Shown: positions 1-64,000 of the stretch, one piece after another | Layout: every line of letters starts with the position of its first letter | Position numbering within the stretch: position 1 is the first letter of the stretch | Source: Flavobacterium johnsoniae | Lineage (GTDB): Bacteria > Bacteroidota > Bacteroidia > Flavobacteriales > Flavobacteriaceae | Assembly (NCBI RefSeq): GCF_030388325.1 | Contig: NZ_CP103794.1 | Span: 496,001-560,000, forward strand | Direction of reading: 5' to 3' | Length of the DNA stretch: 64,000 bases | Notes under the pieces: model-generated | Databases searched by the model: none | What the model saw: the letters and a program-made list of their open reading frames with translations, nothing else | Told to the model about the DNA's origin: nothing | Translations under genes and position numbers: made by a program

Positions 1-1
1 A

Positions 2-238
2 AACAAATATTTTGGCTTAGGTTTTGAAATCTACGATTTAGGAAATGATAATTATGCTTTATCTCACGGCGGAGCAGATAAAGGTGTGCAAACGCTATTT
101 TTTTTACTTCCAAAAACTAAGCAAGGCTTAATTATTTTTACAAATGTAGACGATGGTTATAAAGTTTACGCAAAGCTTATAGAACACTTTTTAGGAGAAA
201 ATGGAAAAAAGTTAATTGATATTGAAACCAAATCGTAA
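2..238 (+). CDS. Serine hydrolase, beta-lactamase family (C-terminal fragment, cut by window edge)
   Basis: An open frame enters from the left edge and stops at TAA 236-238. It encodes the last 78 residues of a protein. The segment SHGGADKGVQ followed by a hydrophobic strand (LIIFTNVDDG) resembles the HGG box and final strand of class C beta-lactamase/DD-peptidase-type serine hydrolases. The same arrangement occurs in the complete gene that follows, so the two may be adjacent paralogues or simply two members of a large family. The catalytic SxxK and YxN motifs lie outside the window, so activity cannot be judged. Confidence 0.65.
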   Translation, partial: NKYFGLGFEIYDLGNDNYALSHGGADKGVQTLFFLLPKTKQGLIIFTNVDDGYKVYAKLIEHFLGENGKKLIDIETKS

Positions 239-382
239 ATCGGTCGTCTAACAATTTGTGGACATCAATTTATATCATTTGAAAAAATCGTATTTTCGAT
301 TTAAATTACTGAATATCTTTTTGTTACAATGTTTCAATCATCAATCAAAAACGAATTATTTCATTAATCCAAAACCATCATC

Positions 383-1831
383 ATGAAAAAATCAATCCAA
401 CTTATTCTGCTTTTTGCTGCTTTTCAATTCAGCACATTAAGCGCTTTTGCTCAAGATAAAGCAAAACAAATCGAGCAGCTTTTAAACAAATACAACGAAT
501 ACGGACAATTTAACGGTTCGGCTTTAGTTGCTGAAAACGGGAAAGTCATTTTCAAAAAAGGCTTTGGTTCAGCAAATATGGAATGGAATATTCCGAATCA
601 GCCTGACACTAAATTTAGATTGGGTTCAATCAGCAAACAGTTTACAGCGCTTTTGATAGTTAAACTTGCCGAAGAAGGAAAGTTAAAACTAGATGTCCCG
701 ATCACGACTTATTTGCCAGATTATCCAAAAGAAAATGGCGATAAAATTACCACGCATCATTTATTAACGCATACTTCTGGAATTCCAAATTATACTAATG
801 CGCCAAATTTCTTTAAAGACAAATCTAGAAATCCTTATACACCCGAAGAATTTGTAAAAACGTTTTCAAATCTTCCGCTTGAATTTACGCCTGGCGAAAA
901 ATTCAATTACAGCAATTCTGGTTATTTTTTACTTGGTTATATTATAGAAAAAGTTTCTGCCAAAACATACGAACAATATTTGCAAGAAATTATTTTTACG
1001 CCTTTAAAAATGGTTAATTCTGGTTACGATCACAGCGATGTAATTTTAAAAAACAGAGCCGCTGGTTACGAAAAACACGGAAAACAAATTGTAAATGCGG
1101 CGTATCTTGACATGAGTATTCCGTATGCTGCAGGATCTTTGTATTCTACTGTAGAAGATTTGTACTTATGGGATCAGGCATTGTATACGAATAAACTTCT
1201 TTCGGCAAAATCTATGGAATCTCTTTTTAAACCTTATATAAGCGTGGGAAAAGCGTCTTACGGTTACGGTTGGTTTGTTGATGAAGTTGAAAATGGCGAC
1301 AAAGGCAAACTAAAAACTATCGGGCACGGAGGCGGAATTAATGGCTTCAACACCATCATTTCAAGATATCCTTCAGATAAAAATCTAATTGTTTTATTGA
1401 ATAATACTGGCGGAACTGTTTTAGGCGAAATGAACGACGCAATTCGCGCAATTTTATACAATCAGCCTTTTAACCAGCCGAAGAAATCATTGGCTTTAGA
1501 TTTATTAGATATTTATAATGAAAAAGGCGCTTCAACGGGAACTGAAACGTATAAAAAACTGAAAAATGATCCTTCTTATGCCATCAAAGAAAACGATATG
1601 AATCGTGTTGGATATCAGTTATTACAAGATGGAAAAAAGAAAGAAGCTATAGAAGTTTTCAAAATAAATACAGAAGCTTTTCCAAAATCTGGAAATGCAT
1701 ACGATAGTTTAGGCGAAGCTTATTTAGCTGACGGCGATAAAAAATTGGCTATCGCAAATTATAAAAAATCAGTAGAATTGGATCCAACTAATGAAAACGG
1801 CAAAAAAGTTTTAGCTGAGATTTCGAAGTAG
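383..1831 (+). CDS. Exported serine hydrolase (beta-lactamase/DD-peptidase family) with C-terminal TPRs
   Basis: This 482-residue protein starts with a signal peptide ending near AFAQ (residue 24). The serine hydrolase motifs are intact: S82-I-S-K85 (nucleophile and general base), Y176-S-N178 and H315-G-G. From about residue 400 to the end there are two tetratricopeptide-like helical pairs (residues around EAIEVFKINTEAFP and LAIANYKKSVELDP). The family hydrolyses esters, D-amino-acid peptides or beta-lactams in the periplasm, and the substrate cannot be told from sequence. The TPR tail suggests a protein partner. The gene stands alone, with a hairpin just downstream shared with the convergent acylase gene. 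Confidence 0.85.
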   Translation: MKKSIQLILLFAAFQFSTLSAFAQDKAKQIEQLLNKYNEYGQFNGSALVAENGKVIFKKGFGSANMEWNIPNQPDTKFRLGSISKQFTALLIVKLAEEGKLKLDVPITTYLPDYPKENGDKITTHHLLTHTSGIPNYTNAPNFFKDKSRNPYTPEEFVKTFSNLPLEFTPGEKFNYSNSGYFLLGYIIEKVSAKTYEQYLQEIIFTPLKMVNSGYDHSDVILKNRAAGYEKHGKQIVNAAYLDMSIPYAAGSLYSTVEDLYLWDQALYTNKLLSAKSMESLFKPYISVGKASYGYGWFVDEVENGDKGKLKTIGHGGGINGFNTIISRYPSDKNLIVLLNNTGGTVLGEMNDAIRAILYNQPFNQPKKSLALDLLDIYNEKGASTGTETYKKLKNDPSYAIKENDMNRVGYQLLQDGKKKEAIEVFKINTEAFPKSGNAYDSLGEAYLADGDKKLAIANYKKSVELDPTNENGKKVLAEISK

Positions 1832-1866
1832 TTTTTTTTTGAAAGGGACAAAGACTCAAAGAGACA

Positions 1867-1904
1867 AAAGGTTCAGAGGTTTTTATTGAAACCTTTGAAC
1901 CTTT
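1867..1904. terminator. Hairpin between convergent genes
   Basis: A 16-bp stem with one mismatch (AAAGGTTCAGAGGTTT at 1867-1882 against AAACCTTTGAACCTTT at 1889-1904) separates two convergent genes. It probably ends transcription from both sides, although no long U-run follows. The words gttcagagg and tttgaacctt also resemble dispersed intergenic repeats of this genome. Confidence 0.5.
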
Positions 1905-1952
1905 GCTATTAAGTTTAGGATGAACTTGAAAATTTAAACATAAAACCTGAAA

Positions 1953-4343
1953 CTAATTTCTCAGTTTGAAAACCAGTTTAGTTGAAGTTTTTATAATTTC
2001 ATCTTTATTCAATTTCATTTTTCTGAACTTTCCGGCGTTGTACATTTCTGCTTGATCGTCGTAATGTTTGCTGAAAGGATTTCCAGATTGTCCTGTTGGT
2101 AAAATACTCCAACTGTTTTCTACATCTGCAAAATCTACAATTCTTCTTGTTGAAGGTCCACCTTTTGTGTAATATTTTCCTTCGTCGTTAAATCCGAAAA
2201 ATAAATTATTGATTACTTCATTTGATCCTGGCGAATTGAAAGGCCCGACATTAAATAATCCACGAAGTGCTGCCACTTTTCCTAACGGATGTTCGTGTTC
2301 TACGGTATGCACTTTTCCCCAATTCCATTCTGAAATATTTTCTCCCAATTGATTTTGTAATGAAACAACGGCGTCATGAAAAGATTTCGAAACAATTTCT
2401 GTTCTCGTTTCTTTTATATTTTTGGTTTTTATATTATCCCACCAAACCGAATTTTCATTTTTAATTTGATTGGCAATAACTTGTTTTCCAAGTGAAATTC
2501 CTGTAAACAAGTCGAAATTTTCCTTGCCCATTTCGTCTTCAAACGTATTTTTCAGATACAGATAAATCCATTTGTTGTAAATTGTTGGCGCAACGTCCTC
2601 TAGATTTGTTGTTCCTTTCCAAGATTTTAAAACTGTAATTACTTCTTTTTCTTTGTTTGAAAGCGGTTTTGAATCTAAACTAGAAATTAAATCTTTTACT
2701 ACGCCAACTGCAACATCAGAAGTATTATCATAAATCATTTTGCTGATTGCTTCTTTATCCCAATCTGATTTTGCATCTAAAATTCCTGAAATTCTTTTCG
2801 CGCGATCTTCTGGCAAATAATATCCTGGATATAAATAACCATTATCAATTGCTTCTGGCTGATTATTTGCAGAATAAACATAACCCCATTTCGGATTTTC
2901 TGCCGACGGATTTTGTTCAAAATCTAAAAACCTCGTAATATCATCTTTACCGCTTGCACCGTCTAAAATTAAATGTGTATTAACGCCTTCATTGTGTCGA
3001 TATAATTTTCCGCTTGCCCACCAACCAACATTTCCTTTGGCATCTCCGTACATTACGTTTAAACCTGGAGCCGCAATTAAACTAACCGATTTTTTAAAAT
3101 CCGTAATATTTTTAGCATGCGAAAGTCCGTAAGCTGCATCTAAAATCTGAATCGGTTCTCGAGTATAAGTCCATGACATTGCAATCGGATTTTTCTTTTC
3201 TAGACGTTCCATCAAATCATTCATAATAGGCCCGTGACGCGTTATTTTAAAAGTCATCACAACATCTGAAGAATCTTTTACTTTAATGGTTTTCTTTCTG
3301 ATTTCGTATTTACTAAAACCTGTTGGAGTTTGATATTGAGTTACATCACCCGTTTTATTTTTTTCTTGGTAAAAATCAATATCATCATTTTCAAACATCG
3401 TTAAACCATAAGCATAATCTCTATTATGTGCCAAAAGCGGAAATGGAGTTCCAGCCAAATAACATCCATATAATTCCTGTTTTGGCGTTACGATATGCGC
3501 TTCGTACCAAGTTGCAGGCTGAGAAAACCCAATATGCGGATCATTCGCAAAAATAACTTTCCCTGTTTTCGATTTATGAGGTCCAACAACCCAACTATTA
3601 CTTCCAACAAAAGGAGGAATTGGAGATTGATCTAACATTGCCGTTATTGTTTTTGAAATCTCGGTATATTCTTCTGTTTTCTCTTTTGAGACTTTGATTT
3701 TCGTGTTATTAAATTCGCCTTCAATACCTAAATCTTTCAAGTACGCAGCGCCAAATTTGTTTTTAATATCTGTCAATAACGGATCTGTTTTTTGAGCCAT
3801 TGCAAAACTAAAAGACATATATCCGAAAATATTGTAAACGTCTTTTATGGTAAATTTTTGCTTTTTTACTCCAACCAAAGTAAACTCAATTGGCGTAACT
3901 CCTTCTTCCAAATATTGGTTAATTCCATCTAAATATGCTTGCGTCAGTTTATAACTTTCACTGTTTTTATCTAATTTGGCAATGGCTTTCGCCGAAGCTT
4001 CTTCGATACCAATTCCAGCAAAAAACTTATCATTTTTAAGAGCGACACCCCCGAAGATTTCTGATAATCGTCCCGGCGCAATTCGACGCAATAACTCCAT
4101 TTGCCATAATCTTTCTTGCGCATGTACATAACCTAAAGCCGTCATAGCGTCTTTTTCAGAATCTGCATAAATGTGAGGAATTCCAAAATCATCAAAATAA
4201 ACGGTGGTTTCTTTTTCTAGATTTTTGAGTTGCACTTCACCTTCATATTTTGGTTTCAAATGAAAAATATAAGCAAACAAACCAATTGAAATCAATACAA
4301 TAATAACCAATAAAGTCAGCAGGATTTTTTTAAGTATTCTCAT
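1953..4343 (-). CDS. Penicillin acylase family protein (Ntn hydrolase, S45)
   Basis: This 796-residue protein has an N-terminal membrane anchor or signal segment (residues 7-27). The expected S45 elements follow: IPHIYADSEKDAMTALGYVH (alpha chain start), then FVGSNSWVVGP, where Ser248 after Gly matches the autoproteolytic nucleophile at the alpha/beta junction. NDPHIGF and a long beta domain come next. Enzymes of this family are periplasmic, cleave their own precursor and hydrolyse amide bonds in substrates such as penicillins, acyl-homoserine lactones or acylated peptides. Length agrees with the family. The natural substrate is not evident. It is divergent from the AsmA-like gene, with 116 bp between the starts. 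Confidence 0.88.
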   Translation of the reverse strand: MRILKKILLTLLVIIVLISIGLFAYIFHLKPKYEGEVQLKNLEKETTVYFDDFGIPHIYADSEKDAMTALGYVHAQERLWQMELLRRIAPGRLSEIFGGVALKNDKFFAGIGIEEASAKAIAKLDKNSESYKLTQAYLDGINQYLEEGVTPIEFTLVGVKKQKFTIKDVYNIFGYMSFSFAMAQKTDPLLTDIKNKFGAAYLKDLGIEGEFNNTKIKVSKEKTEEYTEISKTITAMLDQSPIPPFVGSNSWVVGPHKSKTGKVIFANDPHIGFSQPATWYEAHIVTPKQELYGCYLAGTPFPLLAHNRDYAYGLTMFENDDIDFYQEKNKTGDVTQYQTPTGFSKYEIRKKTIKVKDSSDVVMTFKITRHGPIMNDLMERLEKKNPIAMSWTYTREPIQILDAAYGLSHAKNITDFKKSVSLIAAPGLNVMYGDAKGNVGWWASGKLYRHNEGVNTHLILDGASGKDDITRFLDFEQNPSAENPKWGYVYSANNQPEAIDNGYLYPGYYLPEDRAKRISGILDAKSDWDKEAISKMIYDNTSDVAVGVVKDLISSLDSKPLSNKEKEVITVLKSWKGTTNLEDVAPTIYNKWIYLYLKNTFEDEMGKENFDLFTGISLGKQVIANQIKNENSVWWDNIKTKNIKETRTEIVSKSFHDAVVSLQNQLGENISEWNWGKVHTVEHEHPLGKVAALRGLFNVGPFNSPGSNEVINNLFFGFNDEGKYYTKGGPSTRRIVDFADVENSWSILPTGQSGNPFSKHYDDQAEMYNAGKFRKMKLNKDEIIKTSTKLVFKLRN

Positions 4344-4459
4344 ATTCTAAAAACGTAAAAAGGGTAAAAATTCAAAATGATATAACTTTTCTCTAAAATC
4401 TTATAAAAGAAAACGCTCTTTAAAAGTCTAAATTTATGTATTTAAAATTAATACTATAA

Positions 4460-6016
4460 ATGTCAATCTATAAAAAAATAGCGATTGGAGTAATTTCTTT
4501 ACTTGTAATTCTACTTCTGGCGAATGTCGGACTGAATTATTGGATCAAAAAACAACTTCCGATTATCATTCACGAGAAAAACAAAACAGCTTATAATATT
4601 AATTATGAAAAGATTGAGGTTTCGCTTTTTTCTCGAAATATCTACGCTCAGACTTTATTGGTAAATCCGAAAAACGAACCAAAAGACAGCAAAAATGGAC
4701 TTTTTTCTAAAATTGAATCCATTACCATAAAACATTTCAATATCTGGGATTTGGCTTTTCGCGATATTATTCAGGCAGAAAGTATTATCATCAATAAACC
4801 AAGAATCATTTTATACAAAAAAGGAGAAAAATTAATCAATAATAGCAAAAGTATTCAAAAAGAAATTGTCGATCCTTTTCGTAAAATTGTTGCCGTTTCA
4901 AACATTTACATCAATGACGGAACTGTTGATGTTATTTCACTAGATACTCAAAAACCGATTTTCAGCGTTAAAAAAATACTTTTAAAATTAGAAGGAATTT
5001 TAATAACTGATGCCACTCTAAAAGAAAAAATTCCGATTCAGTATAAAAGTTATGCTTTGGTAATTGATAGCTTATTTTACAGACCGAGTATTTTTTATCA
5101 CATTAATATCGGAAAAATAAGCACCGAAAAGAACTTTCTAAAAATCAATAATTTTTCTAATATTCCACAGTTTAACCGACGAGAATTTACAAAACGTTTA
5201 GAAAAAGAAAAAGACATTTATACCTTAAAATTCGATTCGGCACAAGTTTCAAAAATGGATTGGGGATTTAAAAATGATCGTTTTTTCTTCAAAGCAAATT
5301 CATTAGTAATCAATCATTTTGATGCGAATATTTATCGCGGAAAAATGCCAAAAGACGATTTAAGCAAAAAATATCTTTACAATCATTTGTTGCGAAATAT
5401 AAAATTTCCACTTCAAATTGATACGCTTCAGGTTTTAAAATCTAAATTGGTTTACGAAGAAGAAATTGATTTTTCTAAAGGTCCAGGAATTTTAAATTTT
5501 GATAAATTTAATTTGCAGGCAACAAATCTGCGAAGTGGTTTTGGTTTGAAAAAAGCTGCTGATGTAAAAATCAAAATAAAAACCATTTTCATGAAAAATT
5601 CTCCGCTTGATGTCGATTGGAGTTTTAATGTTTTAGACAAAAATGACGGTTTTCATATTCAAGGCGTGATTTCAAACTTTGATGTTCGAGCGATGGGGCA
5701 ATTCAGCAAACCTTATATGAATGCTTCGTTTACAGGAACTTTCAATAAATACCGTTTTAATTTCTACGGAAATGATAATATTTCAAAAGGAAATGCTTCT
5801 CTGGATTACGATGATTTGAAAGTGAAATTATATAAAAAGAAAAATCCTGAAAAAGAAGCCAAACTGAAAAGCGCGGTTGTAAATTTATTTGTAAAAGACG
5901 ATTCTAAAGACAAAGCAAAAACCGCCGAAGTTGAAATAGAAAGAATTCAAGAAAAATCGTTCTACAACTTTTTATGGCGAAGTATTGCGGAATCTTTGAA
6001 GAAGATTTTGATATAG
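4460..6016 (+). CDS. AsmA-like/DUF748-type membrane-anchored protein
   Basis: The 518-residue product has a single N-terminal transmembrane helix (residues 7-25, IAIGVISLLVILLLANVGL). A long periplasmic region of beta-rich segments follows (VSLFSRNIYAQTLLVNP, IESITIKHFNIWDL, AESIIINKPRIILYKK), typical of AsmA/DUF748-type repeats. Such proteins are inner-membrane anchored and linked to outer-membrane lipid or protein homeostasis. I assign the type from overall pattern only. No catalytic motif is visible, and a more specific role would be a guess. Confidence 0.55.
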   Translation: MSIYKKIAIGVISLLVILLLANVGLNYWIKKQLPIIIHEKNKTAYNINYEKIEVSLFSRNIYAQTLLVNPKNEPKDSKNGLFSKIESITIKHFNIWDLAFRDIIQAESIIINKPRIILYKKGEKLINNSKSIQKEIVDPFRKIVAVSNIYINDGTVDVISLDTQKPIFSVKKILLKLEGILITDATLKEKIPIQYKSYALVIDSLFYRPSIFYHINIGKISTEKNFLKINNFSNIPQFNRREFTKRLEKEKDIYTLKFDSAQVSKMDWGFKNDRFFFKANSLVINHFDANIYRGKMPKDDLSKKYLYNHLLRNIKFPLQIDTLQVLKSKLVYEEEIDFSKGPGILNFDKFNLQATNLRSGFGLKKAADVKIKIKTIFMKNSPLDVDWSFNVLDKNDGFHIQGVISNFDVRAMGQFSKPYMNASFTGTFNKYRFNFYGNDNISKGNASLDYDDLKVKLYKKKNPEKEAKLKSAVVNLFVKDDSKDKAKTAEVEIERIQEKSFYNFLWRSIAESLKKILI

Positions 6017-6048
6017 AAGAATTTAAAATAAAATATTCTCTCAATCTT

Positions 6049-6072
6049 GTCATTCCGAGGAACGAGGAATCT
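6049..6072 (+). repeat. Dispersed repeat of the 'cattccgaggaacgagga' family
   Basis: A 24-bp unit (gtcattccgaggaacgagga plus atct) lies just after the AsmA-like gene. Reverse-complement copies occur at 6536-6559 and 6621-6644. Close variants occur as inverted pairs near 9.2, 12.2, 25.8 and 28.4 kb. All copies lie between genes, as expected of a small non-autonomous palindromic repeat family. Confidence 0.75.
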
Positions 6073-6109
6073 TCGTTAGAAACTCTACAAAGTATCTCGA
6101 CAAAGTAAG

Positions 6110-6421
6110 TCAACTAAAAATATAATTCAAAAAATCTAAGTCTGGATTAATCTTTTTAATCAATTCTATTTTCTTATCTCTGGTCCAACCTTTAATTTCT
6201 TTTTCACGACTAATTGCTTCTTGAATCCAAGTGAATTTTTCATAATACAAAAGAAATTTAGCAATATATTTCGACGCAAAAGTTTTGTTGTCTCCTGTAA
6301 TATTTTCTTTATGCTGGCTTAAACGAACTCTAAGGTTATTAGTTACTCCAGTATAGAATACTGTTTTAAATTTATTTGTTATAATGTAAATATAATATGT
6401 GTGATAACCTTGTAATTCCAT
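6110..6421 (-). CDS. GIY-YIG endonuclease-fold protein (UPF0213-like)
   Basis: This 103-residue protein carries YIYIITNKFKTVFYTGVTNN near the N-terminus, which is the GIY-YIG signature (YIYI ... YTG). The conserved Arg follows (NLRVRLSQHK), then a C-terminal SREKEIKGWTRDKKIELI segment typical of the small UPF0213/YhbQ-like group. Its size fits a stand-alone nuclease domain. It is embedded between copies of the dispersed palindromic repeat. The cellular role of these small proteins is poorly known. Involvement in DNA repair or processing is inferred from the fold only. Confidence 0.85.
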   Translation of the reverse strand: MELQGYHTYYIYIITNKFKTVFYTGVTNNLRVRLSQHKENITGDNKTFASKYIAKFLLYYEKFTWIQEAISREKEIKGWTRDKKIELIKKINPDLDFLNYIFS

Positions 6422-6754
6422 CTAGTCTAAATAATTATTTTATATCAATTTCAGAAACAAAAATAGAGAGATTTTTCTTATTTATTAATGGTTTAACATA
6501 AGCACTTATAATTTTGCATACGGAGTTTCTTGTGAAGATTCCTCGTTCCTCGGAATGACAATATTGAGGAAAGACCTTGGCGGATATTCATGTGGATAAA
6601 CTTTATAGAGTTTCTTACGAGGATTCCTCGTTCCTCGGAATGACAAAATTGAGGATAATTAGTGACGATAAAACTTTACCCACAAACCTGACAATTATCA
6701 GCTTTTAAAAAAAATTATTGTTTTTCATTTGTCTCTATTTTAATCTAAAAACAA
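6422..6754. other. 333-bp intergenic region with two direct copies of a repeat
   Basis: No convincing gene is seen. Two similar about 47-bp units (6523-6569 and 6607-6655) share agtttctt, then attcctcgttcctcggaatg, then attgagga. They lie in the same orientation, 84 bp apart. A T-rich stretch at 6718-6745 precedes the next start codon and probably contains its promoter, but no clear TAnnTTTG element is seen. Confidence 0.6.
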
Positions 6755-8551
6755 ATGACCAAAACACCCTTACACACTTTTCATATTCCGGTAATGGGAC
6801 TTGCCTATACGATAGACAGCCCGATACGAGTGGCACAATATGGGATTTCGTCTGTTGTTGCTCTTGCTGATGATGATTTAATTGAGAAAATGCGTAACTT
6901 TTATAGCAATAAGTTTAATATTCCTTACGAAGAAATTACTCAGAAATTTCACGATTATCGTGCAGAAAGAATTACTTCTTATTTAAATCTAGTTGATAAA
7001 ATCGTAAAAGAAAAATTCGAAAGTTTCAAAATAGAACTCGCAGAAAGCAAAACGGCTCTAGAAAATTTCATATCAATGTTGCCCAATACTTCTGACATCA
7101 AAAAAGGATTTCAGAATTTATTAGACGATGGAATTTCTTTTAAAGAAAACATTCAGAATTATATCGAATCACATCTTTTTCCTGGAGAAATTGACGTGAA
7201 TATTATGACGAAATTAGATAAAGATAATTTTGTAAAAAACGAACAGCTTCCAATTGAATTTAATGACGCACATGCCGCTTTACGAGGTTTCGCCAACAGC
7301 AATCTAGAATCTTCTGTTGTACTTTCTGCAGGAATGAATCCGAGATTGTTTGGTTACTTTGAAAACTTCAAAGATTTTTTTCCGAATGAAAATAACGAAC
7401 TTAAAAAGAAAATTATTCTAAAAGTCAGCGATTTTAGATCGGCTATGATTCAGGGAAATTTTCTAGCTAAAAAAGGGCTTTGGGTTTCAGAATATCGAAT
7501 TGAATCTGGATTAAACTGCGGAGGACATGCCTTTGCTACCGACGGACTCTTATTGGGCACCATTTTAGAAGAATTCAAGCAAAAAAAAGAACAATTGGTA
7601 CAATCGGCTCACGAAATAATGATTAAAGCGTTACAGCTAAAAAATCATCATTTTCCAGAAAAACCTTTAGAATTAAAAATCACTGTTCAAGGCGGTGTTG
7701 GAACCGCAGAAGAACATGAATTTTTATTAGACGAATATAAAGTCGATTCTGTAGGTTGGGGTTCACCATTTTTATTAGTTCCAGAAGCCACTTCTGTCGA
7801 TCAGGAAACACGAAATTTATTGATGAATGCTAAAGAAGATGATTTTTATTTAAGTAATATTTCGCCTTTGGGAGTTCCGTTTAATACTTTGAAAGGAACT
7901 ACAAACGAGTTTTTAAAACAAAAACGTATTCACGAAAATAAAGCGGGAAGTTCTTGTCCGAAAAAATTCTTGGCTTTAAGCAAAGAATACGATCCACATG
8001 GAATTTGTACAGCTTCTAAAAAATATCAAGATATTAAACTTGAAGAATTAGAAAGCAGAAAAGATATTTTATCTGCTGATGAATTTGAAAAAAGCAAAAT
8101 CAAGATTACCGAAAAATCCTGTTTGTGTGTTGGTTTGGCGAATGCATCTTATCTCGAAAATGATATTAAAATAAAAGGTCAAGCGCAAGGCGTCGTAATT
8201 TGTCCAGGTCCGAATTTGGCTTATTTTGATCAAGAAGTTTCTTTGAAACAAATGGTTCAGCACATTTATCAGGGAAAATCAGTTTTAAGAACAGATCGCC
8301 CGAATTTATTTGTGAAGGAATTAAAAATGTATATCGATTATTTTCGAAATGAAATTCAATCTATTTCTGGAGAGCTAACAAATGCTCAACTTAAGAAATG
8401 GAATACTTTTAAATCTAATCTGTTAGATGGAATTGAGTATTATAAAAATTTATTTGAATCGACAATGCCTTTTAAAGGTGACTTAAATCAACTCGATTCT
8501 TGTAAATCAGAATTAGTTGGTATTAAAATTCCCGTTTCAGAGTTGGTTTAA
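6755..8551 (+). CDS. Unrecognised 598-aa protein, TIM-barrel/FMN-oxidoreductase-like with Cys cluster
   Basis: I do not recognise a named family. The N-terminus (IPVMGLAYTIDSPIRVAQYG, residues 11-30) and the segment VQGGVGTAEEHEFLLDEYKV with GWGSPFLLVPEAT (residues 311-346) resemble the first strand and the phosphate-binding strands of FMN TIM barrels of the nitronate monooxygenase/IMP dehydrogenase type. SGLNCGGHAFATDG (251-264) lies between them. Seven Cys occur at 255, 401, 418, 456, 458, 483 and 583. Those at 401, 418, 456/458 and 483 lie in CPKKF, GICTA, CLCVG and ICPGP contexts that could bind an iron-sulfur cluster. A helical insertion of about 130 residues separates the barrel halves. 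It is a single gene with its own terminator. Redox function is an inference. Confidence 0.6.
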   Translation: MTKTPLHTFHIPVMGLAYTIDSPIRVAQYGISSVVALADDDLIEKMRNFYSNKFNIPYEEITQKFHDYRAERITSYLNLVDKIVKEKFESFKIELAESKTALENFISMLPNTSDIKKGFQNLLDDGISFKENIQNYIESHLFPGEIDVNIMTKLDKDNFVKNEQLPIEFNDAHAALRGFANSNLESSVVLSAGMNPRLFGYFENFKDFFPNENNELKKKIILKVSDFRSAMIQGNFLAKKGLWVSEYRIESGLNCGGHAFATDGLLLGTILEEFKQKKEQLVQSAHEIMIKALQLKNHHFPEKPLELKITVQGGVGTAEEHEFLLDEYKVDSVGWGSPFLLVPEATSVDQETRNLLMNAKEDDFYLSNISPLGVPFNTLKGTTNEFLKQKRIHENKAGSSCPKKFLALSKEYDPHGICTASKKYQDIKLEELESRKDILSADEFEKSKIKITEKSCLCVGLANASYLENDIKIKGQAQGVVICPGPNLAYFDQEVSLKQMVQHIYQGKSVLRTDRPNLFVKELKMYIDYFRNEIQSISGELTNAQLKKWNTFKSNLLDGIEYYKNLFESTMPFKGDLNQLDSCKSELVGIKIPVSELV

Positions 8552-8556
8552 AATGA

Positions 8557-8596
8557 AAACCCCAAATTAGAATCTAATTTGGGGTTTGTTTTTATT
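8557..8596. terminator. Bidirectional intrinsic terminator
   Basis: A perfect 14-bp stem (8557-8570 with 8574-8587, core CCCCAAATTAG) with a 3-nt loop is followed by a T-rich tract on the plus strand and flanked by A-rich sequence on the other side. It lies between the convergent 598-aa gene and the glycine-zipper lipoprotein gene. Confidence 0.85.
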
Positions 8597-8606
8597 TATA
8601 AAATAA

Positions 8607-9041
8607 CTATTCTTTCTTCTTGTTTTTACTGTCAATAACAGCTCCAGTTCCTGTTCCTAAAGCAGCTCCTGCTAAACCACCAATAATAGCGCCTTCACCT
8701 TTCTTCTTACTAACAATTGCTCCAGTCGCAGCTCCAACCCCTGCACCAATTACAGCACCTTTAGCAGTTGCACTCCAACCTTTCTTTTTTGTAGTAGTTG
8801 TAGTTGTTGATGCATTTCCGTTTGCTGGTTGATGTACAACAACTACTTTTTCAGATTCAACTTTTTGTTCTTCCTTTATCTTAGCCATTTCAGTCTTCAT
8901 TGAATCGATAACGCGTTGTTTGTTAATCTCAACTTTCATTGAATCAATACTGGCTTGTTTGGCTTTATTTATATCTTCTTTGCTCTGATGTTGGCAAGAA
9001 GTAAAAATTATTGCTGCTAATAAAATATATAAGCCTTTCAT
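8607..9041 (-). CDS. Glycine-zipper lipoprotein
   Basis: I place the start at the ATG at 9041, because it gives a classic lipoprotein signal (MKGLYILLAAIIFTSC). The upstream alternative at 9065 would add eight residues before it. The mature protein has a charged helical region with repeated IDSMK(T/V)E motifs, a TTTTTT-rich linker, and a C-terminal Gly/Ala zipper (GAVIGAGVGAATGAIV ... GGLAGAALGTGTGAVI) with a lysine turn between two hairpin-like halves. This matches glycine-zipper 2TM-type membrane-associating proteins of the cell envelope. Specific function is unknown. Length is 144 residues with this start. Confidence 0.75.
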   Translation of the reverse strand: MKGLYILLAAIIFTSCQHQSKEDINKAKQASIDSMKVEINKQRVIDSMKTEMAKIKEEQKVESEKVVVVHQPANGNASTTTTTTKKKGWSATAKGAVIGAGVGAATGAIVSKKKGEGAIIGGLAGAALGTGTGAVIDSKNKKKE

Positions 9042-9180
9042 GATTGTAGTTTTTAAATTATACACTACAAAATACGGAATATCTGTTATAAGGGTTGTTA
9101 CAGAATTTTTTAGAAAGGTTATAAGATTAGAAGATTATGTGGTTTTCTTGCAGAGTTTTTAATTTTTGGCTTGATGTTTT

Positions 9181-9384
9181 AATCTCGCAAAGACGCAGAG
9201 CCGCAAAATTTTTTCTCATTTTATGTCATTTCGAGGAACGAGAAATCTCCACGAGAAGCTCTACAAAGATTGGATTTTCGTTGCGGAGTTACTTGCGGAG
9301 ATTTCTCGTTCCTCGAAATGACAAATAGTGTGATTAAAAATAGTAATTAAATAAATCTTTGTGACTTCGCGTCTTTGCGAGATT
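9181..9384. repeat. Nested composite inverted repeat
   Basis: An outer pair of 16-bp arms (AATCTCGCAAAGACGC at 9181-9196, and its reverse complement at 9369-9384) encloses an inner pair (cattTcgaggaacgagaaatc at 9227-9247 with its complement at 9296-9319). Two different repeat families are thus nested between the lipoprotein gene and kynU. This explains most of the 350-bp space from 9042 to 9391, in which no gene is supported. Confidence 0.8.
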
Positions 9385-9391
9385 ATTTTTT

Positions 9392-10666
9392 TTATTTCCC
9401 TAAAATTCCTTTTTTCAGAATTTGTCCGAAATCGTACATATCTTCATAAGAACAATACAAAGGAACTGGAGCCAGACGAATTACATTTGGTTCACGCCAG
9501 TCTGTAATTACTCCATTTTTCATTAAATAATCAAACAAACTTCTTCCTTCTCCATGAAGAAAAACAGATAATTGCGAAGCTCTTTCTTCTGGATTTGATG
9601 GTGTAATAATTTCGAAATTACCTGCAACTTCTTTATCAATTTCGTGTAGAATAAATTCTAAATACGAAGTTATGTGATCTCTTTTTGCAATCAAAGCATC
9701 CATTCCAACCTCAGCAAACATTTCAACAGAAGCCAAATATGGCGCTAAAGACAAAACCGGAAGATTACTAATCTGCCAACCATCTGCTCCGTGAACAGGA
9801 TCAAAGTTTGGTTCCATTTTAAAACGGCGTTCTTTGTTGTGTCCCCACCAACCAGCAAATCTTGGCAAATCTGAATTGTGATGTTTTTCGTGGACAAAAC
9901 AACCAGAAGCATTTCCTGGCCCTGAATTCATATATTTATAACTGCACCAAGCAGCAAAATCTACATTCCAATCGTGAAGTTCAAGTTTGATATTTCCTGC
10001 GGCGTGTGCTAAATCCCAGCCTACTTTTGCTCCGGCTTTTTGTCCAGCTGCAGTAATGGTTTTTATGTCAAAAACTTGTCCGGTATAATAATTTACTCCA
10101 CCAATTAAAACCAAAGCCAATTCATCTCCAACTTCTTCAATTTTAGCTAAAACATCTTCCAAACGAATATTATGTTCGCCTTCACGACGTTTGATTTCTA
10201 CGATTGCATCTTCTGGTTTATAACCGTGAAAATTAACCTGACTTTGAAACATATATTGATCTGATGGAAACGCTTTTTCTTCGCAGATAATTTTATAACG
10301 TTTTTCTTTTGGCTGATAAAAAGAAACCATCAACAAATGAAGATTTACAGTCAAAGTATTCATAACCGTAACTTCTGACGGAAGGGCACCTACAATTTTA
10401 CTCAAAGGTTCTGCAAATCTTTCTTGATAATCCCACCAAGGTTTTTCGGCATAAAAATGACCTTCAACGGCAAGTTCTGCCCAATCATTCATTACTTCAT
10501 CAATATAAGCTTTGGTACGCTTTGGCTGTAATCCTAATGAATTTCCTGTAAAGTAAATTACTTTTTTACCGTCAACTTTTGGAAAAATAAATTCTTGCTG
10601 ATAATGGTTTAATGTGTCTTTCGAATCTAGCTCTCGTGCAAATTCGCGTGTATTTTGAAAAGTCAT
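9392..10666 (-). CDS. kynU: Kynureninase
   Basis: This 424-residue fold-type I PLP enzyme hydrolyses kynurenine to anthranilate and alanine in tryptophan degradation. Diagnostic segments are YFTGNSLGLQPKRT (residues 38-51), GWDLAHAAGN (216-225, the Asp binding the PLP ring nitrogen), SYKYMNSGPG (242-251, Schiff-base Lys244) and WWGHN. Length is normal for the family. No other kynurenine-pathway gene lies next to it, so it may feed anthranilate or NAD synthesis, or simply catabolism, from a single gene. The final codon is followed by the nested inverted repeat. Confidence 0.95.
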   Translation of the reverse strand: MTFQNTREFARELDSKDTLNHYQQEFIFPKVDGKKVIYFTGNSLGLQPKRTKAYIDEVMNDWAELAVEGHFYAEKPWWDYQERFAEPLSKIVGALPSEVTVMNTLTVNLHLLMVSFYQPKEKRYKIICEEKAFPSDQYMFQSQVNFHGYKPEDAIVEIKRREGEHNIRLEDVLAKIEEVGDELALVLIGGVNYYTGQVFDIKTITAAGQKAGAKVGWDLAHAAGNIKLELHDWNVDFAAWCSYKYMNSGPGNASGCFVHEKHHNSDLPRFAGWWGHNKERRFKMEPNFDPVHGADGWQISNLPVLSLAPYLASVEMFAEVGMDALIAKRDHITSYLEFILHEIDKEVAGNFEIITPSNPEERASQLSVFLHGEGRSLFDYLMKNGVITDWREPNVIRLAPVPLYCSYEDMYDFGQILKKGILGK

Positions 10667-10751
10667 TGTGTTTTTGTTTTGTCTGCTAAAATAACAAAAA
10701 TTGTTTGTTTTGTTTAAGGTTTAAAGTTTCAAGTTGATATACTGTGCGTGA

Positions 10752-10837
10752 TTTAACGCAAAGTTCGCAAGGATTTTTCTCAGCTTGTGTTTATCAGACG
10801 CAAAAGAACGCAAAGCTTTGCGAACTTTGCGTTAAAT
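10752..10837. repeat. Inverted repeat of the 'gcaaagttcgcaagg' family
   Basis: TTTAACGCAAAGTTCGCAAGG at the left (10752-10772) pairs with an inverted arm ending TTTGCGTTAAA (10817-10837). Related copies occur at 36775-36895 (inverted pair) and 39059-39105 (single). It lies between queA and kynU. Confidence 0.75.
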
Positions 10838-10884
10838 TTCTCAACGAACGTCAAACCTGAAACTTGAAACCTTTTAAAACAGAA

Positions 10885-10914
10885 AACCCGACAGCTTCTA
10901 AAAACTGTCGGGTT
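10885..10914. terminator. Intrinsic terminator downstream of queA
   Basis: A perfect 10-bp stem, AACCCGACAG at 10885-10894 with CTGTCGGGTT at 10905-10914, has a 10-nt loop. A-rich sequence precedes it on the plus strand, which gives a U-rich tail after the hairpin on the queA strand. The same stem sequence is used at 42783-42816. Confidence 0.8.
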
Positions 10915-10937
10915 CTTATCTTGAAAATTAATTTTAA

Positions 10938-11987
10938 TTAAAGAATTAACATCGCGTCTCCGTAAGAATAGAATTTATATCCTTCTTTGATTGCTTCTTC
11001 GTATGCTTTTTTCATTAAATCATGACCACAGAAAGCAGAAATCATCATTAATAATGTTGATTTTGGAGTGTGGAAATTAGTAATCATACAGTTTGCAATA
11101 CTGAAATCGTGAGGAGGGAAAATAAATTTATTTGTCCATCCTTCGTATGGATTCAAAGTATTTGCAGAAGAAACAGAACTTTCAATTGCACGCATAGAAG
11201 TTGTTCCTACAGCACAAATACGTTTTTTCTTTGCTTTTCCTTCGTTTACAATATCACAAGCTTGTTGAGTGATGATCAATTCCTCAGAATCCATTTTGTG
11301 TTTAGATAAATCTTCAACCTCAACTGGATTAAAAGTTCCTAAACCCACGTGTAAAGTTACCTCAGCAAAGTTCACTCCTTTGATTTCTAATTTTTTCAAA
11401 AGGTGTTTCGAGAAGTGTAAACCAGCAGTTGGCGCCGCTACAGCTCCTTCTTCTTTTGCATAGATAGTTTGGTATCTTTCAGCATCTTCTGGAGTTACAT
11501 CTCTGTTGATGTATTTCGGAATTGGAGTTTCTCCAAGCTCAGTCAATTTGTTTCTGAATTCTTCATAAGAACCATCGTATAAGAAACGTAAAGTTCTTCC
11601 ACGAGAAGTTGTATTGTCAATTACCTCAGCAACTAACGAATCATCATCACCAAAATAAAGTTTGTTTCCGATACGGATTTTTCTAGCTGGATCAACTAAA
11701 ACATCCCAAAGGCGTTGTTCTGAATTCAATTCTCTTAATAAGAAAACTTCAATTCTAGCTCCTGTTTTTTCTTTGTTTCCGTACAAACGTGCAGGGAAAA
11801 CTTTTGTATTATTTAAAATTAAAACGTCTCCGTCATCAAAATAGTTGATAACGTCTTTAAACATTTTATGTTCGATAGTGTTTTTTTGACGGTCAATTAC
11901 CATTAAACGAGATTCATCTCTATTTTCTGCTGGAAATTCAGCCAAAAGTTCTTTCGGTAAATTGAAATTGAAGTGTGATAATTTCAT
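10938..11987 (-). CDS. queA: tRNA preQ1(34) S-adenosylmethionine ribosyltransferase-isomerase
   Basis: QueA transfers and isomerises the ribosyl group of SAM onto preQ1 in tRNA, forming epoxyqueuosine. The 349-residue protein shows the family hallmarks [20 protein letters not shown] at the N-terminus, [23 protein letters not shown], and [19 protein letters not shown] near the C-terminus. Length matches the family. It is monocistronic, with a good promoter upstream and a hairpin terminator downstream. Confidence 0.96.
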
Positions 11988-12051
11988 ATTTGAATTGTTG
12001 ATTTTAGAGTGTAGATTTTAGATTTGTTTACCTAAAATTTTAAATCGGATG

Positions 12052-12083
12052 CAAATATACGATTGTGAGATAGGCGTTGTCAA
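12052..12083 (-). promoter_or_regulatory. Putative queA promoter
   Basis: On the minus strand, TATATTTG (12059-12052) fits the Bacteroidota -7 consensus TAnnTTTG exactly. A TTG (12083-12081) lies 21 bp upstream inside CTTGACA. The start codon is 65 bp downstream. Confidence 0.6.
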
Positions 12084-12182
12084 GTGTTTTGACGTTTATT
12101 TTTAAAAGTCCTTGATTTTGTGAGGTTTCGAGATGCGTTAAAAGTGTTTTTTTTCTATAAAAAAGATTTTCAACATATTATT

Positions 12183-12281
12183 GTCATTTCGACGAAGGAG
12201 AAATCTTAGTAAGTAACTCCATTCCAATAAGCTAATCTTTGTAGAGCTTCTTGTGGAGATTTCTCCTTCGTCGAAATGACA
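12183..12281. repeat. Inverted pair of the 'gtcatttcgacgaaggagaaatc' repeat
   Basis: Arms at 12183-12205 and 12257-12281 are reverse complements and enclose about 50 bp. This is a variant of the repeat at 6.0, 9.2 and 28.4 kb. With the terminator at 12319 and the copy at 12361 it fills the 409-bp space between aroA and queA (11988-12396), where no gene is seen. Confidence 0.75.
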
Positions 12282-12318
12282 AACTTTATGAGTACAATCA
12301 AATTCACAAATAAAAAAA

Positions 12319-12338
12319 CCTCTGGTTAAAACCAGAGG
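12319..12338. terminator. Hairpin terminator downstream of aroA
   Basis: CCTCTGGTT (12319-12327) pairs with AACCAGAGG (12330-12338). An A-tract precedes it on the plus strand, so on the aroA strand the hairpin is followed by a U-rich run. Confidence 0.75.
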
Positions 12339-12360
12339 CTATATTTATCGAGCTTTATTT

Positions 12361-12390
12361 AAATGAACTTATATAACTTATATGGTTCAA
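12361..12390. repeat. Dispersed 30-bp repeat ending 'acttatatggttcaa'
   Basis: This 30-bp element, just after the aroA stop codon, differs at one position from 23810-23839. The latter sits in the same place relative to the DAHP synthase gene, so both shikimate-pathway genes carry it immediately after their stop codons. Confidence 0.7.
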
Positions 12391-12396
12391 AAATTT

Positions 12397-13626
12397 TTAC
12401 AATTCTGAGATTTGGAAATTCAACGCTCTTAAATCATTCCAGAAATCTGGGTATGATTTAGAAACTACTTCTGCATCATCAATAATAATCGGAACTTTAA
12501 TTGCTAAAGGCGCAAAAGCCATTGCCATTCTGTGATCGTTGTAAGTTGCAATATGAATATCGTGTTTAATATCGTCAGACTTTACTAAAGTTAAACTGTC
12601 ATTTGTTACTGAAATATTCGCGCCTAATTTTGTCAATTCGGTTTTTAAAGCTTCAAGTCGGTCTGTTTCTTTAATTTTTAAAGTATGAAGACCAGTTAAA
12701 TGACATCCAATTCCTAAACCTAAACAAGTCACAACAATAGTTTGCGCAATGTCTGGAGTATTATTCAACTCAAAATTTACATCTTGATAATTAAATCCAG
12801 CTATTTTTTCCAAAGTCATTTTGTTGTTTTGGAAAGTCGTTTTTACACCCATTTTCGCGTAAAGAGAAACTAATTCTGAATCTCCTTGAAGGCTGTTTTC
12901 TTTATAACTGCTTAAAGTAATTTTTGCAGCATCGGACAATGCCACTAAACTAAAGAAATAAGAAGCTGAACTCCAGTCAGATTCTACAACCATTTCTTTT
13001 GTTTCAACTGCTTCTTTAGGATAAACTTTAATTACATTTCCTTCAAAACTAGTTTTAATATCTAAATCAGCTAATAAAGCCAAAGTCATTTTGATATATG
13101 GAATCGAAGTAATTTCTCCTTCTAAAGTCAATTCTAAACCATTATCTAATTTTGAAGCCACTAATAAAAGTGCCGAAATATATTGGCTGCTTACATTTGC
13201 TGCCAAAGTAACTTTTGAAGCCGTAACTTTTTTTCCTTTAATTCGGATTGGCGGATAACCAGCTTCTTTTTCATATGAAATTTCAACGCCTAATTGTGCC
13301 AAAGCTTCAACCAAAATTTTGATTGGACGTTCTTGCATTCTGCTTGAACCCGTTAAAACTACTTCTCTTCCTTCGTTAACAGAAAAATATGCAGTAAGAA
13401 AACGCATTGCAGTTCCAGCGTGGTGTATGTCTACAATTTCGTCATTTCCTGCCAAAGCTTTTTGCATTACTTCGCTGTCATCTGAGTTTGAAGTATTAGC
13501 TAAAGTAATATTTGGAAATAATGCTTTTAGTAACAATAAACGGTTCGTTTCGCTTTTTGAACCCGTGATATTTAGTTGCGAATCATCAATAGTGAAAATT
13601 GAATTCGTGCTTAATTTTAAATTCAT
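12397..13626 (-). CDS. aroA: 3-phosphoshikimate 1-carboxyvinyltransferase (EPSP synthase)
   Basis: AroA joins PEP to shikimate 3-phosphate, the sixth step of the shikimate pathway. The 409-residue protein carries GSKSETNRLLLLKALF (residues 22-37, substrate-binding Lys and Arg), GTAMRFLTAYF, SRMQERPIKILVEAL, and the C-terminal DHRMAMAFAPLA. It is slightly shorter than the enterobacterial enzyme, as is usual in this phylum. It is downstream of the MazG-like gene, with 134 bp between that stop and this start. Confidence 0.93.
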   Translation of the reverse strand: MNLKLSTNSIFTIDDSQLNITGSKSETNRLLLLKALFPNITLANTSNSDDSEVMQKALAGNDEIVDIHHAGTAMRFLTAYFSVNEGREVVLTGSSRMQERPIKILVEALAQLGVEISYEKEAGYPPIRIKGKKVTASKVTLAANVSSQYISALLLVASKLDNGLELTLEGEITSIPYIKMTLALLADLDIKTSFEGNVIKVYPKEAVETKEMVVESDWSSASYFFSLVALSDAAKITLSSYKENSLQGDSELVSLYAKMGVKTTFQNNKMTLEKIAGFNYQDVNFELNNTPDIAQTIVVTCLGLGIGCHLTGLHTLKIKETDRLEALKTELTKLGANISVTNDSLTLVKSDDIKHDIHIATYNDHRMAMAFAPLAIKVPIIIDDAEVVSKSYPDFWNDLRALNFQISEL

Positions 13627-13633
13627 TTTTTTA

Positions 13634-13742
13634 ATTGTAAGTTGTGAATTATGAATTATGAATGATTAGAAACATAATTCAGCCCCGCAATTTACCACTC
13701 CCCATTCATAATTCAAAATTGAAAACCCATAATTCAAAACTT
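13634..13742. repeat. Imperfect inverted repeat rich in 'gaattatgaattatgaa'
   Basis: The left part (ttgtgaattatgaattatgaatg near 13634-13660) is complementary to the motifs cattcataattcaaaattg and cataattcaaaac at 13703-13742. A cruciform or hairpin is possible. It looks like one of the genome's dispersed spacer repeats and separates aroA from the upstream transcription unit. Confidence 0.5.
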
Positions 13743-13760
13743 ATGAGCGATATTTCACAA

Positions 13761-14087
13761 TTATTTCAATTTATCATTGTTTTTGTGACGATCTTTATCT
13801 CTAACCGATTTTAAGTCCATTTTTTTGTCAAAAGCCGCCTGCAAATCGATTCCTGTTTGATTGGCTAAACATAAAACTACAAAAACAACATCTGCTAATT
13901 CTTCGCCTAAATCTTTATTTTTATCACTTTCTTTTTCAGATTGTTCTCCGTAACGGCGTGCAATTATTCTGGCTACTTCTCCAACTTCTTCTGTTAATTG
14001 AGCCATATTTGTCAATTCGTTAAAATAACGAACGCCGTGTTCTTTTATCCAAGTATCTACATCTAACTGTGCATTTTTCAAATCCAT
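13761..14087 (-). CDS. MazG-like nucleotide pyrophosphohydrolase
   Basis: This 108-residue all-alpha NTP pyrophosphatase resembles the single-domain MazG/RS21-C6 type. The metal-binding motifs are EVGEVARIIARRYG (ExxE) and DLGEELADVVFVVLCLA (ExxxD), separated by about 25 residues as expected. Such enzymes hydrolyse NTPs to NMP and pyrophosphate, often for house-cleaning. Its start lies 3 bp after the stop codon of the DUF3857 gene, so it is probably co-transcribed with that cluster. Confidence 0.88.
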   Translation of the reverse strand: MDLKNAQLDVDTWIKEHGVRYFNELTNMAQLTEEVGEVARIIARRYGEQSEKESDKNKDLGEELADVVFVVLCLANQTGIDLQAAFDKKMDLKSVRDKDRHKNNDKLK

Positions 14088-14090
14088 CTT

Positions 14091-16055
14091 CTAGGTCTTT
14101 TTAAGAATTATTTTGTCATTTTGAATTTCGATTATTTTCTGAAAAAAATCTTTTATCATACTATAATCTTCAGCTGCAAAGATAGCTTTACTTATTTCTT
14201 GTGTCACTTTAATTTGTATTTGATTTTCATCAGACATTATATTCATTGTATAAGAGGCCGCTTTGTCTTCCATTACAATTCTTATCGGAGAAGGCAATGA
14301 TTCTACTTTATAGCCTTCTGGTATTTGCAAAAACATATTAAATCTTCGTTGCTCTGGAAAACCAAAATAAATTGGCATTTGTCTTTTTTCTAATTTAAAT
14401 GGATTGCTTTTATAGGCAAAAAATAATAACGGATTCACAAATAATTTCCCTCCAATTACATCATACGCTTTATCGATACTGAAAGAAGCTTTTTCCATAA
14501 CCGGCTTTGACAAGTCTTGAATATCAGCCCTATAATCTTCTATTTCGACGCCAATAAACTGCTGTTCAAATTTTTCTATGTTGCTCTCGTTTGTTTTAGT
14601 ACCATATTTTTCTCTAAAAATCAAAGCATTATAATCTGTTTTCTGCAAAGACAAACTTCCTTCTAACTTTGCTTGCTGCGGATCTATAAATGCACTGACA
14701 GTATTATTAATTACGGAGAATTTGGTCGGAATTAATTCTACTTCTTCACTGTTCCCATTTTCTTTTATCAATCTTCCTTTCCAATTTAGAACATTTAGCG
14801 GAAGAATATTTGGAACTGTAAATTTACTCGTTGCATCTAGTAAAATTTGCTCTCCATCTATCGTTGCTGCTGCTATTAGATAATTGAAAACCGTTCTGTT
14901 AGGAAAAACTGGAACTCCATTTTCTACCGTACTTACCAAAACAGGATCAACTTGTATCTTTGCTGCTTTTAGCATAGAAATCAGCAAAAGATTGATTTCT
15001 GCTGTATTTCCTGTTTTTTCTTCAAATGCTTTTTTTACACCTTTATCAACATAATAGCCTTTCTTTTTATTCCAGTTCATTCTGTTCTGAACGAACTTAA
15101 AAATGGTATCCAAGCGTTGTCTCGGCGAATTTATGTTTAGCAGAATTCTCTTCAAATCTTCTTCATAAAAACTTCTATTTCCTAATTCTTTTGCAAAATC
15201 AGCATTTTTATAAGTTGACTCGGCTACACCTTCCCAAGTTTTGGTAAAGTTTACGACTGGTTTATCTGGAAATCTTTTTAGCTCTAATTCATTTTGAATT
15301 GAACCTTTGAAATTGTTTATGTTATTGACGTAGTTTTCATCTTGAAGTGCAGGAACATCAACTCCAGAATATAAACTATTAATTTGTTTATAATCGCTTC
15401 CGTAAACTTGTTTAATAGGCTGAACATCGGCGGTCATTTCTGGTTTATAAGTTCCAACAAGAAGTGTTTTATAAATAAAAAACTCTGGAATCTCAGATTT
15501 ATATTCGAAATAATTTACTGGAATCTCGTATTGAAAATCAAAATCAGGAAGACGAACCAAATCTTCTGACTTCAAAGTATATTTAAATTCAATCACAGAA
15601 CCGACTTTTACATTTGGCAAAGCGATTGAAGCAACATTCCAATTCTTATTTACTTTTTCTTTAAAGCTGCCTTCACTGTTTAATTTCGTTTTTACAACTG
15701 CTCCATTTTCAAGATTATAGGTCGCAGCATCAGAAAAAGTTACTTTATCGTCTCTTAAATTTTCGTAACCAACATAATAAGAAACTTTTTGAGTTGCCCA
15801 GCTTAAACCTTCCTTTTTATAAATTTTTACTCGAAACTCATAAACATGATTGGCAAGAAAACCGCTTTGTTCATTGTAAGTAAAAAAAGTTCGTCCTTTT
15901 TTAAATAAAATCGCGGCTGGCGCAGAAGTGTCTTTAGGATTTTCTTTTTCCGTCAATTCCTGAATTGTTACTTTTCCTAATTGAAACTTTTGAGCATTTA
16001 TTCCGTTAAAAGAAAAAACTAAAAAAAAGAAAACAGCAAGAGAACGAAAATTCAT
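14091..16055 (-). CDS. DUF3857/transglutaminase-like exported protein, catalytic Cys and His missing (paralogue 1)
   Basis: The 654-residue product has a signal peptide (cleavage near INAQ, residue 22), an N-terminal DUF3857 beta domain (about 40-260), a transglutaminase-like core (about 300-410) and a C-terminal beta domain. In the core, the position of the catalytic Cys (GDCK in the paralogue at 20099-22006) reads TGNTAEIN, with Thr351. The His position reads FNYLI (Tyr392). The Asp remains (LLDATS, Asp407). It is therefore probably not an active protease or transglutaminase and may bind peptides or glycans. It is the last of four tandem genes, 3 bp from both neighbours. Confidence 0.82.
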   Translation of the reverse strand: MNFRSLAVFFFLVFSFNGINAQKFQLGKVTIQELTEKENPKDTSAPAAILFKKGRTFFTYNEQSGFLANHVYEFRVKIYKKEGLSWATQKVSYYVGYENLRDDKVTFSDAATYNLENGAVVKTKLNSEGSFKEKVNKNWNVASIALPNVKVGSVIEFKYTLKSEDLVRLPDFDFQYEIPVNYFEYKSEIPEFFIYKTLLVGTYKPEMTADVQPIKQVYGSDYKQINSLYSGVDVPALQDENYVNNINNFKGSIQNELELKRFPDKPVVNFTKTWEGVAESTYKNADFAKELGNRSFYEEDLKRILLNINSPRQRLDTIFKFVQNRMNWNKKKGYYVDKGVKKAFEEKTGNTAEINLLLISMLKAAKIQVDPVLVSTVENGVPVFPNRTVFNYLIAAATIDGEQILLDATSKFTVPNILPLNVLNWKGRLIKENGNSEEVELIPTKFSVINNTVSAFIDPQQAKLEGSLSLQKTDYNALIFREKYGTKTNESNIEKFEQQFIGVEIEDYRADIQDLSKPVMEKASFSIDKAYDVIGGKLFVNPLLFFAYKSNPFKLEKRQMPIYFGFPEQRRFNMFLQIPEGYKVESLPSPIRIVMEDKAASYTMNIMSDENQIQIKVTQEISKAIFAAEDYSMIKDFFQKIIEIQNDKIILKKT

Positions 16056-16058
16056 TGG

Positions 16059-18050
16059 TTATATTTTTTTGAGAATAATTTTTTGATCTAGACTAACAAT
16101 CATTTTTTGAAAAAGCATTTTTAATGAATCATAGTCATCTGCCGCAAAAATACTACTGTTTATGTCTTTAGAAAAACTAAACTGAATTTTGTTTCCATCT
16201 TTTAAAATATTCATCATTACAATAATAGAATTATCCAGAAACACATATTTTGCTGGTTTTGGAAGCGATTCAACATCATAACCTTCGGGAATTTCTAAAT
16301 TGATTAGAATTTTCTCTAGGTTTGGATAACCAAAATAAATTCTCATTTGCCTTTTTTCTTGAACAAAAGGATTTTTCGCTTTTGCATAAAACAACATCGG
16401 ATTTATAAATAGTTTTCCTCCAATGCTTTCAACAAAATTATTAGTTTCAAAAGCAAAAGTTTCTAAAATTGGATCAGAAAGATTCGTGTTTTTATTGCTT
16501 ACAGAATAATCCGAAATCTTCAAATCGCCTAATTGTTGCTCTAGTTTTTCGATGTAATTTTCCTGATTTTTAGTCGCATTCTGAACTCTAAATCTGTAAG
16601 CATCATAATCGGTACGCAGAATTCTGGCTTTTCCATCTATTTTTCCATTTGCATTTAGTACAGCTACTATATTAGAAACTTCTTTCGAGGATTTAGCAGG
16701 AACTAAATCAATTTCTTTTGATGTACCATCGCTTTTAATTAATCTTCCTTTCCAATTTAAAACATTTAGAGGAAGAATATTTGGTGATGTATATTTTCTG
16801 GAAGCATCGAGCAAAATTTGTTTCCCGTCGATTTCTGCACACGCAATTAAATAATTAAAACCTGTTCTGGTAGGATAAACTGGAATTCCATTCTCAATTG
16901 TACTTACTAAAACCGGATTGGCATCGACCCCAGCCAATTTGAGCATGTTTATTAATATGAAATTAATTTCGGCAACATTTCCTGTTTGTTCTTTGTATGC
17001 TTTTTCAACTCCTTTTTTTGCGAAACAACTATTTATTTCGTTCCAATTCATTTTGTCTTGAACGAACTTAAAAATGATATTTGTTCTTTCTTCCAATGAC
17101 TCTACATTTCCAAGCAGCTTTTTTATATCTTCCAGAAGAAAATCTCTTTTGCTAAGTTCTTTCCCGAAATTTTCATCTTTAAAAATTGTTGTTGCAACGC
17201 CTTCCCAAGTAATTGTAAAATCTTTAACGGGTTGTTCTGGCATTCGGATACGTTCTAACTCGTGTTTAATAGAACCTCTATAATTCTCCAAATTATCAAT
17301 ATAAGGCTCTTCAATTAAAGCAGGAATATTTTTTCCAGAATAAAAAGCGTTTATCTGTTGGTAGCTTAATGTTCGCGTTTGTCCATATTCATTGTCAAAA
17401 CTTTGATTTCCACTTCCAAGTTTCGCATCGTTTTCTATTTTATTTTTTCCCGTCAGAATGGTTTTGTAAATATAAAACTCAGGAAATTCTGGTTTGTATT
17501 CAAAATAATCTACAGGAATATCAAATTGAAAATCAAAATCAGGAAACTCTACAATATTTTCAGATTTTAAAACATATTTGTATTCTATAATAGATCCAAC
17601 TTTGACATTTGGAAGCGTTATCGTTTTTTCATTCCAATATTCATTAATTTTTTTCTTGAATAATCCTTGGCTTTCTAGTTTGGTTTTCTCCACTTTACCA
17701 TTTTCCAAATTGTATGTCACAGCATTAGAAAACTCTAACATATCTTCTTTCAGATTCTGATAGCCAACGTAGTAACGTACTTTTTGATCTGCCCATTTCA
17801 GTCCTTCTTTTTTATAAATTTTAATTTTAAATTCATAAGTATGAACAGCAGAAAAGCCAACTTTTTCATTATAGGTAAAAACAGTTTTTCCTTTTTTAAA
17901 TAAAATTGCGGCAGGCGCCGAAGAATCTACAGGATGTAATTTTTCTTCTAATTCAGCAACAGTAACTTTTCCAAGCTCATATTTCTGAGCTTGGATATTT
18001 ATTGCACTACAGCATAACGCAATACAAAGAAGCAGGGATCTTAGCATCAT
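16059..18050 (-). CDS. DUF3857/transglutaminase-like exported protein, catalytic Cys and His missing (paralogue 2)
   Basis: This 663-residue close paralogue of its downstream neighbour shares the opening KYELGKVTVAELEEKLHPVD, FNYLIACAEIDGKQILLDAS and the C-terminal NPMLFYAKAKNPFVQEKR. It has a signal peptide ending near IQAQ. The Cys site reads TGNVAEIN (Val) and the His site FNYLI (Tyr), so the Cys-His-Asp triad is broken. Its ATG overlaps the stop codon of the upstream gene in a TAATG arrangement, implying translational coupling. The similarity and order suggest it arose by tandem duplication. Confidence 0.82.
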   Translation of the reverse strand: MMLRSLLLCIALCCSAINIQAQKYELGKVTVAELEEKLHPVDSSAPAAILFKKGKTVFTYNEKVGFSAVHTYEFKIKIYKKEGLKWADQKVRYYVGYQNLKEDMLEFSNAVTYNLENGKVEKTKLESQGLFKKKINEYWNEKTITLPNVKVGSIIEYKYVLKSENIVEFPDFDFQFDIPVDYFEYKPEFPEFYIYKTILTGKNKIENDAKLGSGNQSFDNEYGQTRTLSYQQINAFYSGKNIPALIEEPYIDNLENYRGSIKHELERIRMPEQPVKDFTITWEGVATTIFKDENFGKELSKRDFLLEDIKKLLGNVESLEERTNIIFKFVQDKMNWNEINSCFAKKGVEKAYKEQTGNVAEINFILINMLKLAGVDANPVLVSTIENGIPVYPTRTGFNYLIACAEIDGKQILLDASRKYTSPNILPLNVLNWKGRLIKSDGTSKEIDLVPAKSSKEVSNIVAVLNANGKIDGKARILRTDYDAYRFRVQNATKNQENYIEKLEQQLGDLKISDYSVSNKNTNLSDPILETFAFETNNFVESIGGKLFINPMLFYAKAKNPFVQEKRQMRIYFGYPNLEKILINLEIPEGYDVESLPKPAKYVFLDNSIIVMMNILKDGNKIQFSFSKDINSSIFAADDYDSLKMLFQKMIVSLDQKIILKKI

Positions 18051-20062
18051 TATATGCGTTTTAAAACTATTTTTTCTGTTTGTTTAGCTATTACACCTTT
18101 GTAATATTCTTTTAACATTTCGTATTGTTCTGTACTAATAATTGCCTCATTAATCTGATTTACAACCATTAACTGCAAAACATTCTCATTAGCTAAAATA
18201 TTAAATTTGAAACTTCCTAGATTATTTTCCATGCTATAAGCAACAGGCTGTGGCAATGTTTCTACTGCAAATCCGTCTGGAATTTTAATTGTAATATTAA
18301 ATTTATCTTGAAACGGATAACCAAAATCTACTGGATATTCGCGTACTTCTTGCTTAAACGGATTTTTTTCTTGAGCAAAAAACAACATCGGATTTACGTA
18401 TATTTTTCCGCCGATCATTTCAGACAAATCTCCTCCTTTAAATGAATAAGATTCAATTGTTGGAGATAATAACTCTTTTTCGTTGGTTCTAGAATATTCG
18501 CTTACTTCAATTTTTCTGTTGCTATTTTCAAGTTTTTCCAAGTATTCATCTTCTTTCGATTTTTCGAAATTTTCTCTGCTCAACATAGCTCTATAATCTG
18601 TGCATTGTCTTCTGGCTTTTCCGCTTACTTTTCCATCAGCATCAATATCATAATTCATAAAAACAATATCATTTGATGTTTTATGCGGCATTAAATCTAT
18701 TTCTTCAGAAGAACCATTTTTTCTAATCAATCTTCCAAACCAATTTAAAGTTCTGAATGGAAGAACATTTGGCACAGAATATTTATAACTTGCATCTAAT
18801 AAAATATAACCTTCTGGAGTTTCAACAGCAGAAACAACATAATTAAAGGCATTTCTGTTCGGAAACAAGGCAATTCCGTTAGAACGTGTACTTACCAAAA
18901 CTGGATTCGCTGTTAAACCTGCAGAACGAAGCATGGCAGTAAGCATTAAATTAATATCGGCTATATTTCCTGTTTTATCTTTATATGCTTTTCTTACGCC
19001 ATTATCGCAGCTGAAGCCCGTGTAGCCATTCCATTTTACATTTCCTTTTACAAAATTTAGAATCGCCCAGATTTTTTCGTTCTGGTTGGTAATTCCACCT
19101 AGAAACTTTTTCAAATCTTCTTCAAAATAACCTGTTTTATTCAATTCTGGACCAAAGTCATCATATTCGTAAATTGTTTTTACCACAGAATTCCAATCGG
19201 TAGAAAGTTCCTTAACTGGTCGATTAGGAAACTGAACTAATGATAATTCATGTTCAATACTTGAAGTATAATTATCGATATTGTTTACAAAATCTTCGTC
19301 TTTTAAAGCAGGGAAATCTTGCGCAACATAAGTAACCTGAGTTTCTACATAATCTATTTTATCATTATAAAATTCTGTTCTCGAAACAAGCCCAGTTGCT
19401 CTTTCTTTACTGTTAATTGTTAAACTTTTAGAATTTTTAGTAGTTGTCATTTTAGGAAAGATATACCCTTTTTGCCTTGCTTTGAAAACGTAATATTCTG
19501 GATAAGCGATCTTAAATTCAGAATAATTAACTGGGATAGAAGTTTGAAAATCCCAATCGCGAATAATATTATCGCTAGGACATCTAATAGTATAATGATA
19601 TTCTATAACAGAACCTTCTTTTACATTTGGCATTGTAATTTTCTTCAGACCTCTAAATTTAGAAAGAACTTCATCAAAAGATCCATCGCTTTTCAGCTTT
19701 GTTTTTTCTATTTTTCCATTTACAAGATTATACGTAACGGCATCAGAAAAAAACACTTTTTCTTTTAAATTAGTATGATTGTAATACCAAACACTTTGAT
19801 TTGCCCACTCGTAACCTTCTTTTTTATAAATCTTAATACGAGCTTCTACATCGGTAACAATACAGAAACCTTCATTCTGGTCAAATTCCATTCTGGAAGC
19901 TCCTTTTTTGTACAAGATTGCAGCTGAAGCCGAAGAGTCTTTAGGATGGACTTTCTGTTCTAATTCTGCAATAGAAACTTTTCCTAATTTGAATTCCTGT
20001 GAAATCGCTTTGGGCGCGACCAACAGAATCCAAGACAAGCTAAGTAATTTAATAATTTTCAT
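18050..20062 (-). CDS. DUF3857/transglutaminase-like exported protein, catalytic Cys and His missing (paralogue 3)
   Basis: This 670-residue paralogue has a signal peptide ending near AISQ. It shares the opening EFKLGKVSIAELEQKVHPKD with the two downstream genes. The Cys site reads TGNIADIN (Ile), the His site FNYVVSAV (Tyr), and the Asp is kept (ILLDAS). It is the most divergent of the three pseudo-catalytic copies and begins 36 bp after the stop of the intact-looking copy. Envelope location is inferred from the signal peptide. Partner and substrate are unknown. Confidence 0.82.
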   Translation of the reverse strand: MKIIKLLSLSWILLVAPKAISQEFKLGKVSIAELEQKVHPKDSSASAAILYKKGASRMEFDQNEGFCIVTDVEARIKIYKKEGYEWANQSVWYYNHTNLKEKVFFSDAVTYNLVNGKIEKTKLKSDGSFDEVLSKFRGLKKITMPNVKEGSVIEYHYTIRCPSDNIIRDWDFQTSIPVNYSEFKIAYPEYYVFKARQKGYIFPKMTTTKNSKSLTINSKERATGLVSRTEFYNDKIDYVETQVTYVAQDFPALKDEDFVNNIDNYTSSIEHELSLVQFPNRPVKELSTDWNSVVKTIYEYDDFGPELNKTGYFEEDLKKFLGGITNQNEKIWAILNFVKGNVKWNGYTGFSCDNGVRKAYKDKTGNIADINLMLTAMLRSAGLTANPVLVSTRSNGIALFPNRNAFNYVVSAVETPEGYILLDASYKYSVPNVLPFRTLNWFGRLIRKNGSSEEIDLMPHKTSNDIVFMNYDIDADGKVSGKARRQCTDYRAMLSRENFEKSKEDEYLEKLENSNRKIEVSEYSRTNEKELLSPTIESYSFKGGDLSEMIGGKIYVNPMLFFAQEKNPFKQEVREYPVDFGYPFQDKFNITIKIPDGFAVETLPQPVAYSMENNLGSFKFNILANENVLQLMVVNQINEAIISTEQYEMLKEYYKGVIAKQTEKIVLKRI

Positions 20063-20098
20063 TGGTAATTTTTGGTTTGTTTTGGGTTAGGATTCGGT

Positions 20099-22006
20099 TT
20101 AATTCTTAGTTAATATTATTTTGGCATTATCATTTCTAGAAATTTGTTCCATAAATAAGCGATATTCATCGTAATCTTTATTGGAGTATTTGCCTTTATT
20201 TAAAAACATAGACCTTTTGTAAGTCAGTTTGTTATTTTCTTTTTTAATAATTTCGGTTTTATACTCGCCAAACTTTCCTTTTAGTTCATAATTTGAAGGA
20301 AGAAATTCGATGCTAAAACCTTCTGGAAGATTGATTTCGATTTCATCATTATCTAAATAACCACGCTGAATTTGAAATGGATTTTTTCGGTTTCTTATTC
20401 GCTTAATATTGGCACTTGATTGATTGAATGCATCAACGACAAAAATCATTTTATTGCCCGAGATTGCTCCATAATTAGAAGCAGTTAAACGAACATCTTC
20501 TGTAAAACGGATATTTTCTTTGTCATTTGTAAAAGTTATTTTACCCAATTTCAAATTGTTGATATTATCCCAATATTCTTTATAATGCTCTTCTTTTTCG
20601 TTAGGTTGAAAAGTTTCAACTCTTGATTTTTGAGCATATTGACTTCCCTCAGAAACTATGGCTAAAGTTCCAGAAAAGTTTCCCTCTTTATCAATCGAAT
20701 AATTGCCTTTTGCCAACTGTTTATTTCCTTTATCATCATAGATTTTAGTTCTAACAATTTCTCCGCCTTCTGGTTTCACGACTAAAACATCTCGGTCGTC
20801 TGTAAAAGTTCCTTGATAGCCAAACGGATTATCTTGACTGGTACATTCTAGCCAAACGTAATTATCACCATTTGGAACAGCAAGAATCATATGATCTCCT
20901 TGCATCGAAACAAAATCGGACTGAATATCTTTCTTATATGAATCTCCATATAAAATAGTATTATAAGAAGGAACATCAACAACCTGCAAAAGTGCTTTTG
21001 TATAATTTGACAATGCTTTGCAATCTCCATAACCCAAACGATCTACATCGTTGGCAAGCATAGGTTTCCAGCCGCCAATGCCAACAGCAATATTTACGTA
21101 TCTGGATTTTTTCTGCACATAATCGTAAATAATTTTTGCTTTTTTAATTGGATCTTTTTCATCTCCAACAAGCGCTTTTATTTTTGCTTTGGTTTCTTCT
21201 GGCAGATTTGTTGTTCCTGTCAAAATTTTATCGCCGTACCATTTTCCAAAGGCTTCCCAGGTAGTTGCTTTACCATCTACTCCTTCCAAATGAAAATTCT
21301 CCAATCCCATCATTACTTTAGGAAAGAGATCTGCATAATTTGGACTCAAATCTTCTGGTTTCTGAGCTGGAATATTTGTGGCTAAATAACTTAATTGCGT
21401 ATCGGTTTCAGCTGTTTTTTTGATATTGAAATCTGAGAAACGAAATTCTTTCTTTTTGAATCCAAGTTCTTTAGGAAAAGTAACATTCAAGACACATTTT
21501 TCCACACTTAAATAATGACCACGCAAAAAATATTCTTGAGGAATAAAAGCGGTGTTTGAAGTCTCGATTTCGCAATTATAAACAACCGTAAATGGATATG
21601 AAATAGGAGTATAATCTAGATAAATAACACGATTATCCGAAAAAAGTGTGCTCCCGCTTACAGCACTTTGGTCTCTAAAATCTTTTCTTTTAATTTTTTT
21701 GATTTCTTTACCAAAAGCATCATAAACAATAGCTTCTATGGTTTTGATTGAAGTTGACTTGTCGTAATATTGAAATGCGTCAATATCATTTTGCCCTTTG
21801 GCATTTAAAACAGATACAACTCTTTGAGTTTTTATATTCATACTTCTTTGAGAAGTAATTGTAATATCTGTCTGATCCAAACGAGTAACTGCATTGGCAT
21901 TATCTTTTAAACTATCGGAAATTGCAAATACCGAATAATCAATCTTTTGAGAAAAAGAATTAACTGTAAAAAGAATAAAAAATAATGCGCAAAAAAGTTT
22001 TTTCAT
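20099..22006 (-). CDS. DUF3857 domain transglutaminase-like exported protein with intact Cys and His
   Basis: This 635-residue protein has a signal peptide (MKKLFCALFFILFTVNSFSQ), a DUF3857 domain (about 30-230) and a transglutaminase-like core (about 275-395) that keeps Cys329 in YGDCKAL and His372 in GDHMILAV. The third position is LECTS (Glu387 where Asp is usual). It is the first gene of the cluster and has its own -7 promoter element. It is the only one of the four likely to be catalytic. Family members are periplasmic or envelope cysteine hydrolases or transglutaminases of unknown substrate. Confidence 0.82.
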   Translation of the reverse strand: MKKLFCALFFILFTVNSFSQKIDYSVFAISDSLKDNANAVTRLDQTDITITSQRSMNIKTQRVVSVLNAKGQNDIDAFQYYDKSTSIKTIEAIVYDAFGKEIKKIKRKDFRDQSAVSGSTLFSDNRVIYLDYTPISYPFTVVYNCEIETSNTAFIPQEYFLRGHYLSVEKCVLNVTFPKELGFKKKEFRFSDFNIKKTAETDTQLSYLATNIPAQKPEDLSPNYADLFPKVMMGLENFHLEGVDGKATTWEAFGKWYGDKILTGTTNLPEETKAKIKALVGDEKDPIKKAKIIYDYVQKKSRYVNIAVGIGGWKPMLANDVDRLGYGDCKALSNYTKALLQVVDVPSYNTILYGDSYKKDIQSDFVSMQGDHMILAVPNGDNYVWLECTSQDNPFGYQGTFTDDRDVLVVKPEGGEIVRTKIYDDKGNKQLAKGNYSIDKEGNFSGTLAIVSEGSQYAQKSRVETFQPNEKEEHYKEYWDNINNLKLGKITFTNDKENIRFTEDVRLTASNYGAISGNKMIFVVDAFNQSSANIKRIRNRKNPFQIQRGYLDNDEIEINLPEGFSIEFLPSNYELKGKFGEYKTEIIKKENNKLTYKRSMFLNKGKYSNKDYDEYRLFMEQISRNDNAKIILTKN

Positions 22007-22022
22007 TAGTAAGTTTTTTCTC

Positions 22023-22030
22023 CAAATATA
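22023..22030 (-). promoter_or_regulatory. Putative -7 element for the DUF3857 cluster
   Basis: The minus strand reads TATATTTG, an exact match to TAnnTTTG, 17 bp upstream of the start codon of the first DUF3857 gene. A TTG lies 22 bp further upstream. It suggests that the cluster, with the MazG-like gene, forms its own transcription unit. Confidence 0.5.
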
Positions 22031-22070
22031 TATTATTTTTAGAAAATCTTAACAAATGTTTAGTAAATTT

Positions 22071-22523
22071 TTACTCTCTATTTTGGCTGTCAATTAAAAT
22101 GGTAACAGGTCCATCGTTTATTAGGCTAACTTTCATATCTGCACCAAAAATTCCGGTTTGAATTTTCTTTTGAAATTCCTTTTCTAAAGCTTGTACAAAC
22201 TTTTCATACATCGGAATTGCAAAATCTGGTTTTGAAGCTTTTATATAAGAAGGACGATTTCCTTTTTTTGTAGAAGCATGAAGTGTAAATTGGCTAACGA
22301 CAATGATTTCGCCGTCAATATCTTGAACTGAGCAGTTCATAACGTCATTTCCGTCGCCAAAAATTCTCATTTTTATGATTTTTCCAGCAAGCCAATCAAT
22401 ATCTTCCTGAGTATCGGCATCTTCTATCCCGACTAGAACTAATAATCCTTTTTGAATATCAGCAACAATTTTAGAATCAACTTTTACAGATGCTTCGGAA
22501 ACTCTTTGAAGTACAATCTTCAT
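22071..22523 (-). CDS. dtd: D-aminoacyl-tRNA deacylase
   Basis: Dtd removes D-amino acids (and glycine mischarged on tRNA-Ala) from tRNA. The 150-residue protein shows the family signatures MKIVLQRVSEASVKVD at the start, the catalytic VSQFTLHAST and the GPVTILIDS motif with cross-subunit cis-Pro. Length is typical. It follows rsgA after a 113-bp AT-rich spacer that contains weak inverted repeats. Confidence 0.95.
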   Translation of the reverse strand: MKIVLQRVSEASVKVDSKIVADIQKGLLVLVGIEDADTQEDIDWLAGKIIKMRIFGDGNDVMNCSVQDIDGEIIVVSQFTLHASTKKGNRPSYIKASKPDFAIPMYEKFVQALEKEFQKKIQTGIFGADMKVSLINDGPVTILIDSQNRE

Positions 22524-22636
22524 TAATGATTAATTGTTAGTTATAAATTATTGATTTTTTATTTAGAAGTTATAATTACTAAGCTATTTCAGTCAATCAT
22601 AATTAAAATTTACAATTAACCATTCACAATTAATAA

Positions 22637-23614
22637 TTATTTGCGTGTTTCATCACTCGCAGCACGATCTTCACCATAAGTATCGGTTCTGTAATGCTCT
22701 TCGTCTCCTTCTAGGATTTTAAGATAACTGTTGTAACGCGACCAAGCGATTTCGTCTTTTTCTAAAGCTGCTTTTATGGCACAATGCGGTTCTTCTTTAT
22801 GCAGGCAATTGTTAAACTTGCATTGATCTTTTAATTTAAAGAATTCCGGAAAATATCCGCTGATTTCTGAAGGTTCCATATCAACAATTCCGAAACCTTT
22901 TATTCCAGGCGTGTCAATAATTCGGGCATCAAAAGACAAATCATACATCTCGGCAAACGTAGTGGTATGCTGTCCTTGTTTGCTTTGTTCTGAAATTACA
23001 GTAGTTTTCAAATGAAGACTTGGTTCCATTGCATTTACTAAAGTAGATTTACCAACTCCCGAATGCCCGGAAAACATACTGACCTTTCCAATCATCATTT
23101 CTTTAAGCTTATCAACTCCTTTATTTTCTGTTGATGAAATTCGCAGGCATTTATAACCAATTTCAGAATAAATATGCTGCAAATAAAGCTGATCATCTAA
23201 AGTCTGATCGTTTAGTGTATCAATTTTATTAAAAATAAGAATAGCTTCAATTCCGTATGCTTCAGCAGTAACTAGAAAACGATCTATAAAACTTGTAGTT
23301 GTTGGCGGATTATCAATGGTTACCAATAAAAAAACCTGATCAATATTGGAAGCAATAATATGAATCTGCTTAGACAAGTTTACCGATTTACGAACGATAT
23401 AATTTTTTCTTTCGTGAATATTATGAATCGTTCCGGTAACAGCGTCTGAAGTTTCATCCAACTCATAATCGACAATATCGCCTACAGCAATTGGGTTGGT
23501 ACTTTTTATACCTTTAATTCTAAATTTCCCTTTCATACGGCATTCTATAAAATCTCCTTTTTCAGATTTTACGGTATACCAGCTTCCTGTAGATTTATAA
23601 ACGGTTCCTGTCAT
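22637..23614 (-). CDS. rsgA: Ribosome small subunit-dependent GTPase A
   Basis: RsgA is a circularly permuted GTPase that assists late 30S maturation. In order, the protein has an OB fold (residues 1-70), G4 motif FNKID, P-loop GHSGVGKSTLVNA, G3 DTPGIKGFG, and the C-terminal zinc motif with CKFNNCLHKEEPHC. G4 preceding G1 and G3 confirms the permutation. The 325-residue length is normal. Confidence 0.96.
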   Translation of the reverse strand: MTGTVYKSTGSWYTVKSEKGDFIECRMKGKFRIKGIKSTNPIAVGDIVDYELDETSDAVTGTIHNIHERKNYIVRKSVNLSKQIHIIASNIDQVFLLVTIDNPPTTTSFIDRFLVTAEAYGIEAILIFNKIDTLNDQTLDDQLYLQHIYSEIGYKCLRISSTENKGVDKLKEMMIGKVSMFSGHSGVGKSTLVNAMEPSLHLKTTVISEQSKQGQHTTTFAEMYDLSFDARIIDTPGIKGFGIVDMEPSEISGYFPEFFKLKDQCKFNNCLHKEEPHCAIKAALEKDEIAWSRYNSYLKILEGDEEHYRTDTYGEDRAASDETRK

Positions 23615-23634
23615 TCTTTTACTTTAGATTTCTG

Positions 23635-23642
23635 CAAAGATA
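23635..23642 (-). promoter_or_regulatory. Putative -7 promoter element of rsgA
   Basis: The minus strand reads TATCTTTG, an exact TAnnTTTG match, about 21 bp upstream of the rsgA start. It indicates that rsgA is transcribed independently of the upstream aromatic operon. No clear -33 TTG is seen. Confidence 0.5.
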
Positions 23643-23653
23643 AATGAATAATT

Positions 23654-23839
23654 TAAACCATATAAGTAATATAAGTGAATATAACTTGGTGGATATTTGT
23701 AACAAAAAAAATCCCCAAATCTTCTTTCGAAGAAATAGGGATTTTAAAAAACAATCTATTTTTAAAATCGTGAAATAAGAAAACTTTAAAATAAAGCTTT
23801 TCAAAACTAAAATGAACTTATATCACTTATATGGTTCAA
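23654..23839. repeat. Element bounded by inverted 'accatataagt/acttatatggt' arms
   Basis: The left arm (aaccatataagtaatataag at about 23655-23674) and the right arm (23810-23839, acttatatcacttatatggt inside it) are nearly reverse complements and bracket about 186 bp. The right arm is the same repeat found after aroA at 12361-12390. Only the hairpin at 23708-23745 lies inside. It may be a small mobile-like palindromic element or a paired repeat. Confidence 0.55.
23708..23745. terminator. Terminator at the end of the aromatic operon
   Basis: AAAATCCC (23708-23715) pairs with GGGATTTT (23738-23745), with an inner CTTCTTTCGAAG hairpin. The plus strand carries an A-run before it, so the minus-strand transcript of the DAHP synthase operon would end in a U-run. 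Confidence 0.7.
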
Positions 23840-23846
23840 TAAAAAA

Positions 23847-24929
23847 TTACGCGTTGAAAATTTTCTCTTGGTGTCCAATACTTTCTTGGTGAATTGCTTT
23901 GAACATTCTTAAAACGAATTCTTCAGTAAGACCTTTTTTCTCACCTTCTAAAATCATTTTTCCTAAGATTTCGTTCCAACGGTTGTTTTGAAGAATAGCA
24001 ACGTTTGCATCTTTTTTCACTTGACCAATTTCGTCAGCTACTTTCATACGTTTTCCTAACAACTCTAATAAGTTAGCATCCAAAACGTCGATGTTAGCTC
24101 TTAATTTAGTCATTTTTTGGCTGTACTCATCTGTAGTATCATCCGTTTTTCTGATAGTCAAATCTTTGATGATTTGTTTCAAATTATCTGGAGTCACTTG
24201 CTGAGCAGCATCTGACCAAGCGTTGTCTGGATCGATATGAGTTTCGATAATCATACCATCGTAGTTCAAATCTAAAGCTTCTTGAGTTACTTCAAAAATC
24301 ATTTTACGATCTCCAGTAATGTGAGATGGATCGATGATTAATGGTAAATCAGGGAATTTATTTTGCAATTCGATAGCAATCTGCCATTCTGGAATGTTTC
24401 TGTATTTTGTTTTTTCGTAAGTAGAGAAACCTCTGTGAATAACTCCTAATTTCTCAATTCCAGCCATATGTAAACGCTCAACACCACCAAGCCATAAAGC
24501 TAAATCTGGGTTTACTGGATTTTTAACCAAAACAATTTTATCAGTTCCTTTTAAAGTATCTGCAATCTCTTGAACTGCGAAAGGGTTTGCAGTTGTACGT
24601 GCACCAACCCATAAAACGTCGATATCGTATTCTAAAGCTAGTTTACAGTGAGCTGCTGTTGCAACTTCAGTTCCCATTAATAAACCAGTTTCAGCTTTTG
24701 CTTTTTGTAACCATTTTAATCCGATTTCTCCAATACCCTCAAATCCTCCTGGACGAGTTCTTGGTTTCCAGATTCCAGCTCTAAAAACGCTTACTTTTGA
24801 ATCTTTTAATTCGTGAGCGATTTTCAAAACCTGATCTTCAGTTTCTGCACTACATGGTCCAGCTATCACAAGTGGGTGATTTAAATTGAAATCTTCTAAC
24901 CACTTTCTCATTTCTTTCTTATTTTCCAT
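23847..24929 (-). CDS. Bifunctional 3-deoxy-7-phosphoheptulonate synthase / chorismate mutase (type II)
   Basis: This 360-residue fusion has residues 1-255 as a KDO8P-synthase-like DAHP synthase (HPLVIAGPCSAETEDQVL, FRAGIWKPRTRPGGFEGIG, IIDPSHITGDR, IETHIDPDNAWSDAAQQVTP). Residues 265-355 form an AroQ-type chorismate mutase (MTKLRANIDVLDANLLELLG, KRMKVADEIG). It performs the first step of the shikimate pathway and the chorismate-to-prephenate step. The mutase at the C-terminus is the Bacteroidota order, opposite to the Bacillus fusion. In this operon the mutase domain probably also confers feedback control by prephenate. It is the last gene of the attenuator-preceded operon, 13 bp after tyrA. 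Confidence 0.94.
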   Translation of the reverse strand: MENKKEMRKWLEDFNLNHPLVIAGPCSAETEDQVLKIAHELKDSKVSVFRAGIWKPRTRPGGFEGIGEIGLKWLQKAKAETGLLMGTEVATAAHCKLALEYDIDVLWVGARTTANPFAVQEIADTLKGTDKIVLVKNPVNPDLALWLGGVERLHMAGIEKLGVIHRGFSTYEKTKYRNIPEWQIAIELQNKFPDLPLIIDPSHITGDRKMIFEVTQEALDLNYDGMIIETHIDPDNAWSDAAQQVTPDNLKQIIKDLTIRKTDDTTDEYSQKMTKLRANIDVLDANLLELLGKRMKVADEIGQVKKDANVAILQNNRWNEILGKMILEGEKKGLTEEFVLRMFKAIHQESIGHQEKIFNA

Positions 24930-24942
24930 CTTAATTCTAATT

Positions 24943-25803
24943 TTACTTTTTAGTTGTTGTTAATCCGTTTAGTATTTCTTTTATTTTATTTGTGCTTTCC
25001 ATTTCTTCAAAAATGGCATTATAATCTTCTTCTTTCAACAAATCCCTAAATCGACTGAGATTTGAAATATAAGCTTCTAAAGTTTCTAGAACGTGTTCTT
25101 TATTTTGCTTAAAAATTGGCGTCCACATCGCTGGCGAACTTTTTGCCAAACGAACCGTACTTTCAAATCCACTTCCCGCCATATCAAAAATATCCTGTTC
25201 GTCTTTTTCTTTATTCATTACTGTTTTTCCGAGCATAAATGAACTAATGTGCGATAAATGCGAAACGTAAGCAATGTGTTTGTCGTGCGAAGTCGGATCC
25301 ATATATCGAATCCTCATTCCGATTGAAGTAAAAAGATTCAATGCTTTTTCCTGTAATTTAAAAGCCGTCTTTTCGACCTCACATATAATATTTGTTTTCC
25401 CTTGAAACAAACCTCTTATTGCTGCTGATGGCCCCGAAAACTCTGTTCCGGCAATTGGGTGCGTTGCAATAAAATTTCTTCTTTTTGGGTGATTGGCTAC
25501 TGCTTCGCAAATTGGTTTTTTAGTAGATCCCACTTCAAAAACAATTGTTTTATCTCCTACCGAATCCAAAACTTTAGGTAAAACTGTCAGCGCTACATCT
25601 ACTGGAACCGAAACGATTACAAAATCTGCTTTTTGTAAATCTTCAAAGTTTCCTGCTTCGTCAATAACTCCAAGATCAATTGCCTGTTGCAAATGTTGTT
25701 CGTTACTGTCGATTCCTAAAATAGTCGCATCAGGATAACGCCCTTTGATGTCTAACACCATCGAACCACCTATTAATCCTATTCCTATTACGTATACTTT
25801 CAT
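24943..25803 (-). CDS. tyrA: Prephenate dehydrogenase
   Basis: This 286-residue NAD-dependent enzyme converts prephenate to 4-hydroxyphenylpyruvate. It shows a Rossmann motif at the start (VYVIGIGLIGGSM), then VVSVPVDVALTVLP and FIATHPIAGTEFSGP. The SHLSHISSFMLG helix also fits the family. There is no fused mutase or ACT domain. It is the third gene of the Phe/Tyr operon. A short inverted repeat separates it from the aminotransferase gene. Confidence 0.93.
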   Translation of the reverse strand: MKVYVIGIGLIGGSMVLDIKGRYPDATILGIDSNEQHLQQAIDLGVIDEAGNFEDLQKADFVIVSVPVDVALTVLPKVLDSVGDKTIVFEVGSTKKPICEAVANHPKRRNFIATHPIAGTEFSGPSAAIRGLFQGKTNIICEVEKTAFKLQEKALNLFTSIGMRIRYMDPTSHDKHIAYVSHLSHISSFMLGKTVMNKEKDEQDIFDMAGSGFESTVRLAKSSPAMWTPIFKQNKEHVLETLEAYISNLSRFRDLLKEEDYNAIFEEMESTNKIKEILNGLTTTKK

Positions 25804-25821
25804 AATTCTTTTTACTTTTTT

Positions 25822-25895
25822 GTCATTGCGAGGAACGAAGCAACCGCACTAACAATTTCCTCTGCAACTGAGATTGCTTCCTTCCTCGCAATGAC
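25822..25895. repeat. Inverted repeat pair inside the aromatic operon
   Basis: The arms tgtcattgcgaggaacgaag (from 25821) and cttccttcctcgcaatgac (25877-25895) are near reverse complements. This is another variant of the dispersed 'cattccgaggaacg' family. It lies between two operon genes and could form a stem in the mRNA, perhaps affecting stability or read-through. Confidence 0.7.
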
Positions 25896-25897
25896 TT

Positions 25898-27043
25898 CTA
25901 AAATCGATCTATCGCTTCTTGCACTTTCTCTTCTTTCACACACAATGAGAATCTTATATACCCTTCGCCGTTGCTTCCAAAAATGGTTCCCGGTGTAATG
26001 AAAATATGTTTCTCATATAATATTTCGTCAATGAACTTTTCTGCTGATTCAATTCCTTCTGGCAATTTTGCCCAAACGAAAAGTCCAACTCCTTCTTTAT
26101 ATACTTTACAGTTTAACTTTTCGGCTAATTTCTCCGTTAATTCTCTACGGCGTCTGTAAATTTTGTTTTGATCTTCGAACCAAGATTTATCACATTTTAA
26201 AGCTGCAATTGCACCTTTCTGAATTCCGTAGAACATCCCGCTGTCCATGTTGCTTTTTACTTTTAGAACTGCATCGATAATTTCAGGGTTTCCTAAAACC
26301 ATCCCAACTCTCCAGCCGGCCATGTTGAAAGTTTTACTTAATGAATTTAATTCTAAAGCCACTTCTTTTGCTCCTTCAACCTGCAACAAACTCATTGGAT
26401 TATCATTCAAAACAAAACTGTACGGATTGTCGTTGATCAATAATATATTGTGTTTTTTAGCAAAAGCCACCAATTTTTCAAATAACGCTAAACTTCCTCT
26501 CGCTCCTGTCGGCATGTGCGGATATCCCAGCCACATAATTTTTACTTTCGAAAGGTCTAGTTTTTCTAAAGCTTCGAAATCTGGTTCCCATCCGTTTTCT
26601 TCTTTCAAATCATAATAAACTGGAACTGCCTGAACCAAATTGGTTACCGAAGTATAAGTTGGATAACCTGGATTTGGAATTAAAACGTGATCGCCTTCAT
26701 TTAAAAAAGCCAGCGAAATATGCATAATTCCTTCTTTCGAACCCATAAGAGGTAAAATCTCATTATTTGGATTCACTTCAACACCAAACTGATTACGATA
26801 AAAATCTGCCATCGCCTGCCTCATTTCTGGTAATCCCTGATAGCTTTGATAACCATGCCCGTTTTCGTCTTGAATTGCTGCAGCGACTGCTTCAATTACT
26901 GCTTTTGACGGACTCAAATCAGGGCTTCCAATTCCCATATTGATGATCGATTTTCCTTCAGACATCAACTGACGAACTTCTCTCAATTTTGATGAGAAGT
27001 AGTATTCTTCAACTGTGTCTAATCGTTTTGCTGTTGTAATCAT
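25898..27043 (-). CDS. PLP-dependent aminotransferase (class I/II), probable aromatic aminotransferase
   Basis: This 381-residue fold-type I aminotransferase shows GIGSPDLSPSK near the N-terminus, HVLIPNPGYPTYTSV, LINDNPYSFVLND (Asp or Asn contacts), LNSLSKTFNMAGWRVGMVLG (Schiff-base Lys in SLSK) and RFSLCVKEE with the substrate-binding Arg. The family includes LL-diaminopimelate, methionine and aromatic aminotransferases. Position between prephenate dehydratase and dehydrogenase makes transamination of phenylpyruvate and hydroxyphenylpyruvate the likely role. That is inferred from context, not from sequence. Confidence 0.85.
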   Translation of the reverse strand: MITTAKRLDTVEEYYFSSKLREVRQLMSEGKSIINMGIGSPDLSPSKAVIEAVAAAIQDENGHGYQSYQGLPEMRQAMADFYRNQFGVEVNPNNEILPLMGSKEGIMHISLAFLNEGDHVLIPNPGYPTYTSVTNLVQAVPVYYDLKEENGWEPDFEALEKLDLSKVKIMWLGYPHMPTGARGSLALFEKLVAFAKKHNILLINDNPYSFVLNDNPMSLLQVEGAKEVALELNSLSKTFNMAGWRVGMVLGNPEIIDAVLKVKSNMDSGMFYGIQKGAIAALKCDKSWFEDQNKIYRRRRELTEKLAEKLNCKVYKEGVGLFVWAKLPEGIESAEKFIDEILYEKHIFITPGTIFGSNGEGYIRFSLCVKEEKVQEAIDRF

Positions 27044-27131
27044 TTTTTTATTGCTTTAGGCCTTAGGCAGTAAGCTTTAGGCTCTTTTTAAACTTTCTAT
27101 TTTGGACTTTAAGACTTTCGACTTTCCTACT

Positions 27132-27971
27132 TTAAGAATCACTTAAAGGTTTTGTATTTTTATATTCTCCCAATACTTTAAAATATTCTGCCATGATATT
27201 TAATAAGGCTTTGGCTTTTGCAAAATCTTCGTATTTCTCAAATGTTACATCTACAAAGAATGAATATTTCCAAGGCGTTTCAATTTTTGGAAGCGACTGG
27301 ATTTTTGTCAAATTCAGTTTGCAGTCGCTCATTACATTTAACACCGCTGCTAAGCTTCCTCTTTTATGATCTAATTCAAATTTGATTGACGCTCTGTTGA
27401 TTTCGCTTTCTGGCAAAAATGAATTTTGCTTTTTAATGATTACGAAACGCGTCATATTATTTTTAATTGTTTGAATCGATGATGCAATAATATCTAACTC
27501 GTACATTTCAGAAGCCGTTACACTTGCAATTGCAGCAATTCCGGTTAATTGTTTTTCCTGAATTCTTCTTGCAGTTTCAGCTGTATCTTTATCCTCAATC
27601 AATTTGATATTTGGATATTGTTTCAGGAAATCCATGCATTGTAAAAGTGCCATTGGGTGCGAATGAACTTCTTTTATATCTTCAATTTTCTGACCTTTTA
27701 AAGCCATTAAATTTTGCTGAATGTTTAAATAATGCTCTCCAATTATGTGTAAATTATTCTTGTCAATCAAAGCATAATTTGGAATAATTGGCCCTGCAAT
27801 TGAATTTTCGATCGCCATAACAGCCTGATCAGATTTTCCGGCAATAAGGCTGTCGATCAATTCTTCGAAAGACAAACACTCATCAATATCCACATTTTCA
27901 GAGAAATACTCTTTCACAACCTGATGATGAAATGATCCTTTAATACCTTGTATTGCAATTTTCGTTGTCAT
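27132..27971 (-). CDS. pheA: Prephenate dehydratase
   Basis: This 279-residue monofunctional enzyme converts prephenate to phenylpyruvate. The catalytic domain contains AIQGIKGSFHHQVVKEYF, AIENSIAGPI and the hallmark NNMTRFVIIKK with the Thr-Arg-Phe triad. The C-terminal ACT domain contains HKRGSLAAVLNVMSDCKLNL and TKIQSLP, which bind phenylalanine for feedback inhibition. It is the first structural gene of the operon. Its ATG lies only 6 bp after the U-run of the attenuator terminator. The enzyme is thus likely controlled both by Phe allostery and by attenuation. Confidence 0.95.
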   Translation of the reverse strand: MTTKIAIQGIKGSFHHQVVKEYFSENVDIDECLSFEELIDSLIAGKSDQAVMAIENSIAGPIIPNYALIDKNNLHIIGEHYLNIQQNLMALKGQKIEDIKEVHSHPMALLQCMDFLKQYPNIKLIEDKDTAETARRIQEKQLTGIAAIASVTASEMYELDIIASSIQTIKNNMTRFVIIKKQNSFLPESEINRASIKFELDHKRGSLAAVLNVMSDCKLNLTKIQSLPKIETPWKYSFFVDVTFEKYEDFAKAKALLNIMAEYFKVLGEYKNTKPLSDS

Positions 27972-27977
27972 ATAGTC

Positions 27978-28006
27978 AAAAAAAAATCCTGATTTGCATC
28001 AGGATT
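27978..28006 (-). terminator. Attenuator terminator of the Phe/Tyr operon
   Basis: On the minus strand, AATCCTGAT (28006-27998) pairs perfectly with ATCAGGATT (27993-27985) around a GCAA tetraloop, followed by nine consecutive T. It is a textbook intrinsic terminator placed 6 bp before the pheA start codon, where a constitutive terminator would block the operon. It must therefore be conditional. Confidence 0.9.
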
Positions 28007-28063
28007 GTATATTAGTTTTATTTGTCTTAAATTTTATCTCAAATAACCATAGCACAATCCTGA
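27999..28063 (-). promoter_or_regulatory. Antiterminator of the Phe leader
   Basis: TCAGGATTGT (28063-28054), inside the last third of the leader peptide gene, is a perfect 10-bp complement of ACAATCCTGA (28008-27999). The latter overlaps the 5' arm of the terminator. Pairing of these two would prevent the terminator forming. Just upstream, CTTCT and AGAAG (28078-28074 and 28068-28064) can form a small hairpin over the last Phe codons, a possible third switch element. Confidence 0.8.
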
Positions 28064-28119
28064 CTTCTACTAAAGAAGAAATAAAAATTGTTGCTAAAAT
28101 AAAAACGGTTAGTTGCCAT
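28039..28119 (-). CDS. Phe-rich leader peptide of the aromatic operon (26 aa)
   Basis: An ATG at 28119 opens a 26-codon frame ending at TGA 28041-28039. It starts MATNRFYFSNNFYFFFSR, with Phe at positions 6, 8, 12, 14, 15 and 16 and Tyr at 7 and 13. The start lies in A-rich context (ACAAACAAAATG), as Bacteroidota starts usually do. The cluster FYFFF precedes the antiterminator arm by about 9 nt. A ribosome stalled by lack of charged tRNA-Phe would leave that arm free, while a ribosome reaching the stop codon would occupy or disturb it. This is the logic of pheL in enteric bacteria. I consider it a real regulatory ORF rather than a chance frame. Confidence 0.85.
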   Translation of the reverse strand: MATNRFYFSNNFYFFFSRSQDCAMVI

Positions 28120-28148
28120 TTTGTTTGTGTTATTTTGTAAATTCTTTG

Positions 28149-28178
28149 CGAATGTATAAATTATTTTTAGTGCACCAA
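28149..28178 (-). promoter_or_regulatory. Putative promoter of the Phe leader and operon
   Basis: On the minus strand a TTG (28178-28176) and TACATTCG (28156-28149), one mismatch from TAnnTTTG, are 19 bp apart, the preferred spacing in Bacteroidota. Transcription would begin about 20-25 bp before the leader ATG. Confidence 0.65.
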
Positions 28179-28320
28179 AAAAAAGATTGCATTTTATGAA
28201 ACAAAAAAGGATTTCTTAACAAATTTAGCAGGTTTTGTATGATAATATAAAAATATCGGCTTAAAATGAGAATATTAGAATGAGGTTTTAAGGTTCTGAG
28301 ATGCTAAGGTTTTAAGTTTT

Positions 28321-28345
28321 TTTGCCACGAATTCACGAATTAGTG
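28321..28345. repeat. 'tttgccacgaattcacgaattag' repeat copy
   Basis: A single copy of a dispersed spacer motif also seen as an inverted pair at 45181-45245. It lies near a copy of another family (ggttctgagatgctaaggtttt, 28289-28310). The latter recurs at about 31.17, 51.21, 51.49 and 55.57 kb. Confidence 0.6.
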
Positions 28346-28408
28346 TAAAACGTTGTGGTCATTTGATTCTAATTTCTCGAATTAAAGTCATGCTTTTCTT
28401 CCTTTCTT

Positions 28409-28510
28409 GTCATTCCGAGGAACGAGGAATCTTCACAAGTAGCTCGACAAAGATTGGAAATATACTGTACGGAATCACTCCGCGGAGATTCCTCGTTCCT
28501 CGGAATGACA
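28409..28510. repeat. Inverted pair of the 'cattccgaggaacgaggaatct' repeat
   Basis: Arms 28409-28432 and 28487-28510 are reverse complements over about 24 bp. Together with the leader promoter and the copy at 28321 they account for the 414-bp stretch between the leader peptide and the DUF1501 gene. No further gene is supported there. Confidence 0.78.
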
Positions 28511-28533
28511 AGATTGCGGATACCACTCAAAGC

Positions 28534-29700
28534 TTATGAAAACAACCCCGAAACTGGTTTATTCATAATCCCGATTTTAGCATAATCAAAATTCATTTTT
28601 TCTTTTAATAAAGACGTATAAACACTTCTAAAATCGATTTGGTATTTTAAATCGCCATTATCTAAGTCAGCTAGATTTGGATTATTTCCTAAAATTGTTC
28701 CTTTGTTATTTCCTCCAATTATAAACATTGGTGCTGCGGTTCCGTGATCGGTTCCGTTGCCGTTATCTTTTACTCTTCTTCCAAATTCTGAGAAAACTAC
28801 GACTGTGACATTCTGTAATAATTGAGATTCTTTTAAATCAGAATAAAAACTATATAACGCATCATTTAAATCGGTTAATTTTCTTTCATGAATCGAAAGC
28901 TGATTGTCATGCGTATCAAATCCGTTTAAAGATGTGTAATATACTTTTGAGTTTAAATTTCCTTTTATCAGTCTCGCAATCCATTCTAAATTTTTCGATA
29001 ATTCTGTTTTTGGATAACTGATTTCTGTTTTAGATTTTGCCAAAGCTTTCTGGATTTCATCTGAACCTTCGGTAACGGAATTGGCAATTTTTCGAACAAA
29101 ATCTAAATGCGGATTTTTAGATAAAGTAACATTTTCTTCTTTTGCTTTTACTTTAAATCGATTCGGATCTTTTACAGTTATGAAATTAGGCTCCACACCT
29201 TTTAAAGCCAAATTATCAATTGAATCTAAATTTATTCCTGCAGTCGCTTGATGTCCGTTGCATTGCAAATCCAGAAATCTTCCGAGCCAGCCTTCGTTTA
29301 TATATTTATTAGAATCGGTTGCCGTCTGCCAAATTTCCTGACTTCTAAAATGGGAACGAATAGGCTCTGGATAACCGACATTTTGAATTATTGTTAAATC
29401 TCCGTTTTGCTGCATTTGAGCAAAATCTTTTAACGAAGGATGAAATGCCATTCCTTTATTCTTCCCAACAACAACATCTTTATTTAAAGCGATTTTCGTT
29501 CGTAAATCATAATATAATGGATCGTCGTATGGAATAAAAGTATTCAATCCGTCGTTTCCGCCATTCAATTGCACAAAAACAATACATTGCTCTCCCACAA
29601 CCAAATTGCTCTGAGAACCGAAAGCGTGTAAAAAATCAGGAAGCACAAGCAATCCGCCTGTGAAAGTTCCTGTCAATGTTAGAAAATTTCTTCTGTTCAT
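28534..29700 (-). CDS. DUF1501 domain protein with Tat-like signal
   Basis: This 388-residue protein begins MNRRNFLTLTGTFTGGLLVLP, which contains a twin-arginine motif (RRNFL) and suggests export of a folded, perhaps metal-binding protein. Typical DUF1501 features follow: FVQLNGGNDGLNTFIPYDDP, VGYPEPIRSHFRSQEIWQTA, FDTHDNQ, and VFSEFGRRVKDNGNGTDHGT with conserved acidic and His residues of a sulfatase/alkaline phosphatase-like fold. It is always found beside DUF1800 proteins and is here 12 bp downstream of one. Biochemical role is not established. Confidence 0.88.
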   Translation of the reverse strand: MNRRNFLTLTGTFTGGLLVLPDFLHAFGSQSNLVVGEQCIVFVQLNGGNDGLNTFIPYDDPLYYDLRTKIALNKDVVVGKNKGMAFHPSLKDFAQMQQNGDLTIIQNVGYPEPIRSHFRSQEIWQTATDSNKYINEGWLGRFLDLQCNGHQATAGINLDSIDNLALKGVEPNFITVKDPNRFKVKAKEENVTLSKNPHLDFVRKIANSVTEGSDEIQKALAKSKTEISYPKTELSKNLEWIARLIKGNLNSKVYYTSLNGFDTHDNQLSIHERKLTDLNDALYSFYSDLKESQLLQNVTVVVFSEFGRRVKDNGNGTDHGTAAPMFIIGGNNKGTILGNNPNLADLDNGDLKYQIDFRSVYTSLLKEKMNFDYAKIGIMNKPVSGLFS

Positions 29701-29712
29701 GATTACTGCTTT

Positions 29713-31110
29713 TTAGATTAATTGATATTCGGGCAATTTTGTGATGTAATTAAAAAGTCTGACCACAGCAAAATCAGCATGCGGGTCTTTGGGATCAAAA
29801 TCGTATTTCAAAAGATTTTCCATGTCTTTTTGAGCCGAATCGCTTACATTAAATAAAAGTCGTTCCGATAATTCCGAAATGATGGTTTTGTTATTTCCAT
29901 CAGAATCAAAAGCTACTTTGACATCGATTTTCTCATATTCCGATTTTTCTTTTTCAACTCCATTCGTCATCGTTTTCAAAACTCTTCGATTCAGACTTTT
30001 CCCACTGCATAGCAAATCGGCTGTATTGTTTCTTTGCAGATAAATTTGCGACGTCAGCCATGAATTTCCGCCATCCCAACCTTTTACATTTACCTGATTA
30101 TACAAATCCATTCCCTGCTGTCTTAAAAATACAGCAATAACGGCATCGTCTAAATCTTTTATCTCCAATTCATCGCAAAGCTGTAAAATATAAACCAGCG
30201 GATCTTTTATTTTATTTCCTGAATTCTCTTTTTTAAATTCTTCGGTAAAAATTTTAGTCAGCAATGGCTGAATTTCAAACTTTTCTTTTCGGAAATAATC
30301 GCCATAATAAACCACTAAATCTTCAGGCGGATTATCATACACAAACCATTTCAGAATTTTTCGGGTAATGAGATACGGAATGTTTTTCTGTTCGAAAATA
30401 ATATCGACCAAATCGTCTGATTTCCAGTTTCCAGTTTTTCTGAAGTAAATTTTATCGCTGTTATCTTCAATGTTTTTTCTATAAACTGCTCCTTCATCGC
30501 CAACATTTAAACCAGCCAAAGCTTTTGCGCCATTTTTAATATCGTCTTCGGTATAATTTCCAATTCCGATTGTGAATAGTTCAAGTAATTCTCGGCTTAA
30601 ATTTTCATTTACTTTTCCTTTTTTATTATCGCCATTGTCGAGATAACGAACCATTGCGTTAGATTTCAGAATCTGTTTGGTCAATTCTTTAAAATTGCCA
30701 AAAGCATTTTCACGCAAAATCATATTGTGCTGATAAATCCAGTAATTGATTTTTACTTTTTGAGAAGTAGAAACAAAATGATTGTGCCAGAAACAAACCA
30801 TGTTTTCCCGCAACGGGAATTCATCGTTTCTCATTTTAGAAATCCACCATTTTCTGAACTCAACAGCAGAATAAACTTCTTTTTTGAGAATTTTCTTTTT
30901 GGCTTCAGAATCTGCCATTTTTATAGATTCTCGAAGTTCTTTAAGCTCAAGCAATGTTTTGGGATCATCATCTAAAAAAGAAGGCAATGATGTATCAAAT
31001 TTTGAATTATAAGATTGCTTTAGAAATTTTTCTAAGCCGAGTTTTTCAATTTTTGAAGCTTGTTTTCCTGAAAAACCTAATCGTAGGGACCAAAGACTGC
31101 TTTTTTTCAT
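29713..31110 (-). CDS. DUF1800 domain protein
   Basis: This 465-residue protein has LRLGFSGKQASKIEKLGLEKFL at the start, FRKWWISKMRNDEFPLRENM and FWHNHFVSTS, then YLDNGDNKKGKVNENLSREL, LLELFTIGIGNYTEDD and the C-terminal LFNYITKLPEYQ. All of these are typical of DUF1800. There is no clear signal peptide with this start. It is paired with the DUF1501 gene as in many Bacteroidota and Planctomycetes. The pair is probably a functional unit of unknown activity. Confidence 0.85.
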   Translation of the reverse strand: MKKSSLWSLRLGFSGKQASKIEKLGLEKFLKQSYNSKFDTSLPSFLDDDPKTLLELKELRESIKMADSEAKKKILKKEVYSAVEFRKWWISKMRNDEFPLRENMVCFWHNHFVSTSQKVKINYWIYQHNMILRENAFGNFKELTKQILKSNAMVRYLDNGDNKKGKVNENLSRELLELFTIGIGNYTEDDIKNGAKALAGLNVGDEGAVYRKNIEDNSDKIYFRKTGNWKSDDLVDIIFEQKNIPYLITRKILKWFVYDNPPEDLVVYYGDYFRKEKFEIQPLLTKIFTEEFKKENSGNKIKDPLVYILQLCDELEIKDLDDAVIAVFLRQQGMDLYNQVNVKGWDGGNSWLTSQIYLQRNNTADLLCSGKSLNRRVLKTMTNGVEKEKSEYEKIDVKVAFDSDGNNKTIISELSERLLFNVSDSAQKDMENLLKYDFDPKDPHADFAVVRLFNYITKLPEYQLI

Positions 31111-31294
31111 CGTTCAGAAATTATTACTGTAAGACTCGATTCTTTTTAAAAGGTTTAATCTTTTTAAAGAGGCTGAGTTGCTAAGATTCTAAGATGCTGA
31201 GATTTAAAAAGTGTTTGGTAATAATTAGAACGAGAAATTTTTAAGGATATTGCCTACACGATATTTGACAATCATTATCAAAACATTAACCTTT

Positions 31295-31564
31295 TTAATA
31301 TAAAAATTCGTCTATAAATTCTTTATTTTCGTTTAGATACAGAAAATAATTCGCTGTCTTTTTCTGATTTTCGAGAAGCTCTAATTTAATTTCGATGCAG
31401 GGAGTTGGGATAAAATCATGATCTATTAAAATCGAAATAGATTTTGGAATGATCCTATCGAAATTAATATTCTCATATTGGTCGGAATTTATATTTTTAA
31501 AATACTGAGTTGCTAGTTGATAATATTCTGTTTTATTCTCAACTATATTTAAATTAAGTTTCAT
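31295..31564 (-). CDS. Hypothetical 89-aa protein
   Basis: A short acidic protein without signal peptide or recognisable motif. It starts 15 bp after the stop of the lipoprotein gene upstream on the same strand, so it is likely co-transcribed with it. It is supported mainly by this spacing and by a plausible start context (AAACAATATG). No function can be given. Confidence 0.5.
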   Translation of the reverse strand: MKLNLNIVENKTEYYQLATQYFKNINSDQYENINFDRIIPKSISILIDHDFIPTPCIEIKLELLENQKKTANYFLYLNENKEFIDEFLY

Positions 31565-31579
31565 ATTGTTTAAATTAGG

Positions 31580-32056
31580 CTATCTTTTAATAGAATCCAA
31601 TGTTTGCTGGCTAATCTGTTTTCTTTCTATCATGAATTTAAACCAATTTTCTAATTTCTGTTTTTCCTGTTTTTCCATTTTACTGATGTCAATTTGCGGA
31701 AAACCGGTATAATCTATTCCATTTTTTTCCAAAACAGCATCATAATAATGATAATACGCTCTATCATAATTAAACTTTTCTGCCATAATCCTGGCGTATA
31801 CCATAACACTATCTGTTCTTGCGTTAAAACAGCAATCTTGAAAACTATAAAAAAGTTCATCATACGCGTCTACATCTCCTCGCTTTTTAACTCGATTAAT
31901 CAATGTGTCGTAATCTGTTGTTATAGAGCTAATAGTTCTTACATCTTCTTGGTCAATTTCCTCTAAATTCTGTTCTTTCTGTACTGGTATCTTCTCAGAT
32001 TTTTTTTGACACGCAAAAACACAACATAAAAAAACTAAGCTTAAAACTTTATTCAT
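31580..32056 (-). CDS. Hypothetical lipoprotein
   Basis: I chose the start at 32056 because it yields a lipoprotein signal, MNKVLSLVFLCCVFACQKK. The longer frame from 32095 puts this signal 13 residues inside. The mature part of about 140 residues is helical and charged, with DVDAYDELFYSFQDCCFNAR and RAYYHYYDAVLEKNGID suggesting a repeat-like helical fold. I do not recognise a family. A bidirectional hairpin separates it from nrdA. Confidence 0.65.
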   Translation of the reverse strand: MNKVLSLVFLCCVFACQKKSEKIPVQKEQNLEEIDQEDVRTISSITTDYDTLINRVKKRGDVDAYDELFYSFQDCCFNARTDSVMVYARIMAEKFNYDRAYYHYYDAVLEKNGIDYTGFPQIDISKMEKQEKQKLENWFKFMIERKQISQQTLDSIKR

Positions 32057-32080
32057 AAACTGTTTATTTAGCATTAACAA

Positions 32081-32116
32081 AAAAGCAGCTATCATTACAA
32101 TAACTGCTTTCTTATT
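32081..32116. terminator. Hairpin terminator downstream of nrdA
   Basis: AAAAGCAG (32081-32088) pairs with CTGCTTT (32104-32110), flanked by A-rich and T-rich tracts on both sides. It lies between the nrdA stop and the lipoprotein start. Confidence 0.65.
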
Positions 32117-32171
32117 TTCAAGGAATAAAATCTTTCCTCCTTATTCTATTTTCTTTCTTCTAAAAAAAGAA

Positions 32172-34565
32172 TTAAGACCCACACATTTCACAATCTTCAG
32201 GATCTGCTGCTTGTGCTTTTAAAAGCATTGCTTTATAATCCTCAACACTGATTGCTTCAGTTTCCTGAACTAATGATGGAGCTGTTTCTTCTTTTTTATC
32301 GTTGTTTAATGTGAATTTAATCGCATCTACAGCCGCTTTTGTTCTTAGGTAATACATTCCTGTTTTTAAACCAGACTGCCAAGCATAGAAGTGCATTGAC
32401 GTCAATTTAGAATAGTTTGCATCTTGCATGAACAAGTTCAATGACTGAGACTGATCAATGAAATATCCTCTTTGACGAGACATATCGATAATATCTTTCA
32501 TCGACATTTCCCAAACTGTTTTATAAAGATCTTTTAAGTCTTGTGGAATCTTATCGATATTTTGAACAGATCCGTTATGACGCATAATTTCTTGTTTCAA
32601 ATCTTCGTTCCATAAACCTAATTTTACTAGATCTTCTAATAAATGTTTGTTTACTACGATGAACTCTCCAGACAATACACGACGTGTATAAATGTTTGAA
32701 GTATATGGTTCGAAAGCTTCGTTGTTTCCTAAGATTTGAGAAGTCGATGCAGTTGGCATTGGAGCAACTAACAATGAGTTACGAACTCCATGCTCCATAA
32801 CTTCTTTTCTTAATGAAGCCCAGTCCCAACGACCAGATAATTCTTCATCTTTCATTCCCCACATATTGTGTTGGAATTCTCCTTGTGACATTGGCGAACC
32901 TTCGAAAGTTGAATATGGTCCTTCTTCTTTTGCCATTTCCATAGAAGCAGTTACAGCAGCGAAATATAAAGTTTCGAAAATTTCTTGGTTTAATTTTTTA
33001 GCTTCATCGCTTGTAAACGGCATACGCAACATGATAAAAGCATCTGCTAAACCTTGAACACCTAATCCAACTGGACGGTGACGCATGTTTGAATTTTCAG
33101 CTTCTTTTACAGGATAGTAGTTTCTGTCGATTACTTTATTCAAGTTACGAGTTACACGTTTTGTAACGTTGTAAAGCGCTTCATGATCAAATTTTCCGTT
33201 ATCAATAAACATTGGTAACGAAATAGAAGCCAAGTTACAAACTGCAATTTCATCTTTAGATGTAAACTCCATAATCTCTGTGCACAAGTTGGAAGAACGG
33301 ATTGTTCCTAAATTCTTGTGATTCGATTTACGGTTTGCTGCATCTTTGTACAACATATATGGCGTTCCAGTCTCAATTTGTGATTCTAGGATTTTCTCCC
33401 ATAATTCACGAGCGCGGATTGTTTTTCTTCCTTTTCCTCTAAATTCATAATCCGTATATAATGCTTCGAATTCATCTCCGTAAACATCATATAATCCTGG
33501 ACATTCGTTTGGACACATCAAAGTCCAAGTTGAATCTTCTTGAACACGTTTCATGAATAAATCTGAAGTCCACATAGCGAAGAATAAATCTCTTGCACGC
33601 ATTTCTTCTTTTCCTGTATTTTTCTTTAAATCCAAGAAATCAAAAATATCAGCATGCCATGTTTCGATGTAAATCGCAAAACTTCCTTTACGTTTTCCAC
33701 CACCTTGATCTACGTAACGAGCAGTATCGTTAAAAACTCTCAACATTGGAACAATTCCGTTTGAAGTTCCGTTTGTACCACGGATGTAAGATCCAGTCGC
33801 ACGAACATTATGAATAGAAAGTCCAATTCCTCCCGCTGACTGCGAGATTTTTGCTGTTTGTTTTAATGTATCGTAAATACCATCAATACTATCATCTTGC
33901 ATTGCCAAAAGGAAACAAGAAGACATTTGCGGTTTTGGCGTTCCTGCATTGAACAACGTTGGCGTTGCGTGCGTAAAGAACTTTTTAGACATTAAATCGT
34001 AAGTTTCAATAACCGATTTTAAATCGTCTAAGTGAATACCAACAGAAACACGCATCAACATATGTTGCGGTCTTTCTACAATTTTTCCGTTTATTTTAAG
34101 AAGATAAGAACGCTCTAAAGTTTTAAAACCAAAGTAATCGTAATTAAAATCTCTTGTATAAATGATATGAGAATCTAAAAAAGCAGCATTTTCTTGAATT
34201 ACTTTAAATACATCATCAGCAATTAATGGCGCATCTTGTCCATTTCTTGGATTTACGTAGTTGTACATATCTTTCATCGTTTCTGAGAAAGATTTTTTAG
34301 TATTTGAATGTAGATTAGAAATTGCTACACGAGCTGCCAATTGTGCATAATCTGGATGCGCAATAGTCATAGAAGCTGCCGTTTCTGCTGCAAGATTATC
34401 CAATTCAGAAGTAGAAACCCCATCATACAATCCCTCAATAACTCTCATGGCTACTTTTACAGGATCTACAAGTTCATTCAAGCCGTAACACAACTTTTTG
34501 ATTCTTTCTGTAATCTTATCAAACATTACGGGCTCTCTGTGGCCATCTCTTTTTACTACATACAT
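32172..34565 (-). CDS. nrdA: Ribonucleoside-diphosphate reductase, alpha subunit (class Ia)
   Basis: This 797-residue large subunit reduces NDPs to dNDPs. It has an N-terminal ATP-cone ([20 protein letters not shown]), the first redox Cys in [31 protein letters not shown], the thiyl-radical Cys in SNLCTEI, and a C-terminal swinging pair CEMCGS. These Cys positions and the ATP cone fit a class Ia enzyme with dATP inhibition. It follows nrdB after 261 bp. Confidence 0.95.
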
Positions 34566-34826
34566 AAGCTTACCTTTTATAGTTATTGAAAAAATGAAAG
34601 TACTTAGAGAACGAACTCTGGCACTTAAACATTGCGTGTTTTTAAATTAATTTTAGAGAATTACCGAATTCTCAATAGTTACTTGTTTCAAATTCGAAAA
34701 TCGAATTTAAATGCGTCATAAATTGTCATTGAACCTGCGACTTGGGGAAAGAGATTCAACCTTAAAAAAATCTGTAATCTTTTTTTAGCGTTGCTGGAAG
34801 ATCAGGCGCTAAAAGTATTTTGTTAC
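34566..34826. other. nrdB-nrdA spacer with a symmetric hairpin
   Basis: There is no gene. TTTTAGCG (34783-34790) pairs with CGCTAAAA (34807-34814) around a 16-nt loop, directly after nrdB. It could be a partial terminator or processing stem that sets different levels of the two subunits. The rest is AT-rich without a recognisable regulator box. Confidence 0.45.
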
Positions 34827-35804
34827 CTAAAAATCTGCATCAAATGAAATTTTTTGAGCATCGCTATCTGTGTTCATAACACCTGATTTTTGATACTCTG
34901 CAACACGTTTTTCAAAGAAATTAGTTTTTCCTTGAAGAGAGATCATGTCCATGAAATCAAACGGATTCGCTGATCCATATACACGCTCACATCCTAATTC
35001 TACCAATAATCTATCGGCAACGAACTCTAAATATTGTGTCATTAAAGTCGCGTTCATACCAATTAAACTTACCGGAAGAGATTCTGTAACAAATTGTCTT
35101 TCGATATCTAAAGCATCAACAATGATTTCTTTAATTCTCTCTTTTGGCACTTTGTTTACTAAATGGTGATTGTGCAAGTGAACTGCAAAATCACAATGTA
35201 CGCCTTCGTCACGAGAAATCAACTCATTAGAGAATGTCAAACCTGGCATTAAACCACGTTTTTTCAACCAATAAATTGAACAGAAAGCACCTGAGAAAAA
35301 GATTCCTTCAACAGCAGCAAAAGCAATAAGTCTTTCAGCAAACGAATCTGACTCGATCCATTTTAAAGCCCATTCTGCTTTTTTAGCAATTGCAGGAAAA
35401 ACTTCTAAAGCATTAAACAATTCTGTTTTTTCAGCTTCATCTTTCACGTAAGTATCAATTAATAATGAATAAGTTTCACTATGAATATTCTCCATCATGA
35501 TTTGAAATCCATAGAAAAATTTCGCTTCAGCATATTGCACTTCGTTTACAAAGTTCTCAGCTAAGTTTTCATTTACGATTCCGTCAGAAGCGGCGAAAAA
35601 TGCTAAAATATGTTTAATGAAGTATCTTTCGTCGTCATTCAACTTATTATTCCAATCTGTCAAATCTTGGTGTAGGTCGATTTCTTCGGCAGTCCAAAAA
35701 CTTGCTTCCATCTTCTTGTACCATTCCCAAATATCATGATGTTTAATCGGAAAAATAACGAAGCGATTTTTATTTTCTTGTAATATTGGTTCGATTTGTG
35801 ACAT
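34827..35804 (-). CDS. nrdB: Ribonucleoside-diphosphate reductase, beta subunit
   Basis: The 325-residue small subunit houses the di-iron/tyrosyl radical centre. Ligand-bearing helices include [30 protein letters not shown] (Glu and His ligands) and [20 protein letters not shown]. The probable radical Tyr is Tyr112 in IHSETYSLL, matching Tyr122 of the E. coli protein. The C-terminal tail ends KISFDADF, likely the docking peptide for NrdA. Confidence 0.94.
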
Positions 35805-36139
35805 GACAGATTCTGTTAATTTTTTTATTGAATTTTTACTTATTCAGTAGACTACAAAGATTGTCAATTAACGTCAAAAATGAAAGTCAAACTTATTCAC
35901 AATTTGATGTAGTTTTTAACAACGTTAAATTTTTGAAACATTTTTCATACAATAATTAATTTACTGTAAATGAATCGATTAAAACAGACAAATACACCTT
36001 GAAGCCCCGTAAAATATAGACTTTTTAATATAAAAAGCAAGAAATTTTAAAGAGTTTTAAAAAAGTTTTTTTGAGTTAAAACTTTATTTTTTTGAGTCAA
36101 AATATGTAGTCAAAATGACTATTATTTAAATGGTAGATT
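35805..36139. other. AT-rich intergenic region upstream of nrdB
   Basis: No gene is seen. AATCTTTG on the minus strand (35862-35855), about 50 bp before nrdB, may be its -7 element. At the far side two direct copies of tttttttgagt(t/c)aaaa (about 36067-36082 and 36090-36105) lie after the DUF3109 gene. I found no palindrome resembling an NrdR box. Confidence 0.4.
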
Positions 36140-36709
36140 TTAAGAATTTTTATGTTCTTCGGCTACTTTTTCAAGTTCCAAATACCAATCTTCTCCAAAA
36201 CGACGAATTAGCGCTTCTTTTACAAATTTGTAAACTGGAACTTCCAATTCTTTTCCTAAAGAACAAGCGTCGTCGCAAATATCCCATTTATCATAATTTA
36301 CTGCAGCAAATTCTGTAAAGTCTTTTACGCGAATTGGATATAAATGACAAGAAACTGGTTTTTTCCAATCTACTATTCCTTGATTATAAGCTTGCTCGAT
36401 TCCGCAAAGTGCTGTTTTTCCATCAAAGATTACATAAGCGCAATCTTTATTATCTATTAATGTAGTTTCAAGATCTCCATCCGTTCCTTTTACCCAAGTT
36501 CCTTGCGCTTCAATCGCTGCAATTCCTTCTTTTCTTAAAAAAGGTTTCACTTTCGGATAAATTTCTTCTAAGATTTTCGTTTCAGCCTCATTCAAAGGCG
36601 CGCCCGCATCTCCATCAACACAACAAGCTCCTTTACAAGCAGACAAGTTGCACACAAATTCTTTTTCCAGAATATCTTCTGAAATAATAGTTTTCCCTAA
36701 CTGAAACAT
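36140..36709 (-). CDS. DUF3109 family Cys-rich protein
   Basis: This 189-residue cytoplasmic protein has an N-terminal cluster [17 protein letters not shown] and further Cys in [28 protein letters not shown] and [11 protein letters not shown]. The CxxxCxxxCC pattern with the later HLYP motif is the DUF3109/YkgJ-like signature and may bind zinc or an iron-sulfur cluster. Function is unknown. It is monocistronic, with a good -7 element 29 bp upstream. Confidence 0.88.
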
Positions 36710-36737
36710 GATATAAAATACTGTTATTTATAAAGTG

Positions 36738-36745
36738 CAAAGATA
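36738..36745 (-). promoter_or_regulatory. Putative -7 element of the DUF3109 gene
   Basis: The minus strand reads TATCTTTG, an exact TAnnTTTG match, 29 bp before the start codon. No convincing -33 TTG at normal spacing. Confidence 0.5.
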
Positions 36746-36774
36746 GTCAAAGAAAACAGATATTTTTTTTAAAA

Positions 36775-36895
36775 TTTAACCGCAAAGTTCGCAAGGCTTA
36801 ACGCAAGGTTCGCAAAGATTATTTTTCAAAACTCCCTACAAGCAATTGAAACTTTGCGAACCTTGCGAATCAACTTTGCGTGCTTTGCGGTTAAA
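36775..36895. repeat. Long inverted repeat of the 'ccgcaaagttcgcaagg' family
   Basis: Outer arms TTTAACCGCAAAG (36775-36787) and CTTTGCGGTTAAA (36883-36895) are perfect complements. Inner segments such as ggttcgcaaag and ctttgcgaacc also pair. It fills the middle of the 354-bp space between the divergent DUF3109 and MarC genes (36710-37063), which otherwise holds only promoters. Confidence 0.8.
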
Positions 36896-37021
36896 CCTTT
36901 CATATATTTTACTATATGCAAAATAAAATGACAATTGTTACAAATATCACTTTTACAACCAGTAAAACGTGTTTTTATAACAAAAATACATTCTAACAAA
37001 AAATCACCTAACTTTATTAAC

Positions 37022-37029
37022 TACTTTTG
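37022..37029 (+). promoter_or_regulatory. Putative -7 element of the MarC gene
   Basis: TACTTTTG matches TAnnTTTG exactly and lies 34 bp before the chosen ATG at 37064. It also argues against the longer frame that would start upstream of it. Confidence 0.5.
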
Positions 37030-37063
37030 CAGCAGTTTTTTAAACCTTAAAAATCAAAGCGAT

Positions 37064-37642
37064 ATGTTAGAAATCGATTTTAAAGAAATCATTACCGTTA
37101 GTATGGTGCTTTTTGCAGTAATTGATATTGTCGGTTCAATTCCAATTATTGTGAATTTAAGAGCGAAGGTTGGACACATCGAATCTGAAAAAGCCTCTAT
37201 AGTTGCTGGCGCCATTATGATTGTTTTTCTTTTTGTTGGAGAAGGTTTATTGAACTTAATTGGTATCGACGTGCATTCCTTCGCCGTTGCGGGTTCTTTC
37301 GTTTTATTCTTTCTTGCTTTAGAAATGATTTTAGGAATTAGAATTTATCGCGATGAAGAACCAGGATCTGCTTCTATCGTGCCTTTAGCTTTTCCTTTAA
37401 TTGCTGGAGCAGGAACTATGACGACTTTATTATCACTTCGATCGCAATTTCATACTATTAACATTATCATTGCAATTTTACTTAATATCATCTTGGTTTA
37501 TATTGTTTTGAAATCTTCTAAAAAAATCGAAAATTTGTTAGGAGAAAACGGACTTGGCGTAGTCCGTAAGACATTTGGTGTTATACTTTTAGCAATTGCT
37601 GTTAAATTATTCGCCGCTAATGTTAAAGGTTTGTTCGTCTAA
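37064..37642 (+). CDS. MarC family integral membrane protein
   Basis: I place the start at 37064 (MLEIDFKEIITVSMVLFAVI). The frame is open further upstream to 36935, but that extension is hydrophilic and crosses the promoter. The resulting 192-residue protein has six hydrophobic segments and the family pattern VIDIVGSIPIIVNL, then VPLAFPLIAGAGTMTTLLSL. MarC/YhgN-like proteins are inner-membrane proteins of uncertain transport function, not proven drug exporters. Confidence 0.85.
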   Translation: MLEIDFKEIITVSMVLFAVIDIVGSIPIIVNLRAKVGHIESEKASIVAGAIMIVFLFVGEGLLNLIGIDVHSFAVAGSFVLFFLALEMILGIRIYRDEEPGSASIVPLAFPLIAGAGTMTTLLSLRSQFHTINIIIAILLNIILVYIVLKSSKKIENLLGENGLGVVRKTFGVILLAIAVKLFAANVKGLFV

Positions 37643-37745
37643 AATATATTTTTATAAATTTACCCCATAAAATATTCTAAAATATAACTCTTAGTTATTT
37701 TCAGGAGTTCTACTTTATTATTTTAGACCAAACAGAAACAATCTT

Positions 37746-37949
37746 ATGAAAATTTTTACTTCAATCTTAGTGCTTTTAGCATTAGCTTTAATCGTTTTTA
37801 ATATTACGCTATTAGACTTTAAAAATCCTTTTCAAGGAGATAGTATTGTAGCTTTTATTGGAATCGCCGCTTCATTTTGCGCTGTTCTGATTCTTTTGAT
37901 TTTTAGAATTTCAAAAAGAATCGAGGAAAAAATGAATGACAACAGATAA
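37746..37949 (+). CDS. Small hypothetical membrane protein
   Basis: The 67-residue protein has two transmembrane helices (residues 4-22 and 34-53) and a basic C-terminus (RISKRIEEKMND). Its stop codon is adjacent to the start of the FAD oxidoreductase gene, so the two are coupled. Nothing identifies a family. The tight arrangement suggests it may anchor or accompany the oxidoreductase. Confidence 0.65.
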   Translation: MKIFTSILVLLALALIVFNITLLDFKNPFQGDSIVAFIGIAASFCAVLILLIFRISKRIEEKMNDNR

Positions 37950-37950
37950 T

Positions 37951-38556
37951 ATGTTTGATGTTTTAATTATAGGCGGAGGAGTTTCAGGTATGTCCTGTGC
38001 CCTAGTTTTAGGATCCGCAAAAAACAAGGCATTTGTTACTGACAAAAAAATCGGAATTTTTACACACCAGAAAAATTCTTCTTTACAAGAGGCAATATTT
38101 TATAACGCTTACGGAATTACACCAGGAAAATTAGGTTCTGAATTGCTTACAGAAAGCACACAGGATTTAGCAACAAGTTACCCGCATATTACTCAGATTG
38201 CAAACGAGAAAGTATTGAAAGTTGAAGGAAGTTATCCTGAATTTACTGTAGTTACAAACAAGAATTCATACCAAACAAAAAATATTGTAATCGGAATTGG
38301 TTCTGCCAATACTTTTGACATTGAAGGTTTAATGCAATTTGTTGAACCTCACAAAAAAGCACTTCCAGAAAAACAGCGTATTCAGCTTAAAAACGAAGAT
38401 CACAAAGTTGCAGAAGGCATTTATGCAATTGGAACTTTAGCAGGCTGGAGAAGCCAATTGGCAATTGCTGCAGGAAGCGGCGCTGCTGTCGCTACAGATA
38501 TTCTTACTTTATGGAATAACGGTGTACAAACTCACGCACACGATAGTATTAGATAA
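37951..38556 (+). CDS. Short FAD-dependent oxidoreductase (thioredoxin reductase-like, lacking NAD domain)
   Basis: With the start at 37951 (MFDVLIIGGGVSGMSCA) the protein has 201 residues. An upstream ATG at 37936 overlaps the previous gene by 14 bp. The N-terminal GGGVSG motif binds FAD, and the C-terminal GIYAIGTLAGWRSQLAIAAG resembles the second FAD motif. The central NAD(P) domain and the CxxC redox pair of thioredoxin reductase are absent, making it about two-thirds of normal length. It could be a flavoprotein using another electron donor, or a degenerate gene, although no frameshift is apparent. Confidence 0.75.
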   Translation: MFDVLIIGGGVSGMSCALVLGSAKNKAFVTDKKIGIFTHQKNSSLQEAIFYNAYGITPGKLGSELLTESTQDLATSYPHITQIANEKVLKVEGSYPEFTVVTNKNSYQTKNIVIGIGSANTFDIEGLMQFVEPHKKALPEKQRIQLKNEDHKVAEGIYAIGTLAGWRSQLAIAAGSGAAVATDILTLWNNGVQTHAHDSIR

Positions 38557-38564
38557 TTTTTTCT

Positions 38565-38714
38565 ACCATTAAGGAATTAGAAAATTAAGTTTTAGCATGA
38601 CGTAAACTTAATTATGAAGCTCCATTAAGATCAAATTAAAACACAATAAAAAACCATTAAAAGATTAAGACAACAAGCCGTAAAGCTTAATAAACTTAAT
38701 CTCTTAATGGTTTT
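38565..38714. repeat. 'accattaag' repeat region with hairpin
   Basis: A copy at 38565-38589 (accattaaggaattagaaaa and following) is nearly identical to 55361-55390. It is followed by a strong inverted repeat: AAAACCATTAAAAGATTAAG at 38650-38669 pairs with 38695-38714 with one mismatch. The hairpin lies between convergent genes and may also terminate transcription. Confidence 0.75.
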
Positions 38715-38730
38715 TAATTATTTTTTTAAT

Positions 38731-39048
38731 TTATTTTACCGAAACAATTTCTGTTACTTTAATATGATTTTCATCTTCGGTTTTCCATTTTTCTCCTTTT
38801 ACAGAAACCACATCACCTATTTTTAATTGTTTGTAATTTTGAGGTCCGCCAACATTTACAATGCTGATTGTTGCAAAATACACTTCTTTTGTGTCTGTTG
38901 TAATTTTTGCTGTGTAACCGTCTTTTCCTCCTTCTATTGATTCAACTTTTCCTGAAATCGGAGTATTTGCATCGTTTTTCATAGTTGTACAAGAGATCAC
39001 AAAAGCCATTAGAAGCGCTAGTAAACTTATTCTTTTTAGATTTTTCAT
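38731..39048 (-). CDS. Small hypothetical lipoprotein
   Basis: The 105-residue protein begins MKNLKRISLLALLMAFVISCTT, a clear lipobox with Cys20. The mature 85 residues look like an all-beta OB-like barrel (ISGKVESIEGGKDGYTAKIT, LKIGDVVSVKGEKW, ENHIKVTEIVSV). A carrier or binding function is possible. I do not recognise a named family. Confidence 0.75.
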   Translation of the reverse strand: MKNLKRISLLALLMAFVISCTTMKNDANTPISGKVESIEGGKDGYTAKITTDTKEVYFATISIVNVGGPQNYKQLKIGDVVSVKGEKWKTEDENHIKVTEIVSVK

Positions 39049-39058
39049 ATATTTTGGT

Positions 39059-39105
39059 TTAACCGCGAAGTTCGCTAAGATTTACGCTAGGTTCGCAAGG
39101 TTTAT
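39059..39105. repeat. Single copy of the 'aaccgcgaagttcgc' repeat
   Basis: Degenerate relative of the inverted repeats at 10752-10837 and 36775-36895, lying between the lipoprotein gene and the NTF2-like gene. Confidence 0.55.
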
Positions 39106-39137
39106 TTTAAGTTTATATTATTTATTCTTTTCAAAAT

Positions 39138-39503
39138 TTATGCCAGCTGAACGCAACTTCCCGCAATCACTTTTAAATTTTTACCGACCTTTTTCCAAAC
39201 TCTTATATATTTGAAAACACCATTGATCGGATTACTATCGTAAGATCCTTTTAATGAAACTGTAACAGCAACTACAGCTGCGCTATCAATTATATTGACG
39301 ATTTGATCTGATGCTTCTAAAAAATCTATTTTAATTTTTCCCGAACGATACGATTGTAAATCAAACTCTTTGGTTATCGTTTGTCCGTCCGGCATATTAA
39401 AGAGCAAATCATCATGAAGGATTGTTTCCAAAGCCAAAACATCCGATTTTTTAATGGCAGTTAGAAGTTCAATTTCTGCATCAATAACGGTTTCTATTTT
39501 CAT
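39138..39503 (-). CDS. NTF2-like (DUF4440/SnoaL-type) protein
   Basis: This 121-residue cytoplasmic protein has the pattern of small cone-shaped NTF2-like folds: an N-terminal helix pair (DAEIELLTAIKKSDVLALETIL), HDDLLFNMPDGQTI, VVAVTVSLKGSYD and the final strand FKYIRVWKKVGKNLKVIAGS. It starts 17 bp after the S41 peptidase gene stops and is probably its operon partner. Activity unknown. Confidence 0.75.
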   Translation of the reverse strand: MKIETVIDAEIELLTAIKKSDVLALETILHDDLLFNMPDGQTITKEFDLQSYRSGKIKIDFLEASDQIVNIIDSAAVVAVTVSLKGSYDSNPINGVFKYIRVWKKVGKNLKVIAGSCVQLA

Positions 39504-39520
39504 GATATAAAAATTTGAAG

Positions 39521-41098
39521 TTATTTCTTCGGGTTCAGAATGGTTTTAATCATGGCATCGTCTTTCAAAATCACATCATAATAATATATTTCTCCGTACA
39601 ACTGACGAGCAAATTCTGCTGTAATATAGCGATCAACAAGTGATTTTGTTTTTTCTAATTTTAAATCCAAACCTGTCATTAAAATATAGTTTTTGAACTT
39701 TTTAAAGTAAACATCTGAGGTTTTCATTTTAGCCAAAAACTCACTAAAACTTAGTCCAGCAAATGCATTTCGATTTTTATCTAATTCTTCAAAAACAAAA
39801 TGACCCACAATTCCTGTCTGCAATAAGTAAGCAACATTTTCATTTCCATGTTCAGCTTCCATCGGAACAAAAACATCAGGAACAATTCCGCCGCCGCCAT
39901 AAACAATTTTACCTTTTGGCGTTTTAAATTTTAACGAATCCGCAACTTTTATACTGTCTTTTGCATACAATTCGCCAGTTCTCAATCTCGCTTCTGATTC
40001 TTTAAAATATTCTTCATTTCCTTTTTTATAAGGTTTCTGAATTGATCTTCCTGTCGGAGTATAATAACGTGCAACGGTTAATCTTACCGCCGATCCGTCG
40101 TTAAAATCCATTTCTCTTTGAACTAAACCTTTTCCAAATGAGCGTCGTCCAACAATAGTTCCGCGATCGTTATCTTGAATTGCGCCAGCTAAAATTTCGC
40201 TCGCAGAAGCGCTGTTTTCATTAATTAAAACATAAACTTTTCCCGTTTCAAAACTTCCTGCTTTTGTGGCGTATGTTTTTTCAGTTGAACCGTTTTTACT
40301 TTTCGTGAAAACGATTAACTGTTTATCTTTTAAAAATTCATCGGCAATTGCAATTGCTTCTTCCATATAGCCGCCGCCATTGTCACGGAGGTCAATTACA
40401 AGCGATTGGATTCCTTTTTCTTTTAATCTCGTTAAACCCGTTTTAAATTCGTTAAAAGTAGTTTCTGCAAAACGATTAATTTTGATGTAACCTATTTTAT
40501 TTCCAATCATTATAGACGCATCAACGCTTTTAATTGGAATAATATCTCGTTTTACTTTAAACTTAAGTTTCTTTTTTTCTGATTTTCTAAAAACCGTCAA
40601 TTCGATTTCTGAACCTTGCAATCCTTTTAATTTCGAAAACAAGCTATCCGAAGGCAATCTTCTTCCGTACAATTTTGTTTTTCCAGCATACAGAATTCGA
40701 TCGCCAGACTTTAATCCCGCTTTCGCTGAAGGTCCATTTTCAACTGGTTTTATAATCGCAACAGAATCTTTATACATGTAGAAATTGATTCCGATTCCGA
40801 CAAAATCACCTTTCATACTTTCTGCAACTTCCGCTTGTTCGCTTGGCGGAATATAAACCGAATGCGGATCTAATTTAGATAGAATATTATCGACAGTAAG
40901 ATTTACAATCGAATCGGTATTGACGCTATCTACATATTCTGTATTGATAAAGTCAATTAACTTATTAAGTTTAGTTTTAGAGTAATTTTTAGCCAAAAAC
41001 TGATCACTTGCGGGAGCATTCATAAAGCTTCCTGCAATTGTTCCGAGAGCGAAAGTCGCCCCTATTACTATTGGTAAATATTTCGAATTAAACTTCAT
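39521..41098 (-). CDS. S41 family C-terminal processing peptidase
   Basis: This 525-residue exported serine protease has an N-terminal signal or anchor (LPIVIGATFALGTIAGSFM) and a PDZ domain (about 90-175, with GIGINFYMYKD and AGLKSGDRILYA). The catalytic domain includes GGGYMEEAIAIAD, NENSASASEILAGAI (nucleophile Ser) and GRRSFGKGLVQ (Lys general base). It cleaves C-terminal tails of envelope proteins. Its ATG overlaps the end of the dCMP deaminase gene by 11 bp. Confidence 0.92.
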   Translation of the reverse strand: MKFNSKYLPIVIGATFALGTIAGSFMNAPASDQFLAKNYSKTKLNKLIDFINTEYVDSVNTDSIVNLTVDNILSKLDPHSVYIPPSEQAEVAESMKGDFVGIGINFYMYKDSVAIIKPVENGPSAKAGLKSGDRILYAGKTKLYGRRLPSDSLFSKLKGLQGSEIELTVFRKSEKKKLKFKVKRDIIPIKSVDASIMIGNKIGYIKINRFAETTFNEFKTGLTRLKEKGIQSLVIDLRDNGGGYMEEAIAIADEFLKDKQLIVFTKSKNGSTEKTYATKAGSFETGKVYVLINENSASASEILAGAIQDNDRGTIVGRRSFGKGLVQREMDFNDGSAVRLTVARYYTPTGRSIQKPYKKGNEEYFKESEARLRTGELYAKDSIKVADSLKFKTPKGKIVYGGGGIVPDVFVPMEAEHGNENVAYLLQTGIVGHFVFEELDKNRNAFAGLSFSEFLAKMKTSDVYFKKFKNYILMTGLDLKLEKTKSLVDRYITAEFARQLYGEIYYYDVILKDDAMIKTILNPKK

Positions 41099-41528
41099 CT
41101 TCTTCTAAAACAGGAACATGTTCTACTTCAACACCTGCTTTTATTAAAAATTGAATTCCAGAATCATCACGATATCCGTCTTTATACACCACTCTTTTTA
41201 TTCCAGATTGATGAATTAACTTACTGCATTCTTTACATGGAGAAAGTGTAATATACAATGTCGCTCCTTCGCACGATTGTGTTGATCTTGCCACTTTTAA
41301 GATTGCGTTTGCTTCGGCATGTAAAACATCCCAACGTGTTAAACCTTCTTCATCTTCACAGCAATTTTCGAATCCAGAAGGAGTTCCGTTGTAACCGTCA
41401 GAAATAATCATTCTGTCTTTTACTATAATGGCTCCAACTTTTTTACGTTTACAATACGAAAGCTGCCCCCACTCTTTTGCAATTCGCAAATAAGCTTTAT
41501 CGTATTTGTTCAATTTTTTTTCTTCCAT
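41088..41528 (-). CDS. dCMP deaminase family protein
   Basis: This 146-residue zinc enzyme deaminates dCMP to dUMP for thymidylate synthesis. The zinc and catalytic motifs are HAEANAI (residues about 70-76) and SPCKECSKLI. GTPSGFENCCED is typical of the ComEB-like family. Coupled with the S41 peptidase gene by overlap, and 4 bp downstream of the HupE/UreJ-like gene. Confidence 0.92.
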   Translation of the reverse strand: MEEKKLNKYDKAYLRIAKEWGQLSYCKRKKVGAIIVKDRMIISDGYNGTPSGFENCCEDEEGLTRWDVLHAEANAILKVARSTQSCEGATLYITLSPCKECSKLIHQSGIKRVVYKDGYRDDSGIQFLIKAGVEVEHVPVLEEDEV

Positions 41529-41532
41529 TAAT

Positions 41533-42126
41533 TTATCTGTTCCAAATTGGACTTTCTATAATCATCGGAATTACAACTCCAATTATAAAAGCCGACATTA
41601 CAAGCGCCCAGTCACGTTTTGAAAAACGAAAAACTGTCTGCACTATATATGAAATTACTAAGACAACAAAAACTACTACAAGTTGCGCTGCTTCAATTCC
41701 TAACGCAAACTCTCCCAAAGGTAACAATTTTGATGTTGCAGAACCTCCTAAAATTGTTTTGAAATAATTAGAAAATCCTAAACCATGAATAATTCCAAAG
41801 AATAAAGTTATAAAAAACACCAGATTAACACCATCGTTTTTAGAAGTCTTTCCTGCTGTAAATAAATGATAGAGCGCTGTTACCAAAATTGTAATTGGAA
41901 TAAGAAATTCTACAAGATTTACTTTTATGGTTATGATACCGTAAACAGAAAGAATTAAAGCCAAAGTGTGTCCGATTGTAAATAAAGAAACGAGTAGAAA
42001 AATTCTTTTCCAGTCTTTAAATAAATAAGGAACAGTTAGGGCGATTAAAAAAAGAACGTGATCGTAAGCATTGATATCTAAAACGTGTTTTAATCCTATT
42101 TGAAAATAAATCCAAAATTGTGACAT
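41533..42126 (-). CDS. HupE/UreJ-like membrane protein
   Basis: This 197-residue protein has about seven transmembrane segments and the family motif at the N-terminus, IYFQIGLKHVLDINAYDHVLF, with His and Asp that could bind nickel or cobalt. FFGIIHGLGFSNYF is also typical. HupE/UreJ proteins import Ni or Co in some bacteria. Here no urease or hydrogenase gene is near, so the substrate is open. First gene of the dCMP deaminase/S41 peptidase unit. Confidence 0.85.
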   Translation of the reverse strand: MSQFWIYFQIGLKHVLDINAYDHVLFLIALTVPYLFKDWKRIFLLVSLFTIGHTLALILSVYGIITIKVNLVEFLIPITILVTALYHLFTAGKTSKNDGVNLVFFITLFFGIIHGLGFSNYFKTILGGSATSKLLPLGEFALGIEAAQLVVVFVVLVISYIVQTVFRFSKRDWALVMSAFIIGVVIPMIIESPIWNR

Positions 42127-42244
42127 AGGTATAATGTAATTAAATAATTAGGGGCTGTAAACTTACAATTAATTTTCAAACTTAAAGATTTAAAGCGGTC
42201 AAATCCTGCATTAAAAAAAGTTAAATTTTATGAGAAATTTAAAA

Positions 42245-42273
42245 TTAATAATTTAAAAATAGGACTATATTTG
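42245..42273 (+). promoter_or_regulatory. Putative promoter of the TerB-like gene
   Basis: TATATTTG at 42266-42273 matches TAnnTTTG. A weak -33 (TTA at 42245) is 18 bp upstream. The start codon follows 21 bp later. Confidence 0.5.
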
Positions 42274-42294
42274 TTCTTTAAAAACTAATTAATT

Positions 42295-42726
42295 ATGCCA
42301 TTTTCAGAATTATTTGATAACGAATTCAAACAAAGAAACAGAGGTCATTTCTCTGCAATTGTGCGTGTAGCTTTTGCTGACGGAAAAATCAACCAACAAG
42401 AACAAGAGTTTTTGGATAAAATTGCTTCAACATTACAAATTTCAGAAGAAGAATATAAAGAGATACTTTCAGATCCTTGGAAACATCCAATAAACCCTCC
42501 ATATTTATACACACAGCGTTTAGAGCGTTTGTATGACTTAGCAAGAATGGTTCACGTTGATCACCATTTAGGAGACTTACAAGAAGTAATGTTAAGACGT
42601 ATGGGATTAGCTTTAGGATTTACTCCAGGAAACGTAGATTTTATTGTTTCTAAAGCACTTTCTTTAGTAGACAAAAAAGTAGATTTGGATACTTTCCTTT
42701 TCGAAATGGAGAATATGAATAAATAA
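42295..42726 (+). CDS. TerB-like protein
   Basis: The 143-residue all-helical protein has the TerB-family pattern with acidic metal-binding residues in FADGKINQQEQEFLDKIA and VHVDHHLGDLQEVMLRRMGLALG. Family members are cytoplasmic or membrane-associated and are connected with tellurite or envelope stress responses in some bacteria. Single gene with a strong promoter and terminator, so it is probably well expressed. Confidence 0.8.
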   Translation: MPFSELFDNEFKQRNRGHFSAIVRVAFADGKINQQEQEFLDKIASTLQISEEEYKEILSDPWKHPINPPYLYTQRLERLYDLARMVHVDHHLGDLQEVMLRRMGLALGFTPGNVDFIVSKALSLVDKKVDLDTFLFEMENMNK

Positions 42727-42782
42727 GAAGTTTTCAGTCACAGTTTTCAGATTATATTGGATTTTTAAACTTCTATTAAATA

Positions 42783-42816
42783 CAAACCCGACAGGTTAAA
42801 AAATCTGTCGGGTTTG
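42783..42816. terminator. Intrinsic terminator after the TerB-like gene
   Basis: A perfect 12-bp stem, CAAACCCGACAG at 42783-42794 with CTGTCGGGTTTG at 42805-42816, serves the two convergent genes. The stem core is identical to that after queA. Confidence 0.82.
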
Positions 42817-42871
42817 CTATTTTATAGTAAAAAGTAAATTTGAAACTTGAAACAAAAAATCTTAGAGCGCT

Positions 42872-43375
42872 TTAACGCTTATAACCGTTTATGTTTTTAA
42901 TTTCTTTTAAACTCATACCATAATTTTTGCCCACATTTAGATCCCAAACGTCAGGTTTAGAGTAAGTGCTTTTATCAAATAAATCTGCACCTTTAACAAA
43001 TTGTACTGAACCAGTAATCTCTTTAATCATGCCTTTTTTTACTTTTAAATAATCATAAAGCATATTATTGGATTCACTGACTTTTTCAACAATAATTAAA
43101 AAATTCATTTCATTTGTATTTGTTCCCAATAAGGATGCATTTCTGACATAACCTGAATTTAAATATTTTACCTTACCAGTAAACTCAACATCTAAAGTAT
43201 GTCCAAAAGATGTATTTTCTAAAGTCCTAACTATATTGAAATCTACTAATTCTGCATTATCAAAAGATTCTTCTGCTATTTTAGATTTAATTATATTCCG
43301 AATTGCATCTTCCTTTGGCAAATCGTTACAGGATATAAAAAGCATCAAGAAACCATATAACAATGTTTTTTTCAT
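42872..43375 (-). CDS. Hypothetical lipoprotein
   Basis: The 167-residue protein begins MKKTLLYGFLMLFISCNDLP, a lipobox with Cys16. The mature part is mixed alpha/beta (IIKSKIAEESFDNAELVDFN, FTGKVKYLNSGYVRN). It lies 36 bp downstream of fbp on the same strand and may be co-transcribed. No family recognised. Confidence 0.7.
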   Translation of the reverse strand: MKKTLLYGFLMLFISCNDLPKEDAIRNIIKSKIAEESFDNAELVDFNIVRTLENTSFGHTLDVEFTGKVKYLNSGYVRNASLLGTNTNEMNFLIIVEKVSESNNMLYDYLKVKKGMIKEITGSVQFVKGADLFDKSTYSKPDVWDLNVGKNYGMSLKEIKNINGYKR

Positions 43376-43411
43376 AAAGTATTTATTTTTCGTTTTTGTA
43401 AATTATATTAG

Positions 43412-44419
43412 CTATTGCGCATCAGCCATAAACTCCTCTGCTTTTTCTACCATATTATAACTTCCGCAGAAAAATGGAACTCTTTGATGCAATTCTGTCG
43501 GTTGGATTTCCATAATTCTTCCAAAACCGTCTGTTGCTTTTCCTCCTGCTTGTTCGGCTAGAAACGCCATCGGATTACATTCATATAACAAACGTAATTT
43601 TCCTTTTGGTGCTTTCGAACTTGTTGGATAAATATAAACGCCACCTTTAATCATATTTCTATGAAAATCGGCAACTAAACTTCCAATATATCTTGAAGTA
43701 TAAGGTCTGTTTTCTTTTTCTTCTTGGCAGTATTTAATGTAATTTTTTACACCTTGCGGAAAATGAACATAATTCCCTTCATTCACAGAATAAATATTTC
43801 CATCTTTTGGAAATTTCATGTTTGGATGCGAAAGGTAAAAAGTACCAATTGCTGGATTTAATGTAAATCCGTTTACTCCAAAACCTGTCGTGTAAACCAG
43901 CATGGTTGAAGTTCCATAAATTACATAACCTGCTGCAACTTGATTGATTCCCGGTTGTAAAAAATCCTCACTTGTTACCGGAGTTCCAATTGGAGTAATT
44001 CTTCTAAAAACAGAAAAAATAGTTCCAACCGAAACATTTACATCAATGTTTGAAGATCCGTCAAGCGGATCCATTAAGATCACGTACTTATTATTATGAC
44101 AGTTGTCGCTCCCCTGAACTGTAATAAAATCGTCGTTTTCTTCAGAAGCAATACCACAGACAATCTCACGGTTTATTAACGTCTGGATAAATACTTCGTT
44201 TGCATAGACATCTAATTTTTGCTGATCTTCTCCCTGAATATTTTGTTCGCCCGCGGCGCCAATAATATCCACAAGCCCAGCTTGGTTTACTTTATGATTC
44301 ACAACCTTGGCTGCCAATCGAATAGAGTTGATAATTCGGGAAAGCTCTCCCGAAGAATACTGAAATGCTTTTTGGTTCTCAATAATAAACTCTCCCAGTG
44401 TTTTATTGCGTTCTTCCAT
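43412..44419 (-). CDS. fbp: Class 1 fructose-1,6-bisphosphatase
   Basis: This 335-residue gluconeogenic phosphatase has the metal-binding [16 protein letters not shown], the upstream ASEENDDF acidic site, and substrate contacts in [16 protein letters not shown] and [20 protein letters not shown]. Length and motifs match class 1. It is divergent from the GNAT gene, and a perfect palindrome lies in that intergenic space. Confidence 0.96.
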
Positions 44420-44451
44420 TTCTAAATCGTTATAGTTTTAGTTTTAAGTCA

Positions 44452-44483
44452 CAAATATCGCTTATTTTGTGAGAATGATTCAA
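44452..44483 (-). promoter_or_regulatory. Putative fbp promoter
   Basis: On the minus strand GATATTTG (44459-44452) is one mismatch from TAnnTTTG, with TTG (44483-44481) 21 bp upstream. It is back-to-back with the promoter at 44492-44519. Confidence 0.45.
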
Positions 44484-44491
44484 AAATTATT

Positions 44492-44519
44492 TTGTTAGTT
44501 TGCTACTATTGTATATTTG
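44492..44519 (+). promoter_or_regulatory. Putative promoter upstream of the GNAT gene
   Basis: TTG (44492-44494), 17 bp, then TATATTTG (44512-44519), an exact -7 match. The start codon is 163 bp downstream, so the transcript would have an unusually long leader that includes the palindrome at 44615. Confidence 0.5.
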
Positions 44520-44614
44520 CTAATAATCAGCGAAAAGCAACAACTAAAAAAATGCTTTTTGAGATAATAAATACTTAAAAATACGAATACAAAAAATTGT
44601 GCTGTAAGCATTTC

Positions 44615-44628
44615 TGAAAACGTTTTCA
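44615..44628. promoter_or_regulatory. Perfect 14-bp palindrome, LacI/CcpA-type operator
   Basis: TGAAAACGTTTTCA is a perfect palindrome with a central CG. It fits the LacI-family operator pattern and matches the Bacillus cre consensus in form. It lies between fbp and the GNAT gene, within the long leader of the latter. The regulator is not in the window, so the assignment is by motif only. Confidence 0.45.
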
Positions 44629-44681
44629 ATAAAACGAGAACATTATCAGATATGACTTATAAAAAATAAAATGAATTGATT

Positions 44682-45170
44682 ATGAATATTAGAAAAGGGA
44701 ATCCTGAAGACATGAAATCGGTGTTGGGACTTATTCAGGAGCTGGCGATATTCGAAAAAGAACCTGAAGCAGTTGTCATTACAGAGGAAGATTTAATACG
44801 TGACGGTTTTGGAGAAAAACCATTATTTCACGTTTTTGTAGCAGAGATTGAAAACGACCAGAAACAAAAAGAAATTGTTGGAATTGCTTTGTACTATTAC
44901 CGCTATTCTACGTGGAAAGGAAAAACAATTCACCTTGAAGATTTAATTGTAAAAGAGAAAATGCGCGGTACTGGTTTAGGTTCTGCTCTTTATGCTGAAA
45001 TTATGAAACAAGGAAAAAAAGATGGCGTAAGAAGAGTAGAATGGAATGTTTTGGCATGGAACACTCCTGCGGTTAATTTTTACAAAAATTCTGGCGCAAA
45101 AATTCTTGAAGATTGGCAAGTTGTACAAATGGATGAAGCTGGAGTTAATGCGTTCTTAGAAAAATTATAA
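44682..45170 (+). CDS. GNAT family N-acetyltransferase
   Basis: I choose the ATG at 44682 (MNIRKGNPEDMKSVLGLIQE). The frame also allows a TTG two codons earlier. The 162-residue protein has the acetyl-CoA-binding motif A segment LIVKEKMRGTGLGSALYAEI (R/QxxGxG/A as RGTGLG) and the C-terminal WNTPAVNFYKNSGAKILEDW. It resembles spermidine/spermine or diamine acetyltransferases, and the substrate is uncertain. Confidence 0.88.
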   Translation: MNIRKGNPEDMKSVLGLIQELAIFEKEPEAVVITEEDLIRDGFGEKPLFHVFVAEIENDQKQKEIVGIALYYYRYSTWKGKTIHLEDLIVKEKMRGTGLGSALYAEIMKQGKKDGVRRVEWNVLAWNTPAVNFYKNSGAKILEDWQVVQMDEAGVNAFLEKL

Positions 45171-45180
45171 AACTTTATAT

Positions 45181-45245
45181 TTTGCCACTAATTTTACGAA
45201 TTTTCACTAATTCATTCGTGCTAATTCGTGAAATTCGTGGCGAAA
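45181..45245. repeat. Inverted repeat of the 'tttgccacgaatttcacgaa' family
   Basis: tttgccactaattttacgaa on the left pairs imperfectly with ttcgtgaaattcgtggcgaa on the right. It occupies the spacer between the GNAT and aspartate kinase genes. A half copy lies at 28321-28345. Confidence 0.75.
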
Positions 45246-45330
45246 AATCTGCGACAGAAAATTATAAAACAAAAAATATAGGATTTCGCCTCAAATCTGA
45301 AATCTAGAATCTAAAATCTATAAATTAATA

Positions 45331-46590
45331 ATGAGAGTATTTAAATTTGGAGGAGCATCGGTAAAAGATGCAGATGGAATTAAAAACGTATACGACGTTT
45401 TACAAAAAGTAGGTTACGAAGACGTAATTCTTGTGGTTTCGGCCATGGGAAAAACAACAAATGCTCTTGAAGTTGTTATCAAGAATTATTTTGAAAAATC
45501 GACAGAATTGAATTCTTCTGTTCAGGAAATAAAAAAATATCACAATCAAATCTTATTAGATTTATTTGAAGACGAAAAACACGAAGTTTTTGCAGCTGTG
45601 AATGCACAGTTTGCTGAATTAGAATATTTCTTGGCTCATAATAAATCACCTAATTATAACTTTGTTTACGATCAAGTTGTAAGTTTTGGAGAATTAATTT
45701 CTACTAATATATTAAGCCATTTCATGAATTTCATGGGAATCCAAACGCAATGGCTTGATGTTCGTAATTTCATTAAAACCAATGCAAATTACAGAGATGC
45801 AGAAGTAGATTGGGAAACGACTCAACAGCTTATCAGCAAAAACGTTCCAAGAAAACAGCTAAACATTACACAAGGATTTTTAGGTGCCGACGAAAATAAT
45901 TTCACAACAACTTTAGGTCGTGAAGGTTCTGATTATACTGCTGGAATTTTTGCTTATTGTTTAAACGCAGAAAGTGTAACCATCTGGAAAGACGTTCCTG
46001 GAGTTATGAATGCGGATCCGCGTTATTTTGAAAATGCAAGTTTGCTGAATCAGATTTCGTATCGTGAAGCGATCGAATTAGCTTTTTACGGAGCAACGGT
46101 TATTCACCCAAAAACATTACAGCCTTTACAGAAAAAAGAAATTCCTTTGTATGTAAAATCGTTTGTGAATCCTTTATTAAAAGGAACTTGCGTTTCTAAA
46201 GGCGTTGATCTTGAACCACAATATCCATGTTTTATTGTAAAAAGAGAACAGCTTTTAATCTCGCTTTCATCAATTGATTTCTCTTTTATTATGGAAGAAA
46301 ACATTAGTGAGATTTTTGGATTATTCCACGAATTTAAAATCAAAGTAAACTTGATTCAGAATTCTGCAATTAGTTTTTCTGTTTGCGTGGAAGATAAATT
46401 TGGAAATTTCCCAGAATTGAATGCGATTCTTTCTAAAAAATTCAAAGTAGAATACAGCGAAAATGTGACTTTATATACGATTCGTCACTTTACAGAAGAA
46501 GCTGCTCAAACGGTTGAAGCTAACAAAGAAGTTTTATTGAAACAAGTTAGCCGTGAAACGATGCAAATTGTGACTAAAGAATTAAGTTAA
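45331..46590 (+). CDS. lysC: Aspartate kinase (monofunctional)
   Basis: This 419-residue enzyme phosphorylates aspartate, the first step towards lysine, threonine and methionine. The motifs are KFGGASVKDADGIKNV at the N-terminus, SAMGKTTNALE, FGELIST and TLGREGSDYTAGIFAYCL. The C-terminal part (from about residue 295) is ACT-like (LLISLSSIDFSFIMEENISE), suited to feedback control by an end product. There is no fused homoserine dehydrogenase. Single gene. Confidence 0.93.
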   Translation: MRVFKFGGASVKDADGIKNVYDVLQKVGYEDVILVVSAMGKTTNALEVVIKNYFEKSTELNSSVQEIKKYHNQILLDLFEDEKHEVFAAVNAQFAELEYFLAHNKSPNYNFVYDQVVSFGELISTNILSHFMNFMGIQTQWLDVRNFIKTNANYRDAEVDWETTQQLISKNVPRKQLNITQGFLGADENNFTTTLGREGSDYTAGIFAYCLNAESVTIWKDVPGVMNADPRYFENASLLNQISYREAIELAFYGATVIHPKTLQPLQKKEIPLYVKSFVNPLLKGTCVSKGVDLEPQYPCFIVKREQLLISLSSIDFSFIMEENISEIFGLFHEFKIKVNLIQNSAISFSVCVEDKFGNFPELNAILSKKFKVEYSENVTLYTIRHFTEEAAQTVEANKEVLLKQVSRETMQIVTKELS

Positions 46591-46700
46591 TATTGTTTTA
46601 GAAAAGGTAATTATTTCAATTCAAATTATATAAAAAGGCTTTGCTAATTTTAGTGAAGTCTTTTTTTGTAAGTTTATTATTCAATTTCCTTCTTCTTTTG

Positions 46701-46708
46701 TATATTTG
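46701..46708 (+). promoter_or_regulatory. Putative -7 element of the SdpI-like gene
   Basis: TATATTTG matches TAnnTTTG exactly, 36 bp before the ATG at 46745. The -33 region is weak. Confidence 0.5.
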
Positions 46709-46744
46709 AAAATGAATTTTCTAAAAATGACTTAAAGATAGATT

Positions 46745-47092
46745 ATGGAAATACTAACTCTTTTATCTAAAAATCCGATTGTTATAATTGTGTTATTTAT
46801 AATGCTAATAACTAAAGTGTTTCCTCCAAAAAACATAAATTCTTTGTATGGTTATAGAACTTCAAATTCAATGAAAAACAAATTGAATTGGGATTTTGCA
46901 CAAAAATACAGCACTAACCTTTTCTTAAAAATTCTATCTCTTTTATTACTAGTTCAAATTATACTGTATGCAATTTTTGGCAGTACTTCATTTGCTGACT
47001 TTTCAGTATTTATTGGCTTAATAATATCTGTTGCATTTGTTTTGTATCAAACTGAAAAGAAACTCAAAAAACAAGAGAATTTACAAGTTTAA
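46745..47092 (+). CDS. SdpI/YhfL-type membrane protein
   Basis: The 115-residue protein has three hydrophobic segments and the family motif PPKNINSLYGYRTSNSMKNK followed by LNWDFAQKYS (N..YG(Y/I)RT...S..N...W..A). In Bacillus, SdpI is an immunity protein. Outside that system the family's role is unknown, and no toxin partner is visible here. Confidence 0.82.
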   Translation: MEILTLLSKNPIVIIVLFIMLITKVFPPKNINSLYGYRTSNSMKNKLNWDFAQKYSTNLFLKILSLLLLVQIILYAIFGSTSFADFSVFIGLIISVAFVLYQTEKKLKKQENLQV

Positions 47093-47132
47093 AACTCAAA
47101 ATTCAGTTTCTCATTTTCCCAATTATAAATAC

Positions 47133-47140
47133 TACTTTTG
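47133..47140 (+). promoter_or_regulatory. Putative -7 element of the large outer-membrane protein gene
   Basis: TACTTTTG matches TAnnTTTG, 22 bp before the ATG at 47163. No TTG is seen at -33. Confidence 0.45.
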
Positions 47141-47162
47141 ACTTTTTAGAGTTAAAGTATTT

Positions 47163-50100
47163 ATGTTGAAAAAATTACTGTTTTTGACGGTTTTCTTCTG
47201 GCTTTCTGCGCTTCAGGCTCAGGATACAGGATCGCTGTACAAAACGAAAAAAGTAATCGTTTCAAAAGATACTATTCGGCTTGAAAAAGTGAGTATTAAC
47301 TCTGGATTTTTTCAACTTTTAAATACTCAAAACGAACCTATAGATTCGACTTTCTACAAAATTGATTTTCAAAAAGGTTTTCTTCTTTTAAATGAAAAAT
47401 TCCAATCGACATCAGATACTTTAATTGTCAATTATCTTCAATATCCTGATTTCTTAACCAAAGAATATAGTCTTTACAAATCGGATCAAATTGTAACAAA
47501 TGATGTTGGAACTGAAAAATTGTATCGAATTGACAACAACGCAAATGCGAAGAAAGTTGCTCCTTTTGACGGATTAAATACTTCTGGAAGCATTACGCGA
47601 GGCATTACAATAGGAAATAATCAGAGCACGGTTTTAAACTCCAATTTAGATTTACAGATTACGGGTAAAATTTCAGAAAAAGTCAGTTTAAGAGCTTCGC
47701 TTCAAGACAGTAATATTCCGTTGCAAGATGGCGGATATTCGCAAAAACTAGATCAGTTTGATAATATTTTTATGGAACTTTTTAGCGATGATTGGAACAT
47801 TCGCGCAGGCGACGTCTTTTTAGAAAATAGGAAAACACAATTTTTGAGCTTTAATAAAAAAGTTCAGGGAATTTCTGCAAGCTTTGATTTCGACACCGAA
47901 AAAAGTAAAACCAATGTTTTTGCTTCAGTTGCTTTTGTAAAAGGTCAATATGCAAAAAGTACTTTTACTGGGCAAGAAGGAAATCAAGGTCCGTATAAAT
48001 TGAAAGGTCAAAATGGCGAATTGTATGTTTTGGTTATTTCGGGTTCGGAACGCGTTTATGTAAATGGTGTTTTGCTGAAACGTGGCGAAAACAACGATTA
48101 TGTTATTGATTATAATGCGGGAGAAATAATTTTTACATCACTTTTTCCAATTAATTCCGAAATGCGAATTAATATAGAATATCAGTATTCTGAACGAAAT
48201 TACAATCGATTAGTCACTTACGCGGGCACAACGCACGAAAACAAAAATTGGAGTTTTGGAGGTTATATTTATTCTGAAAACGATATGAAAAATCAGCCTT
48301 TACAGCAAAATCTTTCACCAGAACAAGTTCAGATTTTAAGTGAAGCGGGAGATGACGTTAATTTAATGAAAGCGCCATCTGCTTACGAAGACAAATATGC
48401 TGACAACAAAATTTTATACAAAAAAAGCATCGTAAATTCGGTTGAAATATATGAATACTCCAACAATTCTGCTGATGTTTTATACAATGTAAGATTTAGT
48501 TTGGTTGGTGCAAATGCTGGAAATTATATCATTCAAAACAATAATTCTGTAGAAAGAATTTACCAATATGTTGAACCTATTAATGGCATTTTACAAGGAA
48601 ATTACGAACCAATTGTTCAGCTTGTTGCACCTATAAAACTTCAGGTTGCGACTTTTTTAGGGAAATATAATCCGAATGAAAAAACTTTGGTCGATTTTGA
48701 GTTGGCGGTTAGCAATAACGATCAAAATTTATTTTCAGGAATTGATGATGCAGATAATGAAGGGATTGCTTTTAAAACCAATCTTAAAAAACGACTTTTT
48801 TCTAAAAGTTGGAGTTTAGATGCTTTTGCTAATTATCAATATGTGCAGCAGGATTTTAAATCTGTTGAACGTTTATATAATATCGAATTTAATCGCGATT
48901 GGAATTTAACGGGAACACTTTTGGGCAATCAGAGCCTTTTGGTAACCGGATTTAATTTTGATTTATTTTCTCAAAAAAAATCTTCTGATATCGGTTTGCT
49001 GACTTATCAGTTTGAGAAATTAGATTTTAGCGAAAGTTATTCTGGTTCCCGACACACAACTACGGCTTTATTCAAACTCAAAAATTGGACAATCGAAAAC
49101 AACGGAAGTTTTTTAAATTCTAACGCTACAGCTTCGACTTCAAAATTTATTAGAAATCAAACCAGAACCAAATATCATTTTGGCAAAAACTGGATTGGCG
49201 GCAGTTTGCAATTGGAAGACAATCAGGAAAAAGATAAGATTACGAATCAGTTTTCGACTTTAAGTCAGCGCTTTTCAGAATATGGAGCTTTTGTCGGACG
49301 CGGAGACAGCACCAAAGTTTTCGTCGAAATTGGTTATTTGCAAAGACGAAATGATAGTTTGCAAAACGGATTATTACAACATGTAAACAATTCTCAAACC
49401 TATTATTTAAAGTCAAAATTAATTCAAAACAAAACCACCGATTTAGCGGTTTATGCGAGTTATAGAAATTTAGATTTTACTGATCAAACTCGAAAGAATG
49501 AACCTTCTTTAAATTCGAGAATTTTATATAACGATCGTTTTTTTAATCAGTTAGTGCAAATCGGAACGGCTTACGAAACCAGTTCGGGAACTATTGCGCA
49601 ACAAGAATTTACGTATGTTGAAGTTCCAACTGGGCAAGGAGTTTATACTTGGAATGATTATAACGGAAACGGAATTCAGGAATTGGAAGAATTTGAAATT
49701 GCCGTTTATCAAGATCAGGCTAAATATGTTAGAATATTTTTGCCGAATCAGGTTTACATTAAAACCAATCAGAATAAATTTTCTCAGTCGTTAACTTTGA
49801 ATCCGCTGCAATGGCAAAATGAAAAAGGGTATAAAAAAGTGCTTTCTTATTTTTATAATCAAACTTCTTTTATTCTGGATCGAAAAGTTAGAAATGAAGG
49901 CGAACTCGATCTTAATCCGTTTGGTTCTTCGGAAGAAAATATTTTAGGACTCAACTCTAGTTTTAGAAACAGTTTATTCTACAATCGAGGCCGACAAAAA
50001 CATTCTGTCACTTACTCTTATCTTATTAATAAAGGAAAAAGTCTGCTTTCTATTGGCTCTCAAAATGTTGGCAATTATTCTCATCAAATTCAGTATACGC

Positions 50101-50594
50101 ATTTGTATCAGAAAAGCTGGCTGTTTAATTTCTTTACAAAGAGCATCAAAACAGATTTGGTTTCGAAAGATTTTGCTGAGAAAAACTACGATATCAACGG
50201 TTGGCAAATTGCTCCAAAAGTGAGTTATTTATTTTCTAAAAACACCAAATTAGATTTCTTTTATGAACTTCAAAACAAGAAAAATCAAATTGAAAATCTG
50301 GAAACTTTAGACCAAAACAGAATCGGGACTTCTTTTTCTTATGCTGGCGAAAGAAAAGTAACTATAAATGGAGAATTTTCTTTTTATGAAAATAAATTTA
50401 ATGGAAATGAGTTTTCATCTGTCGGTTTTCAAATGTTAGAAGGACTTCAAGCGGGATCAAATTTGGTTTGGAAACTGCTTCTGCAAAAGAACATTACGTC
50501 ATTTTTAGATATAAATTTAAATTATCTAGGGCGTAAAAGCGAAACAGGAAATACGATTCATACCGGAAATATTCAGCTTCGTGCATATTTTTAA
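47163..50594 (+). CDS. Large predicted outer-membrane beta-barrel protein of unknown function
   Basis: This 1143-residue protein has a signal peptide ending near LQAQ (residue 20). Residues 25-110 look like a beta-sandwich (KVIVSKDTIRLEKVSINSGF). SGSITRGITIGNNQSTVLN marks the start of a long region of alternating strands, with many aromatic-ended segments that continue to the C-terminal RAYF, as expected of an outer-membrane barrel. A segment at about residues 270-330 (SGSERVYVNGVLLKRGENND, YVIDYNAGEIIF) resembles a sandwich repeat seen in very large Bacteroidota surface proteins such as SprA-type translocons. I do not recognise a named family. Transport or cell-surface function is inferred. 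Confidence 0.7.
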   Translation: MLKKLLFLTVFFWLSALQAQDTGSLYKTKKVIVSKDTIRLEKVSINSGFFQLLNTQNEPIDSTFYKIDFQKGFLLLNEKFQSTSDTLIVNYLQYPDFLTKEYSLYKSDQIVTNDVGTEKLYRIDNNANAKKVAPFDGLNTSGSITRGITIGNNQSTVLNSNLDLQITGKISEKVSLRASLQDSNIPLQDGGYSQKLDQFDNIFMELFSDDWNIRAGDVFLENRKTQFLSFNKKVQGISASFDFDTEKSKTNVFASVAFVKGQYAKSTFTGQEGNQGPYKLKGQNGELYVLVISGSERVYVNGVLLKRGENNDYVIDYNAGEIIFTSLFPINSEMRINIEYQYSERNYNRLVTYAGTTHENKNWSFGGYIYSENDMKNQPLQQNLSPEQVQILSEAGDDVNLMKAPSAYEDKYADNKILYKKSIVNSVEIYEYSNNSADVLYNVRFSLVGANAGNYIIQNNNSVERIYQYVEPINGILQGNYEPIVQLVAPIKLQVATFLGKYNPNEKTLVDFELAVSNNDQNLFSGIDDADNEGIAFKTNLKKRLFSKSWSLDAFANYQYVQQDFKSVERLYNIEFNRDWNLTGTLLGNQSLLVTGFNFDLFSQKKSSDIGLLTYQFEKLDFSESYSGSRHTTTALFKLKNWTIENNGSFLNSNATASTSKFIRNQTRTKYHFGKNWIGGSLQLEDNQEKDKITNQFSTLSQRFSEYGAFVGRGDSTKVFVEIGYLQRRNDSLQNGLLQHVNNSQTYYLKSKLIQNKTTDLAVYASYRNLDFTDQTRKNEPSLNSRILYNDRFFNQLVQIGTAYETSSGTIAQQEFTYVEVPTGQGVYTWNDYNGNGIQELEEFEIAVYQDQAKYVRIFLPNQVYIKTNQNKFSQSLTLNPLQWQNEKGYKKVLSYFYNQTSFILDRKVRNEGELDLNPFGSSEENILGLNSSFRNSLFYNRGRQKHSVTYSYLINKGKSLLSIGSQNVGNYSHQIQYTHLYQKSWLFNFFTKSIKTDLVSKDFAEKNYDINGWQIAPKVSYLFSKNTKLDFFYELQNKKNQIENLETLDQNRIGTSFSYAGERKVTINGEFSFYENKFNGNEFSSVGFQMLEGLQAGSNLVWKLLLQKNITSFLDINLNYLGRKSETGNTIHTGNIQLRAYF

Positions 50595-50657
50595 TGTCTT
50601 GCGAAAAAGAAGACAATAAATTATGTAATTTTAATTGAAATTTAAACGTATAACCTT

Positions 50658-51212
50658 ATGAAAAAATTATTATTGTTCTGTTTTATAGTTGTTTTCTCAT
50701 CTAATTTCTACGCCCAAGAAACAACTGCAAAGGCTGCTAAAAGCAAAACAGAAGCCTCAGCTAAAAAAGCCAAATCAACTGCAGACAAAGCTTCGGCTGA
50801 TGCAAAAAAGGAAGCGACAAAATCTAAAAAAGCAGCAGATGACGCAAAAGCTGCTTCAACAAAAGCAAAAAAAGAATCTGCTGACGCTGCAAAAAAGACC
50901 GCCGACAAAGAAGCAACAAAAGCAAAAGCTGACGCTAAAAAAGCTACTGTAGAATCTGATAAAGCAAAAAGTGCAGCTGATAAAGCTAAAGCTGATGCTA
51001 AAAAATCGACTGCAAAAGCTGACGCTGCTAAGAAAGATGCTGCAAGTGCAAAAAAATCAGCATCAAAAACTTTAAAAGAAACAAATGAAAAAGCGCCATC
51101 TGTACCAGATAAAGTTACTGGCGAATACAATGGTAAAAAAGTATATACAGGACCAAGAGGCGGTAAATACTACATTAACAAAAATGGTAATAAAACTTAT
51201 ATTCAGGATTAA
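50658..51212 (+). CDS. Exported Ala/Lys-rich coiled-coil protein with C-terminal basic adaptor-like domain
   Basis: The 184-residue protein has a signal peptide (LLLFCFIVVFSSNFYAQ). About 110 residues follow that are almost only Ala, Lys, Asp, Thr and Ser in short repeats (such as AKADAKKA and KKAADDAKAAS), predicted to be a long charged helix. The last 30 residues (GEYNGKKVYTGPRGGKYYIN, then NGNKTYIQ) resemble the PBCV-specific basic adaptor domain. The composition is reminiscent of histone-H1-like tails, but the signal peptide places it in the envelope. Role unknown. Confidence 0.72.
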   Translation: MKKLLLFCFIVVFSSNFYAQETTAKAAKSKTEASAKKAKSTADKASADAKKEATKSKKAADDAKAASTKAKKESADAAKKTADKEATKAKADAKKATVESDKAKSAADKAKADAKKSTAKADAAKKDAASAKKSASKTLKETNEKAPSVPDKVTGEYNGKKVYTGPRGGKYYINKNGNKTYIQD

Positions 51213-51248
51213 GGTTCTGAGGTACTAAGGTTTTAATACAAGACTTTG

Positions 51249-51276
51249 AAGAAGCTGTCCTTTTGGACAGCTTCTT
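51249..51276. terminator. Intrinsic terminator after the Ala/Lys-rich gene
   Basis: AAGAAGCTGTCC (51249-51260) pairs perfectly with GGACAGCTTCTT (51265-51276) around TTTT, followed by CTTTTTG. Confidence 0.85.
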
Positions 51277-51286
51277 CTTTTTGTAA

Positions 51287-51450
51287 GCTTCGGAGAAGCG
51301 AAATATTTATAGAAATTGCAATTCCCAGAGATTAAAAAGCTCCAGCGGAGCGACATATATTCAATTAAAAAAAAATATGTCGCACCTCTGGAGCTCTTTG
51401 TCTTTACGCAATTGGATTTCTATAGATATGTCGCCCCTCTGGAGCTTCTT
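51287..51450. repeat. Cluster of 'gctccagcggagcgacatat' repeats
   Basis: One copy at 51334-51358 and two inverted copies at 51375-51399 and 51426-51450 (atatgtcgc(a/c)cctctggagc). A degenerate relative, gcttcggagaagcg, is at 51287-51300. They are followed by a copy of the 'cctcagcaccttagaacctt' family at about 51490-51530. These repeats and the terminator fill the 402-bp space before the glycosyltransferase gene. No gene is supported. Confidence 0.8.
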
Positions 51451-51614
51451 AATATGCTTGCGAAATCTTTTTTATTTAAATCAATAAATCTTAGAACCTT
51501 GGTTCCTCAGCACCTTAGAACCTTAAAAAAAATATTCAGTTAATAATTTAGTAATACCCTCTAAATAGCATCCCAAACATATTTCTTTATCTTCGTTTTT
51601 AAAACATTTTAAAA

Positions 51615-52697
51615 ATGAGCATTGATTATTCTGCGAATAAAACTATTTTGATAGCTCCATTAAATTGGGGTTTAGGGCATGCAACTAGATGTATTCCTAT
51701 TATAAAAGCCCTTCAAGAGAATAATTATATTCCGATTATTGCGTCTGATGGAGTTGCTTTGGCTTTATTACGAAAAGAATTTCCTTATATACAAACTTTA
51801 GAATTGCCTTCTTATCATATTGAATATGCAAAGAATGGTAAAAATTTTAAATGGAAGCTGATTAAAAACCTTCCAAAAATGATTACAGCTATTTTAGACG
51901 AAAAAAAAATGGTTAATGCGTGGATTAAAAAACATGGCATTGACGGAATAATTTCTGATAATAGATTAGGTGTTTTCAGTAAAAAAGTGCCTTCCGTTTT
52001 TATGACGCATCAATTAAATGTGATGACTGGAAACACGACTTGGTTTACAAGTAAATGTCATCAGTACTTTATAAAAAAATATAATGAATGCTGGGTTCCT
52101 GATACCAACGGAGAAGTAAATCTTACGGGAGATTTAGGGCATCTAAAAACCAATTCATTAAACTTAAAATATATTGGTCCTCTAAGTCGTATGAAGAAAA
52201 AGGAAACGCCAAAAGTATATGATCTTATGATTATACTTTCTGGCCCTGAACCTCAACGTACTTTTTTAGATGAAAAACTGCAAAAACAAGCTACAAAATT
52301 TCCTGGAAAAGTAGTTTTTGTAAAAGGAATTGTAGAAAAAACACAAGAAAAATGGGAATCAGGAAATGTGACTTATTACAATTTCATGAATTCAAAACAG
52401 CTCGAACAAACTTTTAATGAAAGTGAATTTGTTTTGTGCCGTTCTGGTTATACAACCGTAATGGATTTGGCAAAATTGGGTAAAAAAGCATTTTTTATTC
52501 CGACGCCTGGACAATACGAACAAGAATATTTAGCTATAAAACTTCAAGAAGAAAATTTAGTTCCGTATGCAATGCAAGACGATTTTACGATTGAAGATTT
52601 ATCTAAAGTAAAATCTTTTAAAGGATTATCTCAATTTAAAAATGATATTGACTGGGATTCGTTATTTTCTGTTTTTGAAGATAAGTCACATCAATAA
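51615..52697 (+). CDS. Glycosyltransferase, GT28/MurG-like
   Basis: This 360-residue GT-B fold protein has the N-terminal glycine loop in APLNWGLGHATRCIPIIKAL. The C-terminal nucleotide-binding half contains IILSGPEPQR and CRSGYTTVMDLAKLGKKAFF then PTPGQYEQEYLA, typical of the MurG/GT28 donor site. It lacks a signal peptide and is probably cytoplasmic or peripheral to the inner membrane. The acceptor is unknown. Spacing suggests a single-gene unit. Confidence 0.85.
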   Translation: MSIDYSANKTILIAPLNWGLGHATRCIPIIKALQENNYIPIIASDGVALALLRKEFPYIQTLELPSYHIEYAKNGKNFKWKLIKNLPKMITAILDEKKMVNAWIKKHGIDGIISDNRLGVFSKKVPSVFMTHQLNVMTGNTTWFTSKCHQYFIKKYNECWVPDTNGEVNLTGDLGHLKTNSLNLKYIGPLSRMKKKETPKVYDLMIILSGPEPQRTFLDEKLQKQATKFPGKVVFVKGIVEKTQEKWESGNVTYYNFMNSKQLEQTFNESEFVLCRSGYTTVMDLAKLGKKAFFIPTPGQYEQEYLAIKLQEENLVPYAMQDDFTIEDLSKVKSFKGLSQFKNDIDWDSLFSVFEDKSHQ

Positions 52698-52699
52698 AA

Positions 52700-52747
52700 A
52701 AATCCGTTTAATCTATGTCTAATTTTTGACGCAGATTAAACGGATTT
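52700..52747. repeat. Inverted repeat 'aaatccgtttaatct'
   Basis: A perfect 15-bp pair (52700-52714 with 52733-52747) lies between the convergent glycosyltransferase and porin genes and is followed by a further gcggattgacgcagattttt copy. It may act as a terminator for both. Confidence 0.7.
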
Positions 52748-52789
52748 GCTTTGCAAAAACGCGGATTGACGCAGATTTTTATTTTTTTC

Positions 52790-54100
52790 TTAGAAATTAA
52801 ATTGCGCTTGCAATCTCAATACATTTCCTTGCTGTCTGTTTATTGGGAGAGCGCTGTCTTCAAATGTTCTGTCTGCAATTACATATTGTGCTGTTAACTC
52901 AAAAGCCTTAATTGGCTGCCATTCTACACCAATTTCATAATCTCTTACAACGTAACTTCTAGCATCTTTCTCGTATTTTTTACCTCCGTCATAATATTGA
53001 AATTTAACGAAAGGATAAATGCGCTGTTTTTTGATATCCCATTTGTAGTTTAATAAAACATAACCACCATTTAAATCCGTTTCATCGACTGTATTTGTAG
53101 CGGTATTATATCTCGGTCCCTTCCCGATATTATATTCTGTCTGAATTCCGAAAGGTCTTGGATACAAAACAAACGTTGCTCCTATTCTTTGATCTTTAAC
53201 ATATTGTGGATCATTAACTATAACTCCTGAAGAAATTTCCCCAGTAAAAGCCCACTTCCCTGTATATGCCTGAATTCCCGGTTCTATAATCTGGCTTCCA
53301 ATTACAAATGGATATGTTACTCTGGTTACTACATTTAGATCTCTATTTCCATCCATTTTATTGGCAATCTGTCCGTTGTAAACACCAAAAGCAAATACAC
53401 CAAAATCGCCAGAACCTTTGAATCCGTCTCTAACCAGCATCTCAAAACGTTTTCGTATTTCGGCTGGAGCCCAATAAAAGAAGATTCCTAAATCACGCTC
53501 ATTTGCTATAGAACTGTTTATCCCATCCGCGCGATCTAAACTTAAACGTTGTGAACTAGACTGCATATTTTCAAATCCGTATGGAATTTTACTCTGCCCA
53601 ACACGAACACGATATTCCCTTAGTTTATCAAAAGATATATCAAAATACAAGTCACGAATTTGCACAAAGTTCTGAACTCCTGTGCTTGGAGAGCTACCAA
53701 AATCGGGTTGGAAATAGAAAAACAAATTTGGATGAACTTGTCCAGAAAACACTAAACGTGCACGACGAATAAAAAGTCCGTTGTTTGCTTTTGCGTCTGG
53801 AGCTGTCGAAGTTGTTCCCCAAGATTTATCACATTGATCGCAAGAAACTTTGTCATTTGTAGATAATAAACCATTGTATCTAATTTGAGCATAACCTCTT
53901 AAAGAGATTCTGTCGTACCAGTGTTCTTCAACCCCACCACCAGATTTAGTCTCTGGCAGTTTTGCCTTGTTGATAGAATCTAAAATACGCATTACTTCGT
54001 TTTTTACATCCTGCTTATTTAATTCTTGTTTATTTGGTTCCTGTGCATTGGCTGCAAAGGTTAACAGCAATAAAACTGCTAATAGTTTTCTTTTTATCAT
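52790..54100 (-). CDS. OprO/OprP-like phosphate-type porin
   Basis: The start is set at 54100 (MIKRKLLAVLLLLTFAANAQ), which gives a proper signal peptide. The longer frame to 54133 would run over the promoter. The 436-residue barrel shows LRGYAQIRYNGLL, GLFIRRARLVFSGQVHPNLF and YRVRVGQSKIPYGFENMQSS, all typical of phosphate-selective porin O/P family proteins, and ends in an aromatic residue (QAQFNF). It lies beside phoR/phoB and has phased Pho-type sites upstream, so its likely cargo is phosphate or polyphosphate. Confidence 0.9.
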   Translation of the reverse strand: MIKRKLLAVLLLLTFAANAQEPNKQELNKQDVKNEVMRILDSINKAKLPETKSGGGVEEHWYDRISLRGYAQIRYNGLLSTNDKVSCDQCDKSWGTTSTAPDAKANNGLFIRRARLVFSGQVHPNLFFYFQPDFGSSPSTGVQNFVQIRDLYFDISFDKLREYRVRVGQSKIPYGFENMQSSSQRLSLDRADGINSSIANERDLGIFFYWAPAEIRKRFEMLVRDGFKGSGDFGVFAFGVYNGQIANKMDGNRDLNVVTRVTYPFVIGSQIIEPGIQAYTGKWAFTGEISSGVIVNDPQYVKDQRIGATFVLYPRPFGIQTEYNIGKGPRYNTATNTVDETDLNGGYVLLNYKWDIKKQRIYPFVKFQYYDGGKKYEKDARSYVVRDYEIGVEWQPIKAFELTAQYVIADRTFEDSALPINRQQGNVLRLQAQFNF

Positions 54101-54130
54101 TAGTTCTGTAATTCCCTTAATTTCAGGATG

Positions 54131-54196
54131 CAAAGATGGAGCACCTATGTTAAGAAATCATTAACCAGATGTTACTATAATAAAAATTTAATGTTA
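54131..54196 (-). promoter_or_regulatory. Pho-box-like promoter of the porin gene
   Basis: On the minus strand, half-sites TAACA at 54196, TAACA at 54174, TAATG at 54163 and TAACA at 54152 (5' ends) all fall on one 11-bp register. The TTTG of CATCTTTGCA begins at 54134, exactly 18 bp after the last half-site, and the start codon is 31 bp further on. Confidence 0.7.
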
Positions 54197-54263
54197 CGTC
54201 CTAAAACGGAATGTTTATTTATCGTTAAACACCTTTGTTTTAGGGCTTTCAGCAAAAGCAGGG

Positions 54264-55349
54264 TTACAATTTTTTAACGTCCGTTTTTACTATTTTATTT
54301 GCTTTTTCGAGTGTAAAAGAGAATTCAGAGCCAATTCCGAATTCACTTTCTACATAAACTTTCTCTTTATGAGCTTCAATAATGTGTTTTACAATTGCCA
54401 ATCCTAAACCAGAACCTCCTTCAGAACGGGTTCCGCTTTTATCAACTCGATAAAAACGTTCAAAAAGTCTTGGAATATTTTGTTTTTCAACTCCTTCTCC
54501 ATTATCACTAATACGGATTAAGACTTTTTTCTTAGTTAAGTTTACAACACCAACTTCGGTTAAACCGCCTTCTTTTCCGTATTTAATAGAGTTTACAATA
54601 AGGTTTTCTAGAACTTGCTGAATTCTGTCCTGATCACCTCTAATCATAACCGATTGAACATTTTTACTTTCAAAAGCCAATTTGATTTTCTTTTTGTCTG
54701 CCTTCATTTCCAGCAATTCAAAAACATTCTGAATCAATTCAACAACATCAAAATCGGTCATATTCAAATCTAAATCGCCAGATTCTAATTTGGTAATCAT
54801 ATCCAAATCTTCAACAATATATATAAGACGCTCTACTCCTTTTTCGGCGCGTTTTAGATATTTTTTTCTGATATTTTTATCATCCATCGCACCATCTAGC
54901 AAAGTTGAAACATATCCTTGCACTGTAAATAATGGTGTTTTTAATTCGTGCGAAACGTTTCCTAAAAACTCTCTTCTATATTGTTCACGAATTTCCAACA
55001 TTTCGATTTCGAGTTTTTTATCCGTTGCAAACTTTTTCACTTCACGCGAAAGCGTTTCCATATCGGTATTAATCGGTTGATTGATTAAAGTTGTTGATTC
55101 TAATAACGAAACCTCATCGTAAATTTTCTTTACTCGTCTGTAAATAAAACGCTCTACGCGATATTGTAAAACTAAAAATGAAAATATATAGATAACAATA
55201 ATAAAGATTATTCCGAATGCTAATTGATGTTTTAATTGATTTTTATAAAATAAAGACATCAGCATCAGTACAAATGCCGTTGCAAATAGACTTATATATA
55301 ATGCCGATTTTATGGCAAATTTGTATGTTTTTTTAAAATTAATCTTCAT
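54264..55349 (-). CDS. phoR: Sensor histidine kinase, PhoR-like
   Basis: This 361-residue kinase has two transmembrane helices (about 12-32 and 41-62) with almost no periplasmic loop. A HisKA domain (FLGNVSHELKTPLFTVQGYV, phospho-His in SHELKTP) and the ATPase N, G1 and G2 boxes (QVLENLIVNSIKYG, ISDNGEGVEKQN, GGSGLGLAIVKH) follow. The lack of a large sensor domain fits PhoR-type kinases. It is downstream of the phoB-like gene after 251 bp with repeats. The phosphate role is inferred from phoB and the adjacent porin. Confidence 0.88.
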   Translation of the reverse strand: MKINFKKTYKFAIKSALYISLFATAFVLMLMSLFYKNQLKHQLAFGIIFIIVIYIFSFLVLQYRVERFIYRRVKKIYDEVSLLESTTLINQPINTDMETLSREVKKFATDKKLEIEMLEIREQYRREFLGNVSHELKTPLFTVQGYVSTLLDGAMDDKNIRKKYLKRAEKGVERLIYIVEDLDMITKLESGDLDLNMTDFDVVELIQNVFELLEMKADKKKIKLAFESKNVQSVMIRGDQDRIQQVLENLIVNSIKYGKEGGLTEVGVVNLTKKKVLIRISDNGEGVEKQNIPRLFERFYRVDKSGTRSEGGSGLGLAIVKHIIEAHKEKVYVESEFGIGSEFSFTLEKANKIVKTDVKKL

Positions 55350-55360
55350 TGAAAAATTGA

Positions 55361-55495
55361 ACCATTAAGAAATTAAGAAAATTAAGTTTTGCTTTCAAGC
55401 TATTTTCTTTTGAATAAATTAAAAAACAAAAAAGAAATAACTCAAAAACCATATAAGAAAATGAAGATTGTAGGGCTTCAATTCTTATATGGTTT
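55361..55495. repeat. 'accattaag' copy plus 'accatataag' hairpin
   Basis: 55361-55390 is about 90 percent identical to 38565 onward. AAACCATATAAGAA at 55446-55459 pairs perfectly with 55482-55495. Both lie between the response regulator and kinase genes and may influence their relative expression. Confidence 0.7.
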
Positions 55496-55600
55496 AAATG
55501 TATTGAATATTTTTAAAAAAATTTGAAAGGATTTAAATCTTTACCAAAATTCTAAAATCACTTAGTAGCTTAGTATCTCAGAACCTCAGTGTCTTAAAAT

Positions 55601-56284
55601 CTAAACTTCAAATTTATAGCCAACTCCTTTTATAGTTTTAAAAAGATCTTCTCCGATTTTTTCACGTAGTTTTCTGATGTGAACGTCAATTGTTCTTCCT
55701 CCAACCACAACTTCATTACCCCAAACTTTATCCAAGATTTCATCTCTTTTGAAAACTTTTCCTGGTTTTGAAGCCAATAGATAAAACAATTCGAATTCTT
55801 TTCTTGGCAAAGCAATTTCTACATTACCTTTTATGATTTTGTATTCTTCGCGATTGATCTCGATTCCGCCAACATTTAAAGTATCAGTAACAACTTCTTG
55901 TTCTTTTAACCTTCTTAACAGCGCCTTTACTTTAGACACTAATAATTTTGGTTTAATTGGCTTAGTAATGTAGTCGTCAGCACCGGCATCAAAACCAGCA
56001 ACTTGCGAATAATCTTCACTTCTTGCTGTAAGGAAAGTTATGATAACATTATTTAATTCAGGAATTTTTCTAATATGCTCGCAAGCCTCCATTCCGTCCA
56101 TTTCTGCCATCATCACGTCCATAATGATCAATTCTGGCAACTCTTTCTGCGCTTTTGCTATTGCATCTTTTCCATTAGATGCCGTAACAATCTGGTAGCC
56201 TTCCTGAGCAAGGTTATAGCCAACGATTTCTAAGATATCTGGTTCGTCGTCAACTAATAAAATCTTAGTTTGTGTTTTTTTCAT
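55601..56284 (-). CDS. phoB: Response regulator, OmpR/PhoB family
   Basis: The ATG at 56284 (MKKTQTKILLVDDEPDILEI) is chosen over a TTG three codons earlier. The 227-residue protein has a receiver domain with acidic pair DDE, phospho-Asp in LIIMDVMMAEMDG, and Lys in DYITKPIKP. A winged-helix DNA-binding domain follows (RKEFELFYLLASKPGKVFKR, then VHIRKLREKIG, TIKGVGYKFEV). Its neighbourhood and the 11-bp-phased sites near it support PhoB identity, but family membership alone does not prove it. Confidence 0.88.
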   Translation of the reverse strand: MKKTQTKILLVDDEPDILEIVGYNLAQEGYQIVTASNGKDAIAKAQKELPELIIMDVMMAEMDGMEACEHIRKIPELNNVIITFLTARSEDYSQVAGFDAGADDYITKPIKPKLLVSKVKALLRRLKEQEVVTDTLNVGGIEINREEYKIIKGNVEIALPRKEFELFYLLASKPGKVFKRDEILDKVWGNEVVVGGRTIDVHIRKLREKIGEDLFKTIKGVGYKFEV

Positions 56285-56411
56285 AAATAGCAAAAATTGA
56301 GATTTTTATATCGAACTTTTATTGTTTAGCGTTCGACATTTCTTATTTCACAGGGTAAATATACTAACAAAAGAACCGTTAAAAAATGGTGTTAACCGTA
56401 ATTTAATCTCA

Positions 56412-56488
56412 TAACAATTTGATAATCTTAACAACACAAAAACATAACAAGTCCGTAACATGGACTTTACAGCGCGGTTCTTTCTTTG
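56412..56488 (+). promoter_or_regulatory. Pho-box-like promoter of the TonB-dependent receptor gene
   Basis: Half-sites TAACA 56412, TAATC 56423, TAACA 56445, TAACA 56456 and TTACA 56467 keep one 11-bp register. The position at 56434 is degenerate. The TTTG of TTTCTTTGCA starts at 56485, 18 bp after the last half-site. A further TAACA at 56429 is out of phase. Confidence 0.7.
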
Positions 56489-56519
56489 CACAAAAATAAA
56501 TTAACACAACACTGAACAA

Positions 56520-59267
56520 ATGAAATTCAATTTAAGATTTCTATTTATTGCATTATTTATCTGTACGATTTCGATCGCGCAAAACAAAGGTACAATTTCT
56601 GGAGTTCTAACTGACAAAGACATGAACAACGATCCGTTACCTTTTGCTAATGTACTTATTAAAGGTACGAATATTAATGTAAATTCCGACGTTGATGGAA
56701 AATATTCCTTGAACGTAAATCCTGGAAATTATACTTTAGTTTTTAGTTTCCTTGGATACGAATCTGTAGAAGCTCCAGTTGCCGTAAAAGCAAACGAAAC
56801 TGTAGTGATCAATCAAGCTCTTTCTTCTGGAAGTTATACGCTTAAAGATGTTGTTGTACAAGCAACTGCTGTTAGCAAACAAAAAGAAACTGCTTTACTT
56901 TTAGAACAAAAAAACGCGGTAGATATTAAGCAAACTATTGGCGCACAAGAACTTTCTAGAAAAGGAGTTTCAGATGTTGCTGCCGCTGTAGCAAAAACAT
57001 CTGGTGTTTCTAAACAAGAAGGAAGCAATAGCGTTTATGTAAGAGGTTTGGGTGACCGTTACAACTCTACTTCGATGAACGGATTGCCAATTCCATCAAA
57101 TGATCCCCAGAGAAAAAATATTGCACTTGATCTTTTTTCAACTGATATTGTTGAATATATTTCAATCGACAAATCTTACGGCGCTAAAATGTACGGAGAT
57201 TTTGCTGGAGGAAATGTAGATATCGTTTCTAAAGATTACCGTGGAAAAGGAATGTTTGAAATCTCATTAGGTTCAAAAGTAAACACTAATGCAGTATCAA
57301 ACTCTAGCGACTTTTTATTACAGCAAGGACCAAACAAATCTGGTTTTGTTTCTTATGGAGTTCCAAACAATCCTTTAACCAGTTTTAGTTTTGAAAACAG
57401 CTTAAATCCTAAAAAAGAATCTCCTTTTGGCGGAAACTTTAGCTTAAAAGCTGGTAAAACTTTCAACATTGGTGAAGAAGGAAAATTAAGCCTTTTTGCT
57501 ACTGCAGGATTTGGAAACGGTTACGAATATAGAGAAGGACTTACTCAAAGTGTAAATGCTCAAGGTGCTTCATTAAAATCTTTCCAACAAGAAAAATTTA
57601 CTTACAATACAAATACTACTGGAATGTTCAACGCAAATTACCGTTTGAACAAAAACCACAAAATTGGATATAACTTTTTGTATGTTAACTCTTCTGAGCA
57701 AACTAGAGATACTTATTCTGGAAGTGATCGTGATTTTGACAACTCTGATGCAAGTCTTCTGGTTCAAAGAGGTACGTTTACACAGAACACTGTTATAATC
57801 AATCAGCTTTTAGGAAATAATAAAATAACAGACAAAATCAATTTGGATTGGGGAGTTTCATACAATACTGTAAAAGGTGATATGCCAGACAGAACTCAAA
57901 ACAAAATGTTCTACAATCCAACAACTGATGTTTACACACTAGCTCAGAGAACTACTACTGATAATCAGAGATATTTTCAAAATCTTACAGAAAATGAAGC
58001 AGCAGCTAATCTTGCATTATCTTACAAATTAGGAGATAAAGACGGTGAGCCAAAAGGAAAAATTACTGTAGGTTATAACGGTAGATTTAAAAAACGTGAT
58101 TTTGAAGCTATTCAATTCAACTTCAATATTAGCCAAACTGGTCAGAACACAAGCGTTGATCCAAATAATTTAGATGCCTTTTTTAACCAAGCAAATTATC
58201 AAAGTGGTTTATTCTCAACAGCTGCTTTTGCTGGAATGGCCCCTCAAACTTATGATGGAAAACAAGACATACACGCAGGTTTTGGTAATTTCGAATACAA
58301 ATTCACAGATAAATTGAGCACTGTTATTGGTTTGAGATACGAAAGAATCTCTCAAACAGTTAACTGGAGAACACAGCTTGATGCTGGCGGAGGAACAAAT
58401 ACTTTTGAAAGAAATGAATTTTTGCCAAGTGCTATCTTAAAGTATGAATTAAACGAAAAACAAAATCTTCGTTTTGCACTTAGCAAAACTTATACATTGC
58501 CACAGTTTAAAGAACGTGCTTTGTTTATTTATGAAGATGTAATGGAATCTGTAATTGGTAACCCAAGTTTATATCCTTCACAAAACTACAATTTGGATTT
58601 AAAATGGGAAATGTTCCCAAAAAGCGATGAGTTATTCTCTGTTACAGCTTTTGGAAAATATATCATGGATCCAATCAACCAAATCATTATCGCTTCTTCT
58701 ACAAATGATATTTCTTTTGTTAATATCGGAGATACAGGTTATGCTTATGGAGTTGAATTAGAGGCAAGAAAAAACATCTTTGAAATTGAAGGAGAATATA
58801 CTAATAAACTTTCTTTTGGATTTAATGCTTCTTTAATGAAAACACATCAAGATATTGATGCTGAAAAAGTTAGAAACGAAACAGACGGAAGATTGAACAT
58901 CAATACTACAGATAGCAGTTCAGGATTTACAGGAGCTTCAGATTTGATTTTAAATGCTGATTTATCTTATGCTAAAAACTTTACAACCGATTCTGGAATT
59001 ACTGCAACACTTGCATACAACCATTATTCTGATAAGCTTTACGCAATTGGAAACGAAGGAAAAGGAAACTTAGTTGATAAAGCTATGGGAACTTTAGATC
59101 TTATTTTAAAAACAAAATTGACTAAAAGCTTCGGAATTGACTTTGGAGCAAGAAACCTATTGAATCCAGAATTCAAAAGAGTTCAAGAAAATGCAGGTGG
59201 AGATGTTCTAGTATTCAACTACAAAAAAGGACTAACATTTGGATTAGGAATGAACTACCAATTCTAA
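56520..59267 (+). CDS. TonB-dependent outer-membrane receptor
   Basis: The 915-residue protein has a signal peptide (to about SIAQ, residue 21) and a carboxypeptidase-regulatory-like beta domain (residues 25-110, GTISGVLTDKDM, VNSDVDGKYSLNVNPGNYTL). A plug domain follows (VYVRGLGDRYNSTSMNGLPI, GGNVDIVSKDYRGKG), then a long barrel ending in MNYQF. The receptor probably imports a substrate with the help of the lipoprotein encoded 138 bp downstream. Presence of Pho-type sites before both genes suggests the substrate carries phosphate, an inference. Confidence 0.93.
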   Translation: MKFNLRFLFIALFICTISIAQNKGTISGVLTDKDMNNDPLPFANVLIKGTNINVNSDVDGKYSLNVNPGNYTLVFSFLGYESVEAPVAVKANETVVINQALSSGSYTLKDVVVQATAVSKQKETALLLEQKNAVDIKQTIGAQELSRKGVSDVAAAVAKTSGVSKQEGSNSVYVRGLGDRYNSTSMNGLPIPSNDPQRKNIALDLFSTDIVEYISIDKSYGAKMYGDFAGGNVDIVSKDYRGKGMFEISLGSKVNTNAVSNSSDFLLQQGPNKSGFVSYGVPNNPLTSFSFENSLNPKKESPFGGNFSLKAGKTFNIGEEGKLSLFATAGFGNGYEYREGLTQSVNAQGASLKSFQQEKFTYNTNTTGMFNANYRLNKNHKIGYNFLYVNSSEQTRDTYSGSDRDFDNSDASLLVQRGTFTQNTVIINQLLGNNKITDKINLDWGVSYNTVKGDMPDRTQNKMFYNPTTDVYTLAQRTTTDNQRYFQNLTENEAAANLALSYKLGDKDGEPKGKITVGYNGRFKKRDFEAIQFNFNISQTGQNTSVDPNNLDAFFNQANYQSGLFSTAAFAGMAPQTYDGKQDIHAGFGNFEYKFTDKLSTVIGLRYERISQTVNWRTQLDAGGGTNTFERNEFLPSAILKYELNEKQNLRFALSKTYTLPQFKERALFIYEDVMESVIGNPSLYPSQNYNLDLKWEMFPKSDELFSVTAFGKYIMDPINQIIIASSTNDISFVNIGDTGYAYGVELEARKNIFEIEGEYTNKLSFGFNASLMKTHQDIDAEKVRNETDGRLNINTTDSSSGFTGASDLILNADLSYAKNFTTDSGITATLAYNHYSDKLYAIGNEGKGNLVDKAMGTLDLILKTKLTKSFGIDFGARNLLNPEFKRVQENAGGDVLVFNYKKGLTFGLGMNYQF

Positions 59268-59300
59268 TAACATAAAACAAATACTGAGTTATCATTTAGT

Positions 59301-59377
59301 TAACATTACAGTAAAAAACACATAACAAATAGATGACAACGGCTTAACGTTGATTAAGAGTTAAGTTCTAATCTTTG
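59301..59377 (+). promoter_or_regulatory. Pho-box-like promoter of the surface lipoprotein gene
   Basis: TAACA 59301, TAAAA 59312, TAACA 59323, TGACA 59334 and TAACG 59345 are spaced exactly 11 bp. TTTG begins at 59374, which is 18 plus 11 bp after the last half-site, so the register is kept with one degenerate position at 59356. The -7 region reads TAATCTTTGCA. Confidence 0.72.
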
Positions 59378-59405
59378 CATAAACACAAACTAATTAAAAA
59401 AAGTA

Positions 59406-60596
59406 ATGAAAAAGACAATTTCAACAATTTTAGGCTTAGCAGCTTTATCACTTGTAACACTTACAACATCTTGTTCTAGTGACGACAACAACAACAGCGG
59501 ACCAAAATCTGATTTCGTAGTTGTTAGAGATAATCTGCAAGGGGAAATCAACAGCGGTGAGGTAGTATTAGAGTCAGGAACTTATAAACTAACAGGAAAA
59601 TTAGTAGTTAAAAATACTGCTAAACTTACAATCAAACCTGGAGTTATCATTGAAGCTACTACAGTAGCAGCAGACCAATTACAAGCTGTAAGATATATTG
59701 CTGTAGCACAAGGTGGTCAAATCGACGTTCAAGGAACTGCTTCTAACCCAGTAATTATGACTGCAGAAACTAAAAAACCAGCTGCTTGGGGTGGATTAGT
59801 ACTTTGCGGAAAAGCTCCAATCAACAAAGGAGTTAGTGCTAGTGCTGAAGTTTCTGAATTGACTTATGGTGGAACAGATGCTAATGACAACTCTGGATCA
59901 ATCAAATATTTAAGAATTGAGTACCCAGGTTTCTCTTATAGCAGTGACAAAGAATTTAATGGTCTTTCTTTATTCGGAGTTGGAAAAGGAACTGTTATTG
60001 ATTATGTACAAGTTTTCGAAAGCTCTGATGATGGATTCGAGTGGTTTGGTGGAACTGTAAATGCATCTCACTTAGTAGTTTCTAACAAAGACGCTACTGC
60101 TGTAGGTGATGATTTGTTTGACTGGACTGAAGGATGGAATGGAACTGGTGATAACTTCTACGGAATCAGAACTAACGCTGGTAACAGAGGTATCGAGGCT
60201 GATAACAATGCTAATAACCATTTAGCTACTCCAATCTCTTTCCCAACAATCAACAACCTTACTCTAATCGGAGCTGGAGTTACTGATACAAGTGCAGAAT
60301 CTCAAGCTTTCAAATTAAGAGTTGGTACTAAAGGTAAATTCAATAACGTTGTATTAAAAGGTTGGAAAACTGGTTTCGACGTTCAACACGACGAAAGCAT
60401 CGGATACGCTGGAACTGACTTGTTAGCTACAAACGTAAAATTCGAAGATGTAACTCTTAAATCTAAATCAACAACTACTGCATCTGTAGTTAACAATGAT
60501 TTCGTTAAAGTTTACACAGAATCTGCAACTGCAACTGGAGCAGGAAACGGATCAGGAGTTCCAACTTGGACTGCTGGATGGACAAAAGGTCTATAA
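59406..60596 (+). CDS. Surface-exposed lipoprotein, probable parallel beta-helix
   Basis: The 396-residue protein begins MKKTISTILGLAALSLVTLT and has the lipobox TTSCSSDD (Cys23). The CSSDD sequence fits the Bacteroidota lipoprotein export signal for surface display. The body has repeated short strands with turns (VLESGTYKLTGKLVVKNTAK, GVIIEATTVAADQ, GGTDANDNSGSIKYLRIE) typical of a right-handed beta-helix. Database records for such proteins are often mislabelled as multidrug transporters, which this is not. Its partner is most likely the upstream TonB-dependent receptor, forming a surface capture complex. Confidence 0.82.
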   Translation: MKKTISTILGLAALSLVTLTTSCSSDDNNNSGPKSDFVVVRDNLQGEINSGEVVLESGTYKLTGKLVVKNTAKLTIKPGVIIEATTVAADQLQAVRYIAVAQGGQIDVQGTASNPVIMTAETKKPAAWGGLVLCGKAPINKGVSASAEVSELTYGGTDANDNSGSIKYLRIEYPGFSYSSDKEFNGLSLFGVGKGTVIDYVQVFESSDDGFEWFGGTVNASHLVVSNKDATAVGDDLFDWTEGWNGTGDNFYGIRTNAGNRGIEADNNANNHLATPISFPTINNLTLIGAGVTDTSAESQAFKLRVGTKGKFNNVVLKGWKTGFDVQHDESIGYAGTDLLATNVKFEDVTLKSKSTTTASVVNNDFVKVYTESATATGAGNGSGVPTWTAGWTKGL

Positions 60597-60619
60597 TCTA
60601 AAAGATAAAATATTTTTAA

Positions 60620-60650
60620 AACACCCTAATTTCATTAGGGTGTTTTTTTT
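60620..60650 (+). terminator. Strong intrinsic terminator
   Basis: AACACCCTAAT (60620-60630) pairs with ATTAGGGTGTT (60634-60644) around TTC and is followed by eight T in total. It ends the lipoprotein transcript. Confidence 0.9.
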
Positions 60651-60782
60651 GCTTAATAAATATACTCCTTTGCAATAAGTTCAAATACAAAATGTTAAAA
60701 ACATCCTAAATCTTAACGCTATTTTGTTTTGGCGTAATTTTTGTAATTTTTTTTGTATATTTACAATAACTAAAATATTGCG

Positions 60783-61121
60783 ATGGCAAAAAACTACTTT
60801 TATATTACTTTCTTATTGGCTTTTTTCTTTACTGTTAGCGCTTCAGCGCAGGACAGCAAGCAATTACCAAAACCTCAAGAAACAACTTCTATTGAGGGAC
60901 TTAGCTTGTATCCTAATCCAGTTACTAACGGAAAAGTCTATATCTCAACTAAAAACGATTTAGAGAAAGAAATTATTGTGTTTGATATTCTAGGAAAAAA
61001 AGTGCTCCAAGCTCATTTAGCTTCTAGAGAGTTAAGTGTTTCTGAACTTCCTCCGGGAGTTTACATCATTAAAATTAGCGAATTGAATGCATCGGCAACC
61101 CGAAAACTCATTATAAGATAA
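60783..61121 (+). CDS. Small T9SS type A sorting-domain protein
   Basis: The 112-residue protein has a signal peptide (MAKNYFYITFLLAFFFTVSA, cleavage near ASAQ). After about 15 linker residues comes a complete type A C-terminal sorting domain (LSLYPNPVTNGKVYIS, VFDILGKKVL, LPPGVYIIKI, RKLIIR). No passenger domain lies between them. It could be a minimal secreted peptide, a carrier for the T9SS, or a remnant. It is separated from the lipoprotein gene by a strong terminator and may have its own promoter. Confidence 0.85.
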   Translation: MAKNYFYITFLLAFFFTVSASAQDSKQLPKPQETTSIEGLSLYPNPVTNGKVYISTKNDLEKEIIVFDILGKKVLQAHLASRELSVSELPPGVYIIKISELNASATRKLIIR

Positions 61122-61145
61122 AAAAGCTCCTTTGGAGCTTTTTTA
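61121..61145 (+). terminator. Intrinsic terminator after the sorting-domain gene
   Basis: AAAAAGCTCC (61121-61130) pairs with GGAGCTTTTT (61134-61143) around a 3-nt loop, with a T-run on the right. It begins at the stop codon of the gene. Confidence 0.85.
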
Positions 61146-61150
61146 GTTTT

Positions 61151-61197
61151 CAGTCGCAGTTTTGAGTTTACATATTGCACACTGAAAACTGCGACTG
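61151..61197. repeat. Inverted repeat 'cagtcgcagtttt'
   Basis: A perfect 13-bp pair, 61151-61163 with 61185-61197, lies between two genes. A degenerate half is near 42735 (ttttcagtcacagttttcag). Confidence 0.7.
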
Positions 61198-61224
61198 GAT
61201 ACTGTGAGTAAAAACTAAAAACAA

Positions 61225-61232
61225 TATCTTTG
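61225..61232 (+). promoter_or_regulatory. Putative -7 element of the LuxE-like gene
   Basis: TATCTTTG matches TAnnTTTG exactly. It overlaps the TTG at 61230 that would otherwise be read as a start codon, so translation should start downstream. Confidence 0.55.
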
Positions 61233-61244
61233 CAAAAAAAAGTT

Positions 61245-62225
61245 TTGATCACAGCCAGCGATATCTTTACCATTTCTAGTCAGAAGCAATTTGAAAAAAT
61301 AGCACTAAAAGTGTTTCGATTTCAACACGAGAATAACAAAGTATATCGTGACTTTTGTGATTTTTTAAAAGTGAATCCGCAACAGGTAAAATCTTTACAG
61401 CAAATTCCTTTTCTACCTATTCAGTTTTTCAAAAGCCATGATGTCGTTTCTAATTCAGATCCTGCGGAAGTAACTTTTACCAGCAGCGGAACTACCGGCA
61501 TGATTACAAGTCGACATTTGGTAACCGATGTTTCTTTATATGAAGAAAGCTACCGAAAAGGATTTTCTCAATTTTATGGCAATATTGAAGATTACGTTGT
61601 TTTAGCTCTTTTACCGTCTTATTTAGAACGCGAAGGTTCTTCGTTAATTTATATGGTCGAAGATTTGATAAAACTCTCCAATCAGCCTGAAAGCGGGTTT
61701 TATTTACACAATCATGACGACTTAATTAAAAAGCTTCTTGAATTAGACGAAGCTGGTCAAAACGTAATTTTAATTGGTGTTACTTATGCATTATTAGATT
61801 TAATCGAAAAACATCAATTCGACCTTCAAAACACCATTATTATGGAAACTGGAGGAATGAAAGGAAAACGAAAAGAAATGATTCGAGAAGAATTACATGA
61901 ACAGCTTTGCAAAGGTTTTGGTGTTTCTTCCATTCATTCAGAATATGGGATGACCGAACTTTTAGCGCAAGCGTATTCTTTGGGCGAAGGTATTTTCGAG
62001 TGTCCGCCTTGGATGAACATTTTAGTTCGTGATCCAGAAGATGCTCTCACTTACTTGAAAGATGGAAAAACTGGCGGAATCAACGTTATTGATTTAGCCA
62101 ATATTAATTCATGTTCTTTTATCGCAACTCAGGATTTAGGCAAAAAATATCCCAACAACTCTTTCGAGGTATTGGGACGTTTTGATAATTCTGATATTCG
62201 TGGTTGTAACTTGATGGTTTTGTAA
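61245..62225 (+). CDS. LuxE/acyl-protein synthetase-like acyl-adenylating protein
   Basis: I set the start at the TTG at 61245 (MITASDIFTISSQKQFEKIA). The frame is open to a TTG at 61230, but that lies inside a -7 element. No ATG occurs until after the conserved N-terminus. The 326-residue protein has VTFTSSGTTGMITSRH (the adenylate-forming phosphate loop), MVEDLIKLS, IMETGGMKGKRKEM and a LuxE-like HSEYGMTELLAQAYS. Such proteins activate acyl groups with ATP and transfer them to a Cys or carrier. Flavobacterial members are often called acyl transferase. The pathway cannot be told here. Confidence 0.82.
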   Translation: MITASDIFTISSQKQFEKIALKVFRFQHENNKVYRDFCDFLKVNPQQVKSLQQIPFLPIQFFKSHDVVSNSDPAEVTFTSSGTTGMITSRHLVTDVSLYEESYRKGFSQFYGNIEDYVVLALLPSYLEREGSSLIYMVEDLIKLSNQPESGFYLHNHDDLIKKLLELDEAGQNVILIGVTYALLDLIEKHQFDLQNTIIMETGGMKGKRKEMIREELHEQLCKGFGVSSIHSEYGMTELLAQAYSLGEGIFECPPWMNILVRDPEDALTYLKDGKTGGINVIDLANINSCSFIATQDLGKKYPNNSFEVLGRFDNSDIRGCNLMVL

Positions 62226-62267
62226 AAAGGTTTAATTTTTGAATCGGCTAAACAATTAAACAGTAAA

Positions 62268-62612
62268 CTAATTTTCTTCTATTAAACCGATACTTTCTAT
62301 TCCTTCTTTTTTAGATAATTCTTTTTCTTTTTCACCTTTGCTTTCTAAATATTTATAAACACCATAACAACCTAAACCTCCTAAAAGCGCAAAAAAGAAA
62401 TCTAAGCTAGAGTCATAATTACTTTCATCATCCAGTGAATCAAATCCTTTTATAATTGCTATAGCAATTACATATACAATTGCGGATAGAAAAGTAATTC
62501 CGTAATAAGATCCTAATCCGATAAAGAAATAATTCCATTTTTTCTTATCATATTCAATTGCCAAATTGCTAAAAGCTTTCCAAATCCAATAAATAAATAT
62601 AAATCCGAGCAT
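62268..62612 (-). CDS. Hypothetical small membrane protein
   Basis: The frame can be extended to 62738, but that ATG lies inside the tyrS terminator hairpin and the added 42 residues look like noise. The ATG at 62612 (MLGFIFIYWIWKAFSNLAIE) starts a 114-residue protein with three hydrophobic segments (3-15, 31-53 and 70-85) and an acidic tail (KEKELSKKEGIESIGLIEEN). No family recognised. Confidence 0.55.
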   Translation of the reverse strand: MLGFIFIYWIWKAFSNLAIEYDKKKWNYFFIGLGSYYGITFLSAIVYVIAIAIIKGFDSLDDESNYDSSLDFFFALLGGLGCYGVYKYLESKGEKEKELSKKEGIESIGLIEEN

Positions 62613-62716
62613 AAATTTTGGTTTTGTTTTAGATGATAAACATACTAAAAATTTTATTTGATTTGAAAAAATATCATCATTGAAGAAATATTCCACTGAT
62701 GATTTTTTCAAATAAA

Positions 62717-62745
62717 AACCCAACATTCTTTCGAACATTGGGTTT
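62717..62745 (-). terminator. Intrinsic terminator of tyrS
   Basis: On the minus strand AAACCCAA, a 2-nt bulge, TTC, a GAAA loop and the mirrored arm to TTGGGTTT form a stem followed by TTATTT. It follows the tyrS stop by about 55 bp. Confidence 0.75.
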
Positions 62746-62800
62746 CATATCATATTTAAATATCGTTACCAATCGATTAAACAATTAACCGATTAAACAA

Positions 62801-64000
62801 TTAAACCACTCTTATCACAAAGTAATTCTTCTTTCCACTTTGCAATAACACAAACTGATTATTAATTAAATCATTTGCAGTCAAAACAAAATCTTCTTTT
62901 ATTTTTTCTCTATTTACAGAAATAGAATTTGCCGTTAAAGCTCTTCTCGCTTCTCCGTTTGATTTAAAGAAACCTGTTTTTTCGTTTAAAACAGCAATAA
63001 TTTCCAAACCGTTTTCTAAATCTGCTTTTGCGATTTCAGCTTGCGGAACTCCGTCAAAAACTTCCAAGAAAGTAGCTTCATCCAATTTCTTCAAATCTTC
63101 TGCCGTTGAATTTCCAAACAAAATATTCGAAGCCTGAATTGCTTTTTCTAATTCTTCACGATTGTGAACAAAAACAGTAATTTCTTCTGCCAATTTCTTT
63201 TGTAAAACTCTTAAATGCGGAGCTGTTTTGTGTTCTTCGATCAATGCATCAATTGTATCTTTATCTAAGAAAGTAAAGATTTTGATGTATTTCTCAGCAT
63301 CAACATCTGTTGTATTTACCCAAAATTGGTAAAATTTATAAACTGAAGTTTTATCAGCATCTAACCAAACATTTCCACCTTCAGATTTCCCGAATTTAGA
63401 ACCGTCTGCTTTTGTAATTAAAGGTGTTGTTAAAGCATACGCTTTTGCATTTTCTCCTCCCATTCTACGAACTAATTCTGTTCCCGTGGTAATATTACCC
63501 CATTGGTCAGAACCTCCCATTTGCAGAATACAATTGTTGTTTTTATATAAATGATAAAAATCGTAACCTTGAATTAACTGATATGTAAATTCTGTAAAAG
63601 ACATTCCCTCACCTTCTCCGCTAAATCTCTTTTTTACAGAATCTTTAGCCATCATATAATTTACAGTGATTCTTTTTCCAACTTCACGTGCAAAATCGAT
63701 AAAAGAGAATTCTTTCATCCAATCGTAGTTATTTACCATAACTGGCGCATTTGCTTCGTTTGAATTGAAATCTAAGAAACGAGACAGAACACTTTTAATT
63801 CCCGCCACGTTTTTAGCCAAAGCTTCTTCGTCAAGCAAGTTTCTTTCATCAGATTTACCAGAAGGATCTCCGATCATTCCTGTTGCTCCACCAACTAAAG
63901 CAATCGGTCTGTGTCCGAAATTCTTTAAGTGAACCAATAAAATAATCTGAACCATACTTCCGATATGCAGTGAATCAGCAGTTGGATCAAAACCAATATA
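62801..64000 (-). CDS. tyrS: Tyrosyl-tRNA synthetase (5' end outside the window)
   Basis: The frame runs to the right window edge, and the internal ATG at 63955 is not the start. Visible upstream residues [15 protein letters not shown] contain the HIGH-type signature (HIGS). Later come [27 protein letters not shown] and [13 protein letters not shown] (KMSKS-type loop). The C-terminal S4 RNA-binding domain includes [20 protein letters not shown]. About 400 residues are visible, and only roughly 30 are missing. It charges tRNA-Tyr in the cytoplasm. Confidence 0.95.

Follow-up and report, generated by a model that had tools for sequence, protein, structure and literature searches.

The minus strand ahead of pheA in the window (the whole 64,000-nucleotide stretch of Flavobacterium johnsoniae DNA analysed here) carries what we regard with high confidence as a trpL/pheL-type attenuator of transcription, mediated by the ribosome, through which the levels of charged tRNA-Phe and tRNA-Tyr govern the pheA-aminotransferase-tyrA-DAHPS/CM operon. 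A ribosome stalled on its Phe/Tyr-rich leader very probably switches the biosynthetic genes on. The anatomy of the element, its conservation, its covariation and the register between its codons and its RNA structure are established below from sequence and modelling, and the coordinates of its parts are listed in Table 1.

Table 1. Parts of the pheA attenuator and genes of the operon that follows it (window coordinates)
Feature	Coordinates	Strand	Details and basis
Promoter-like site	28149..28178	-	TTG 28178-28176, 19 bp, then TACATTCG 28156-28149; sequence
Leader peptide ORF MATNRFYFSNNFYFFFSRSQDCAMVI, including stop codon	28039..28119	-	A at -3; conserved in relatives
Control codons Phe6 to Phe16, FYFSNNFYFFF	28072..28104	-	Sequence; modelled switch point is the last Phe/Tyr codon
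Segment 1, 5' arm of 1:2 hairpin, within Phe codons	28077..28095	-	Folding
3' arm of 1:2 hairpin, overlaps segment 2	28051..28068	-	Folding
Segment 2, antiterminator strand GTCAGGATTGTG	28053..28064	-	Partner 28009-27998
Segment 3 TACAATCCTGAT	27998..28009	-	Partner segment 2 (antiterminator) or, from 28006, segment 4 (terminator)
Intrinsic terminator AATCCTGAT-GCAA-ATCAGGATT plus T run	27978..28006	-	Segment 4 is 27993-27985
pheA, prephenate dehydratase	27132..27971	-	PF00800, 1.2e-57
Class I/II aminotransferase	25898..27043	-	PF00155
tyrA, prephenate dehydrogenase	24943..25803	-	NF006307, 399 bits (cut-off 295)
DAHP synthase fused to chorismate mutase	23847..24929	-	PF00793 and PF01817

The promoter, leader, antiterminator arm and terminator that an earlier note on this DNA had described were all recovered at these positions. 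The promoter-like site resembles the Bacteroidota TANNTTTG promoter, and no Shine-Dalgarno sequence is seen before the leader ORF. That ORF has the 26 codons claimed for it, six of them Phe and two Tyr, including the consecutive FYFFF, and precedes the pheA to tyrA genes. The proposed 10-nt antiterminator arm and the 5' side of the terminator (TCAGGATTGT and ACAATCCTGA) are exact complements, and their pairing reaches 12 bp when the terminal G-U pairs are included. The terminator is a 9-bp hairpin closed by a GCAA loop, with nine T of which two belong to the stem, and the 6 bp GACTAT separates it from the pheA ATG (27971). A small hairpin had also been noted over the last Phe codons and proposed as a third switch state; the hairpin is there, as the top of a larger predicted one of 17 bp (28095-28077 with 28068-28051), and it reads as the classical segment 1:2 rather than as a third state. 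With this longer hairpin, which the note had missed, the layout is therefore 1:2 / 2:3 / 3:4 as in trpL and pheL. The 1:2 hairpin shares bases with the antiterminator strand, so the two compete.

The leader RNA folds with a z-score of -3.68, and none of 200 shuffled sequences was equally stable. The predicted fold of the free leader consists of the long 1:2 hairpin, in which the run of Phe codons pairs with the antiterminator-to-be strand, and the terminator; when the sequence before the last Phe codon is omitted, as if a ribosome covered it, the 12-bp antiterminator becomes the minimum-energy fold, which no longer contains the terminator. All four classical segments are therefore present. Of the 46 window genes with 120 or more codons that were tested, four are preceded by a terminator within 330 nt, and pheA is the only one that also has a Phe/Tyr-rich leader. 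Chance origin of the arrangement was considered and is ruled out by this comparison together with the shuffles of fold and (below) of conservation.

Translation of the leader, stalling, termination and regulation by Phe and Tyr, as we infer them from these features and from modelling, would proceed as follows. RNA polymerase would start about 25 nt upstream of the leader ATG, and a ribosome would initiate on the leader without the help of a Shine-Dalgarno sequence. When charged tRNA is plentiful, the ribosome would pass the Phe and Tyr codons and move onto segment 2, and the 3:4 terminator would form before pheA. When Phe or Tyr is short, it would stall within FYFSNNFYFFF, where it would cover segment 1 and leave segment 2 free; the free segment 2 would pair with segment 3, and transcription would go on. 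With no ribosome on the leader, 1:2 would form first and the terminator next.

The operon behind the attenuator makes both of these amino acids. The ACT domain match of PheA is weak (PF01842, 20.5 bits, below the Pfam cut-off of 27), and beyond the DAHPS-CM gene lie rsgA and then a D-aminoacyl-tRNA deacylase gene. Operon genes were sought in relatives by running tblastn with the window's proteins over stretches of about 6 kb at E up to 1e-5, a search that can miss distant genes. By this measure pheA, the aminotransferase gene, tyrA and DAHPS-CM occur together in all 12 family loci examined and in three of five further genus loci (L433 is without tyrA, and L429 without the aminotransferase gene and tyrA). 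Nine distant loci that bear the element (L407-L415, two of them recognized by eye only) have all four genes in six cases and pheA with DAHPS-CM in three, and among twelve element-free loci eight have pheA alone, three (L419, L424 and L425) have pheA-aminotransferase-tyrA, and at L420 no gene was detected. Upstream of the attenuator on the same strand the window has a DUF1501 gene (28534-29700), and a dispersed palindromic repeat with perfect inverted arms of 28 nt lies at 28405-28513; the stretch 28369-28540 has 79 matches on both strands of the genome, itself included.

Searches found PheA in 103 of 150 genomes of the genus, 186 of 199 of the family and, by its PF00800 domain, 172 of 198 of the phylum. 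The upstream regions examined came from 102 genus loci (all but the one in G069, which gave two partial matches), 68 family loci and 70 more distant loci, the last two samples combining loci that the search supplied with 40 each that were chosen for spread. All parts of the attenuator were called in 94 of the 102, 63 of the 68 and 11 of the 70, respectively, and in none of 504 dinucleotide shuffles of the genus and family upstream regions; a terminator plus a Phe/Tyr-rich short ORF is found at 174 of the 240 loci. The genus loci that were missed comprise two cut by a contig end (L054, L064), one with a misplaced gene start (L086), two in which leader and terminator are seen by eye with pairing below the threshold (L078, L082) and three diverged pheA genes that lack the element (L100-L102). 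Among the family misses the parts are visible by eye in L177, L179 and L199, L186 has none, and L187 has only the end of a terminator in the stretch covered. Leader, terminator and the exact strand AGGATTGT are all present in 79 of the best 80 of 256 named relatives, and the remaining one (L314) lacks only the exact string; 77 of these 80 bear the genus name Flavobacterium, and their PheA proteins are 92-100% identical. The leader is present in the genome named F. johnsoniae (L297). The switch is conserved across the family.

The distant loci with a full call carry four family labels (f3, f4, f8 and f27), and the parts can be seen by eye in two further distant loci that were not called, L211 (which has no ATG start) and L216 (label f18). 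Other families and classes were assigned by kinship labels, and the other class is represented by two loci (L228, and L216 by eye). No terminator was found in the 30 best-scoring phylum loci (L131-L160), nor in L149 and L201, which belong to another family of the same order. Several individual loci may be recorded here. The distant leader of L211 has Phe/Tyr codons, seems to lack an ATG and may start at another codon. At L205, L209 and L214 (label f8) the attenuator is missing and pheA closely follows another gene that is aroA-like by eye; L215, also f8, has the attenuator. The three diverged genus genes (L100-L102, also L416-L418) encode PheA proteins that are 41-47% identical, with no further operon gene detected nearby and no attenuator.

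The earlier note had proposed the upstream regions of pheA in relatives as a check, and there the Phe codons are conserved and the alternative stems covary. In a genus alignment of 22 sequences 100% of the terminator cells are paired, with three compensated pairs, and 79% of the antiterminator cells are paired, while slid controls reach at most 58% and 47%, respectively. For example, in one column of this alignment the antiterminator pair G-C becomes A-U as the terminator pair C-G becomes U-A. The covariation score of the antiterminator was matched by none of 500 shuffles; four of its 2:3 pairs are changed on both sides, a count reached by 79 of the 500. Among 147 distinct leaders, in a comparison for which pairing belonged to the selection criteria, the shared strand has A or G at one position and C or U at two others, and the partners mostly change to match; pairing with segment 2 at two outer positions is limited to 81 and 62 of the 147. 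In 122 of 142 distinct leaders the native 1:2 hairpin exceeds the mean stability of synonymous resamples, and its covariation is weak, with little seen.

Is the antiterminator placed where a ribosome on the Phe/Tyr codons could control it? Of 153 distinct leaders, selected without demanding an antiterminator, 148 have one in the 28 nt directly after the control codons, and control stretches contain one in 0 of 90 cases (spacer) and 2 of 153 (before the ATG). Segment-2 windows pair with terminators swapped in from other loci in 698 of 1523 combinations because many clades share the motif. Between the last Phe/Tyr codon and segment 2, 168 loci show a median distance of 13 nt (5-95% range 10-16 nt), a spacing that fits a ribosome footprint. 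Gaps of three bases in the leader alignment preserve the reading frame, and frame 0 is the richest in Phe/Tyr in 148 of the 153 leaders, a figure that is partly due to selection as the ORFs were chosen on their Phe/Tyr content. The 153 distinct leaders contain 839 Phe and 501 Tyr codons; the element had been called a phenylalanine attenuator, but its leaders have Tyr codons beside those for Phe, ahead of an operon that contains tyrA in addition to pheA.

In 138 of the 153 distinct leaders the motif TANNTTNG lies in the 80 nt that precede the ATG, against 490 of 3060 shuffled upstream sequences. There is an A at -3 in 118 of the 153 and a Shine-Dalgarno-like string in three. An A at -3 is reported to promote initiation in F. 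johnsoniae (PMC6847099), and the A at -3 and the scarcity of Shine-Dalgarno-like strings in these leaders fit initiation in that species.

The response of the RNA to a ribosome was modelled in these 153 leaders. At full-length equilibrium the terminator prevails in 144, even when a ribosome sits stalled on the last control codon, so the model needs cotranscriptional kinetics. A full switch (on, off, on) at equilibrium is found in 8 of the 153; the window's leader does switch at equilibrium with stalls 1 to 8 codons before its last Phe. It could be argued from this dominance in most relatives, and from the strength of the terminator by itself, that a fixed terminator trims upstream read-through or yields a small RNA and that Phe and Tyr regulate nothing. 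We regard this as very improbable, as a promoter-like site stands directly ahead of the leader and the antiterminator is kept in register with the Phe/Tyr codons in the 148 leaders noted above; a plain terminator needs no antiterminator, so its retention counts against a fixed one.

Since so few leaders switch fully at equilibrium, RNA extending only as far as the terminator loop was modelled next, with a ribosome that masks from -15 to +12 around its A-site; the 5' arm of the terminator was scored as sequestered when upstream RNA held it at P>0.5. The model predicts that a stall at the control codons frees segment 2 and that passage beyond them covers it. The arm is sequestered in 150-152 of the 153 leaders when the A-site is 1 to 8 codons before the last Phe/Tyr codon (151 at one codon before), in 139 at that codon, in 57 one codon beyond and in 27 two codons beyond. 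In the window's leader sequestration falls from 0.98 at Phe15 to 0.04 at Ser17, a matter of two codons, and moving the footprint edge by 3 nt (three footprints were modelled for this leader) shifts the switch by one codon. A ribosome at the leader stop codon still leaves the arm above 0.5 in 70 of the 153 leaders (0.81 in the window's leader). Without a ribosome the arm is sequestered at this stage in 131 leaders, and with a ribosome at codon 3 in 147; the stall exceeds the ribosome-free state in 63 of the 153 and the stop-codon state in 131. As the arm is held without a ribosome too, the no-translation state depends on 1:2 forming first.

That the modelled antiterminator can form in ribosome-free, truncated RNA is also what would be seen with a riboswitch, T-box or RNA-binding-protein attenuator, in which a real terminator would answer to an RNA or protein sensor and the short ORF would play no part; a terminator with an alternative pairing would look alike in either case. 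We give such a sensor very little chance. No Rfam family (T-box, riboswitch or other cis-regulator) has a match at gathering score in the window, the leaders have the frame-0 Phe/Tyr richness (in part a product of selection) and the frame-preserving gaps described above, and the change of fold follows the position of the ribosome, to within about two codons of the last Phe/Tyr codon. Least probable of all is that the leader is a small protein acting in trans, for which the conservation of the peptide and the trans role reported for a Sinorhizobium trp leader peptide (PMC7298713) could be cited, as outside the Phe/Tyr run the peptide ends vary widely from locus to locus (RDCAMVI, GLVLCYVKK, NEALYV, TGLL, or a stop codon directly behind the run) and the RNA pairing is kept. 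Attenuation by a translating ribosome after the pheL logic, which the earlier note had favoured, is the best reading, and the conserved Phe codons and the covarying alternative stems support it.

The Phe/Tyr attenuator is not isolated in its genome. A leader MISIQLHHHHLHYCSQAMC (HHHH) with a terminator precedes hisG (L330:1180-1239), a leader MRTLLNNSWWWNNLRQTS (WWW) with a terminator precedes trpE (L339:1282-1338), and an Ile/Val-rich leader MQISIIITSVVVVNVIHTSASGML with a terminator precedes one of the two ilvD genes (L372:1289-1363), so attenuation looks like a general habit in this genome; no leader was called before the second ilvD (L359). All 15 hisG upstream regions processed have a leader with 4-5 His and a terminator, with a pairing score of 14 or more in 14 of them. 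Leaders were called in 4 of 7 trpE regions, with low pairing scores of 9.5-11 (by eye, the pairing partner there spans the terminator loop and 3' arm), and in 8 of 15 ilvD regions, with scores of 8.5-13; the trpE and ilvD cases rest mainly on leader plus terminator. At the thrA loci the homoserine dehydrogenase domain is too far from the gene start for a leader call. A second Phe attenuator in the genome was sought and rejected: model R1 gives one hit at 136 bits, and the next, at 45 bits, matches the terminator half only. Of the seven next R1 loci scanned, six are without a Phe/Tyr-rich short ORF around their middle, and a 43-residue frame in the seventh (L441) was judged to be chance.

Some attenuators were reportedly predicted in Bacteroidetes/Chlorobi by Vitreschak in 2004. 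In F. psychrophilum, according to a 2021 study, conserved structured 5' elements lie upstream of pheA and hisG and occur in other Flavobacteriaceae genera without an Rfam match; the study also sees strong indications of leader-peptide attenuation ahead of amino-acid operons (PMC9723704). The pheA element there concerns the same gene in the same genus, and section 19 of that account gives neither sequence anatomy nor mechanism for it (PMC9723704). Long Bacteroides 5' UTRs are described as containing short ORFs reminiscent of leader peptides (PMC7366714). The statement in the earlier note that ribosome-mediated attenuation is far less documented in Bacteroidota needs correction, as the F. psychrophilum report already documents the element in part for Flavobacteriaceae (PMC9723704), and given these reports the present element is no discovery of attenuation in the phylum. 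Our literature search, to which subscription journals were mostly closed, found the pheA element mentioned only in PMC9723704. What is new here is the exact anatomy, the ribosome register, the combination of Phe and Tyr codons and the occurrence in further families of the phylum.

That a ribosome can trail RNA polymerase closely enough to decide its fate has its classic proof in leader-peptide attenuation. Such attenuation was long documented mainly in Proteobacteria (PMC2965389), and Flavobacteriaceae ribosomes rarely use Shine-Dalgarno sequences (PMC8710568). It seems fairly probable that the Phe+Tyr attenuator is an old control device that Bacteroidota have widely kept, in several of their families and probably beyond a single class, among bacteria whose ribosomes rarely use Shine-Dalgarno sequences, and that it is one of a set of leader-peptide attenuators (Phe/Tyr, His, Trp and Ile/Val). 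If this phylum-wide reading is true, close coupling of transcription and translation at leaders would be a general property of Bacteroidota. The deeply conserved set of switches in Flavobacteriaceae would offer a natural assay for coupling and for Shine-Dalgarno-independent initiation in the phylum. Aromatic amino-acid synthesis gains from it an annotated control point, and Rfam gains material for a family that it lacks.

Mechanistically this is a textbook switch, of a well-known kind. The enterobacterial pheL-pheA system (Rfam RF01859, Phe_leader) has a leader with Phe codons, alternative hairpins and a terminator before pheA, and all of these are common to it and the element described here, which does not reach the RF01859 cut-off (19 bits against 55, E 0.92). 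Unlike the enterobacterial system, the present one has Phe and Tyr codons together and no Shine-Dalgarno sequence, and its pheA, which lacks a chorismate mutase fusion, is the first gene of an operon that includes tyrA and DAHPS-CM. With the trpL/hisL/ilvL class it shares the logic that is common to all of them, and the sensed amino acids differ.
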